Origin: an uncultured Faecalibacterium sp.
GTDB taxonomy: Bacteria > Bacillota > Clostridia > Oscillospirales > Ruminococcaceae
Reading direction: 5' to 3'
DNA: 37,791 nt
Assembly (NCBI GenBank): GCA_944386015.1
Contig: CALWZK010000017.1
Location: 1 to 37,791 of the forward strand
This document shows, in pieces, positions 1 to 37,791 of this stretch; the stretch's first letter is position 1; every line of letters starts with the position of its first letter. The notes below the pieces were generated by a model, which was not told where the DNA came from, searched no databases, and saw only the letters and a program-made list of their open reading frames with translations. Made by a program: the position numbers and the translations under genes.

Positions 1-215
1 TCCCGGACTTCGCCTTTCCTGGGTCGTCCCTTGGGTTTTGGGGGAACTCCCGCTGCAAGTTTTCGCTGCTTTCGATTGTATCGGGAAAGAAATCCACGCA
101 TTTCCTTATATGTGAATCCCAGCTTCTCTCCAATCTGACGCAGAGTCATTCCCTGGCTGCGAAGCTCTATTATTTCCTTCTCGTGTTCCTGAATGTGGCT
201 GTATTTTCTGGGCAT
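1..215 (-). CDS. IS OrfA-like helix-turn-helix protein (5' part only)
   Basis: Seventy-one codons from an ATG at 215 are open to the window edge. The protein begins MPRKYSHIQEHEKEIIELRS and has a helix-turn-helix of the transposase OrfA type (MTLRQIGEKLGF, residues about 23-34), followed by a basic, proline-rich stretch (KPKGRPRKG). In IS3 elements OrfA binds the element ends and is joined to the DDE catalytic OrfB by frameshifting; OrfB is not in this window. The Shine-Dalgarno AGGAGG (224-229) lies 8 bases before the ATG but is buried in a hairpin. A plain HTH regulator is less likely given the flanking terminal repeat. Confidence 0.7.
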   Translation of the reverse strand, partial: MPRKYSHIQEHEKEIIELRSQGMTLRQIGEKLGFTYKEMRGFLSRYNRKQRKLAAGVPPKPKGRPRKGEVR

Positions 216-223
216 AGCAAAAA

Positions 224-256
224 CCTCCTGTAGTAGTTTTATTCTACCACAGGAGG
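224..256 (-). promoter_or_regulatory. Hairpin hiding the Shine-Dalgarno of the IS gene
   Basis: On the minus strand a 13-bp stem with one G-U pair (arms 244-256 and 224-236, loop of 7) ends in AGGAGG, the ribosome-binding site of the IS gene. A transcript entering from outside would fold and mask the site, the strategy known from IS10 and IS50 for limiting transposase made from read-through. The right-hand copy has the same stem with one change in the loop. Confidence 0.65.
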
Positions 257-348
257 CCTTCTTTTTTCATTGTCTACTTTTACTGGAGCAGTTCACCCGC
301 GAAAGCGGGGCCGCCTGTTTTGTTTTGGGGCGGCGCCGGCGGGCCCTC

Positions 349-377
349 TTGCAATCCTTTGGCCGATTTCATACAAT
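349..377 (+). promoter_or_regulatory. Promoter of the two-component/sugar-binding operon
   Basis: TTGCAA (349-354), a 17-base spacer and TACAAT (372-377) form a good sigma-70-type promoter. The predicted start, near 384, gives a leader of about 36 bases. It lies only about 50 bases inside the IS end, so the operon has its own promoter despite the insertion. Confidence 0.6.
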
Positions 378-419
378 AGAATTATCTGTTGTTCAGGAAT
401 GGAAAAGGAGTATGCAACC

Positions 420-1700
420 ATGACCCACAAGAACGTTTACACTGTGGTGGTGGCCGACGATGAGGATATGCTGCGGGAAGCCGTCTGCACCATGGTTCCC
501 TGGGCCGAGCTGGGGTTTTCGCTGGTGGGCAGCGCCACCAATGGCCTGGATGCCCTGGAACTGGTGGAAAAGCTGGAGCCTGACCTGCTGCTCACCGACA
601 TCCGGATGCCCTTCATCTCGGGCATCGAACTGGCCCGCCAGGTGCGGGAGATCCGCCCGGCCATGAACATTGCCTTTTTGAGCGGATACGATGATTTTTC
701 CTACGCCAAGCAGGCCATCCAGTATAACATCATCAGCTATATGCTCAAGCCGCTGACCATCGACGGCATCGCGGCCGAGCTGCGGACGGTGCATCAGAAG
801 ATGGACGCCCAGTTTGCCCTGTTCCGCCAGGCCTCCCAGACCCAGGCCCCGCCCCGCCAGGACAAGCGGGCGGTGTTCCTGATGCCCCTGGTGCTGGACG
901 AATACGCCCAGCCCGACGCCAACACCGGCACCTATGCGGTGGAGTGCGGCCTGCTGCAGGACAAGACCGACAAGCCTTATTATACGGTGATGGCGGTCAC
1001 CATCCAGACCGACCAGGGGGAGGCCTGCACCACCCCGGCTTTCGCCTCCACCGTGGACAAGCTGGCGGTCAAGTACCTGCGGAATGTCAGCTTTTTCTCG
1101 GGGGGCCGGGTGATCAGCGTGCTGCTGGGCAACCCCTCGGATTTTGAGGAGTACATGCACATTCTGGCCGACGAGATCAGCCAGATTGCCGACCGTGTGC
1201 TGGGGTGCCGGTGCCGCATCGGCGTCAGCCGGATGACCCCCGACCTCTCCCAGCTCCACAATGCCTACCGGGAGGCCATGGAGGCCATGCAGAAGGCCGA
1301 CCCCGCCGAAGGGGGCGTCCGGTTTGTGGGGGACCTGAAGCCCACCGCCGGCGGCAGCGGCCTGTGCCAGCGGGCCCTGGAGGCCCTGGACAAGCACTAC
1401 ATGGAGGCGGATCTGTCCCTGGTGTCCCTCAGCGGGATGCTGGACGTCAGCCCCAACCACCTGAGCGCCTGCATCAAGAAATATGCCGGGGAGACCTTCA
1501 TCAATATCCTGATCCGCAAGCGGATGGAGGCTGCCCGCCAGCTGCTGGAAACCACCGACCTCCGGATTCAGGAGGTGGCGGGGCGCTGCGGCTATCTGGA
1601 CCAGCACTACTTCAGCTACTGCTTTAAGAAATACGCCGGGGAGTCTCCCAATGCCTTCCGCCGCCGGCTGCGCGCGGCCCCCGGGGAGGCCGCCCAATGA
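420..1700 (+). CDS. YesN-type response regulator (receiver plus AraC HTH)
   Basis: This is a cytoplasmic DNA-binding response regulator of 426 residues. An N-terminal receiver domain (about 5-125) has the acidic pair D13/D14, phospho-acceptor D60 in LLLTDIRMP, S88 and K110. A middle region of unknown fold follows, and the C-terminus (about 325-420) is a double helix-turn-helix of the AraC family. The open frame runs upstream to 270 across the IS boundary, but the ATG at 420 has AAAGGAG at 404-410, nine bases away, and sits behind the promoter at 349-377, so it is the likely start. It overlaps the kinase gene by 4 bases (ATGA), indicating translational coupling. By analogy with other YesM/YesN loci it probably activates the downstream mgl genes. 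Confidence 0.9.
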   Translation: MTHKNVYTVVVADDEDMLREAVCTMVPWAELGFSLVGSATNGLDALELVEKLEPDLLLTDIRMPFISGIELARQVREIRPAMNIAFLSGYDDFSYAKQAIQYNIISYMLKPLTIDGIAAELRTVHQKMDAQFALFRQASQTQAPPRQDKRAVFLMPLVLDEYAQPDANTGTYAVECGLLQDKTDKPYYTVMAVTIQTDQGEACTTPAFASTVDKLAVKYLRNVSFFSGGRVISVLLGNPSDFEEYMHILADEISQIADRVLGCRCRIGVSRMTPDLSQLHNAYREAMEAMQKADPAEGGVRFVGDLKPTAGGSGLCQRALEALDKHYMEADLSLVSLSGMLDVSPNHLSACIKKYAGETFINILIRKRMEAARQLLETTDLRIQEVAGRCGYLDQHYFSYCFKKYAGESPNAFRRRLRAAPGEAAQ

Positions 1701-3415
1701 CCGGCCCGGCCAAAACCCGGCTGCGGATCACCACCATCCTGGTGAGCATGGTGGTGGGGGTGGTGGCGGTGATCCTGGTGTGCTGCATCGGCTTGTTCCT
1801 CAACCGGTATCACCAGGCCATCGTCCAGAACGCCCGCACCAGCAGCGAACAGGCGGTGGCCCAGGTGTCCAACACGGTGGCCGACTACCTGGAAATCATG
1901 GACCAGTCCATGTCCATTGTCCAGCAGACCCTGGGCCAGCCCGCCGCCAAGCGGGATTCCATGCTGAATGCCTTTCTGAACTTCCGGCCGGATGTGGTGG
2001 CCGTCACCAGCTACAGCCCCGGCGGGGCGCTGCTGGACTGCTGGACCCTGGGCCGGGACCCCAAGGAACACATTGTGGCCAACCTCTCCTTCGATTACAA
2101 CCGGGCCCGCCAGGCCTCGGAACCTTACATGACGGCGCCCCATGTGGAGACCATTTTTGACCGTTACTACCCCTGGGTGGTGACCATGACGGCGCCCCTG
2201 GAGGACGGGGGCGAGGCGGCCTGGGTGTCCCTGGACCTGAGCTTTTCCAGCCTGTCCAGCGCCATCAACAATGTGGGCATCGGCAGCCGGGGCTACTGCT
2301 TTTTGCTGGATGCCGACGGCAACCTGGTCTACCACCCCCAGCAGCAGCTGATCTACGCCGACCTGAAAAGCGAAAACACCGCGGATCTGGTGGGCCTGGC
2401 GGACGGCGTCTACGACAACGGCACCGTCATCACCTGCATCAACAGCGTGGGCACCAGCGGCTGGCGCGTGGTGGGCGTGAGCTATGTGGACGAGCTGGTG
2501 GACCGGAACATGAGTGAGATGGTCCGGCTGTCCCTGGTGCTGGGGGTTGTGGTGCTGGCAGCGGCGGTGCTCACCAGCTGGGTGCTGTCCCAGCTGCTGG
2601 GCCGGCCCCTGCGGGGCCTGGCCGAGGCCATGGAGCGCTTTGAGTCGGACGCCGACCACTTCACCTATTCCCCGGTGGGAGGCACCCGGGAAGTGCAGGA
2701 GCTGTCTGCTTCCTTCAGCCACATGGTGTGCCGGATCCAGCAGCTGATGGTGACGGTGCGCCAGGAGGAGATCAACCTGCGCAAAACCGAACTGAAGGCC
2801 CTGCAGGCCCAGATCAACCCCCACTTCCTGTACAATACCCTGGATTCCATCGCCTGGATGTGCGAGCAGGGGCAGAACGCCGACGCGGTCCAGATGGTCC
2901 ATGCTCTGGCCCGGCTGTTCCGGATCAGCATCAGCAAGGGCCACGAACTGATCCCCATTGCCAAGGAGATCGAGCACGCCGAAAGCTACCTGCAGATTCA
3001 GAAGTACCGGTATAAAAACCGGTTCAGCTATGATTTCCAGGTGGACCCCTCCTGCCTGGATTACCTGTGCAACAAGATCACCCTCCAGCCCATCATCGAG
3101 AACGCCATCAACCACGGGCTGGACCTGCTGGTGGAAGAGGGCCACATCCAGGTGGAGGTGAAGCCCGACGGGGATGACATCCTGTTCCGGGTGATTGATG
3201 ACGGGGTGGGGATGAGCCCGGAACAGGTGGAGGCCATCATGAACCAGAAACCCAAGGACCACACCGGCATCGGCATCCGGAACGTCAACGACCGGCTGAA
3301 GATCTATTTCGGCAAACAGTACGGGCTGCGGATCGAAAGCGTGCCGGACGAGGGCACCTGTGTGGAAATCCGGATGCCCAAAGTGCGGCAGGAGGATGCC
3401 TATGAGACGAAATAA
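1697..3415 (+). CDS. YesM-type sensor histidine kinase
   Basis: A membrane sensor kinase of 572 residues. The first membrane segment is about 11-34, an extracellular Cache-like sensing region follows (about 35-275), the second membrane segment is about 277-299, and a HAMP linker comes next. The kinase part is of the His_kinase family (PF06580): ALQAQINPHFLYNTLDS with the phosphorylated His at 376, then the HATPase region with N-box IIENAINHG (466-474), DDGVGM (501-506) and GIGIRNV (524-530). It is coupled by ATGA to the response regulator and overlaps the next gene, a sugar-binding lipoprotein, by 14 bases. That tight packing suggests the binding protein may present ligand to the Cache domain. 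Confidence 0.92.
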   Translation: MTGPAKTRLRITTILVSMVVGVVAVILVCCIGLFLNRYHQAIVQNARTSSEQAVAQVSNTVADYLEIMDQSMSIVQQTLGQPAAKRDSMLNAFLNFRPDVVAVTSYSPGGALLDCWTLGRDPKEHIVANLSFDYNRARQASEPYMTAPHVETIFDRYYPWVVTMTAPLEDGGEAAWVSLDLSFSSLSSAINNVGIGSRGYCFLLDADGNLVYHPQQQLIYADLKSENTADLVGLADGVYDNGTVITCINSVGTSGWRVVGVSYVDELVDRNMSEMVRLSLVLGVVVLAAAVLTSWVLSQLLGRPLRGLAEAMERFESDADHFTYSPVGGTREVQELSASFSHMVCRIQQLMVTVRQEEINLRKTELKALQAQINPHFLYNTLDSIAWMCEQGQNADAVQMVHALARLFRISISKGHELIPIAKEIEHAESYLQIQKYRYKNRFSYDFQVDPSCLDYLCNKITLQPIIENAINHGLDLLVEEGHIQVEVKPDGDDILFRVIDDGVGMSPEQVEAIMNQKPKDHTGIGIRNVNDRLKIYFGKQYGLRIESVPDEGTCVEIRMPKVRQEDAYETK

Positions 3416-4373
3416 GCTGTGGGCCCTGCTGACGGCCGCAGCCCTGCTGGCGGGCTGCCTGGGAAGCTGCAGCCAGAGCGCCCCGGCGGGGGCCCGCCAC
3501 AAGGTGGCCCTGGTGGGAAAATCCGAGACCAGCGAATTTTTCCGGTCGGTGTATGCGGGGGCCCAGGCGGCTGCCACCGAATACAACCTGGATCTGACCA
3601 TTTCCAGCCCCGAAACCGAAGAGGACTACGAGACCCAGAACCAGCTGGTGGAGGAGGCGGTGGCCGCCGGCGCCGAGGCCCTGGTGTTTTCGGCGGCGGA
3701 CTATGAGAACAGCGCCCAGGCCATCGATGCCGCCGCGGCCCAGGGGGTCCGGATTGTGGCCATCGACTCCAACGTGAATTCCAAAGGGGTGGAGACCTAC
3801 ATCGGCACCGACAACTATGCCGCCGGCCAGATGGCGGCCCAGGCCGCCCTGGACGGGATGAAGGGCCGGCTGGTGGTGGGGATCATCAATTACGATGTCC
3901 GCAGCGCCAACGGCCAGGGCCGGGAGCAGGGGGCAAGGGAAACCTTTGCCGACAGCGGCCGGGCCCGGGTGGCGGCGGTGGTGAACACCCTGGCCGAGTC
4001 GGGCCGGGCCCAGGCCGACACCACCGCCATGCTGAAGGACCACCCCGAGATCAATGTGGTGCTGGCCTTCAATGAGCCCACCAGTGTGGGGGCCGCCGCT
4101 GCGGTGGCCCAGATGGGCCTGTCCGACCGGGTGTATCTGGTGGGCTTCGACTCCAACGTGGCCACGGTGGAGGGGCTGCAGAACGGCAGCGTGGATGCGC
4201 TGGTGGTCCAGAACCCCTACGCCATGGGCTACATGGGGGTGGAGAGCGCCTACCAGCTGCTCACCGGCCAGGGCAGCCGGCTGTCTGACACCGTCGACAC
4301 CAGCACCCGTGTGGTGACGCTGGAGAACATGTTTACCATGGACAGCCAGAAGGCTTTATTCGCCTTCCAATGA
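3402..4373 (+). CDS. Sugar-binding lipoprotein (Peripla_BP_4), probable co-sensor
   Basis: A 323-residue periplasmic-binding-protein-fold lipoprotein. The signal ends in LLAGC, a lipobox with the acylated Cys at 18. The mature part runs in the usual type I order: KVALVGKS strand 1, VAAGAEALVFSA, GVRIVAIDSNV, YIGTDNYAAG, VVLAFNEPTSVGAA and VYLVGFDSN. The start at 3402 has AGGAGG six bases upstream, inside the end of the kinase gene. Family members bind ribose-, galactose- or xylose-type sugars; the ligand here cannot be read from sequence. Because it shares an operon with the kinase pair and not with the transporter (which has its own promoter at 4472), it may be a dedicated sensory protein, as described for XylFII-LytS in clostridia. 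Confidence 0.85.
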   Translation: MRRNKLWALLTAAALLAGCLGSCSQSAPAGARHKVALVGKSETSEFFRSVYAGAQAAATEYNLDLTISSPETEEDYETQNQLVEEAVAAGAEALVFSAADYENSAQAIDAAAAQGVRIVAIDSNVNSKGVETYIGTDNYAAGQMAAQAALDGMKGRLVVGIINYDVRSANGQGREQGARETFADSGRARVAAVVNTLAESGRAQADTTAMLKDHPEINVVLAFNEPTSVGAAAAVAQMGLSDRVYLVGFDSNVATVEGLQNGSVDALVVQNPYAMGYMGVESAYQLLTGQGSRLSDTVDTSTRVVTLENMFTMDSQKALFAFQ

Positions 4374-4423
4374 GCCGTATTTGTGCAGTTTTTATAGTTT
4401 TTTGCGCATACAGAATTGCATTT

Positions 4424-4456
4424 TGCCGATATCAGATGGTTTTTTACCATGCCGAT
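4424..4456 (+). promoter_or_regulatory. Candidate operator repeats upstream of mglB
   Basis: TGCCGAT occurs at 4424-4430 and again at 4450-4456, 26 bases apart on the same face of the helix, with an inverted ATGGT/ACCAT between them (4436-4450). Direct repeats just upstream of the -35 are where AraC-type activators usually bind. The link to the response regulator at 420 is inference. Confidence 0.35.
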
Positions 4457-4471
4457 CGGTGATTTTTGCCC

Positions 4472-4500
4472 TTGTTTTTCGGGTGGATTTCCGATACCAT
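4472..4500 (+). promoter_or_regulatory. mglB promoter
   Basis: TTGTTT (4472-4477), 17 bases, TACCAT (4495-4500). Both boxes are imperfect, as expected for an activator-dependent promoter. The leader is about 73 bases and ends with AAAAGGAG before the ATG at 4580. Confidence 0.5.
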
Positions 4501-4579
4501 AGAATCAGCAAGTGGGGCAGGCGAGCAAAGCCCCACATCACCCGATGCATTTTATGGAAAGAAGAAAAGGAGAATCCAC

Positions 4580-5869
4580 ATGAGAAAAGCGATTGCATTG
4601 ACAATGGCTACTGTGATGGCTCTGAGCCTGGCTGCCTGCGGCGGCTCCGGTTCTTCCACCACCACCGCACAGTCCGGCGGTACCAGCACTGCTGCTGAGA
4701 CCAGCACCGTGGCCAACAAGGATAAGCCCCTGATTTGGTTCAACCGTCAGCCCTCTAACTCCACCACCGGTGAACTGGACCAGGCTGCCCTGTCCTTCAA
4801 CGACAACACCTACTACGTCGGCTTCGACGCCAACCAGGGCGCTGAGCTGCAGGGCCAGATGGTCAAGGATTACATCGAGGCCCACGCTGACACCATCGAC
4901 CGCAACGGCGACGGCGTCATCGGCTACGTGCTGGCCATCGGCGATATCGGCCACAACGACTCCATCGCCCGTACCCGCGGCGTTCGCAGCGCTCTGGGCA
5001 CCGCAGTGGAAGGCGACAACGGCATCGTCAGTGATCCCGTGGGCGTCAACACCGACGGCACCGCCACTGCTGTGCAGGACGGCACCATCGAAGTGAACGG
5101 CACCACCTACACCGTCCGTGAGCTGGCCAGCCAGGAGATGAAGAACTCCGCCGGTGCTACCTGGGATGCAGGTACCGCAGGCAACGCCATCACCACCTGG
5201 GCTGCTTCTCTGGGTGACCAGATTGATATCGTTGTTTCCAACAACGACGGCATGGGCATGGCAATGTTCAACTCCTGGTCCCGCGCCAACAGCGTTCCCA
5301 CCTTCGGCTACGACGCCAACGCTGACGCTGTGGCTGCCATCGCAGAAGGCTACGGCGGCACCATCAGCCAGCACGCTGACGTGCAGGCTTACCTGACCCT
5401 CCGCCTGATCCGCAATGCTCTGGACGGCGTGGACATCAACACCGGCATCGCCACCGAGGATGACGCAGGCAACGTGCTGAGCGACGACGTGTACTACTAC
5501 GACGAAGCTTCCCGTTCCTACTACGCACTGAACGTTGCAGTTACCGCTGACAACTACGAGGATTACCTGGATTCCACCGTGCCTTACGCACCTGTTTCCA
5601 ACCAGCTGGATTCCGCTACCCACGCCGAGAAGAGCGTGTGGCTGGACATCTACAACGCAGCTGATAACTTCCTGAGCGCCACCTACCAGCCCCTGCTGCA
5701 GAAGTACGACGATCTGCTGAACCTGAAGGTGGATTACATCGGCGGCGACGGCCAGAACGAGTCCAACATCACCAACCGTCTGGGCAACCCCAGCCAGTAT
5801 GATGCATTCGCCATCAACATGGTCAAGACCGACAACGCCACTTCTTACACTGCCCTGCTGAGCCAGTAA
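4580..5869 (+). CDS. mglB: Galactose-binding lipoprotein MglB, apparently circularly permuted
   Basis: A 429-residue lipoprotein (lipobox LSLAAC, Cys20, then a Ser/Thr/Gly linker). It binds glucose/galactose for the MglAC transporter. Residues 49-345 match E. coli MglB from about residue 85 to its C-terminus: LIWFNRQPS, YYVGFDANQGAELQG, an EF-hand-like calcium loop DRNGDGVIG (107-115), IARTRG, TWDAG, IVVSNNDGMGM, FGYDANAD and ISQHAD. Residues 352-427 (SVWLDIYNAADNFLS ... AFAINMVKTD) match the mature N-terminus of MglB (IYKYDDNFMS ... ALAINLVDPA). So the order is circularly permuted, in one unbroken frame. Ligand residues N55, R131, W195, N221 or N222, D245 and D362 have counterparts. GCT, GTT and CGT codons are commoner than in neighbours, suggesting high expression. 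Start: AAAAGGAG eight bases before the ATG. Identity as a galactose-family binding protein is firm; the exact sugar is not. Confidence 0.9.
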   Translation: MRKAIALTMATVMALSLAACGGSGSSTTTAQSGGTSTAAETSTVANKDKPLIWFNRQPSNSTTGELDQAALSFNDNTYYVGFDANQGAELQGQMVKDYIEAHADTIDRNGDGVIGYVLAIGDIGHNDSIARTRGVRSALGTAVEGDNGIVSDPVGVNTDGTATAVQDGTIEVNGTTYTVRELASQEMKNSAGATWDAGTAGNAITTWAASLGDQIDIVVSNNDGMGMAMFNSWSRANSVPTFGYDANADAVAAIAEGYGGTISQHADVQAYLTLRLIRNALDGVDINTGIATEDDAGNVLSDDVYYYDEASRSYYALNVAVTADNYEDYLDSTVPYAPVSNQLDSATHAEKSVWLDIYNAADNFLSATYQPLLQKYDDLLNLKVDYIGGDGQNESNITNRLGNPSQYDAFAINMVKTDNATSYTALLSQ

Positions 5870-5904
5870 CACGATTCAGCGAGCTGTGACAAAGCTCTAA
5901 TGGA

Positions 5905-5968
5905 GCGCTATTAGGGAGAAGGAAATTCTCCATTGGGGAGAAGAGCCCTCCCTAATAGCGCCTTTTTT
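5905..5968 (+). terminator. Hairpin with T-tract between mglB and mglA
   Basis: A perfect 14-bp stem (5905-5918 and 5948-5961) is followed by six T's (5963-5968); a smaller GGAGAA/TTCTCC hairpin lies within. Such elements between a binding-protein gene and its ATPase gene usually act as partial terminators or mRNA stabilisers, so that binding protein outnumbers the membrane complex. Confidence 0.8.
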
Positions 5969-6022
5969 GTGGGGGCGGCCTGCCGCCCCGAGGAGATCCA
6001 ACGTAAGACTGGAGGGACGAGA

Positions 6023-7531
6023 ATGGCGGAACCGAAAGAAGACATCGTCTTGTCGATTCGCGGCATGTGCAAGTCATTCGGACGCAACCGTGTGCTGGAC
6101 CACATCAATCTGGATGTGAAACGGGGCACTGTCATGGGACTGATGGGCGAGAATGGCGCCGGCAAATCCACCATGATGAAGTGCCTGTTCGGCACCTATC
6201 AAAAAGACGAGGGCAAAATTATCCTGAACGGCAAAGAGGTCAGCTTCTCCGGACCCAAGGATGCACTGGAAAACGGCATTGCCATGGTGCATCAGGAGCT
6301 GAACCAGTGCCTGGAGCGCAGCGTCACCGATAACCTGTTCCTGGGGCGGTACCCCGTCAAGGGCATGGGCGTGGTGGACGAGGCCCAGATGAAGCGCAAA
6401 GCGGCAGACCTGTTCCGCCGCCTGGGCATGACGGTCAACCTGACCCAGCCCATGCGGAACATGTCGGTGTCCCAGCGGCAGATGTGCGAGATCGCCAAGG
6501 CCATCTCCTACAATGCCCAGGTCATCGTTCTGGACGAGCCCACTTCCTCCCTGACGGTGCAGGAAGTGAACAAGCTGTTCGAGATGATGCGGATGCTGAA
6601 ATCCCAGGGCATCGCACTGATTTACATCTCCCACAAGATGGACGAAATCTTCGAGATCTGCGACGAGGTCTCGGTGCTGCGGGACGGCAACCTGGTGATG
6701 ACCAAGTCCACCAAGGAAACCAACATGAACGAGCTGATCGCCGCCATGGTGGGCCGCTCCCTGGAAAGCCGGTTCCCGCCGGTGGACAACACCCCCGGCG
6801 AGCCCATCCTGTCGGTGCAGCACCTGTCCACCAAGTATGCACCCCACCTGCAGGACATCACCTTTGATGTGCGGGAAGGCGAAATCTTCGGCCTGTACGG
6901 CCTGGTGGGCGCCGGACGCACCGAGCTGCTGGAAACCATCTTCGGCGTGCGCACCCGCGCCGCCGGCCGGGTTTACTTCCGCGGGCGGCTGATGAACTTC
7001 AACGACGCCCGGGAGGCCATTGAGCACGGCTTCGCCCTCATCACCGAGGAGCGGAAGGCCAACGGCCTGTTCCTGAAAGGCAACCTGACCTTCAACACCA
7101 CCATCGCCAACCTGGACCAGTACAAAGTTGGCCTGGCGCTGTCCAAACCCAAGATGGTCAAGGCCACCAGCAAAGAGATCAAGATCATGCACACCAAGTG
7201 CATGGGCCCCGATGATATGATTTCCAGCCTGTCCGGCGGCAACCAGCAGAAGGTTATCTTCGGCAAGTGGCTGGAGCGGGAGCCTCAGGTCTTTATGATG
7301 GATGAGCCCACCCGCGGCATCGACGTGGGCGCCAAGTATGAGATCTATGAGCTGATCATCCAGATGGCCAAACAGGGCAAGACCATCATCGTGGTCTCTT
7401 CCGAGATGCCCGAGATTCTGGGCATCACCAACCGGATCGGCGTCATGTCCAACGGCCACCTGTCCGGCATTGTGGAGACCAAGAAGACCAACCAGGAAGA
7501 GCTTTTACGCCTGAGTGCGAAATACCTGTGA
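6023..7531 (+). CDS. mglA: Galactose/methyl galactoside import ATPase MglA
   Basis: A 502-residue double ABC ATPase of the sugar-import (CUT2) class. First cassette: Walker A GENGAGKST (42-50), signature MSVSQRQMCEIAKA and Walker B VIVLDEPTSS. Second cassette: degenerate Walker A GLVGAGRTE (from 293), signature LSGGNQQK (from 403) and Walker B VFMMDEPT (from 423). The degenerate second P-loop is normal for MglA/RbsA. The start at 6023 is preceded by GGAGGG; the frame continues upstream but through the terminator hairpin. mglC follows after 14 bases, so the two are co-translated. It powers uptake of the sugar delivered by the permuted MglB. Confidence 0.95.
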   Translation: MAEPKEDIVLSIRGMCKSFGRNRVLDHINLDVKRGTVMGLMGENGAGKSTMMKCLFGTYQKDEGKIILNGKEVSFSGPKDALENGIAMVHQELNQCLERSVTDNLFLGRYPVKGMGVVDEAQMKRKAADLFRRLGMTVNLTQPMRNMSVSQRQMCEIAKAISYNAQVIVLDEPTSSLTVQEVNKLFEMMRMLKSQGIALIYISHKMDEIFEICDEVSVLRDGNLVMTKSTKETNMNELIAAMVGRSLESRFPPVDNTPGEPILSVQHLSTKYAPHLQDITFDVREGEIFGLYGLVGAGRTELLETIFGVRTRAAGRVYFRGRLMNFNDAREAIEHGFALITEERKANGLFLKGNLTFNTTIANLDQYKVGLALSKPKMVKATSKEIKIMHTKCMGPDDMISSLSGGNQQKVIFGKWLEREPQVFMMDEPTRGIDVGAKYEIYELIIQMAKQGKTIIVVSSEMPEILGITNRIGVMSNGHLSGIVETKKTNQEELLRLSAKYL

Positions 7532-7545
7532 GCGGGGGATAGAAT

Positions 7546-9195
7546 ATGGCAACAAGTACGATTCTTTCGACGGAGCGGGAAGTGGAACTCCGCAAACCCA
7601 TCGATGATTATGTAGGAAAAATCCAGGCGCAGATCGACGAGCTGCGCCACGAAGGCACCGAGAAGGCTGTCAACATCCAGAATGATCTGGACAACCTCAA
7701 GCGGGACCGCATTTATACCGCTGAGGAAAAGGCCGCCCGTCAGGCCGAGCTGAAAAAGCAGCTGGAGGCAGCCAAGGCAGTGGAGGCCAAGAACAAGCCC
7801 CAGGTGGACAAGCTGATCGCCGACGCAGAGGCTTACCTGAAGGCCCACTACAAGACCGACTACTTCGACCATGTGGTGGCCAGCTGCCAGCAGGAAAAGG
7901 CTGCTGCCCAGCAGCGGTATCAGGAGGCTGTGGCCAAGCTGGAAAAAGAGCACCAGGGCATCATCGCCAAGCTGAGCGACTCCAAAGAGATCAAGGACGA
8001 GAAATACGTCTACAAAAACCGCCTGTTTGACGCCAAGATGCAGCGGGATCAGGAACTGCAGGGCATCAAGGACCGGCGCCACGCCGCCTTTGATTACAAG
8101 TATCACCTGATCGACATGCTGCGGCTGTCCAAGTACACCTTCGCCGAGAGCATCGCTCAGCGCTGGGAGAACTACACCTACACCTTCAACAGCCGCGACT
8201 TCTTCCTGAAGAACGGCCTGTACATCGCCATCATCATCGTCTTCGCAGCTCTGTGCGTCATCACCCCTGTGGTCAAGGGCGTGCAGCTGCTGACGGTCAA
8301 CAACATCCTGAACATCCTGCAGCAGGCTTCGCCCCGTATGTTCCTGGCTCTGGGCGTGGCTGGCCTGATCCTGCTGGCCGGCACCGACCTGTCCATCGGC
8401 CGTATGGTGGGCATGGGCATGACCGCTGCCACCATCGTGATGCACCAGGGCCCCAACACCGGCTCGGTGTTCGGTGCAGTCTTTGATTTCTCCGGCCTGC
8501 CGGTTCCCGTCCGCATCCTGCTGGCTCTGGTTGTCTGCATTGTGCTGTGCACCATCTTCACCACCATCGCAGGCTTCTTCACCGCCCGGTTCAAGATGCA
8601 CCCCTTCATCTCCACCATGGCCAACATGCTGGTGATCTTCGGTCTGGTGACCTACTCCACCAAGGGCGTGTCCTTCGGTGCCATTGATACCACCATTCCC
8701 AGCATGATCATCCCCCGCATCGGCGGCTTCCCCACCATCATCCTGTGGGCTGCTGCAGCCGTGGTCATCGTCTGGTTCATCTGGAACAAGACCACCTTCG
8801 GCAAGAACCTGTTCGCCGTGGGCGGCAACGCTGAGGCTGCTGCCGTTTCCGGTATCTCGGTGTTCTGGGTCACTGTGGGCGCCTTTGTTCTGGCAGGTGT
8901 CCTGTACGGCTTCGGCTCCTGGCTGGAGTGCATCCGTATGTTCGGTTCCGGCTCGGCTGCTTATGGCCAGGGCTGGGAGATGGACGCCATCGCAGCCTGC
9001 GTCGTGGGCGGCGTGTCCTTCACCGGTGGTATCGGCAAGATCTCCGGCGTGGTGGTCGGCGTGTTCATCTTCACCGCACTGACTTACTCCCTGACCACTC
9101 TGGGCATTGATGCCAACCTGCAGTTCGTCTTCTCCGGCATCATCATCCTGGTGGCTGTTATGCTGGACTGCCTGAAGTACGTTCAGAAGAAGTAA
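7546..9195 (+). CDS. mglC: MglC-type sugar permease with a long N-terminal coiled-coil region
   Basis: A 549-residue membrane protein. Residues about 225-549 are a standard BPD_transp_2 permease: NILQQASPRMFLALGVAG, LLAGTDLSIGRMVGMG and the AVGGNAEAAAVSGI loop, with 8-10 hydrophobic segments. Residues 1-222 are extra: soluble, highly charged and rich in Lys, Glu, Ala and Gln (AEEKAARQAELKKQLEAA, QQRYQEAVAKLEKEH), predicted coiled coil and presumably cytoplasmic next to the ATPase. E. coli MglC is about 336 residues and lacks it. The fusion is in one frame with no internal Shine-Dalgarno at the permease start that I can see. The function of the extension is unknown; scaffolding or control of MglA is a guess. 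Ribosome-binding site GGGGGA, weak. Confidence 0.9.
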   Translation: MATSTILSTEREVELRKPIDDYVGKIQAQIDELRHEGTEKAVNIQNDLDNLKRDRIYTAEEKAARQAELKKQLEAAKAVEAKNKPQVDKLIADAEAYLKAHYKTDYFDHVVASCQQEKAAAQQRYQEAVAKLEKEHQGIIAKLSDSKEIKDEKYVYKNRLFDAKMQRDQELQGIKDRRHAAFDYKYHLIDMLRLSKYTFAESIAQRWENYTYTFNSRDFFLKNGLYIAIIIVFAALCVITPVVKGVQLLTVNNILNILQQASPRMFLALGVAGLILLAGTDLSIGRMVGMGMTAATIVMHQGPNTGSVFGAVFDFSGLPVPVRILLALVVCIVLCTIFTTIAGFFTARFKMHPFISTMANMLVIFGLVTYSTKGVSFGAIDTTIPSMIIPRIGGFPTIILWAAAAVVIVWFIWNKTTFGKNLFAVGGNAEAAAVSGISVFWVTVGAFVLAGVLYGFGSWLECIRMFGSGSAAYGQGWEMDAIAACVVGGVSFTGGIGKISGVVVGVFIFTALTYSLTTLGIDANLQFVFSGIIILVAVMLDCLKYVQKK

Positions 9196-9230
9196 GCTCC
9201 TCCATTCTTTTCCATTCCATTCTCTTAGCG

Positions 9231-9270
9231 AAAGCGGCAGCTGCCGGGTCTCCGGCAGCTGCCGCTTTTT
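9231..9270 (+). terminator. Terminator of the mgl operon
   Basis: A perfect 17-bp stem (9231-9247 and 9252-9268, tetraloop GTCT) built around GGCAGCTGCC runs into a T-tract. Clear rho-independent terminator 36 bases after mglC. Confidence 0.92.
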
Positions 9271-9377
9271 GTGCTGGGCGGGGCCGGTGTTTCAGCGCAG
9301 TTGCCGGTATCATTGGGGGGAGAACAGGCCGGCGGCCGGAGCGGAAAACGCCGCTCCGAAATTTTTTTGATTTTATA

Positions 9378-9420
9378 CTTGACTTTGTCAAGCTATGATG
9401 CTATACTTGACCAAGTCAAG
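9378..9420 (+). promoter_or_regulatory. bilRS promoter with two palindromic operators
   Basis: TTGACT (9379-9384), 17 bases and TATACT (9402-9407) make a strong promoter. CTTGACTTTGTCAAG (9378-9392) covers the -35 and CTTGACCAAGTCAAG (9406-9420) covers the end of the -10 and the start site. Both are the same palindrome, CTTGAC-N3-GTCAAG, 28 bases apart. This fits a dimeric repressor, and MarR-type repressors (BilQ in published bil clusters) bind sites of this kind. No repressor gene is adjacent here. Confidence 0.8.
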
Positions 9421-9461
9421 AGAAACAACATCCAAAGCAGTCTGGAAAGAAGAGATTTGCC

Positions 9462-10574
9462 ATGTATGAAACCATCTGCAGTCCTCTGAATTACGGAGGA
9501 CTTGTTTTAAAGAACCGTGTGATTTTTGCCCCCACCAGCATGGGCCTGCCCCAGGAAGAGCAGGCCGCCTATTACAAGCGGCTGGCCGCCGGCGGGGCTG
9601 CCATGATCATCGTGGGGGATGTGCCGGTGCTGCCCAGCAAATTCGGGCCCTCCCTCTACTCCAAAAAGGGCTTTGCCTATTATAAGGCCCTGGCCGATGC
9701 GGTCCACAGTGAGGGGGGCAAGATCTGCGCCCAGCTCCATCAGTCCGACTCCGACCTCAAGGCGATGCTGAAATACATCCCCGGGGTTTTGACCAAGCGG
9801 ATCTCGATGGAGGAGCTGCGGCCCCTGCTGAACCAGCAGGTGGGGCCCTACATCACCGGCCTGCCGGTGGAGAAGATCCACAAAATCACCGAGGCCTTCG
9901 GCACCGCCGCCGAGCTGGCAGTGAAGGCAGGCTTTGATATGGTGCAGGTCCACGGGGACCGGATGTGCGGCAGCTTCAGCTCCGAGGTGTTCAACCAGCG
10001 CACCGACGCCTACGGCGGCAGCGCCACCAACCGGGCCCGGTTTGCGGTGGAGGCGGTCAGCGCCGTCCGCCGCCACCTGCCTGACATCCCCATCGACTAC
10101 AAACTGGCCGTCCGCCAGGAAAACCCCCACTACGGCAACGCCGGCGTACTGGAGGAAGAACTGCCCGTCTTTGTCCCCCTGCTGGAAGGGGCGGGGGTCA
10201 CCAGTTTCCATGTGACCCTGGCCAACCACGGGGAGCTCAGCGACACCATCCCCCCCAGAAACCATCCGGAGTTCGGGGCGGAGGGCTGCTTCCTGAAATT
10301 CTGCGACCAGGTGCGGAAGCTGACCCACTGCCCCATCTGCGGGGTGGGCGGCCTCACCGACCCTGACTTCATCGAGGAACAGCTGCGTTCGGGGCGGATT
10401 GACTGTGTGGCCATGAGCCGCCAGCTGATTGCCGACCCGGCCTGGGCCCAGAAGGTTCAGGAGGGGCGGACCAGCGAAATCCGCCGCTGCGTCCGCTGCA
10501 ACAAAGAGTGCCTGGGCGGGATGATGGCCCACCGGGGCGTCCACTGCATCTACGATAGAAAGGAGAACCAATGA
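9462..10574 (+). CDS. bilR: Old Yellow Enzyme-family oxidoreductase, probable bilirubin reductase
   Basis: A 370-residue FMN-dependent TIM-barrel reductase of the NADH:flavin oxidoreductase family, short form without the C-terminal FAD/NAD domains. The family fold is shown by NRVIFAPTSMG (18-28), the QLHQSDS strand, VQVHGDRMCGSF (161-172), NQRTDAYGGSATNR and VGGLTDPDFIEE. In most relatives the 164-167 region reads HGAH; here it is H164-G165-D166-R167. The D166/R167 pair and the HGDR motif are what I recall as the hallmark of BilR, the gut bacterial enzyme that reduces bilirubin to urobilinogen. A flavodoxin gene overlaps it by ATGA, as in published bilRS. A C-terminal CVRCNKEC could bind a metal or cluster. 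Other enoate reductases remain possible. Confidence 0.82.
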   Translation: MYETICSPLNYGGLVLKNRVIFAPTSMGLPQEEQAAYYKRLAAGGAAMIIVGDVPVLPSKFGPSLYSKKGFAYYKALADAVHSEGGKICAQLHQSDSDLKAMLKYIPGVLTKRISMEELRPLLNQQVGPYITGLPVEKIHKITEAFGTAAELAVKAGFDMVQVHGDRMCGSFSSEVFNQRTDAYGGSATNRARFAVEAVSAVRRHLPDIPIDYKLAVRQENPHYGNAGVLEEELPVFVPLLEGAGVTSFHVTLANHGELSDTIPPRNHPEFGAEGCFLKFCDQVRKLTHCPICGVGGLTDPDFIEEQLRSGRIDCVAMSRQLIADPAWAQKVQEGRTSEIRRCVRCNKECLGGMMAHRGVHCIYDRKENQ

Positions 10575-11053
10575 GTTACGCCATTGTCTACAGCAGCCGG
10601 ACAGGGAACACCGCCCTGCTGGCCAAGGCCGTCCAGGAAACCCTGCCCCAGGCAGACTGCCTCTACTGCGGCGCCCCTGCCCCGGAAGCCCTGGCTGCCG
10701 ACACCCTCTATGTGGGCTTCTGGACCGACAAGGGAACCTGTGATCAGGCTGTGGCAGACTTCCTGCGCCAGCTGACGGGGCAGAAGGTCTTCCTGTTCGG
10801 CACCGCCGGCTTCGGCGGGTCGGAGGCCTATTTTGCCCAGATCATGGAGCGGGTGAAGGAAAACCTGGCCCCCGGCGTCCAGGTGACGGGTACCTATATG
10901 TGCCAGGGCAAAATGCCCCAGGCGGTCCGCACCCGGTATGAGCAGATGCCCGAGAGCCCCCGCCGTGCCATGATGCTGGCCAACTTTGACCAGGCGGTGA
11001 GCCACCCCGACGCTGCCGATCTGGCCCGGCTGAAAGAGGCCGTGGCCCGCTGA
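10571..11053 (+). CDS. bilS: Flavodoxin-family protein, probable BilS
   Basis: A 160-residue flavodoxin-like protein. The FMN phosphate loop SSRTGNT lies at residues 8-14, and the alternating strand pattern continues with TLYVGFWTDKGTCD and KVFLFGTAGFGGS. It overlaps bilR by four bases, so both are made together, and is probably the electron carrier for the reductase. It has no transmembrane segment or signal. The assignment to BilS rests on the neighbour; the fold assignment stands on its own. Confidence 0.8.
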   Translation: MSYAIVYSSRTGNTALLAKAVQETLPQADCLYCGAPAPEALAADTLYVGFWTDKGTCDQAVADFLRQLTGQKVFLFGTAGFGGSEAYFAQIMERVKENLAPGVQVTGTYMCQGKMPQAVRTRYEQMPESPRRAMMLANFDQAVSHPDAADLARLKEAVAR

Positions 11054-11118
11054 ACGTTACAATTCCCCGGAACAGCCCTGCGCGCCATTTTATAGGGCTG
11101 CTCCGTCCTCTTATGGTT

Positions 11119-11158
11119 CGTCCCCGCACTGTGACAGGCTGCGGGGACGCTTTTTTTA
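11119..11158 (+). terminator. Terminator of bilRS
   Basis: CGTCCCCGCA (11119-11128) pairs with TGCGGGGACG (11140-11149), followed by seven T's. A second, weaker stem (11069-11079 with 11094-11104) lies just upstream. Confidence 0.85.
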
Positions 11159-11181
11159 TGCCCGCCGGCGGGGGACTGCGC

Positions 11182-11210
11182 TTGTCATCCGGGGCGGATT
11201 GGTTTATACT
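11182..11210 (+). promoter_or_regulatory. coaBC promoter
   Basis: TTGTCA (11182-11187), 17 bases, TATACT (11205-11210). The leader is about 37 bases. Confidence 0.7.
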
Positions 11211-11253
11211 GTTGATATCGCAGCAATCATTGAGACAGGGGAGGATCATTCCT

Positions 11254-12450
11254 ATGGATCTGCAAGGCAAATGCGTTCTGCTGGGCATTACCGGCGGCAT
11301 TGCCGCCTATAAGATGGCGGGGGTGGCCAGCGCACTGAAAAAGCGCGGGGCTGACGTGGAGGTCATCATGACCCGCAACGCCACCCAATTCATCACGCCG
11401 CTGACCTTTGAAACCCTTACCGGCCACAAGTGCATGGTGGATACCTTTGACCGGGACTTTAAATTTGAGGTGACCCACATCGAGCTGGCCAAAAAGGCGG
11501 ACGTGATTCTGGTGGCCCCCGCCACCGCCAACGTCATCGCCAAGATGGCCCACGGCATTGCCGACGATATGCTCACCACCACCGTCCTGGCGGCCAAATG
11601 CCCCAAGCTGGTGTCCCCGGCCATGAACACCGGCATGCTGGAAAACCCCATCACCCAGGACAACATCCGCACCCTGGAGCACTACGGCTTCACCATCATC
11701 CCCTCCGAGAGCGGGGTGCTGGCCTGCCACGATGTGGGCAAGGGCCGGCTGCCGGCCGACGCCGTCCTGCTGGACTATGTGGAGCAGGCCCTGGCCCCCA
11801 AGGACCTGGCAGGCCTGCGGGTCACCGTCACCGCCGGCCCCACCCAGGAGGCCATCGACCCGGTGCGCTGCCTGACCAACCACTCCACCGGCAAGATGGG
11901 CTATGCGGTGGCCCATGCCGCCGCCCTGCGGGGGGCCAGCGTCACCCTGATTCACGGCCCCACCGCCCTGCCGCCGGTCCGCTTTGCAGAGGATGTGCCG
12001 GTGACTTCGGCCCAGGAGATGTACGACGCCGTCACCGGCCATTTTGAGGACACCGACATCCTGGTGATGGCGGCGGCGGTGGCGGATTACCGCCCCGCCT
12101 CGGTGGCCGCCGACAAGGTGAAAAAGTCGGATGGGGAGATGAGCATCCCCCTGGTCCGCACCGCCGATATCCTGGGCACCATCGGCCCCCGCAAGACCCA
12201 CCAGTTCCTCTGCGGCTTCTCGATGGAGACCCGGGACATGGTGGCCCACTCGGCCGAAAAGCTGAGCCGCAAGAATCTGGATATGATTGTGGCCAACAAC
12301 CTGAAGGACCCGGGGGCCGGCTTTGGGGTGGACACCAACCTGGTGACCTTCCTGACGCCGGACGGCGCTGTCCGCCAGCTGCCCCTGATGAGCAAGGAGG
12401 CTGTGGCCGGGGCCATTCTGGATGAAATTTTGTCCCGGCGGGGCCGCTGA
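11254..12450 (+). CDS. coaBC: Bifunctional CoaBC (phosphopantothenoylcysteine synthetase/decarboxylase)
   Basis: A 398-residue enzyme for two steps of coenzyme A synthesis: CTP-dependent joining of phosphopantothenate to cysteine, then FMN-dependent decarboxylation. The N-terminal CoaC flavoprotein domain (about 1-180) shows LLGITGGIAAYKM, THIELAKKADVILVAPATAN and SPAMNTGML. The CoaB domain follows with VTVTAGPTQEAIDPVRCLTN, HSTGKMGYA and AAAVADYRP. The ATG at 11254 has GGGGAGG nine bases upstream; the open frame upstream crosses the promoter. Monocistronic, with its own terminator. Confidence 0.95.
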   Translation: MDLQGKCVLLGITGGIAAYKMAGVASALKKRGADVEVIMTRNATQFITPLTFETLTGHKCMVDTFDRDFKFEVTHIELAKKADVILVAPATANVIAKMAHGIADDMLTTTVLAAKCPKLVSPAMNTGMLENPITQDNIRTLEHYGFTIIPSESGVLACHDVGKGRLPADAVLLDYVEQALAPKDLAGLRVTVTAGPTQEAIDPVRCLTNHSTGKMGYAVAHAAALRGASVTLIHGPTALPPVRFAEDVPVTSAQEMYDAVTGHFEDTDILVMAAAVADYRPASVAADKVKKSDGEMSIPLVRTADILGTIGPRKTHQFLCGFSMETRDMVAHSAEKLSRKNLDMIVANNLKDPGAGFGVDTNLVTFLTPDGAVRQLPLMSKEAVAGAILDEILSRRGR

Positions 12451-12472
12451 GGCCTTCCAAGACCCGCCCTGC

Positions 12473-12527
12473 AAGCCGGAAGTTGTTGTAGTATCCTACA
12501 AAAATGAGAAGGGATTTCCGGCTTTTT
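12473..12527 (+). terminator. coaBC terminator
   Basis: AAGCCGGAA (12473-12481) pairs with TTCCGGCTT (12516-12524) followed by T's. A smaller TTGTAG/CTACAA hairpin sits inside the long loop. Confidence 0.65.
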
Positions 12528-12548
12528 CTCAAAAATGGAGGGGAACTG

Positions 12549-12577
12549 TTTATTTCGCCCGCCAAAAATACTATAAT
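12549..12577 (+). promoter_or_regulatory. Probable murC promoter
   Basis: A perfect TATAAT (12572-12577) lies 17 bases after a weak TTTATT (12549-12554), giving a leader of about 100 bases to murC. Confidence 0.5.
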
Positions 12578-12681
12578 AATGAATAACAACAATGCGCCAT
12601 TGTGTCCTGAGGGAAAGTGTGGAACCGGATCAGGACTTTTTTCCGGCCGGACGGGCCGCGGATATAGGGAGGTAAGCCTTT

Positions 12682-14061
12682 ATGAATATGTTCAGTGATT
12701 ATGACCAGCGTCTGCTGGATCATGTCAAAAAAATCCACTTCATCGGCTGCGGCGGCAGCGGCATGTACCCGCTGATCCAGATCCTGGCAGCCAAGGGGTA
12801 TGAGATTTCGGGCAGCGACGTGCTGGACGGCAGCACCATCCGCTCCGAGCGGGAGATGGGCATCAAGGTGACCCTGGGCCACAGCGCTGACAATGTCATG
12901 GGCGCCGACATGGTGGTCTATTCGGCCGCCATCCCCAAGGACAACGTGGAGCGGGCCGCCGCCGAGAGCTGCGGCATCCCCACCGTGGAGCGCAGCGTCC
13001 TGCTGGGCTATGTGAGCCGCCTGTACAAGAACAGCATCTGTGTGTCGGGCACCCACGGCAAGACCACCACCACCTCCATGATCACCACCGCCCTGGAACT
13101 GGCGGGCCGGGACCCCAGCGCCGTCATTGGCGGCAAGCTGCCCCTCATCGGCGGCTACGGCAAGGCCGGCAAGGGGGATGACATTGTGGTGGAGGCCTGC
13201 GAGTATGCCGAGACCTTCCTCAAGCTGACCCCCTATCTGTCGGTGGTGCTGAACATCGACAACGACCATCTGGATTACTACGGCAGCATGGGCGAACTGA
13301 AGTTTGCCTTCAAGCGGTTCTCCCTGATGACCCGGTTCATGATCTTCGCCAACGCCGACGACAAGAACACCATGGATGTCATGTACACCATCCAGCGCCG
13401 GGTCCGCACCTTTGCCATCCACAACGAGGCAGACTACCGGGCTGTCAATATCCAGGAGTACCGCCCCGGCTTCTATGAATTTGATCTGGTGTCCTGGGAC
13501 CATGCCGGCGGCCACATCAAGCTGGCCGTGCCCGGCTACCACAACATCTACAACGCCCTGGCCATGTGCGCTGTCTGCCTGTCCATGGGCCTGACGGTGG
13601 AACAGTGCGCCAACGCGCTGCTGTCCTTCAAGGGCGCCTGCCGCCGCTTTGAGGTCTACGGCGAGTGCAACGGCGCCGTGGTGGTGGATGACTATGCCCA
13701 CCACCCCACCGAAATGCGCGCCACCCTGACCACCGCCAAAGAGCTGGGCTACAAGCGCCTGATCGCCGTCCATCAGCCGTTTACATACAGCCGCACCAAA
13801 ATGCTGCTGGATGATTTTGCCGATGTGCTGAAGCTGGCCGACATTGCCGTGCTGACCCCCATCCTGGGCAGCCGGGAGCCCAATGACCCCTCCATCAACA
13901 GCGCCATGCTGGCCGAAAAGGTGCCTGGCTCGGTGCTGGTGGACGGCCTGAAAGAGGCCGCCCAGTGGGTGAAGGACAACGCCCGTGAGGGCGACCTGGT
14001 GATCACCCTGGGCTGCGGCGACATCTACAAGGCCGCCCGGATGATGGTCCAGGAGGGCTGA
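12682..14061 (+). CDS. murC: UDP-N-acetylmuramate--L-alanine ligase MurC
   Basis: A 459-residue cytoplasmic Mur ligase that adds L-alanine to UDP-MurNAc using ATP. N-terminal Rossmann domain with HFIGCGGSGMYPL and ISGSDVLDGS; central ATPase domain with SGTHGKTTTTSMI (from about 122), EACEYAETFL and NIDNDHLDYYG; C-terminal domain with FEVYGECNGAVVVDDYAHHP and HQPFTYSRT. The signature glycine-rich loop reads GCGGSGM, where many MurC have GIGG(A/S)GM. Start at 12682 with GGGAGG eight bases upstream. It is the only cell-wall ligase here and is not in a dcw cluster. Confidence 0.95.
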   Translation: MNMFSDYDQRLLDHVKKIHFIGCGGSGMYPLIQILAAKGYEISGSDVLDGSTIRSEREMGIKVTLGHSADNVMGADMVVYSAAIPKDNVERAAAESCGIPTVERSVLLGYVSRLYKNSICVSGTHGKTTTTSMITTALELAGRDPSAVIGGKLPLIGGYGKAGKGDDIVVEACEYAETFLKLTPYLSVVLNIDNDHLDYYGSMGELKFAFKRFSLMTRFMIFANADDKNTMDVMYTIQRRVRTFAIHNEADYRAVNIQEYRPGFYEFDLVSWDHAGGHIKLAVPGYHNIYNALAMCAVCLSMGLTVEQCANALLSFKGACRRFEVYGECNGAVVVDDYAHHPTEMRATLTTAKELGYKRLIAVHQPFTYSRTKMLLDDFADVLKLADIAVLTPILGSREPNDPSINSAMLAEKVPGSVLVDGLKEAAQWVKDNAREGDLVITLGCGDIYKAARMMVQEG

Positions 14062-14097
14062 CCCGACCCTTTTTCCGAAAAAAATTGAAAAAACCTC

Positions 14098-14126
14098 TTG
14101 CATTTCCCGTCAAAGTGTGGTATTAT
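14098..14126 (+). promoter_or_regulatory. tRNA-Val promoter
   Basis: TTGCAT (14098-14103), 17 bases, TATTAT (14121-14126). Predicted start about 15 bases before the mature tRNA. Confidence 0.7.
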
Positions 14127-14147
14127 AACCAAGTCGCAAGACACTTT

Positions 14148-14223
14148 GGACGGTTAGCTCAGCTGGTAGAGCATCTGCTTGACGTGCAGGAGGTCACAGG
14201 TTCGAGTCCTGTACCGTCCACCA
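14148..14223 (+). tRNA. tRNA-Val (anticodon GAC)
   Basis: A complete cloverleaf: acceptor GGACGGT/ACCGTCC, D arm GCTC...GAGC, anticodon stem TCTGC/GCAGG (one T-G pair) with loop TTGACGT giving GAC, five-base variable region AGGTC, T arm ACAGG-TTCGAGT-CCTGT, discriminator A, and CCA encoded at 14221-14223. It reads valine GTC and GTT codons. Confidence 0.97.
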
Positions 14224-14225
14224 CA

Positions 14226-14252
14226 CCCCGGAACAGTGTTCCGGGGTTTTTT
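14226..14252 (+). terminator. tRNA terminator
   Basis: CCCCGGAAC (14226-14234), loop AGT, GTTCCGGGG (14238-14246), six T's. It begins 2 bases after the CCA. Confidence 0.92.
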
Positions 14253-14262
14253 GCAGCCATAC

Positions 14263-14304
14263 AAAAATCCCCGCCCGGGCCGCGAAAGCCCGGCGGGGAT
14301 TTTT
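14263..14304 (-). terminator. Bidirectional terminator, mainly for mazF
   Basis: AAAAATCCCCGCC...GGGC pairs with GCCCGGCGGGGATTTTT with one bulged base. There are A's on one side and T's on the other, so it can stop transcripts in both directions; the minus-strand mazF ends 40 bases away. Confidence 0.75.
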
Positions 14305-14343
14305 TGTTCAAGGTCTGTCGGGATCAGAGGGCCGCCATCTGGC

Positions 14344-14694
14344 TCAATAGCCGTTGAGCCCCAGGCTGACGTCCAGGGCCTGGTTGACCCGTTTCTGGTC
14401 CTCAGCGGTGATCTGCCCCGCCCGCTGGCGGAGCCGGTGCTTATCCAGGGTGCGGATCTGCTCCAGCAGAACCACGCTGTCCTTGGCCAGGCCGGTGTCT
14501 GCCGCCCGGATATTGATGTGGGTGGGCAGCCGGGTTTTATCCAGCCGGGATGTAATGGCCGCCGCGATCACGGTAGGGCTGTGCCGGTTGCCGATCTCGT
14601 TCTGGACAATCAATACGGGGCGGACGCCGCCCTGCTCTGAGCCGACAACAGGTGATAAGTCGGCGTAGAAAACTTCTCCTCTGTGTACCTCCAT
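14344..14694 (-). CDS. mazF: MazF/EndoA-type endoribonuclease toxin, no antitoxin adjacent
   Basis: A 116-residue PemK/MazF protein. RGEVFYADLSPVVGSEQGGVRP is nearly the B. subtilis EndoA (NdoA) start, and RPVLIVQNEIGN, SPTVIAAAIT, LPTHINI and LLEQIRTLDKHRL follow. The catalytic Arg and Thr (R25 in GGVRP, T in SPTVI) are present. It cuts single-stranded mRNA at specific sequences. Start at 14694 with AAGGAGG four to eight bases upstream. In Bacillus the order is acpS-ydcC-alr-ndoAI-ndoA; here only acpS and the toxin remain adjacent, 136 bases apart, with no MazE-like reading frame in between. Confidence 0.92.
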   Translation of the reverse strand: MEVHRGEVFYADLSPVVGSEQGGVRPVLIVQNEIGNRHSPTVIAAAITSRLDKTRLPTHINIRAADTGLAKDSVVLLEQIRTLDKHRLRQRAGQITAEDQKRVNQALDVSLGLNGY

Positions 14695-14830
14695 GGAACT
14701 CCCTCCTTGCAGATTGGGGGGCGCGGTGTCTGGCCGCTCTATGTGCCGGCGTGCCAGCGGCCCGCAGCCCTTGGGTTGTCACCAGGAGTATGCCCCAAAC
14801 CGCTGCGGCCTATGCAGAGGCGCCGTTGGT

Positions 14831-15253
14831 TTATCTTATGCAGGAGGTCTCGATTTCTTCCAGCAGGCAGACCGCCATGGCCATCCCGCCGTCGTGGCTC
14901 AGGGTGAGGCGGGCGATCAGATGGTGCTCTTCCATCCAGGCGGCGGTGCGGCCCGAAAACTGATAGGCCGGCGCGCCGGATTCCATCCGAAGGGCCTGGA
15001 TTTCGCACAGGGCAAAGGGCCCGGCCAGGCCGGTGCCCGCCGCCTTGAGAAAGGCTTCCTTGGCAGCAAAGTCAGCGGCGGCGCTGGCAATGCGGCGGGG
15101 GGTCAGGGGAGCGGGGTCTTCGGGGTCCAGCCCCAGGGCCAGCCGCTCCTCCGGGCCGAACACCCGCCGCCCAAAGGCGGCCCCGTGGGGCCCGGTGAGG
15201 CTTTTTTCCATCCGGGGGATGGCGCACAGATCGCACCCGATGCCGAAGATCAT
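14831..15253 (-). CDS. acpS: Holo-[acyl-carrier-protein] synthase AcpS
   Basis: A 140-residue phosphopantetheinyl transferase that loads CoA's arm onto ACP. MIFGIGCDLCAIPRMEK carries the Mg-binding Asp, and DFAAKEAFLKAAGTG is the family's second motif (FxxKEAxxKAxGTG). The frame extends 13 residues upstream, but AAGGAGG sits just before the ATG at 15253. Its CoA substrate pathway gene coaBC is 2.4 kb away but separately transcribed. mazF lies downstream in the same orientation and may be co-transcribed. Confidence 0.93.
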   Translation of the reverse strand: MIFGIGCDLCAIPRMEKSLTGPHGAAFGRRVFGPEERLALGLDPEDPAPLTPRRIASAAADFAAKEAFLKAAGTGLAGPFALCEIQALRMESGAPAYQFSGRTAAWMEEHHLIARLTLSHDGGMAMAVCLLEEIETSCIR

Positions 15254-15431
15254 GCTGTTCCTCCTTCCCCGGCCGGCGGCCGGCGCTGTCACAAACCGGA
15301 AAAAGGCCCCAAAAAGGGATGCATCCCCACCTGAAGGCCGATCGATCAGATGAAGCGGCCCGAGACCGTCCGAAACATTGGTCTTTGGGCCACTTTCCGG
15401 GGCGCCGATTTGTAAATATTTGGATCAATAC

Positions 15432-15460
15432 TTGAAGTTTGGCCTTGATTCGTGTAGAAT
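15432..15460 (+). promoter_or_regulatory. ireB promoter
   Basis: TTGAAG (15432-15437), 17 bases, TAGAAT (15455-15460). The 178 bases between the acpS start and this box contain only a GC-rich stretch and an imperfect hairpin (15357-15391). Confidence 0.65.
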
Positions 15461-15537
15461 AAAAGAAGTATTCGTGCGGCGGCTCCTGGCCGCAGACCGC
15501 TTTGTGTTTTTACAAAGCAGAAGGGAGTGGATTGTAT

Positions 15538-15783
15538 ATGAGTGAACCTACTGCTATCTTTTCGATCCACGATGAGAAGGACGAGCAGATCCGCGACATC
15601 TTGCAGCAGGTATATGCTGCCCTGAAAGAGAAAGGGTACAACCCGGTCAACCAGCTGGTGGGCTATATTTTGTCGGAAGACCCTACCTACATCACCACCC
15701 ACAACGGCGCCCGGTCTCTGATCCGCAAGGTGGATCGGGATGACCTGCTGCAGGCGCTGCTGCGCAATTATCTGGATGTCTGA
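15538..15783 (+). CDS. ireB: IreB-family regulatory phosphoprotein (UPF0297)
   Basis: An 81-residue protein of the UPF0297/DUF965 family: [40 protein letters not shown] and [17 protein letters not shown] are the hallmark stretches. In Enterococcus IreB is phosphorylated by the PASTA kinase IreK and tunes cephalosporin tolerance. The usual Firmicutes neighbours (ruvX, yrzB, alaS) are missing and it is transcribed alone. The ATG at 15538 is chosen over 15502 because the family starts just before this point and a GGAG-type site precedes it. Confidence 0.93.
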
Positions 15784-15797
15784 TTCCATCTGTTATG

Positions 15798-15830
15798 GCC
15801 CGCTGGCCCCGGAAGGGGCGGCGGGCTTTT
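15798..15830 (+). terminator. ireB terminator
   Basis: GCCCGCTGGCCCC (15798-15810), loop GGAA, GGGGCGGCGGGC (15815-15826), four T's. It abuts the 3' end of the convergent dus gene. Confidence 0.75.
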
Positions 15831-15836
15831 GTCTTC

Positions 15837-16772
15837 TCAGCGCAGGGGCAGGGTGAAGATCTGGTCCACCGTCACCTCGTATTCCCAGGGCTCCCGCAGC
15901 TTTCGCAGCTGCTTTTCCAGCTTTTCGGTGCCCGCAAAGAGGCCGATGCATTCGTGCCAGAACCCTTTCATCCGGCTGATGGCCGCCGTGGCGCTGCCGA
16001 AGGCGGCGGTGTAGCCGGTGTACAGTTCGGTGAGATAGCCCCGCAGCTCCTCTTTGGAGGGGGCGGCGCCGCCCCGGGCCATCCGGAACAGGGCGGGGTT
16101 GGCGATCAGGCCCCGGCCCGCCATCAGCCCCGCAAGGCCGGGCCAGGCGGCCTCCAGGGCGGTCAGGTCCTGGGGGGTGGTGATGTCGCCGTTGTAGCAG
16201 ACGGGGGCTTTGCAGGACGGCAGGGCGGCGGCAAAGGCGGCCCGGTCGGCCTGGCCCCGGTAGAGCTGGCGCATCACCCGGGGATGGATGATCAGCTCGG
16301 CCAGGGGATAGCGGTTGTAGACTTCCAGGATGGGGCCGAACTCCTCAGGGTCGGTGACCCCGATCCGGGTTTTCACCGAGATGGGCCCGCCGGCCTCATC
16401 GAACACGGTGTAGAGAAACCGGTCCAGAGCCCCCAGGTCCCGCAGCATCCCGGAGCCTTTGCCTTTGGCGGTGACGGTGCCGGAAGGGCAGCCCAGGTTC
16501 AGGTTCACCTCGGTGTAGCCCATCTCCCGCCGCAGCAGGCCGATCATCCAGGCGGCCAGGGAGCCGTCCCTGGCCAGCAGCTGGGGGATCACCGGGGCGC
16601 CGGGGTTGGCCTGGGGCGCCAGCTCGGCCATCTTTTTCTTGATGGGGACCCGGTTCTCGGGCGGGGAGATGAAGGGGGCGTAATAGCGGTCGGCCCCGCC
16701 GAAATAATGCTGATGGGCCTGCCGCCAGACCCGGTCGGTGAGGCCCTCCATGGGGGCTGCATCGTAGCGCAT
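15837..16772 (-). CDS. tRNA-dihydrouridine synthase family protein
   Basis: A 311-residue FMN-dependent TIM-barrel enzyme that reduces uridines in tRNA to dihydrouridine. RYDAAPMEGLTD is the family opening, NLNLGCPSGTVTAKGKGSGML contains the GCP motif with the catalytic Cys, and SVKTRIGV, LIIHPRVMRQLYRG, VCYNGDI and LMAGRGLIANPAL follow the Dus pattern. Start at 16772 with AAGGAG seven bases before; the frame extends 11 residues further. The subfamily (DusA, B or C-like) is unclear, as the GCP...TVTAKGKG spacing differs from DusB. Confidence 0.92.
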   Translation of the reverse strand: MRYDAAPMEGLTDRVWRQAHQHYFGGADRYYAPFISPPENRVPIKKKMAELAPQANPGAPVIPQLLARDGSLAAWMIGLLRREMGYTEVNLNLGCPSGTVTAKGKGSGMLRDLGALDRFLYTVFDEAGGPISVKTRIGVTDPEEFGPILEVYNRYPLAELIIHPRVMRQLYRGQADRAAFAAALPSCKAPVCYNGDITTPQDLTALEAAWPGLAGLMAGRGLIANPALFRMARGGAAPSKEELRGYLTELYTGYTAAFGSATAAISRMKGFWHECIGLFAGTEKLEKQLRKLREPWEYEVTVDQIFTLPLR

Positions 16773-16803
16773 AGATTGTCTCCTTGTGGTGTACTTCGAT
16801 GAC

Positions 16804-16833
16804 ACGATAGCATACCAAAAGCCCCTTTGTCAA
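16804..16833 (-). promoter_or_regulatory. dus promoter
   Basis: Read on the minus strand: TTGACA (16828-16833), 18 bases, TATCGT (16804-16809). It follows directly on the terminator of the upstream gene. Confidence 0.6.
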
Positions 16834-16838
16834 GGCGC

Positions 16839-16866
16839 AAAAAAGGCCCGCCCCGGCGGGCAGGCC
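16839..16866 (-). terminator. Terminator of the iron-sulfur flavoprotein gene
   Basis: On the minus strand GGCC-T-GCCCGCC folds onto GGCGGGCC and is followed by six T's (16839-16844). Confidence 0.8.
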
Positions 16867-16887
16867 CTGCAAAACCTATGGGGAGAA

Positions 16888-17505
16888 TCAGCGGATGAAG
16901 CTGGTGCGCTGGATGGGCTCGGTCTCGGGCAGGCCGAAGGTCTCCTTGCCCAGGGCGATGCTCTTGATCAGGAAAGCCATGTTCCGGGCCAGGGTCCGCA
17001 TGGTCTGCAGGCCCTCGGCGTCCTGGCTGGCCTCACCGGCGGCCCGGCCGTGGACGCTGTTCCAGTACTGGCTGGAGGCCACCGGCATCCCGGCGTCGGT
17101 GAAGTATTTGTTCAGCTCGTCAAAGGTGGAGGACAGGCCGCCCCGGCGGGCCACCACCACGCTGGCGCCCACCTTCATGGTTTTGCTGAAGTGGGTGCTG
17201 TAGAACAGACGGTCCAGGAAAGAGATCAGGGTGCCGTTGGCCGATGCATAGTACACCGGGGAGGCGATCACCAGGCCGTCGCAGGCCTCGAACTTGGGGG
17301 CCACCGCGTTGACGGCGTCGTCAAAGACGCACTTGCCCTGCTTGGCGCAGGTGCCGCAGGCGATGCAGCCCCGGATGGCCTGGTTGCCCACCTGGACGGT
17401 TTCCACTTCGATGCCTTCCTGGGCAAAGATCTTTTCCATCTCCTGCAGGGCGATGGATGTATTGCCGCCCACACGGGGGCTGCCGTTGATCATAAGAACT
17501 TTCAT
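16888..17505 (-). CDS. Iron-sulfur flavoprotein / NADPH-dependent FMN reductase family
   Basis: A 205-residue flavodoxin-fold protein. KVLMINGSPRVGGNT is the FMN phosphate loop, and CIACGTCAKQGKC gives C-x2-C-x2-C-x5-C, the compact 4Fe-4S motif of archaeal and clostridial Isf proteins. DGLVIASPVYYASANGTL is the second FMN-binding loop. Such proteins pass electrons or reduce quinones, nitro compounds or disulfides; the substrate is unknown. The ATG at 17505 has AGAGAGG eight bases upstream; a GTG three codons earlier overlaps that site and is less likely. It is divergent from a MATE exporter. Confidence 0.88.
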   Translation of the reverse strand: MKVLMINGSPRVGGNTSIALQEMEKIFAQEGIEVETVQVGNQAIRGCIACGTCAKQGKCVFDDAVNAVAPKFEACDGLVIASPVYYASANGTLISFLDRLFYSTHFSKTMKVGASVVVARRGGLSSTFDELNKYFTDAGMPVASSQYWNSVHGRAAGEASQDAEGLQTMRTLARNMAFLIKSIALGKETFGLPETEPIQRTSFIR

Positions 17506-17591
17506 GATGTGCACCTCTCTTGTTTTGATACAGTGTATGCGGCCGGGCGGGGCAAAAGCCAGGCCCCGGGCCGGGATAGCCTGTTTTTCCT

Positions 17592-17600
17592 ATTATAGCA
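17592..17600 (-). promoter_or_regulatory. Extended -10 promoter for the flavoprotein
   Basis: On the minus strand TGCTATAAT is an extended -10 with a perfect hexamer; no convincing -35 is seen. The leader is about 80 bases. Confidence 0.5.
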
Positions 17601-17647
17601 CGCCCCGGCGGGGAAAGAAAGCAGAGGGCTTTTCCGGGATTTGGAAC

Positions 17648-17676
17648 TTGACAACCGGTCAGGCGTATATTATAAT
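17648..17676 (+). promoter_or_regulatory. Perfect-consensus promoter of the first MATE gene
   Basis: TTGACA (17648-17653), 17 bases, TATAAT (17671-17676): exact consensus at both boxes and ideal spacing. TGAC-AACC-GGTCA at the -35 forms a partial palindrome that could be a repressor site. Confidence 0.85.
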
Positions 17677-17692
17677 ACCAGACGCGAAAGCT

Positions 17693-17741
17693 ATATCTTT
17701 GTCCTGTTTCTGATTCAAACAGGAAGGATATGGCTTTTTTT
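17693..17741 (+). terminator. Attenuator-like terminator in the MATE leader
   Basis: About 10 bases after the predicted start, ATATC + TCCTGTTT (17693-17709) pairs with AAACAGGA + GATAT (17717-17731) around a small internal loop, and seven T's follow (17735-17741). It stands between the promoter and the coding sequence, so it should cut expression unless read-through is induced. Confidence 0.7.
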
Positions 17742-17762
17742 GTGCGCTCGTATGCGAAATAG
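17730..17762 (+). CDS. Possible 10-codon leader peptide
   Basis: ATG at 17730, stop TAG at 17760-17762, peptide MAFFVRSYAK. AGGA (17721-17724) lies five bases before the ATG and is inside the 3' arm of the attenuator hairpin. Leader peptides of this size precede several ribosome-targeting resistance and efflux genes, but this one could be chance. Confidence 0.3.
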   Translation: MAFFVRSYAK

Positions 17763-17787
17763 AGAGGAAAGAAAGCAGAGGAAATCA

Positions 17788-19134
17788 ATGCAGCAGAACT
17801 TTATGAAAACAAGACCGGTCCTGCCGCTGGTACTATCCATGTCACTGCCCATGGTGCTGTCCATGCTGGTGTCGTCCTTGTACAACATCGTGGACAGCTA
17901 CTACGTAGCCCGGATCAGCGAAAGCGCCATGACGGCCCTTTCCCTGGTCTACCCGGTCCAGAATTTGATCAGCGCGGTGGCCATCGGCTTTGCGGTGGGG
18001 GCCAACGCCGTCATCTCCTTTTACCTGGGGGCCCAGGACAGCCGTAAGGTCACCGCAGCCGCCTCCCAGAGCATTCTGTGGAACAGCCTTCACGGCCTGG
18101 TGCTGACGGCGGTGTGCATCCCGATGATGCCCGCCTTTCTGGGAATGTTCACCGCCGACCAGGTGGTCATCGACCTGGGGGTGCGGTATTCCCGGATCGC
18201 CTTCGCCTTTTCGGTGGTGATTGCCGCCGCCATGTCGATGGAGAAAATCTGCCAGGCCACCGGCAAAATGATGATGACCATGGTGTGCATGCTGTCGGGC
18301 TGCGTCACCAACATTTTGCTGGACCCGGTGCTGATCTTCGGCTGGGGGCCCATCCCCGCCGTGGGGATTGAAGGGGCCGCCATCGCCACCGGCGTGGGCC
18401 AGGCCCTGAGCCTGGTGATCTACCTGGCCCTCTATGGAGCGGGGAAGATCCCGGTGAAACTCCGGTTTGACCGGGAAATCCTGGAGCTCTCCATCGCCCG
18501 GAAGATGTACGCCGTGGGAGTGCCGGCCGCCCTCAACATCGCCCTGCCCTCGGTGCTGATCTCCTGCCTCAACATCATCCTGGCGGCCTATGGGGAGCTG
18601 TATGTGCTGGTGCTGGGGGTGTACTACAAGCTCCAGACCTTCCTGTATCTGCCGGCCAGCGGCATTGTGCAGGGGATGCGGCCCATTGTGGGCTACAACT
18701 ATGGCGCCCGGGCATACGGCCGGGTGCGGAAGATTTTCTTCACAGGCCTGGCCCTGTCGGCAGGGATCATGGCGGTGGGCACGGTGCTCTGCTGGGCAGT
18801 GCCCGGCCAGCTGATCGGCCTGTTCTCCGCCAACGCCCAGACCATCCAGGCGGGCACCGCCGCCCTGCGGATCATCAGCCTGGGCTTCATCATCTCGGCG
18901 CTGTCGGTGATCGCCTGCGGCATGCTGGAAGGATTGGGGATGGGTTTCCCCTCCCTGGTGATCTCTCTGCTGCGGTATGTGCTGTGCATCATCCCGGCGG
19001 CCTTTGTGTTCAGCCGGCTGTGGGATGCAGCGGGGGTGTGGCACGCCTTCTGGGTCACCGAAGTGGTGGCCGCCGCGGTGAGCTGGCAGATCTGCTGCCG
19101 GAAGGTTTTTGCCCGGCGCCAGCAGGCCGAATGA
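17788..19134 (+). CDS. MATE-family efflux transporter (first)
   Basis: A 448-residue inner-membrane exporter with about 12 hydrophobic segments. PMVLSMLVSSLYNIVDSYYVA is the typical MATE TM1, with AVGANAVISFYLGA, ILLDPVLIFGW and the second-half repeat QTFLYLPASGIVQGMRPIVGYNYGAR. MATE proteins extrude cationic drugs, flavins or other small molecules with Na+ or H+. Start at 17788 with AGAGGA upstream; in-frame codons reaching back to 17641 lie before the promoter's -10 and are not translated. Substrate unknown. The strong promoter followed by an attenuator suggests inducible production. Confidence 0.9.
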   Translation: MQQNFMKTRPVLPLVLSMSLPMVLSMLVSSLYNIVDSYYVARISESAMTALSLVYPVQNLISAVAIGFAVGANAVISFYLGAQDSRKVTAAASQSILWNSLHGLVLTAVCIPMMPAFLGMFTADQVVIDLGVRYSRIAFAFSVVIAAAMSMEKICQATGKMMMTMVCMLSGCVTNILLDPVLIFGWGPIPAVGIEGAAIATGVGQALSLVIYLALYGAGKIPVKLRFDREILELSIARKMYAVGVPAALNIALPSVLISCLNIILAAYGELYVLVLGVYYKLQTFLYLPASGIVQGMRPIVGYNYGARAYGRVRKIFFTGLALSAGIMAVGTVLCWAVPGQLIGLFSANAQTIQAGTAALRIISLGFIISALSVIACGMLEGLGMGFPSLVISLLRYVLCIIPAAFVFSRLWDAAGVWHAFWVTEVVAAAVSWQICCRKVFARRQQAE

Positions 19135-19137
19135 CAT

Positions 19138-19176
19138 AGAAAAAAGAGCGGACCCTGCGGGGCCCGCCCTTTTTTC
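19138..19176 (+). terminator. Bidirectional terminator between MATE and hydrolase genes
   Basis: A's, GAGCGGACCC, loop TGC, GGGGCCCGCCC, then six T's: an imperfect hairpin with A's on one flank and T's on the other between convergent genes. Confidence 0.7.
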
Positions 19177-19179
19177 ACA

Positions 19180-20172
19180 TCAGCCCAGATACTTGTGGAA
19201 AAATGCGGTGATGTGGCCGAAGGGGATGATGTCCTTCTGATCGTACAGATCGGTGTGGACCGCCCCCGGGATGATCATCAGTTCCTTGTTGCCGGGGCAG
19301 GGGTTGCCCTCCATCATGGCGGCGAAGGCGTCCCGGCTCATGTAGCAGGAATGGGCTTTCTCGCCGTGGACCACCAGCACCGCGCTGCGGATCTCGCTGG
19401 TGTACTGGAGGATGGGCTGGTTCAGGAAGGAGATGCAGCCGGTGACGTTCCAGCCCCCGTTGGAGTTGAGGGACCGGGGATGATAGCCCCGGGGGGTCTT
19501 GTAGTAGGCGTAGTAATCCTTCACAAAGAAGGGGGCGTCTTCGGGCAGGGGGTCCACCACGCCGCCCCCCAGGGCATAGCTGCCGCTGCGGTAGTCGGCG
19601 GTGCGCTGGGCGCTGAGGGCTTCCCGCTTGGCGTGGCGGGCCTCCTCGCTGTCCTCGGCGTCAAAATAGCCCTTGGCGTTGATCCGGCTCATGTCGTACA
19701 TGGTGGAGGCTACCGTGGCCTTGACCCGGGTGTCAATGGCGGCGGTGTTCAGGGCCAGGCCGCCCCAGCCGCAGATGCCGATGATGCCGATCTTGTCGGG
19801 GTCCACCTTGTCCTGCACCGACAAAAAGTCCACCGCCGCCTGGAAGTCCTCGGTGTTGATGTCGGGGGAGGCCATGTACCGGGGCTGGCCGCCGCTCTCG
19901 CCGGTGAAGGAAGGGTCAAAGGCCAGGGTCAAAAAGCCCTGCTCGGCCATGGTCTGGGCATACAGCCCCGAGGCCTGTTCCTTGACGGCGCCGAAGGGGC
20001 CGCAGACGGCGATGGCGGGCAGTCTGCCGGCGGCCCCTTTGGGCTGGTACAGGTCGGCGGCCAGGGTGATGCCATAACGGTTGTGGAAGGTCACCTTCCA
20101 GTGATCCACCTTGTCACTCTGGGGGAAAGTCTTGTCCCATTCCTGGGTCAGGTGCAGCGTTTCCTGGGTCAT
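19180..20172 (-). CDS. Alpha/beta hydrolase with cysteine in the nucleophile elbow
   Basis: A 330-residue cytoplasmic alpha/beta hydrolase of the dienelactone hydrolase/YcjY-like group. The oxyanion region is ADLYQPKGAAGRLPAIAV and the elbow is GICGWGG, with Cys where most esterases have Ser. The later VLVVHGEKAHS and PGAVHTDLYD supply the acidic and His parts of a triad. Members with GxCxGG elbows are widespread in this group and their substrates are mostly unknown. Start at 20172 with GGAGG upstream. It lies 20 bases after a small helical-protein gene and is divergent from a LysR gene, so probably one LysR-controlled operon. Confidence 0.82.
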   Translation of the reverse strand: MTQETLHLTQEWDKTFPQSDKVDHWKVTFHNRYGITLAADLYQPKGAAGRLPAIAVCGPFGAVKEQASGLYAQTMAEQGFLTLAFDPSFTGESGGQPRYMASPDINTEDFQAAVDFLSVQDKVDPDKIGIIGICGWGGLALNTAAIDTRVKATVASTMYDMSRINAKGYFDAEDSEEARHAKREALSAQRTADYRSGSYALGGGVVDPLPEDAPFFVKDYYAYYKTPRGYHPRSLNSNGGWNVTGCISFLNQPILQYTSEIRSAVLVVHGEKAHSCYMSRDAFAAMMEGNPCPGNKELMIIPGAVHTDLYDQKDIIPFGHITAFFHKYLG

Positions 20173-20192
20173 ATTGAAAACCTCCGTTTCTG

Positions 20193-20435
20193 TTATGGGT
20201 TGGCGTCCTGCTGATGCATCAGATAGAGCAGATGATCCAGGCAGTCGATTTTGTATTCCACGCAGTGGAGCGCCTGGAGCAGGGCTGCTTTGTGCCGGGC
20301 CAGCATCCGGTATTGCTCACAGCGGCGGCGGGCCTGTTCCAGCTCCAGAAACCGGGCGATCTGGGCGGAATCGCAGCCCGCGTCGGACAGGTTCCGGCGC
20401 AGCCGGAACGCCTGTTCCTCCGAGAGACCTTCCAT
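20193..20435 (-). CDS. Small helical protein of unknown function
   Basis: Eighty residues, all predicted helix: LSEEQAFRLRRNLSDAGCDSAQ, then a long amphipathic stretch ending CVEYKIDCLDHLLYLMHQQ. No signal, membrane segment or known motif. Small proteins of similar pattern occur next to hydrolases and regulators in related gut bacteria (recollection, not checked). AGGAGG lies eight bases before the ATG at 20435; an in-frame GTG three codons earlier overlaps that site. First gene of the operon with the hydrolase. Its function is not recognised. Confidence 0.7.
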   Translation of the reverse strand: MEGLSEEQAFRLRRNLSDAGCDSAQIARFLELEQARRRCEQYRMLARHKAALLQALHCVEYKIDCLDHLLYLMHQQDANP

Positions 20436-20475
20436 CTCTCCCACCTCCTCCGGGCCGGGTTTGTCTCTGTCTGTA

Positions 20476-20514
20476 TTGTAGGCCCGCCGGGGTCAAATAG
20501 CAAATACCTGGTTT
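20476..20514 (-). promoter_or_regulatory. Hydrolase operon promoter with upstream 13-bp motif
   Basis: Minus strand: TTGCTA (20499-20504), 17 bases, TACAAT (20476-20481). Directly upstream, overlapping the -35 by three bases, is the motif that reads CAAATACCTGGTT on the plus strand (20502-20514). The same motif in the same register precedes the ECF gene at 22211-22223. Confidence 0.6.
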
Positions 20515-20530
20515 TTATTCCGAGAAATGC

Positions 20531-20560
20531 TTGGCAGGCATGGCAGAAAAGGTGTATACT
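20531..20560 (+). promoter_or_regulatory. lysR promoter
   Basis: TTGGCA (20531-20536), 18 bases, TATACT (20555-20560), divergent from the hydrolase promoter with about 30 bases between their -35 boxes. Confidence 0.6.
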
Positions 20561-20615
20561 GAAACCACAACATCATGGGGAAAGGAGGCAGCAGGCCGCA
20601 GCCTGCGAACGCGGG

Positions 20616-21527
20616 ATGGAGGTACGGACACTGCGCTATTTTCTGGCGGTGGCCCGGGAGGGCAGCATCACCCGGGCGGCCAACTTTCTGCATCTGACCC
20701 AGCCAACTCTGTCGCGGCAGATGCAGGACCTGGAACAGGAGCTGGGCCGCCAGCTGCTGGTCCGCAAAAGCCACCGGGTGGATCTGACCACCGAAGGGGT
20801 GCTGCTCCGCAAGCGGGCGGAGGAAATCGTGGCCATGGTGGACAAGACCGAGGCCGAGTTCATCGCCCTGGAGGACACCGTCAGCGGGGACATCTACATC
20901 GGCAGCGGCGAGACCCGGGCCCTGTGCCCCATTGCGGGGCTGATCCGGCAGCTGCGGGAGGAGTGCCCCGGCATCCGCTACCACCTGTACAGCGGCAACG
21001 CCCAGGACGTCACCGACCGGCTGGACAAGGGCCTGCTGGACTTCGGCATCCTGATCCAGCCGGCGGACATCGCCAAATACGACGGCCTCAGCCTGCCGGC
21101 CAAGGATGTCTGGGGGGTGCTGATGCGGCGGGACAGTCCCCTGGCCCAAAAGGAGCGGATTGAGCGGGCCGACCTGATGGGCCTGCCCCTGATCTGCTCC
21201 CGCCAGGTCATCTCCCCCCACCCGGGAGAGAATGCCTTTGCCGACTGGTTTGGTGAAGACTTCGGCAAGCTGGACATCGCGGTGAACTACAACCTGGTGT
21301 ACAATGCGGCCCTGTTGGTGGAGGCAGGGGTGGGCTATGCCATCACCCTGGACGGCCTGGCCAACACCTCCGAGGGCAGCAGCCTCTGCTTCAAGCCCCT
21401 GTGGCCCCGGCTGGAATCGGGGCTGGACATTGTCTGGAAAAAATACCAGGTCTTTTCTCCGGCGGCCGAGCTGTTTTTGTCCCGGCTGCGGGAGATGATC
21501 CAGCGCCATAACCAAAACGAGCAATGA
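20616..21527 (+). CDS. LysR-family transcriptional regulator
   Basis: A 303-residue LTTR. The N-terminal winged HTH (MEVRTLRYFLAVAREGSITRAANFLHLTQPTLSRQMQDLE, about 1-60) matches the family closely; residues 90-300 are the two-lobe effector domain (GDIYIGSGETRALCPIAGLIRQ, DFGILIQPAD, WGVLMRRDSPLA). The ATG at 20616 is fixed by the HTH; the long frame upstream crosses the divergent promoter. LTTRs usually control the divergent gene, here the small protein and hydrolase, and often themselves. The effector is unknown. Confidence 0.94.
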   Translation: MEVRTLRYFLAVAREGSITRAANFLHLTQPTLSRQMQDLEQELGRQLLVRKSHRVDLTTEGVLLRKRAEEIVAMVDKTEAEFIALEDTVSGDIYIGSGETRALCPIAGLIRQLREECPGIRYHLYSGNAQDVTDRLDKGLLDFGILIQPADIAKYDGLSLPAKDVWGVLMRRDSPLAQKERIERADLMGLPLICSRQVISPHPGENAFADWFGEDFGKLDIAVNYNLVYNAALLVEAGVGYAITLDGLANTSEGSSLCFKPLWPRLESGLDIVWKKYQVFSPAAELFLSRLREMIQRHNQNEQ

Positions 21528-21567
21528 AAAAACCGGAGTCTCTCTGTTGGGGAGAGGCTCCGGTTTT
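21527..21567 (+). terminator. Bidirectional terminator between lysR and the ECF gene
   Basis: AAAAAACCGGAGTCTCTC pairs with GGAGAGGCTCCGGTTTTT with one mismatch; A's and T's on opposite flanks serve both convergent genes. Confidence 0.88.
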
Positions 21568-21581
21568 TGTTGTGCAAAGGG

Positions 21582-22148
21582 TCAGCGGGCGGCGGAAGCC
21601 GACTTCTCGCTCTGGCGGAAAGGCACCAGGCCGGTGCGGTTGAGGGCTACCATCACAGCCGGGATCAGGATCAGCTGGACGATGATGCCGGGGATGGCGT
21701 TGAAGAAGGCGCTGGCCAGGAAGACCTGCATGGTCAAAGCGCTGCCGGTCAGCCCCAGCAGGATGGCCTGCACCACGCCCCACACAATGCGGCCTGCCAC
21801 CATGGCGCCGATCAGGCAGCGGTAAAGGGCCCGGATGCACTGCCAGCGGGACAGGGTGTTGTACAGCAGCCCGGCCATCAGGCCATAGGTCATCAGCTCA
21901 AAGGCCATGGAGAGGGCGGTGGGGAACAGGGGCGGCATCCCAAAGAGGACCGACCGCAGCAGGGGCACCACAAAGCCCACCGCAGCGCCGTACTGCCAGC
22001 CGCAGATCAGGCCGCACAGCAGCACAGGAATGTGCATGGGCAGCAGCATGCTGCCAACCTGGGGGATCTGCCCGGTGAAGAAAGGCAGCACCAGGCCGAG
22101 AGCCAGGAAAAGCGCGGACAGGGTCAGGGTTCTCAGATGTTTGTTCAC
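21582..22148 (-). CDS. ECF transporter S component (substrate unknown)
   Basis: A 188-residue membrane protein with six hydrophobic segments, the usual size and shape of an ECF-type vitamin-capture subunit (PF12822-like). LGLVLPFFTGQIPQVGSM, LLPMHIPVLLCGLICGWQYG and LLFGMPP-like text match a common but uncharacterised clostridial group. It binds a vitamin or related small molecule and shares EcfA/A'/T modules encoded elsewhere; none is in this window. The start is a GTG at 22148 with AAGGAG eight bases upstream. It has its own promoter. Confidence 0.82.
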   Translation of the reverse strand: MNKHLRTLTLSALFLALGLVLPFFTGQIPQVGSMLLPMHIPVLLCGLICGWQYGAAVGFVVPLLRSVLFGMPPLFPTALSMAFELMTYGLMAGLLYNTLSRWQCIRALYRCLIGAMVAGRIVWGVVQAILLGLTGSALTMQVFLASAFFNAIPGIIVQLILIPAVMVALNRTGLVPFRQSEKSASAAR

Positions 22149-22184
22149 GTTACGATCTCCTTTTTGGATGATTTCCGTACTTTT

Positions 22185-22223
22185 ACTATAACATAAGAAC
22201 TGGAAAATCACAAATACCCGGTT
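22185..22223 (-). promoter_or_regulatory. ECF gene promoter with the shared 13-bp motif
   Basis: Minus strand: TTGTGA (22208-22213), 17 bases, TATAGT (22185-22190). CAAATACCCGGTT (plus-strand reading, 22211-22223) overlaps the -35 by three bases exactly as at the hydrolase promoter. Confidence 0.6.
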
Positions 22224-22257
22224 GGAATGGCCTTTTATATCATTTTGGTATGACGGC

Positions 22258-23601
22258 TCAGGCTGCATCCGGGCGGTGGAGATCGGCGTGCTGGCGGCGG
22301 AGAATCAGGACCGCCAGCACCGCGGCCAGGGCCGAGGTGGCGGGGAAGTTGATCCACAGCCCGGTGAGGCCCAGGGGCCACAGCACCGCCAGCAGCACCA
22401 CCGGGAACACCAGGGCGGTGGACACCGACAGCAGCGAGGCGGCCAGGGGCTTTTCGATGGCCAGCATATAGCTCTGGGTGGCGAAAGAGAGCCAGCGGGT
22501 CAGATAGGTGAGGCCGAACAGCTCCAGGGCCCCCACCGACAGGGCCAGGGCGTCCCCGGCGGCGCCGGCAAGGAACAGCCGGGTGATCCCGGCGGGGGCC
22601 AGGCTGATCACCGCCACCGACCCCAGAGAGATGACGGCGGCCGCCATGAAGCAGCACTTCTCAATGGCGCGGACCCGGGAAAATTTGCCGGCGCCCCAGT
22701 TGTACCCCACCGCCGGCTGGAGGGAGTCGCACATGCCGTACAGCAGCGGCTGGATGAAGCCGTCCACATACATCAGGACCCCGTAGACCGACACCGCCAG
22801 CTCGCCCCCCAGCCGCACCAGGAACAGGTTCATCAGGATGGAGGTGATGCGGCCGGCGATGTTGTTCAGAAAGCTGGGGCTGCCGCAGGTGACAATCTGA
22901 CGGAGAATCCGGGGCTCAAACCGGGGCCGGCAAAACCGCAGCAGGGCTTTGCCCCGGACAAAGGGGATGAAGGCCAGCAGCACACACAGGAACATTCCCA
23001 GAGAGGCGGCCAGGGCCGCAGCCCACACGCCCCAGCCGAACACCCCTAAAAACAACAGGTCAAAGGCCACGCACAGCACCGACATCAGGATGTTGAGGAA
23101 CATACTGCCCCGGATATACCCCGAGATCCGCAGGTAGTTGTCCACGGCGAACAGGATGGTGGTACAGGGGGAGCAGAGGGCGTAGGTCCGCAGGTACTGG
23201 ACCGCCTGGGCTGCGAAATCCCCTTCGGCTCCCATCAGGCCGATCAGGAAGGGGGCGGCGGCAAACAGCACCGCACCGATGGCAGCCCCTGCGGCCACAA
23301 TCAAAATGCAGGCGCAGGTGAAAATATTGTTGGCTTCCTTCCGGTCCTCCCGGCCCAGGGCGATGGATATGGGCACCGAGGACCCCACACCCACCAGGTC
23401 GGCCAGGGAAAAGTTGATGATGACAAAGGGCATGGCCAGGTTCAGGGCCGCGAAAGCGGTGGCGTCCAGAAAATTGCCCACAAAGATGCCGTCCAAAAGC
23501 TGGTACAGGGAAGAGGCCAGCATGCTCACCGCCCCGGGCACCGAGGCGATGAAGAACAGTTTGACAGGGGGTGTTTTGGCAAAAAGTGCGGTGGAATCCA
23601 T
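22258..23601 (-). CDS. MATE-family efflux transporter (second)
   Basis: A 447-residue exporter with about 12 membrane segments: LFFIASVPGAVSMLASSLYQLLDGIFVG, FVIINFSLADLVGVGSSVPIS, ILRQIVTCGSPSFLNNIAGR and MCDSLQPAVGYNWGAGK. It belongs to a different MATE subgroup from the gene at 17788 (more like the DinF/NorM-like group in clostridia). The ATG at 23601 has AAAGGAG 13 bases away, longer than usual. In-frame codons continue to 23814 but lie on the promoter and leader, so are unlikely to be translated. A leader of about 205 bases with several stable stems precedes it. Substrate unknown. Confidence 0.88.
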   Translation of the reverse strand: MDSTALFAKTPPVKLFFIASVPGAVSMLASSLYQLLDGIFVGNFLDATAFAALNLAMPFVIINFSLADLVGVGSSVPISIALGREDRKEANNIFTCACILIVAAGAAIGAVLFAAAPFLIGLMGAEGDFAAQAVQYLRTYALCSPCTTILFAVDNYLRISGYIRGSMFLNILMSVLCVAFDLLFLGVFGWGVWAAALAASLGMFLCVLLAFIPFVRGKALLRFCRPRFEPRILRQIVTCGSPSFLNNIAGRITSILMNLFLVRLGGELAVSVYGVLMYVDGFIQPLLYGMCDSLQPAVGYNWGAGKFSRVRAIEKCCFMAAAVISLGSVAVISLAPAGITRLFLAGAAGDALALSVGALELFGLTYLTRWLSFATQSYMLAIEKPLAASLLSVSTALVFPVVLLAVLWPLGLTGLWINFPATSALAAVLAVLILRRQHADLHRPDAA

Positions 23602-23619
23602 AAAAGGGACACATCTCCT

Positions 23620-23806
23620 TTCTGTCTGGTCCGCGTCCCGGCGGAGGATGCCCAGATAAAAGGCGCCCGGCCATTGCCACAATGTAACAACAACCGAGCG
23701 CACTCGACATCTTATCCGATCAGGGAGGCCGGGCCTCCCTTTGGTGTATTGCGATACACGATCCTCCGATGAGACGGTATTTTGTTTGGGGCTCCCTGCA
23801 GGAGCC
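23620..23806 (-). ncRNA. Structured 5' leader of the second MATE gene (candidate cis-regulatory RNA)
   Basis: Between the promoter and the ATG the transcript can form: a hairpin at its very start (23790-23806); an outer helix CATC/GATG (23708-23711 with 23768-23771) and GATC/GATC (23718-23721 with 23760-23763), separated by an internal loop and closing a junction with two hairpins, GTGTAT-loop-ATACAC (23744-23759) and GGGAGGC-loop-GCCTCCC (23723-23739); then smaller stems CGAG/CTCG, CATTG/CAATG and TCCGC/GCGGA. GGCCGGGC nearer the gene can pair with GCCCGGCC of the second hairpin, offering an alternative fold. I do not recognise it as a known riboswitch class. Confidence 0.45.
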
Positions 23807-23812
23807 AAGCCC

Positions 23813-23840
23813 ATTATATCGAATCTATGCCAAAAGTCAA
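23813..23840 (-). promoter_or_regulatory. Promoter of the second MATE gene
   Basis: Minus strand: TTGACT (23835-23840), 16 bases, TATAAT (23813-23818). Predicted start near 23806. Confidence 0.75.
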
Positions 23841-23942
23841 GGGCGTCGCCGCCGGAGGCTGTATAGCCTTTTGGGCCCGGGTGTGTTATAGTATAAGAGA
23901 TGTGCAGCGAGGCACAGATGTTGACAGAGAGGGATGGAAAAT

Positions 23943-24428
23943 ATGTCCATTGAGAAAGTAAGAGCTTATTTCAAAACCTGCGGGATGGAAGACCGGGTGC
24001 TGGAGTTCCCGGTGTCCAGCGCCACGGTGGAGCTGGCCGCCCAGGCAGTGGGCTGCGAGCCGGGCCGCATCGCCAAGACCCTGTCCTTCATGGTCAATGA
24101 CAGCCCGGTCCTGATTGTGGCTGCCGGCGACGCCAAGGTGGACAACCACAAATACAAGGAGCAGTTCGGCACCAAGGCCAAGATGCTGACCCCCGACCAG
24201 GCCGCCGAGCTGGTGGGCCACGCAGTGGGGGGCGTCTGCCCCTTTGCGGTGAACCCGGGGGTGACGGTGTATCTGGATGTGTCCCTCAAGCGGTTTGAGA
24301 CGGTGTTCCCGGCCTGCGGCAGCAGCAACTCGGCCATCGAGCTCACCATCCCCGAGCTGGAACAGCATTCCGGCTACAAGGCCTGGGTGGACGTCTGCAA
24401 AAACTGGGAGCAGCCGGCCCAGGGCTGA
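23943..24428 (+). CDS. YbaK/EbsC-family aminoacyl-tRNA deacylase
   Basis: A 161-residue protein of the YbaK/ProX editing-domain family, which hydrolyses mischarged tRNA (for example Cys-tRNA-Pro). RIAKTLSFMVNDSPVLIVAAGD contains the conserved catalytic Lys (KTL), and KAKMLTPDQAAELVGHAVGGVCPFAV is the other family block with its Gly-Gly-Val-Cys-Pro-Phe. The start at 23943 is preferred over 23934 because GAGGG lies 10 bases upstream; for 23934 the site is only one base away. A TATAGT (23887-23892) may be its -10 but no good -35 is visible. Exact tRNA specificity is unknown. Confidence 0.88.
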   Translation: MSIEKVRAYFKTCGMEDRVLEFPVSSATVELAAQAVGCEPGRIAKTLSFMVNDSPVLIVAAGDAKVDNHKYKEQFGTKAKMLTPDQAAELVGHAVGGVCPFAVNPGVTVYLDVSLKRFETVFPACGSSNSAIELTIPELEQHSGYKAWVDVCKNWEQPAQG

Positions 24429-24461
24429 GACGAGTATTTTTTCACAGGAGGGAGGCAGGAT

Positions 24462-25358
24462 ATGGTTACAGTCACCCTGCTGGGCACCGCGGCCACCATG
24501 CCGCTGCCCGACCGCGCACTGACCACCGCGCTGCTGTCCTGGGGCGGCCGCAGCCTTTTGTTTGACTGCGGCGAGGGCACCCAGGCAGCTGCCATGAAGG
24601 CAGGGGTGAGCCTGTCCAGGCTGGAGGCCATCTGCCTGACCCATTACCACGGGGATCATGTCTTCGGGCTGCCGGGCCTGCTGCAGACCATCGCCTGTCA
24701 GGGCCGCACCGCGCCCCTGCTGCTGACCGGGCCCAAAGGGCTGGAGCAGTTCTGGGCGGTGATGCGGCTGCTGGCCGGGCCGCTGCCCTACCAGATTCTG
24801 CTGGCCGATGCATTGGAACAGCCCCTCTGGTTTGAGGGCGGGGCAGAGCTTTCCGCCATCCCCACCAAACACCGGGTCCCCAGCCAGGGGTATTGTTTCC
24901 ATCTGCCCCGGGCGGGCCGGTTTGACCCCGACAGGGCCCGGGCCCTGGGGGTGGATGTCCGGGACTGGAAGCGGCTGCAGCGGGGGGAGACGGTCAACGG
25001 CGTAGCCCCGGAACAGGTCTGCGGCCCCGCCCGGCGGGGGATTAAAGTAATCTTTTCGGGGGATACGGCCCCCTGTCCCACCCTGGAAGAGGCGGCCAGA
25101 GACGCCGACCTGTTGATCTGCGATGCCACCTATGACCAGGAAGAGCTGGCCCCCGAGGCCGCCCGCTACGGCCACAGCACCTTCCGCCAGAGCGCCGAAC
25201 TGGCCGCCCGGGCGGGGGCGCGGCGGCTGTGGCTGGCCCACTATTCCCCCCGGATCAAGGAGCCCGAGGCCTCCCTGCCTCTGGCCCGGGCGGTTTTCCC
25301 GGCGGCGGAGTGCGGCTTTGACGGCAAGAGCATCTCCCTGCGGTTTGAGGAGGGTTGA
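24462..25358 (+). CDS. rnz: Ribonuclease Z
   Basis: A 298-residue metallo-beta-lactamase-fold tRNase that trims 3' ends of precursor tRNAs. VTLLGTAATMPLPDRALTT opens the protein, LTHYHGDHVFGLPGL (59-73) is the zinc motif, FSGDTAPC supplies the bridging Asp and YGHSTFRQSAELA the later His; the exosite region lies in the middle. GGAGG precedes the ATG at 24462. The cca gene starts one base after the stop codon, so 3'-end processing and CCA addition are coupled in one operon. Confidence 0.95.
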   Translation: MVTVTLLGTAATMPLPDRALTTALLSWGGRSLLFDCGEGTQAAAMKAGVSLSRLEAICLTHYHGDHVFGLPGLLQTIACQGRTAPLLLTGPKGLEQFWAVMRLLAGPLPYQILLADALEQPLWFEGGAELSAIPTKHRVPSQGYCFHLPRAGRFDPDRARALGVDVRDWKRLQRGETVNGVAPEQVCGPARRGIKVIFSGDTAPCPTLEEAARDADLLICDATYDQEELAPEAARYGHSTFRQSAELAARAGARRLWLAHYSPRIKEPEASLPLARAVFPAAECGFDGKSISLRFEEG

Positions 25359-25359
25359 T

Positions 25360-26571
25360 ATGACCATTGCCATCGACCCCGGGGCTGCGGCCCTGGTGGA
25401 AGCCCTCCGCCGGGCGGGGCACAAGGCCTATCTGGTGGGGGGCTGCGTCCGGGACAGTCTGGCAGGCCGGGTCCCCCACGACTGGGACATCTGCACCAGC
25501 GCCCTGCCCCGGCAGGTGCTGGATCTCTTTGGAGAAAAGCAGTGCATCCCCACCGGCCTGCAGCACGGCACCGTCACCGTCAAGCAGGGGGGAAACCTCT
25601 ATGAGGTGACCACCTTCCGGGTGGAAGGGGGGTACTCCGACGGGCGGCACCCCGACCATGTGGACTTTGTGGCCGACGTCCGGGAGGATCTGGCCCGGCG
25701 GGATTTCACCATCAACGCCATGGCCTACAACCGGGAGGAAGGGCTGATCGACCCCTTCGGCGGCCGGGAGGATCTGCTGGTCCGCCATCTGGTGCGGGCG
25801 GTGGGAGATCCTGCCCGCCGGTTTGAGGAGGACGGGCTGCGGATCCTCCGGCTCTGCCGTTTCGGCGCCAAAGAGGAGCTGGAACTGGACCCTGCCACTG
25901 CCCGGGCCGCCGTGGCCGAGCGCAGCCGGCTGGCCTGCGTGTCGGCCGAGCGGATCTGGCAGGAGCTGTACAAGCTGCTGGCGGCACCCCGACCTGCCCG
26001 GTGGATGCTGCCCGAGATTATGGGGCAGATTCTGCCCGGCCTGGACTGCACCGGCCCGGCGTACCGGGACAGTCTGCGGGTCATCGACGCTCTGCCCCCC
26101 GACCCTTTGGCCCGGCTGGCAGCCCTGCTGGCCCCGGCGGGGCCAAAGGCAGTCGGCGCCCTGCTGGCCCGGCTGAAGTGTTCCGGGGCCCAGACCAAAG
26201 AAGTGAAAACCCTGGTGGAAGAATGCGGCCCTGCCCCCGATGGGGCATCCCCCCGGCGGGTGGTCCGGCATCTGCTGGCCCGGCTGGAGCCGGACACGGT
26301 CCGGCGGCTGCTGGCGCTGCGGCAGGCCCAGACCGGGCGGGCGGGCTTTTCCGCCATGGCCCAGGCCCTGGACGCTCTGCTTGAAGAGAACGCCTGCTGC
26401 CGGGTGAACCAGCTGGCGGTGAACGGCCGGGACCTGATGGCCCTGGGTGTGCCGCCGGGGCCGGCGGTGGGCAGACTGCTGGCCGCCGCCCTGGACCAGG
26501 TGATCGAAGAAAACATTCCCAATGATCGGGCCGCCCTGCTGGGCTGGCTCAAGGAGAACAGGACAATATGA
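25360..26571 (+). CDS. cca: CCA tRNA nucleotidyltransferase
   Basis: A 403-residue class II nucleotidyltransferase that adds or repairs the tRNA 3' CCA. The head domain has AYLVGGCVRDSLAGRVPHDWDICTS with the two catalytic Asp of DWD, followed by RRDFTINAMAYN and DGLRILRLCRF. The C-terminal half is helical. The ATG at 25360 follows GAGGAGG, which lies in the end of rnz. An open frame extends 79 codons upstream over rnz but is a different frame of that gene. The stop overlaps the next ATG. Confidence 0.95.
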   Translation: MTIAIDPGAAALVEALRRAGHKAYLVGGCVRDSLAGRVPHDWDICTSALPRQVLDLFGEKQCIPTGLQHGTVTVKQGGNLYEVTTFRVEGGYSDGRHPDHVDFVADVREDLARRDFTINAMAYNREEGLIDPFGGREDLLVRHLVRAVGDPARRFEEDGLRILRLCRFGAKEELELDPATARAAVAERSRLACVSAERIWQELYKLLAAPRPARWMLPEIMGQILPGLDCTGPAYRDSLRVIDALPPDPLARLAALLAPAGPKAVGALLARLKCSGAQTKEVKTLVEECGPAPDGASPRRVVRHLLARLEPDTVRRLLALRQAQTGRAGFSAMAQALDALLEENACCRVNQLAVNGRDLMALGVPPGPAVGRLLAAALDQVIEENIPNDRAALLGWLKENRTI

Positions 26572-27332
26572 TAGATTCTGCAAGAGAACAGTATTCCCGC
26601 ACCCGGCTGCTGCTGGGCCAGGCCGGGCTGGACAAGCTCCGCCAGGCCCGTGTGGCTGTGTTTGGCGTGGGCGGTGTAGGCGGCTATGTGGTGGAGGCCC
26701 TGGCCCGCAGCGGGGTGGGTGCCCTGGATTTGATCGACGACGACAAGGTCTGCCTCAGCAACCTGAACCGCCAGATCATCGCCACCCACTCTACCCTGGG
26801 CCAGTACAAGGTGGACGTTGCCGCCGCCCGGATTCAGGACATTGACCCCAGCATCGTGGTGCGGACTTACAGGACCTTTTATACCCCCGACACCGTCGGG
26901 CAGTTTGATTTCACCCAGTACAGCTATGTGGTGGACGCCATTGACACCGTCACCGGCAAGCTGGCCCTGGTGATGCAGGCAAAAGAGGCAGGGGTGCCCA
27001 TCATCTGCTCGATGGGGGCCGGCAACAAACTGGACCCCTCCCGCTTTGAGGTGGCCGACATCTACGACACTTCGGTCTGCCCCCTGGCCCGGGTGATGCG
27101 CACCGAATGCCGCAAGCGGGGCATCCGGCACCTGAAGGTGGTCTACTCCAAGGAGCCGCCCCTGGCCCCCCGGATGGAGGAGATGGAGCCCGAGACGGCG
27201 CCCCAGTCTGAGGCTCGGCCCGGCAATCCCAAAAAGCGGGCCCCCGGTTCCCTGGCTTTTGTGCCCTCGGCGGCAGGGCTGATCCTGGCCGGGGAGGTCA
27301 TCTGCGACCTCACCGGCTGCCGCAACGGCTGA
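26568..27332 (+). CDS. tcdA: tRNA threonylcarbamoyladenosine dehydratase (TcdA, ThiF/E1-like)
   Basis: A 254-residue E1-like enzyme that cyclises t6A37 of tRNA to ct6A using ATP. GVGGVGGYVVEALARSGV is the nucleotide-binding glycine motif, DLIDDDKVCLSNLNRQI is the family signature and SVCPLARVMR contains the conserved Cys region. It overlaps cca by four bases. The t6A-forming subunits tsaB and tsaE are also in this window (33732-34867), but on the other strand. A short Pro/Glu/Ala insert (PRMEEMEPETAPQSEARP) is present. Confidence 0.92.
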   Translation: MIDSAREQYSRTRLLLGQAGLDKLRQARVAVFGVGGVGGYVVEALARSGVGALDLIDDDKVCLSNLNRQIIATHSTLGQYKVDVAAARIQDIDPSIVVRTYRTFYTPDTVGQFDFTQYSYVVDAIDTVTGKLALVMQAKEAGVPIICSMGAGNKLDPSRFEVADIYDTSVCPLARVMRTECRKRGIRHLKVVYSKEPPLAPRMEEMEPETAPQSEARPGNPKKRAPGSLAFVPSAAGLILAGEVICDLTGCRNG

Positions 27333-27355
27333 GAAAACGAGTGAGAGAGGAAACC

Positions 27356-28237
27356 ATGAAGTATCAACTTTTGTCCAGCGATTACGACAATACCCTGGTC
27401 CCCTTTGGGGAAAAGCATCCCCGCCCCGCGGTGGAGGCCGCCGTCCAGAAGATGCAGGCGGCGGGGGGCAAATTTGTCCTCAGCACCGGGCGGGCCTGGC
27501 CGGCCATCAAAAACCCCGGCCAGCTGGGGAAGATCCGCTTTGACTATGCCATCACCTGCAACGGCGCCTATGTGGTCAACCGGGAGGGGAATGTGGTGTA
27601 TGAGCGCCCCCTGATCCCCGAGGAGATGTATGCCCTGGTGGATTTCTGCGAGGATTACGACTATCTGCTCCAGTTCAACTTCCGGGACGGCTACTACGCC
27701 TACTGCGGCTACGAGAGCCTCAAGGCCCGGTATGACCGGATGGGCAGCCCCGGCCTGGCCTGCGTGGATGGGGAGGATCAGGACCGCCACCTGATTGATA
27801 TGCCCCACGCCGCCTTCATGGTCTGCCCCGAGGAGGCGGTGGAGGCCTTCCAGGCCAAGTACGGCCACCTGAACCTCCACTTCATGCGTGTGGGCGGCCG
27901 GGACGAGAGCAACTGGTGCTGCTATGACATCGTCCGGGAAGGGGTGGACAAGGGCACCGGCCTTGCCAACCTGTGCAAAGCCATGGGTATCACCCTGGAC
28001 CAGGCGGTGGCTGCCGGGGATTCCGCCAACGACATCGGGATGCTGCGGGCCGCCGGCCTGGGCTGCTGCATGGACAACGGCAGCCCCGACGCCAAGGCCG
28101 CCGCCGACCGGATCATCGGGGATGTGCGGGAGGACGGCCTGGCCGCCCTGATTGAAGAGCTGTGGTTTGACGGCCCCCGGGCTGAGCCATCGGGCCGGAA
28201 CCTGGGCTCGGCCTGGGGAGGCGCGTTCAAGGAATGA
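27356..28237 (+). CDS. Cof-type HAD-family hydrolase
   Basis: A 293-residue HAD phosphatase of class IIB. Motif I SSDYDNTL (7-14) has nucleophile D9 and acid D11, with Asn where most family members have Gly. Motif II is in VLSTGRAW. Motif IV, VAAGDSANDIGML, includes the Mg-binding Asp residues. A cap domain is inserted in the middle. Members act on sugar phosphates, PLP or FMN; the substrate here is unknown. ATG at 27356 after AGAGAGG. A GTG five codons earlier is possible but less likely. The end overlaps the next gene by ATGA. Confidence 0.9.
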   Translation: MKYQLLSSDYDNTLVPFGEKHPRPAVEAAVQKMQAAGGKFVLSTGRAWPAIKNPGQLGKIRFDYAITCNGAYVVNREGNVVYERPLIPEEMYALVDFCEDYDYLLQFNFRDGYYAYCGYESLKARYDRMGSPGLACVDGEDQDRHLIDMPHAAFMVCPEEAVEAFQAKYGHLNLHFMRVGGRDESNWCCYDIVREGVDKGTGLANLCKAMGITLDQAVAAGDSANDIGMLRAAGLGCCMDNGSPDAKAAADRIIGDVREDGLAALIEELWFDGPRAEPSGRNLGSAWGGAFKE

Positions 28238-28737
28238 GCTTTCCGCCGGTTTACAGTGAACACAGCCGGGCCCTGATTCTGGGCAGCTGGCCCAGCCCCA
28301 AGAGCTGGGCCATGGGCTTTTACTACGGCCACCCCAACAACCGGTTCTGGCCCCTGCTGGCGGGCCTCACCGGGGAGCCGGTGCCGGCCCGGGAGGACAT
28401 CGAGGCCAAGCGGGCCCTGATCCTGGACCACGGCCTGGCCCTGTGGGATGTGCTGGCCAGCTGCACCATCGAGGGGGCCTCCGACGCCACCATCCGGGAC
28501 GCCGTCCCCGAGGACATCGCCTTTCTGCTGGCCCGGGCCCCCATCCAGGCGGTGTTCTGCAACGGCGCCGCCGCCCATAAGCTCTATACCCGGTATATGC
28601 AGCCGGTCAGCGGCATCCCGGCGGTGAAGCTGCCCAGCACCAGCCCCGCCAATGCCGCCTGGCAGATGGACCGGCTCCGCACAGCCTGGGGCCAGGCCCT
28701 GGGCCCATACCTGGATTCCATGAAAAAGAAAAGGTAA
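28234..28737 (+). CDS. DNA-deoxyinosine glycosylase (UDG superfamily, family 6 type)
   Basis: A 167-residue base-excision enzyme that removes hypoxanthine from DNA. LILGSWPSPKS and GFYYGHPNNRFWPLLA are the motif I region of hypoxanthine-DNA glycosylases, ALWDVLASC follows, and LPSTSPAN is motif II. Translationally coupled to the HAD gene by ATGA. The length fits the family. Last gene of the 23943-28737 run. Confidence 0.88.
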   Translation: MSFPPVYSEHSRALILGSWPSPKSWAMGFYYGHPNNRFWPLLAGLTGEPVPAREDIEAKRALILDHGLALWDVLASCTIEGASDATIRDAVPEDIAFLLARAPIQAVFCNGAAAHKLYTRYMQPVSGIPAVKLPSTSPANAAWQMDRLRTAWGQALGPYLDSMKKKR

Positions 28738-28773
28738 AATCATTTCCAAGCTGTAAATTCTGCCCTCAAACCC

Positions 28774-28801
28774 TTGCGTTTTTGGCAAAAACCTTTATGA
28801 T
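28774..28801 (+). promoter_or_regulatory. Promoter of the xpaC-telA-lemA-TPM cluster
   Basis: TTGCGT (28774-28779), 16 bases, TATGAT (28796-28801). Confidence 0.5.
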
Positions 28802-28825
28802 GGAGGGTAGGAAGGAGAAATGACC

Positions 28826-29449
28826 ATGAGTAAAATCATCCGCACCGAGAAGCCCAGCGTCCTGCCTTTTTATGCGGCAGCAGCGGCGGGGCTGGTTCTG
28901 TGCGTCCTCCTGCCGGTGTATAAACTCTGGGCCCTGGTTGTGATGCTGGCGGGGGCTGCGGCAGCCTTTGCCGCCGCCCGGCGGGTCTGCCCGCCCCAGG
29001 TGATCCAGCGGGAAGTGCCCTTCCACACCGGCGTGGGGGATGTGGATCAGATGCTCACCGAAATCCAGCAGAAACTGGATGCCCTCCACGCATTGAACGA
29101 GGCCCTGCCCGACCCCCAGCTGTCGGCGGCCATGGACCGGATGGAGCGGGCGGGCCGCTCCATCATCGAAGTGGTGGAGGCAAACCCCGCCAAGGCCAAA
29201 CAGATCCGCCGCTTTGCCAACTACTACCTGCCCGACGCCGTCCATGTGCTGGAACAGTATGCGGCCATGGCCCGCCAGGGGGTCCGGGGCGAAAATGCCG
29301 CCTCGGTCCGCACCGAGGTGGAGCGGAACATGGGGGCCATTGCCAACGCCTTTGAGCACCAGCTGGACGCCCTGTACGCCGCCGAGAGCATGGATCTGTC
29401 GGCCGATCTGGCTGTGCTGGAAACACTGATGAAAAACCAGGGACTGTAA
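28826..29449 (+). CDS. XpaC-like membrane-anchored protein
   Basis: A 207-residue protein of the 5-bromo-4-chloroindolyl phosphate hydrolysis (XpaC) family. Two hydrophobic segments near the N-terminus (about 14-50: VLPFYAAAAAGLVLCVLLP and LWALVVMLAGAAAAFAA) are followed by a helical cytoplasmic domain (VDQMLTEIQQKLDALHALNE, IRRFANYYLPDAVHVLEQY). The ATG at 28826 has AAGGAG eight bases upstream; 28820 is too close to that site. XpaC is found next to TelA across Firmicutes, and the pair is linked to envelope and toxic-anion stress; its biochemical activity is unclear. Confidence 0.85.
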   Translation: MSKIIRTEKPSVLPFYAAAAAGLVLCVLLPVYKLWALVVMLAGAAAAFAAARRVCPPQVIQREVPFHTGVGDVDQMLTEIQQKLDALHALNEALPDPQLSAAMDRMERAGRSIIEVVEANPAKAKQIRRFANYYLPDAVHVLEQYAAMARQGVRGENAASVRTEVERNMGAIANAFEHQLDALYAAESMDLSADLAVLETLMKNQGL

Positions 29450-29496
29450 TCATTCCCTATGCGGTATTTGTAATTTGAGAAAGGATGGATCTTGCC

Positions 29497-30654
29497 ATGG
29501 CAGAGAACAAAGACCTGAACCTTGATTTTGAGATGCCCGCTGCCCCCAGCCTGACCCTGGACCCCACCGGGGACCTGTCGGCCCCTGCGGCCCAGGAGGA
29601 GGAAAAGCAGCCCGAACCTCCGCAGCAGGAGGTGCAGCTGTCCCCCGAGGAGCAGAAGATGGTGGACGACTTTGCCGCCAAGATCGACATCACCAACAGC
29701 CAGCAGGTGCTCCAGTACGGCGCCGCCAGCCAGAAGAAGATCGGCGATTTCTCCGAGGCAGCCCTGGCCAAGGTTTCCACCAAGGACCTGGGGGAAGTGG
29801 GCGGCATGATCACCGACCTGATCTCGGAGCTCAAGAGCTTTGATGCAGCCGAGGAGGAAAAGGGGATCTTCGGCTTCTTCAAGAAAAAGCAGAACCAGCT
29901 GGAGCAGATGAAGAACAAGTACAACAAGGTGGAGACCAACGTGGAGAACATCCAGTCCATGCTGGAGGGCCACCAGGTCCAGCTGCTGAAAGACATCGCC
30001 ATGCTGGATAAGATGTACGAGCTGAACATGGCCTACTTCAAGGAGCTGTCCATGTATATCCTGGCCGGCAAAAAGAAGCTGGCCGACGTCCGCACCGGCC
30101 AGCTCCAGGCCGCCATGGACAAGGCCAAGCGCAGCGGCCTGCCCGAGGACGCCCAGAACGCCCGGGATCTGGCCGACCAGTGCGAGCGGTTTGAGAAAAA
30201 GCTCTATGACCTGGAGCTGACCCGGAACATCAGCCTGCAGATGGGCCCCCAGATCCGGCTGCTGCAGAACAACAACGCCATGATGGCAGAGAAGATCCAG
30301 TCCACCATTGTGAACACCATCCCCCTGTGGAAGAATCAGATGGTGCTGGCCCTGGGCCTGGCCCACAGCCAGCGGGCCATGGAGGCCGAGCGGGCCGTCA
30401 CCAACATGACCAACGACCTGCTCAAGAAAAACGCCGAGGCCCTCAAGCTGGGCACCATCGAGACCGCCAAAGAGAGCCAGCGGGGCGTGGTGGACATCGA
30501 GACCCTGCAGCAGACCAACAAGAGCCTCATCGAGACCCTGGACGAACTGAACAAGATCCAGAGCGAGGGCCGCTCCAAGCGGCAGGCCGCCGAGCAGGAG
30601 CTGACCCGTATCGAAGACGAGCTGAAACAGAAGATGATGGAGATCCGCAGCTGA
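29497..30654 (+). CDS. telA: Toxic anion resistance protein TelA
   Basis: A 385-residue soluble coiled-coil protein of the TelA/KlaA family (PF05816). An acidic, Pro-rich N-terminus (about 1-50) is followed by YGAASQKKIGDFSEAAL, GIFGFFKKK, KYNKVETNVENIQSMLEGHQ and QIRLLQNNNAMMAEKIQSTIVNTIP, all typical. Linked to tellurite, nisin and antibiotic tolerance in other species; the mechanism is not known. The ATG at 29497 is preferred over 29485, which overlaps the AAAGGA site. Same operon as xpaC, 47 bases downstream. Confidence 0.92.
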   Translation: MAENKDLNLDFEMPAAPSLTLDPTGDLSAPAAQEEEKQPEPPQQEVQLSPEEQKMVDDFAAKIDITNSQQVLQYGAASQKKIGDFSEAALAKVSTKDLGEVGGMITDLISELKSFDAAEEEKGIFGFFKKKQNQLEQMKNKYNKVETNVENIQSMLEGHQVQLLKDIAMLDKMYELNMAYFKELSMYILAGKKKLADVRTGQLQAAMDKAKRSGLPEDAQNARDLADQCERFEKKLYDLELTRNISLQMGPQIRLLQNNNAMMAEKIQSTIVNTIPLWKNQMVLALGLAHSQRAMEAERAVTNMTNDLLKKNAEALKLGTIETAKESQRGVVDIETLQQTNKSLIETLDELNKIQSEGRSKRQAAEQELTRIEDELKQKMMEIRS

Positions 30655-30655
30655 T

Positions 30656-31378
30656 ATGGCAAATGCAGATTTTGAACCCAACAAGGCGGGGGAGCAGGGG
30701 TTTGACGCCTCCAGCTACCGCAGTGTGGAGCAGGAGGCCCCGGCCCGCCCCCTGACCCCGGCACAGGAAAAGCTGGCCGGCCTGGAAAAGGCCCTGCCGG
30801 CTGCCCTCCGCACCCGGGCTGTGGCCCTGGTGCTGGCAGTGGTCCTTCTGGCCGCCGGGGCGGTGGGCATCGGGGGCCTCAAGCTCCGCAGCCGCTACAA
30901 CGAGGCCAAAAGCTGGTATACGGTGGGGGTCAAGGCGGACAACGGCTACACCCTCAATGACCAACTCAGCGAGCGGGCCTACACCGCAGCCAACATCATC
31001 ACCACTGCCATCAACACCCCCGGCCTGGGGGCGGACAGCAGCGCGGTGACGGCAGCCCAGCAGGCCCTGGACGCCTTTGAGGACTGCCAGACCCGGGTGT
31101 CGGAGGGTACCGCAGGGATGGGGGAGATGTACGACGCCGACGAGGCGCTGGATTCCGCCGTCAACCTGCTCTATGGCCAGATGCAGCAGCTGGCGGAAGA
31201 TCCCCTGAACATGGGGGCCGTCCAGACCCAGTATGGCCGCTTCAACAGTGCAGGCACCGTCCTGGGCAGCCTCCACTACAACGAGGCGGTGACCGCCTAT
31301 CAGAACGAGACCGACGGTTTCCCGGCCAGCCTCCTGAAGGGGCTGTTCGGCGTCAAGGAAGTTGAGGTGTTTGGATGA
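30656..31378 (+). CDS. LemA-family-like membrane protein
   Basis: A 240-residue protein with an N-terminal cytoplasmic region (1-50), one membrane segment (about 54-76, AVALVLAVVLLAAGAVGIGG) and an extracytoplasmic helical domain. The C-terminal YNEAVTAYQNETDGFPASLL followed by LFGVKEVEVF matches the LemA ending (YN..V..Y......FP.....LFGF). The N-terminal part of the domain is divergent. It starts one base after the telA stop and overlaps the TPM gene by ATGA. LemA and TPM-domain genes are commonly paired in bacteria. Confidence 0.8.
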   Translation: MANADFEPNKAGEQGFDASSYRSVEQEAPARPLTPAQEKLAGLEKALPAALRTRAVALVLAVVLLAAGAVGIGGLKLRSRYNEAKSWYTVGVKADNGYTLNDQLSERAYTAANIITTAINTPGLGADSSAVTAAQQALDAFEDCQTRVSEGTAGMGEMYDADEALDSAVNLLYGQMQQLAEDPLNMGAVQTQYGRFNSAGTVLGSLHYNEAVTAYQNETDGFPASLLKGLFGVKEVEVFG

Positions 31379-32301
31379 AACATCTATGGAAAAAGATAGA
31401 CGCCGGTGCGGTGGTTGTGGCCCTCACGGCGGCGGTGGCCGTCATGCCTGCCATGGCTGCGGTCACCCTGCCCAGCCTGCCGGCAGACCAGTGCGTGGTG
31501 GATGACGCCGGGGTGCTGTCCGATTCGGTGACCACCTATCTGGACCAGCTGAACGGTCAGCTGGAGTCCAGCTGCGACGGCGCCCAGATCGGTGTCCTGA
31601 CGGTGCAGTACACCGGCAGCGCCTCCACCGAGGAGTACGCCCTGGAGGCCATCAACACCTGGGGCATCGGCAGCAGCAGCGCCAACAACGGCGTCCTGAT
31701 TCTGCTGGTGATGGAGTCCCCCCTTTATGCCGACGGGGACTACTACCTGACCTACGGCGACGGCTTCCGCAACACCACCCTGGACCGGCAGGCCAGCACC
31801 CTGGCCCAGACCATGGAGGACGACTTCGCCGCCAAAAACTATGACGCGGCGGTGGAGACCTGCGCCGACGCGGTGGCCAATACCATTGCTGACATCTACG
31901 GCGTCAGCCTGAGCGGCGGCGGAACGGCCGCAGCTCCTTCGGAGGGAGGTTTTGTGATGAATCTGGGTGCCATTGTGATTGCACTGGCCCTGCTGGTGGT
32001 CCTGGTAATCCTGGTGTTTGGGCCCCTGCTCAACAGCATGTTCCCCTTCTGCTTTGGCTTTGGGCTGGGCAGCGCATTCCGCGGGCCCCGTTACCATCAC
32101 CACTACCACCACATGCCCCCGCCCCCGCCGCCCTACAGGCCCCGTGGACCTCGTGGCCCCCGCGGGCCCCGTCCGCCCCGCGGCGGCGGGTTTGGCGGAG
32201 GCTTCGGTGGAGGCTTCGGCGGCGGTGGATTCGGCGGAGGCGGCTTCGGCGGCATGGGCGGCGGTTCCAGCCACGGCGGCGGCGGCGGCCGCGGCCGCTG
32301 A
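31375..32301 (+). CDS. TPM-domain membrane protein with His/Pro/Arg-Gly/Gly tail
   Basis: A 308-residue exported protein. Signal peptide 1-28 (cleavage after AMA), TPM domain about 38-175 (VVDDAGVLSDSVTTYLDQLN, GVLTVQYTG, NNGVLILLVME, YLTYGDG), a membrane segment about 196-222, then a low-complexity tail: a His-rich stretch (YHHHYHHM), six prolines, repeated RGPRGPR and Gly-Phe-Gly-Gly repeats. TPM proteins (YgcG type) often end in Gly-rich tails; the His cluster could bind metal. The last gene of the cluster, coupled to the lemA-like gene by ATGA. Confidence 0.88.
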   Translation: MKHLWKKIDAGAVVVALTAAVAVMPAMAAVTLPSLPADQCVVDDAGVLSDSVTTYLDQLNGQLESSCDGAQIGVLTVQYTGSASTEEYALEAINTWGIGSSSANNGVLILLVMESPLYADGDYYLTYGDGFRNTTLDRQASTLAQTMEDDFAAKNYDAAVETCADAVANTIADIYGVSLSGGGTAAAPSEGGFVMNLGAIVIALALLVVLVILVFGPLLNSMFPFCFGFGLGSAFRGPRYHHHYHHMPPPPPPYRPRGPRGPRGPRPPRGGGFGGGFGGGFGGGGFGGGGFGGMGGGSSHGGGGGRGR

Positions 32302-32598
32302 GTTCCTTTTCTGGAAGAAAAGGAACCAAAAGACTTTTCACTGGGTACCGCGTCACTCTGGCCGCACTCACGTTACGCCTTGCCGGCGGCAGACTTTCTG
32401 CATCTTAGTCGGCGTCTTGGCCTGCGGCCTGGTGAGACACAGGGCTGCTGCATACCGATGATTGATTGCCGATGGGATCCCTTTTAAAAAAGAGGATCAA
32501 GGCGCTGCGGCCATGCAGCAGTTCAAAAATACACAAAAAGAAAAACGGCGTTCTTCCCAAAAGGGGAGAGCGCCGTTTTACGGTTTACGGATGTTTGG
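32302..32598. other. Gene-free stretch with two hairpins
   Basis: Starts with a perfect 11-bp hairpin right after the TPM stop (GTTCCTTTTCT, loop GGA, AGAAAAGGAAC, 32302-32326), a likely processing or termination element though without a long T-tract. The remainder up to 32540 has no convincing reading frame, promoter or RNA. It ends with the upp terminator (32541-32579). Confidence 0.6.
32541..32579 (-). terminator. upp operon terminator
   Basis: Plus-strand AAAAACGGCGTTCTTCCC pairs with GGGGAGAGCGCCGTTTT; on the minus strand the hairpin ends in T's, 20 bases after upp. Confidence 0.9.
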
Positions 32599-33225
32599 TT
32601 ATTTGGTGCCGTAGATGCGGTCGCCTGCGTCGCCCAGGCCGGGGACAATGTAGCCCTTCTGGTCCAGGTACTCATCCAGGGCGCCCAGGTAAATCTGGAC
32701 GTCGGGGTGTGCGGTGCGCAGGGCCTCCACGCCTTCGGGAGCGCCGATCAGGCCGATGAACTTGATGTGCTTGGCGCCCCGCTTTTTAATCAGGGTGATG
32801 GCGTCCACAGCGCTGCCGCCGGTGGCCAGCATGGGGTCCAGAACCAGGACGTCACGCTCGCTGATATCGGCGGGCAGCTTGCAGAAGTACTCCACAGGCT
32901 GCAGGGTTTCCTCATTGCGGTACAGGCCGATGAAGCCCACCTTGGCGGCGGGGATCAGGGTCAGCATGCCGTCCAGCATGCCCATGCCGGCCCGCAGAAT
33001 GGGCACCAGGGCCAGCTTACGGCCGGCCAGGACCTTGGTCTTGGCCATGGTGATGGGGGTTTCGATCTGGACCTCTTCCAGCGGCAGGTCACGGGTGGCC
33101 TCGTAGCACAGCAGAGTGGCAACCTCGCCGACCAGGTCGCGGAATTCCTTGGTGCCGGTCTGCTTGTTCCGCAGCAGGCTGATTTTGTGCTGCAGCAGGG
33201 GATGCTCAACGATCATGGGGTTCAT
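32599..33225 (-). CDS. upp: Uracil phosphoribosyltransferase
   Basis: A 208-residue enzyme converting uracil and PRPP to UMP (pyrimidine salvage). [20 protein letters not shown] and [13 protein letters not shown] are the substrate-side motifs, [14 protein letters not shown] is the PRPP-binding motif, and [12 protein letters not shown] is the C-terminal uracil-binding hallmark. The ATG at 33225 has AAAAGGAG nine bases upstream; seven more in-frame codons precede it. Last gene of the minus-strand series tsaE-tsaB-rpiB-upp. Confidence 0.96.
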
Positions 33226-33273
33226 AAATACACGCTCCTTTTGCATGGTTTGATACGGGTCGGAGGGGGCGGT

Positions 33274-33720
33274 TCAGCGCTGTTCCAGGGCCATCAGCTT
33301 CTCGATGCGGCGGCTGTGGCGGCCTCCCTCAAAGGGAGTGGCCAGGAACAGGTCCACCAGCTGGCAGGCAAGGCCGGGGCCCACCACACGGCCGCCCATG
33401 CACAGGGCGTTGGCGTCGTTGTGGCGGCGGGTATACTCGCAGCTGAAGCTGTCCGAGCAGCAGCAGGCGCGGATGCCCTTGACCTTGTTGGCGGCCATGC
33501 TGATGCCCACGCCGGTGCCGCAGAACAGCAGCGCCTTGTCGCACTGGCCCGAGACCACTGCGTCGCAGGCGGGCACTGCCATGTCGGGGTAGTCCACGCT
33601 GTCGGTGCTGTGGGTGCCGAAATCAATGTAAGGGATGCCGGCCTCATCCAGATGGGCCTTGACTGCTTCCTTCAGCTCAAAGCCGCCGTGGTCGGCGGCA
33701 AGTGCAATGGGTTTTGCCAT
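33274..33720 (-). CDS. rpiB: Ribose-5-phosphate isomerase B
   Basis: A 148-residue RpiB/LacAB-family isomerase interconverting ribose 5-phosphate and ribulose 5-phosphate. IALAADHGGFELKEAV, VDYPDMAVPACDAV and LLFCGTGVGISMAANK with the catalytic Cys, then CSDSFSCEYTRRHNDANAL, are all standard. It lies 11 bases after tsaB and 48 bases before upp. Ribose 5-phosphate is the precursor of the PRPP used by Upp. Confidence 0.94.
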   Translation of the reverse strand: MAKPIALAADHGGFELKEAVKAHLDEAGIPYIDFGTHSTDSVDYPDMAVPACDAVVSGQCDKALLFCGTGVGISMAANKVKGIRACCCSDSFSCEYTRRHNDANALCMGGRVVGPGLACQLVDLFLATPFEGGRHSRRIEKLMALEQR

Positions 33721-33731
33721 GAAAAAATACC

Positions 33732-34445
33732 TCACTCACTCTGATGCTCTGTTTGGGCGGCGGCCAGGCGCTCGGCGCGTTCCCGTTCGGCCTGGCTCAG
33801 CCGGTGATAGTCGGGCAGCAGGGCGGCCGGCGGCACAGCCAGGCCTGCGTCGGCCATCCGCTGGGCTGCCAGGGCGACCCCCACCCCGTGCCCGCCCCGC
33901 AGCGCGGGGGGCATGGGCAGGACGCCGTCCGCCTCACTGTAAATATTATAACACAGATATGCCCCGTCACCAACAAAAAACAGGGGCTTTTTGCAGCTTT
34001 TTACAAAATCCTCGAGGCTTGCCGCGGCCCGGGCGTCGTCCTCCATCAGGCGGGCGTGGGTTTCCAGGTCAAAGGCGGCGCAGTACACCTGCCCCCGCCG
34101 GGCGTCCAGGGCGCACAGGACGGTGCCGCAGCCGGTGTGGCAGGCGGCCAGGGCTTCCAGGGTGGACACCGGTGCACAGGGCACCTGCCGGGGCAGGGCC
34201 AGACCCTTGACGGCGGCCAGGCCGATCCGCAGGCCGGTAAAGCTGCCGGGCCCGGCGTTGACGCCGTACAGGTCGATGTCGGCGCAGGTCAGATGGCACA
34301 TTTTCAGGCAGGTGTCGATCATGGGCAGCAGGGTTTCGCTGTGGGTCAGCCCGCCGTCAAAATAGACTTCGTACAGCAGCCGGCCGTCCTGCACCAGGGC
34401 CACGCTGGCGGTTTTGCCCGCCGTATCCACGGCCAGGATTCTCAT
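33732..34445 (-). CDS. tsaB: tRNA t6A synthesis protein TsaB
   Basis: A 237-residue ASKHA-fold partner of TsaD in threonylcarbamoylation of tRNA A37. RILAVDTAGKTASVALVQDG, GLTHSETLLPMID, VNAGPGSFTGLRIGLAAVKGLA and CALDARRGQVY are characteristic. Overlaps tsaE by four bases. TsaD and TsaC are not in this window. TcdA at 26568 acts on the product. Confidence 0.95.
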   Translation of the reverse strand: MRILAVDTAGKTASVALVQDGRLLYEVYFDGGLTHSETLLPMIDTCLKMCHLTCADIDLYGVNAGPGSFTGLRIGLAAVKGLALPRQVPCAPVSTLEALAACHTGCGTVLCALDARRGQVYCAAFDLETHARLMEDDARAAASLEDFVKSCKKPLFFVGDGAYLCYNIYSEADGVLPMPPALRGGHGVGVALAAQRMADAGLAVPPAALLPDYHRLSQAERERAERLAAAQTEHQSE

Positions 34446-34867
34446 AAGTCCACCCCCTCAATGGTGATCCGGCGGGTGGTGGGGTCCAGGGTCTGGATGT
34501 CCACCCGGATGGGATGTTCCTGGTCCAGCAGAGGGGCCAGGTTTTCGCTCCACTCGGCGGCCACAATGGCCCCCTGGTCCAGATAGTCGTAGAAACCGGC
34601 TGCGGCCAGATCGTTTTCGGTGTGGATGCGGTACAGGTCAAAATGGGCCATGGGCCGGGGCCCGCGGTAATAGTTGACGATTGCAAAGGTGGGGCTGGTG
34701 ACCGGGTCGGTGCAGCCCAGGCCCTCGGCCAGGCCGCGGCAGAAGGCGGTCTTGCCGGCCCCCAGCCCGCCGGTAAAGGCGATGACGGCCCCGTCCGGCA
34801 GGGCGGCGGCCATCCGGCGGCCCAGCGCCGCCGTCTCCTCGGGGGAGCGGGTGATGAATTCAGCCAT
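34442..34867 (-). CDS. tsaE: tRNA t6A synthesis ATPase TsaE
   Basis: A 141-residue P-loop protein. FTGGLGAGKTAFCRGLAEGLG is the Walker A region, VTSPTFAIVNYY the Thr/Ser switch and HFDLYRI the Walker B-like motif. It remodels the TsaB-TsaD complex using ATP. Start at 34867 with GAGGTGAC upstream. First gene of the operon. Confidence 0.95.
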   Translation of the reverse strand: MAEFITRSPEETAALGRRMAAALPDGAVIAFTGGLGAGKTAFCRGLAEGLGCTDPVTSPTFAIVNYYRGPRPMAHFDLYRIHTENDLAAAGFYDYLDQGAIVAAEWSENLAPLLDQEHPIRVDIQTLDPTTRRITIEGVDL

Positions 34868-34887
34868 GATGTCACCTCAAACACAAA

Positions 34888-34917
34888 GATGCAGCGGCTC
34901 ACACAAGCCGCTGCATC
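34888..34917 (-). terminator. 12-bp perfect hairpin in the tsaE leader
   Basis: GATGCAGCGGCT pairs with AGCCGCTGCATC across a six-base loop. On the minus strand it is followed by TTTGTGTTT. It lies after the tsaE promoter and after the end of the upstream gene, so it may terminate that gene or attenuate the tsaE operon; the T-tract is weak. Confidence 0.55.
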
Positions 34918-34918
34918 C

Positions 34919-34947
34919 AGTATAGTATAAATCGGCAAAAAGTGCAA
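34919..34947 (-). promoter_or_regulatory. tsaE operon promoter
   Basis: Minus strand: TTGCAC (34942-34947), 17 bases, TATACT (34919-34924). A second TATACT overlaps it at 34924-34929. It lies entirely within the gap after the peptidase-like gene. Confidence 0.65.
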
Positions 34948-34951
34948 TGAA

Positions 34952-36160
34952 TTATGCAGCCGCGCTGCCTTGATCCAGGCTGTAGAGGACGGCCTGGTCG
35001 TTGCCGTGGACCAGGGCAATGGCGGCATACCGGTGGGGGTTGGTGCCGCCCTGGGACAGGTACCAGGAGATGTCATCCACCCCGTAGGTGGCGGCGGCGG
35101 CGTCCACCGCCTGCAGAATGTTCTTGCCCATGATCAGCTGGTTGACGGTGCCCCACAGCATGTTTCGGGAGTAGATGGTGTAGACGTTGTTCAAGAAGCC
35201 CACCACAGCCCCGGCGCCGCCGTTCAGCAGGGCCTGGGACATGGACAGATCCAGCTGGTTGCTGCCGCCGAAGAACTCACAGGCCTCCGAAAAGACCAGA
35301 TTGCCGTTCAGCTTGCCGCCCCGGTAAGCCGCCGAGAAAAAGTCGGGGGTGACGCAGTAGAAGCCGTTCACCTTGATGACCCGGTGGGTCAGCAGGTCGA
35401 TGCCGTAGCGCAGGTCGTTCCAGAAGGAGGACTCTTCCCGCAGGATCAGCACCGGGGAAGTGGACAGCCGCTTGAACAGCCAGCCGGTGTTGTAAGTATA
35501 GTAGGCGCCGTGGGTGCTGAGGATGCAGATGTCATAATCGTCCATCTGCTTCAGGTCCTGCAGGGTGACGCTGGTGTCCAGGGTGGTGTTGAGGCCCCAC
35601 TTGGTCCAGTTCTCCTGCATCACGAGATAGTTGGGGTAGCGGCTGGAATTGACGGTGTCGTCAAAGGCATAGTAGATGATGGCGTTGCCCAGGGGCAGAG
35701 CGTCGTTTTCCTGGCCCAGAGAATTGTCGGCCAGCTCCTCGGGGATTTCCAGGGGAACCTGGAACAGGGTGTCGTCCTCCTCTTCCCAGTCGGTCAGCAG
35801 AATGCCGCCCAGCACCCCGCAGGTATAGCTGAAGGAGTACATCCCGTTTTCCTCGTCGTAGTAGATGGAGTCGGCCTGGATCAGCCCTTCACCGGCCAGA
35901 TCGTCCAGCTGTTCCTGGGCGGCCTGCTGGCGCTGGTCCAGATCCATGTCGGCGTAGGTGTCGCTGTTGACCAGAGCGTCCACAGCAGCGTCGGCTTCAG
36001 CCATCTGGGCTGCATCGGTCTGGGTCAGGGCGTCGGTGGTTTCAGCAGAGTCTGCCGGGTCCGCTGCAAAGGCGGCGGGGCTGGCCGCCGTCACCAGCAG
36101 CGTCAGGGCACAAACAGCACAGACTGCGCGCTTCCACAGATGCGAAGGTTTCAAGTTCAT
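34952..36160 (-). CDS. Secreted caspase/CHAT-like (clan CD) protein
   Basis: A 402-residue exported protein. The signal peptide ends at about AFA-33, an acidic Ala-rich region follows (34-95), then a domain of unknown type, then a caspase-fold-like region. DICILSTHGAYY (210-221) has the His217-Gly that marks the caspase/gingipain/CHAT histidine, and NLVFSEACEFFGG (287-299) has Cys294 after a hydrophobic strand, as in their catalytic cysteine. The following LSMSQALLNGGAGAVVGFLN resembles the CHAT helix-strand that comes after the Cys. No cell-wall anchor or membrane segment. Start at 36160 with GGGAGG seven bases upstream. A peptidase role is inferred from the dyad only. Confidence 0.6.
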   Translation of the reverse strand: MNLKPSHLWKRAVCAVCALTLLVTAASPAAFAADPADSAETTDALTQTDAAQMAEADAAVDALVNSDTYADMDLDQRQQAAQEQLDDLAGEGLIQADSIYYDEENGMYSFSYTCGVLGGILLTDWEEEDDTLFQVPLEIPEELADNSLGQENDALPLGNAIIYYAFDDTVNSSRYPNYLVMQENWTKWGLNTTLDTSVTLQDLKQMDDYDICILSTHGAYYTYNTGWLFKRLSTSPVLILREESSFWNDLRYGIDLLTHRVIKVNGFYCVTPDFFSAAYRGGKLNGNLVFSEACEFFGGSNQLDLSMSQALLNGGAGAVVGFLNNVYTIYSRNMLWGTVNQLIMGKNILQAVDAAAATYGVDDISWYLSQGGTNPHRYAAIALVHGNDQAVLYSLDQGSAAA

Positions 36161-36242
36161 ATTCTATCCTCCCAAATCAGGCGGGCCGGTCCCTGGCCCA
36201 TGGGGGTATATCGAGGAATCCTATCCAAAATATCCTGGCCCC

Positions 36243-36271
36243 ATTGTAGAAGCAACCGGGGGCTTTGTCAA
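36243..36271 (-). promoter_or_regulatory. Promoter of the secreted caspase-like gene
   Basis: Minus strand: TTGACA (36266-36271), 17 bases, TACAAT (36243-36248): strong. The leader is about 75 bases. Confidence 0.75.
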
Positions 36272-36333
36272 GAATCCCACTTTGCTTTTTCCTCCTTTTT
36301 GCAAAGCTGTCACAGTTTGGCTGCCGGCCCGGC

Positions 36334-36362
36334 TTGAATGGGGGCGAAAAATGCGGTATACT
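36334..36362 (+). promoter_or_regulatory. Promoter of the SEDS gene
   Basis: TTGAAT (36334-36339), 17 bases, TATACT (36357-36362); divergent from the caspase-like gene. Leader about 95 bases. Confidence 0.7.
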
Positions 36363-36461
36363 GATCTAGACTCACTTTTTTTGCCCTGCAAAAGCGGCGG
36401 GGCCGGGGCGCGGCGCCGAAGCCTGCACCCCGCAGGATCCTGTGTGAAAGGTGGTGCTTTT

Positions 36462-37682
36462 GTGCTCGAAAGCATTCGATTGTATGCCAAACGGACCGAC
36501 AAGGTCTATTTGTTTCTCTGTCTGTTCAGCAGCGCCATGGCGGTGCTGATGCTGGCCTCCTGGGCGGCGGAACAGGGCAGCGGCTTTGCAGTGGATGAGA
36601 TCACCGGCCAGATCACCGGCATCGGTGATTTCCGCCGGGCCCTGGTCCAGGCGGCGGCCTCTGTCCTGGGGATTGCGGCGGCGCTGCTGCTGTCCTCCAT
36701 CGACTACCGGCAGCTGGTCAAGATCTGGCCCTTCCATGTGATCTTCACCTGGGGGCTGGTTCTGCCCACCCTGGTGATCCACAACCTGTCCCTGGGGCCC
36801 CTCACCATCGGCTACAACGCCGGCGACACCGACAACTATTCCTGGTACAAACTGGGCGGCTTTACCTTCCAGCCCACCGAGCTGGCCAAGATCAGTTTCA
36901 TCCTGACCTTTGCCATGCACCTGAACAACGTCCGCGACCGGATCAATGAGCCCAAAGAGCTGGGCAAGCTGCTGCTGCACCTGCTGGCGCCCATCCTGCT
37001 GATTCACATCCAGGGCGACGACGGCACCGCCATCATCTACGGCATCATCGGCTGCTGCATGATGTTCTCCGCCGGCCTCAGCTGGAAATACATTGTGGCG
37101 GCCCTGGCCGGCCTCATTGCGGCCATCTCGGCGGCCTTCATGTTCCTCAGCGACAGCATCGGCAAGAGCTATCAGTGGTACCGGATTCTGGCGGTCATCG
37201 ACCCCAAGAACGAGACCAACTGGGCCCCCAGCGAGGACGTCTGGAAAAACATTGTCTACCAGCAGGACCGGGGCGAGGTGGCCCTGGGCTCCGGTGGGGT
37301 GTTCGGCAACGGCCTGTTCAGCGGGGACTACTACAGCGTCCCCAACGCCCACAACGACTTTATTTTCAGCTGGGTGGGCAACGCCCTGGGCTTTGTGGGC
37401 TGCGTGCTGGTGCTGGGCATCCTGATCGCCCTGGTGATCCGCACCTTTATGGTGGGGGCCCGCAGCGAGGACCTGCTGGGCAGCTTCATCTGTGCCGGCG
37501 TAGGGGGCGCCCTGCTGGCTCAGATCGCCGTCAATGTGGGGATGAACCTGCGGGTGCTGCCGGTCATCGGCGTCACCCTGCCCTTCTATTCGGCGGGCGG
37601 CAGCTCGGTGCTGATGCTGTATATCTGCGTGGGCCTGGTGTTGTCGGTCCACATGCACAACAAGAAAAAGCTGTTCGGGTAA
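36462..37682 (+). CDS. FtsW/RodA/SpoVE-family (SEDS) glycosyltransferase
   Basis: A 406-residue membrane protein with about ten segments. GFTFQPTELAKISFIL matches the QPSE(F/L)AK motif, PNAHNDFIFSWVGNALGFVG holds the catalytic-type Asp of the extracellular loop, and RVLPVIGVTLPFYSAGGSSV is the C-terminal signature. SEDS proteins polymerise lipid II into peptidoglycan with a class B PBP partner, which is not next to this gene. HND replaces the usual HTD, and the Glu found in (E/G)ELG is absent (GNALG). The start is a GTG at 36462, after AAAGGTGG; the upstream open frame crosses the promoter. RodA is likeliest but FtsW or SpoVE cannot be excluded. Confidence 0.85.
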   Translation: MLESIRLYAKRTDKVYLFLCLFSSAMAVLMLASWAAEQGSGFAVDEITGQITGIGDFRRALVQAAASVLGIAAALLLSSIDYRQLVKIWPFHVIFTWGLVLPTLVIHNLSLGPLTIGYNAGDTDNYSWYKLGGFTFQPTELAKISFILTFAMHLNNVRDRINEPKELGKLLLHLLAPILLIHIQGDDGTAIIYGIIGCCMMFSAGLSWKYIVAALAGLIAAISAAFMFLSDSIGKSYQWYRILAVIDPKNETNWAPSEDVWKNIVYQQDRGEVALGSGGVFGNGLFSGDYYSVPNAHNDFIFSWVGNALGFVGCVLVLGILIALVIRTFMVGARSEDLLGSFICAGVGGALLAQIAVNVGMNLRVLPVIGVTLPFYSAGGSSVLMLYICVGLVLSVHMHNKKKLFG

Positions 37683-37714
37683 ACCCGACAGCACAACAAA
37701 AGGCACACCGGTTT

Positions 37715-37791
37715 TGAACCGCTCCAGTAAAAGTAGACAATGAAAAAAGAAGGCCTCCTGTGGTAGAATAGAACTACTACAGGAGGTTTTT
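37715..37791 (+). mobile_element. Second copy of the IS left end (partial)
   Basis: The tip TGAACCGCTCCAGTAAAAG begins 32 bases after the SEDS stop codon and matches the minus-strand end at 295 with two differences in 77 bases. It carries the same 13-bp hairpin (37754-37766 with 37774-37786) ending in AGGAGG; the window stops just before the transposition gene's start codon. The two IS copies point away from each other. Confidence 0.75.

Follow-up and report, generated by a model that had tools for sequence, protein, structure and literature searches.

Circularly permuted MglB of the TpMglB-2 type in an mglBAC operon with an extended MglC from an uncultured Faecalibacterium

Can the galactose-binding protein MglB occur in nature with its N-terminal strands at its C-terminal end, and if so, is such an order real, is it new and does it go together with other changes of the importer? 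The question is raised by a gene in a stretch of 37,791 nucleotides from an uncultured Faecalibacterium sp., hereafter the window, in which the original prediction had seen a natural circular permutation of MglB. All features described below lie on the forward strand.

Order of the parts in MglB

The gene mglB (4580..5869), identified by its open reading frame, Pfam, PDB match, profile alignment and Foldseek, encodes a permuted, predicted galactose/glucose-binding lipoprotein of 429 aa. A lipoprotein signal up to the lipobox Cys20 (LAAC, by pattern match; 4580..4639) precedes a body formed by the remaining N-lobe and the entire C-lobe (aa 46-330; 4715..5569; PF13407, hhalign), a segment of about aa 331-350 linking the old C- and N-ends (5570..5629, from the alignment ends) and the displaced N-terminal segment with three beta-alpha units (about aa 351-429; 5630..5866; Pfam, hhalign, AlphaFold). 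Pfam places PF13407 at 75-283 and PF18610 at 350-420, the tail matching positions 1-71 of 71 of the latter with an E-value of 2.2e-41. Given aa 46-344, hhalign aligned aa 46-330 with residues 106-330 of the canonical E. coli MglB precursor (E 1.4e-34). The tail searched alone (aa 345-429) gave a collinear profile match of aa 353-418 to precursor 28-94 over 64 columns, with E 8.3e-5 and a probability of only 60.6% against the E. coli-led profile of canonical MglB. A rotated copy, with the tail placed before the body, aligned with the same profile from end to end, through 296 columns, and scored 272.7, where the body alone scored 241.5 and the native order 243.0; with the canonical group nearest by MglA as target, rotation raised the score only slightly, to 199.9 from 192.6 and 193.7. 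The NCBIfam model of canonical MglB, NF011924, recognises the protein in two stretches with 91.9 bits, below its cut-off of 420. The permuted order is thus confirmed, N-lobe strands 1-3 having moved to the C-terminus.

The break falls where it had been expected, between an N-lobe helix, ending near precursor residue 105, and the strand PVVFFN. A connection of the old ends is present as proposed, its length being nearer 20 residues (aa 331-350, between both hhalign alignments) than the 25 suggested; the following AlphaFold strand starts at model residue 306, which is aa 351 of MglB. This connection takes the place of the fourth hinge or connection described for TpMglB-2 in PMC4990184. The calcium loop and the ligand residues are also kept, as anticipated: DRNGDG is found at 107, and all ten pocket positions of Table 2 of PMC4990184 could be placed by eye from the alignments (N55, H125, D127, R131, W195, N222, D245, Q264, D362 and F364), nine being E. 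coli-like and Q264 being T. pallidum-like.

That this natural form had not been described before turned out to be wrong. The best PDB sequence matches of the protein are 5JX2, 6BGD and 6BGC, all of them TpMglB-2, with E-values of 5.9e-86 or better (best 6.1e-88), and the alignment is collinear between aa 46-427 of the 429-aa precursor and 19-385 of 387. The mature domain thereby shows coverage above 90% and matching N-termini, the criterion of PMC4990184. Five AlphaFold models built from 39 sequences spanned pLDDT values of 59.9-77.4, and the best of them (77.4, pTM 0.75) retrieved 5JX2 as its best Foldseek match with TM-scores of 0.80/0.84 over 389 columns, whereas for canonical MglB structures the alignment was limited to 282-289 columns (TMq 0.45-0.47). 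According to PMC4990184, published in 2016, TpMglB-2 of Treponema pallidum has a permuted topology in its crystal structure and binds D-glucose in vitro. The same paper reports the topology in treponemes and in Gram-positive bacteria, of which many are gut commensals, names the class Type Ic/Cluster Bc, and states that homologues of the permease gene tp0686 are similarly distributed. The MglB of the window is an ordinary member of this class. However striking a naturally rotated textbook protein may be, this form and its crystal structure were already published in 2016.

Ancestry and spread of the rearranged operon

The tail alignments bear on a question of ancestry that PMC4990184 raises and leaves open: the tail might be a piece of another gene which was recruited and converged on the same role. 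Such a recruitment would fit the 13% identity to E. coli MglB given there for the T. pallidum tail, the probability of only 57-61% obtained against the E. coli-led profile, and the canonical group nearest by MglA, which yields no significant tail match, neither with whole proteins (E 0.26-0.28, at another place) nor with their N-termini alone (E 0.07-0.09, collinear). However, the profile match to canonical MglB is collinear over 64 columns at the E-value of 8.3e-5 given above, and with the T. saccharophilum tail added to the profile it stands at E 1.1e-4 and a probability of 57.1%. In 100 column shuffles of the tail the lowest E-value was 3.1e-3, and the reversed tail gave 0.35. When the tail was compared by hhalign with single E. 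coli sequences, a long collinear match was obtained with MglB alone (65 columns, E 0.051, by itself not significant), six other sugar-binding proteins, RbsR and GalS giving E 0.11-0.65 over 20 columns or fewer, and the pocket residues D14 and F16 are retained, by eye, as D362 and F364. We therefore regard recruitment as unlikely; the tail matches the MglB N-terminus weakly but specifically, and at the level of sequence its homology is supported against the E. coli-led profile. A different domain for the tail is not supported, PF18610 being its sole Pfam match and the three TpMglB-2 sequences its only matches among PDB sequences up to E 10.

The genes mglB, mglA and mglC adjoin on one strand in the order BAC. 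The ATPase subunit MglA is encoded at 6020..7531 and the permease part of MglC (BPD_transp_2) at 8191..9195, both by Pfam and NCBIfam; the two proteins undershoot their NCBIfam equivalog cut-offs, with 666.7 of 828 bits for MglA and 266.8 of 386 for MglC. Between mglB and mglA a strong stem-loop with a T-run (5905..5968; z -3.84 for 5868-5985) is possibly a partial terminator, through which the binding protein would be produced in surplus. Upstream lie a response regulator with AraC-type output (399..1700, start uncertain, 402-1700 searched; Pfam), a sensor histidine kinase with a dCache domain (1697..3415; Pfam) and, by these sensor genes, a sugar-binding protein of canonical order (3402..4373, start uncertain, 3444-4373 searched; Pfam, NCBIfam). 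Loci titled Faecalibacterium, Gemmiger, Flavonifractor or Agathobaculum often carry close copies of the regulator, kinase and binding protein upstream; in many Lachnospiraceae-type loci more distant regulator and kinase matches stand downstream of mglC.

Relatives of the permuted MglB at E <= 1e-3 were found in 454 of 478 candidate stretches in genome contigs. Among the best 80 of these 454 the nearest is 99% identical and comes from a record titled uncultured Faecalibacterium, and the record titles include Faecalibacterium, Gemmiger, Flavonifractor, Lachnospiraceae, Erysipelotrichaceae and others. PF18610 was present in 2/299 genomes of a phylum draw, 7/247 of the own family, 3/341 of the own class (Clostridia) and 18/180 of the family of Clostridiales bacterium 1_7_47_FAA, taken as Lachnospiraceae; these draws overlap in part and the counts are not independent. 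Within the genus of the window PF18610 is missing from three genomes, each at least 99% complete (G379, G469 and G534), and the operon looks patchy there. In Treponema saccharophilum and in Agathobacter rectalis the permuted gene or operon is carried by a plasmid, and viral contigs gave no relative of the permuted MglB. On the 252-kb plasmid of A. rectalis the operon lies near an IS91-family transposase and integrases, a possible transfer vehicle.

The window stems from a draft genome of 83 contigs, and an assembly chimera or a frame artefact might for this reason be suspected; the original prediction itself would have read the usual order at this locus in other isolates as the mark of a chimera. 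Instead, the match to the window MglB is collinear to aa 423 or beyond in 88/88 loci (the best 80 of 454 and eight more). The identical order in 80/80 of the kept loci, one of them a complete chromosome (L069), its presence on two plasmids and the TpMglB-2 crystal structures led us to reject an artefact, the chance of which is negligible.

Because the sampled MglA and MglC proteins of permuted systems each form one clade, a single origin of the rearrangement in a canonical mglBAC operon is most likely, after which it was passed on as an operon, probably in part by horizontal transfer. The MglA clade comprises 25/25 permuted rows with a FastTree support of 0.998, and 15/15 with an SH-aLRT of 100 in a tree from which ten permuted rows were left out. 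The best MglA trees place it inside canonical sequences, beside 13 clostridial rows (support 1.0; SH-aLRT 86), the outgroup rows being long; an alternative tree that keeps every canonical row in one group is not rejected (p-AU 0.163). The MglC clade (25/25) has a support of 1.0 and its placement a support of 0.27.

Lipid anchor and extended permease

It had been suggested that the rotation would attach the lipid anchor at a different face of the N-lobe, and PMC4990184, in another form, likewise links the permutation to lipid tethering as an adaptation, by which the pocket would be under less strain. One loose lipobox pattern, for which E. coli is the expected negative, was found in 83/89 permuted MglBs, including that of the window, and this is what an adaptation to tethering would lead one to expect. 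The same pattern, however, occurs in 26/28 canonical-order clostridial MglBs, while 6/89 permuted proteins miss it and five of them show no Cys at the signal end. Lipid tethering thus fails, in this sample, to tell permuted from canonical order; the lipobox counts speak against an adaptation to tethering, which we consider quite improbable. The five proteins without Cys at the signal end (L052, L057, L062, L080 and L087) are possibly secreted and not tethered.

MglC of the window has 549 aa and its permease match begins at aa 216 (NCBIfam), the preceding aa 1-215 forming an N-terminal extension (7546..8190). This extension is without a hydrophobic segment (highest 19-residue mean 0.27), and AlphaFold predicts in it three long helices (9-53, 59-142 and 146-193) with block pLDDT values of 79-92 in the region aa 11-190; confidence is low in the membrane part of the model. 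Free of hydrophobic segments and placed ahead of the first membrane helix, the extension most likely resides in the cytoplasm. A fold search with the MglC model, including its low-confidence membrane part, gave no match at E <= 0.001, the first 224 residues had none among PDB sequences up to E 1, and no description of the extension was found among the matches listed in the open-licence literature. Small clade-specific insertions are seen near aa 242-246, 311-313 and 320-323 (window 8269-8283 and 8476-8514), presumably in outer loops, a placement based on hydropathy and on the general topology of this permease family. In one locus (L065, from 8363) MglA and MglC matches share a 1113-aa open frame, a possible gene fusion.

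In the loci and genomes sampled, the extension and the permuted MglB occur together. Among the best 80 of 454 loci MglC was matched in 72, in 72/72 starting at aa 7 or before, and in the other 8 the contig end precedes mglC; over these 80 loci and L153-L160 taken together, the match spans 74 MglCs from the N-terminal region up to the C-terminal end, those of L071 and L073 being about 40 aa shorter. In the class draw PF18610 and the extended MglC occur in identical 3/341 genomes, and MglC relatives at E <= 1e-20 are present in another 136 genomes; among their listed matches, the strongest by E-value, none begins before aa 192. In the second draw both occur in identical 18/180 genomes, in one of which (G878) a contig end cuts MglC and the match starts at aa 78; 36 other genomes match MglC only from aa 182 or later (E <= 1e-45). 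The identity of the genomes across paired searches was judged from equal numbers and shared labels, and in both draws the genomes that match only ordinary MglC are without PF18610. Thirty class-draw loci picked for an unextended MglC contained MglB in 28 cases, with canonical order in 28/28, the remaining 2 having no MglB in the stretch. T. saccharophilum, standing in for the treponemes, combines a permuted MglB of 401 aa with an MglC of 562 aa, aligned from window aa 20 at 43% identity.

These observations could mean that permuted MglB and extended MglC are a functional pair, in which the arm and the outer-loop changes alter docking or control of the importer. The identical genome sets (3/341 and 18/180), the 72/72 matches from the very N-terminus, the treponeme with both traits and the insertions presumed to lie in outer loops argue for it. 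On the other side, the genes are adjacent and co-inherited, and common descent gives an equal pattern; no locus with one trait and without the other was found, so that there is no independent contrast, the genome sets overlap, and conservation is lower in the extension than in the permease part. Since mglB and mglC are linked, their co-occurrence shows co-inheritance and not need, and we hold the functional pair only as a tentative reading. The earlier hint that the displaced anchor might suit the unusual MglC fares likewise: the association with the extended MglC stands, but an extension that is most likely cytoplasmic cannot touch the lipid anchor. It is conceivable, if somewhat doubtful, that a distinct, once-derived type of importer exists in gut Bacillota and treponemes, with an undescribed cytoplasmic arm and altered outer loops matched with a rotated MglB. 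If true, the rotation of the binding protein and the permease arm evolved as a pair changing importer docking or switching. This link to the extended MglC is the less familiar part of the system and turns the reason for the persistence of the rotated form into a testable question.

Proposed working and known relatives

We propose, with a probability of about 0.94, that the window encodes a rotated MglB of the TpMglB-2 type within a predicted glucose/galactose importer that arose once and was passed on as an operon. In the proposed course of events the first 80 or so mature residues of MglB, containing three N-lobe beta-alpha units, would have moved to the C-terminus, with a new connection of about 20 residues bridging the old ends. 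As the fold, the calcium loop and the sugar pocket are kept, the permuted protein should close on D-glucose or D-galactose and would pass the sugar to the MglA/MglC importer encoded downstream. After a single origin, the operon would have spread in part by horizontal transfer.

Compared with E. coli MglB (GGBP), both pieces of the window protein are homologous, the body strongly and the tail weakly, and the pocket and calcium loop are common to both; the window protein differs in being rotated at about mature residue 83, in having an extra connection of the old ends and in being a lipoprotein. In the galactose importer MglBAC of E. coli (CUT2-type), MglA and MglC are 52% and 39% identical to those of the window over aligned columns, but E. 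coli MglC (336 aa), like the MglC relatives listed in other genomes, is without the extension of about 215 aa. The Pfam family PF18610 (Peripla_BP_7) corresponds to the displaced segment of TpMglB-2-type MglB, and no difference from it was seen. The closest known relative is TpMglB-2 itself (Tp0684; 5JX2, 6BGC and 6BGD), which shares the rotated order, collinear over aa 46-427 at about 41% identity, and the pocket and calcium site; the window protein has D where TpMglB-2 has N311, at the position of D14 in E. coli MglB, is somewhat longer near aa 146-164 and belongs to a Gram-positive host.
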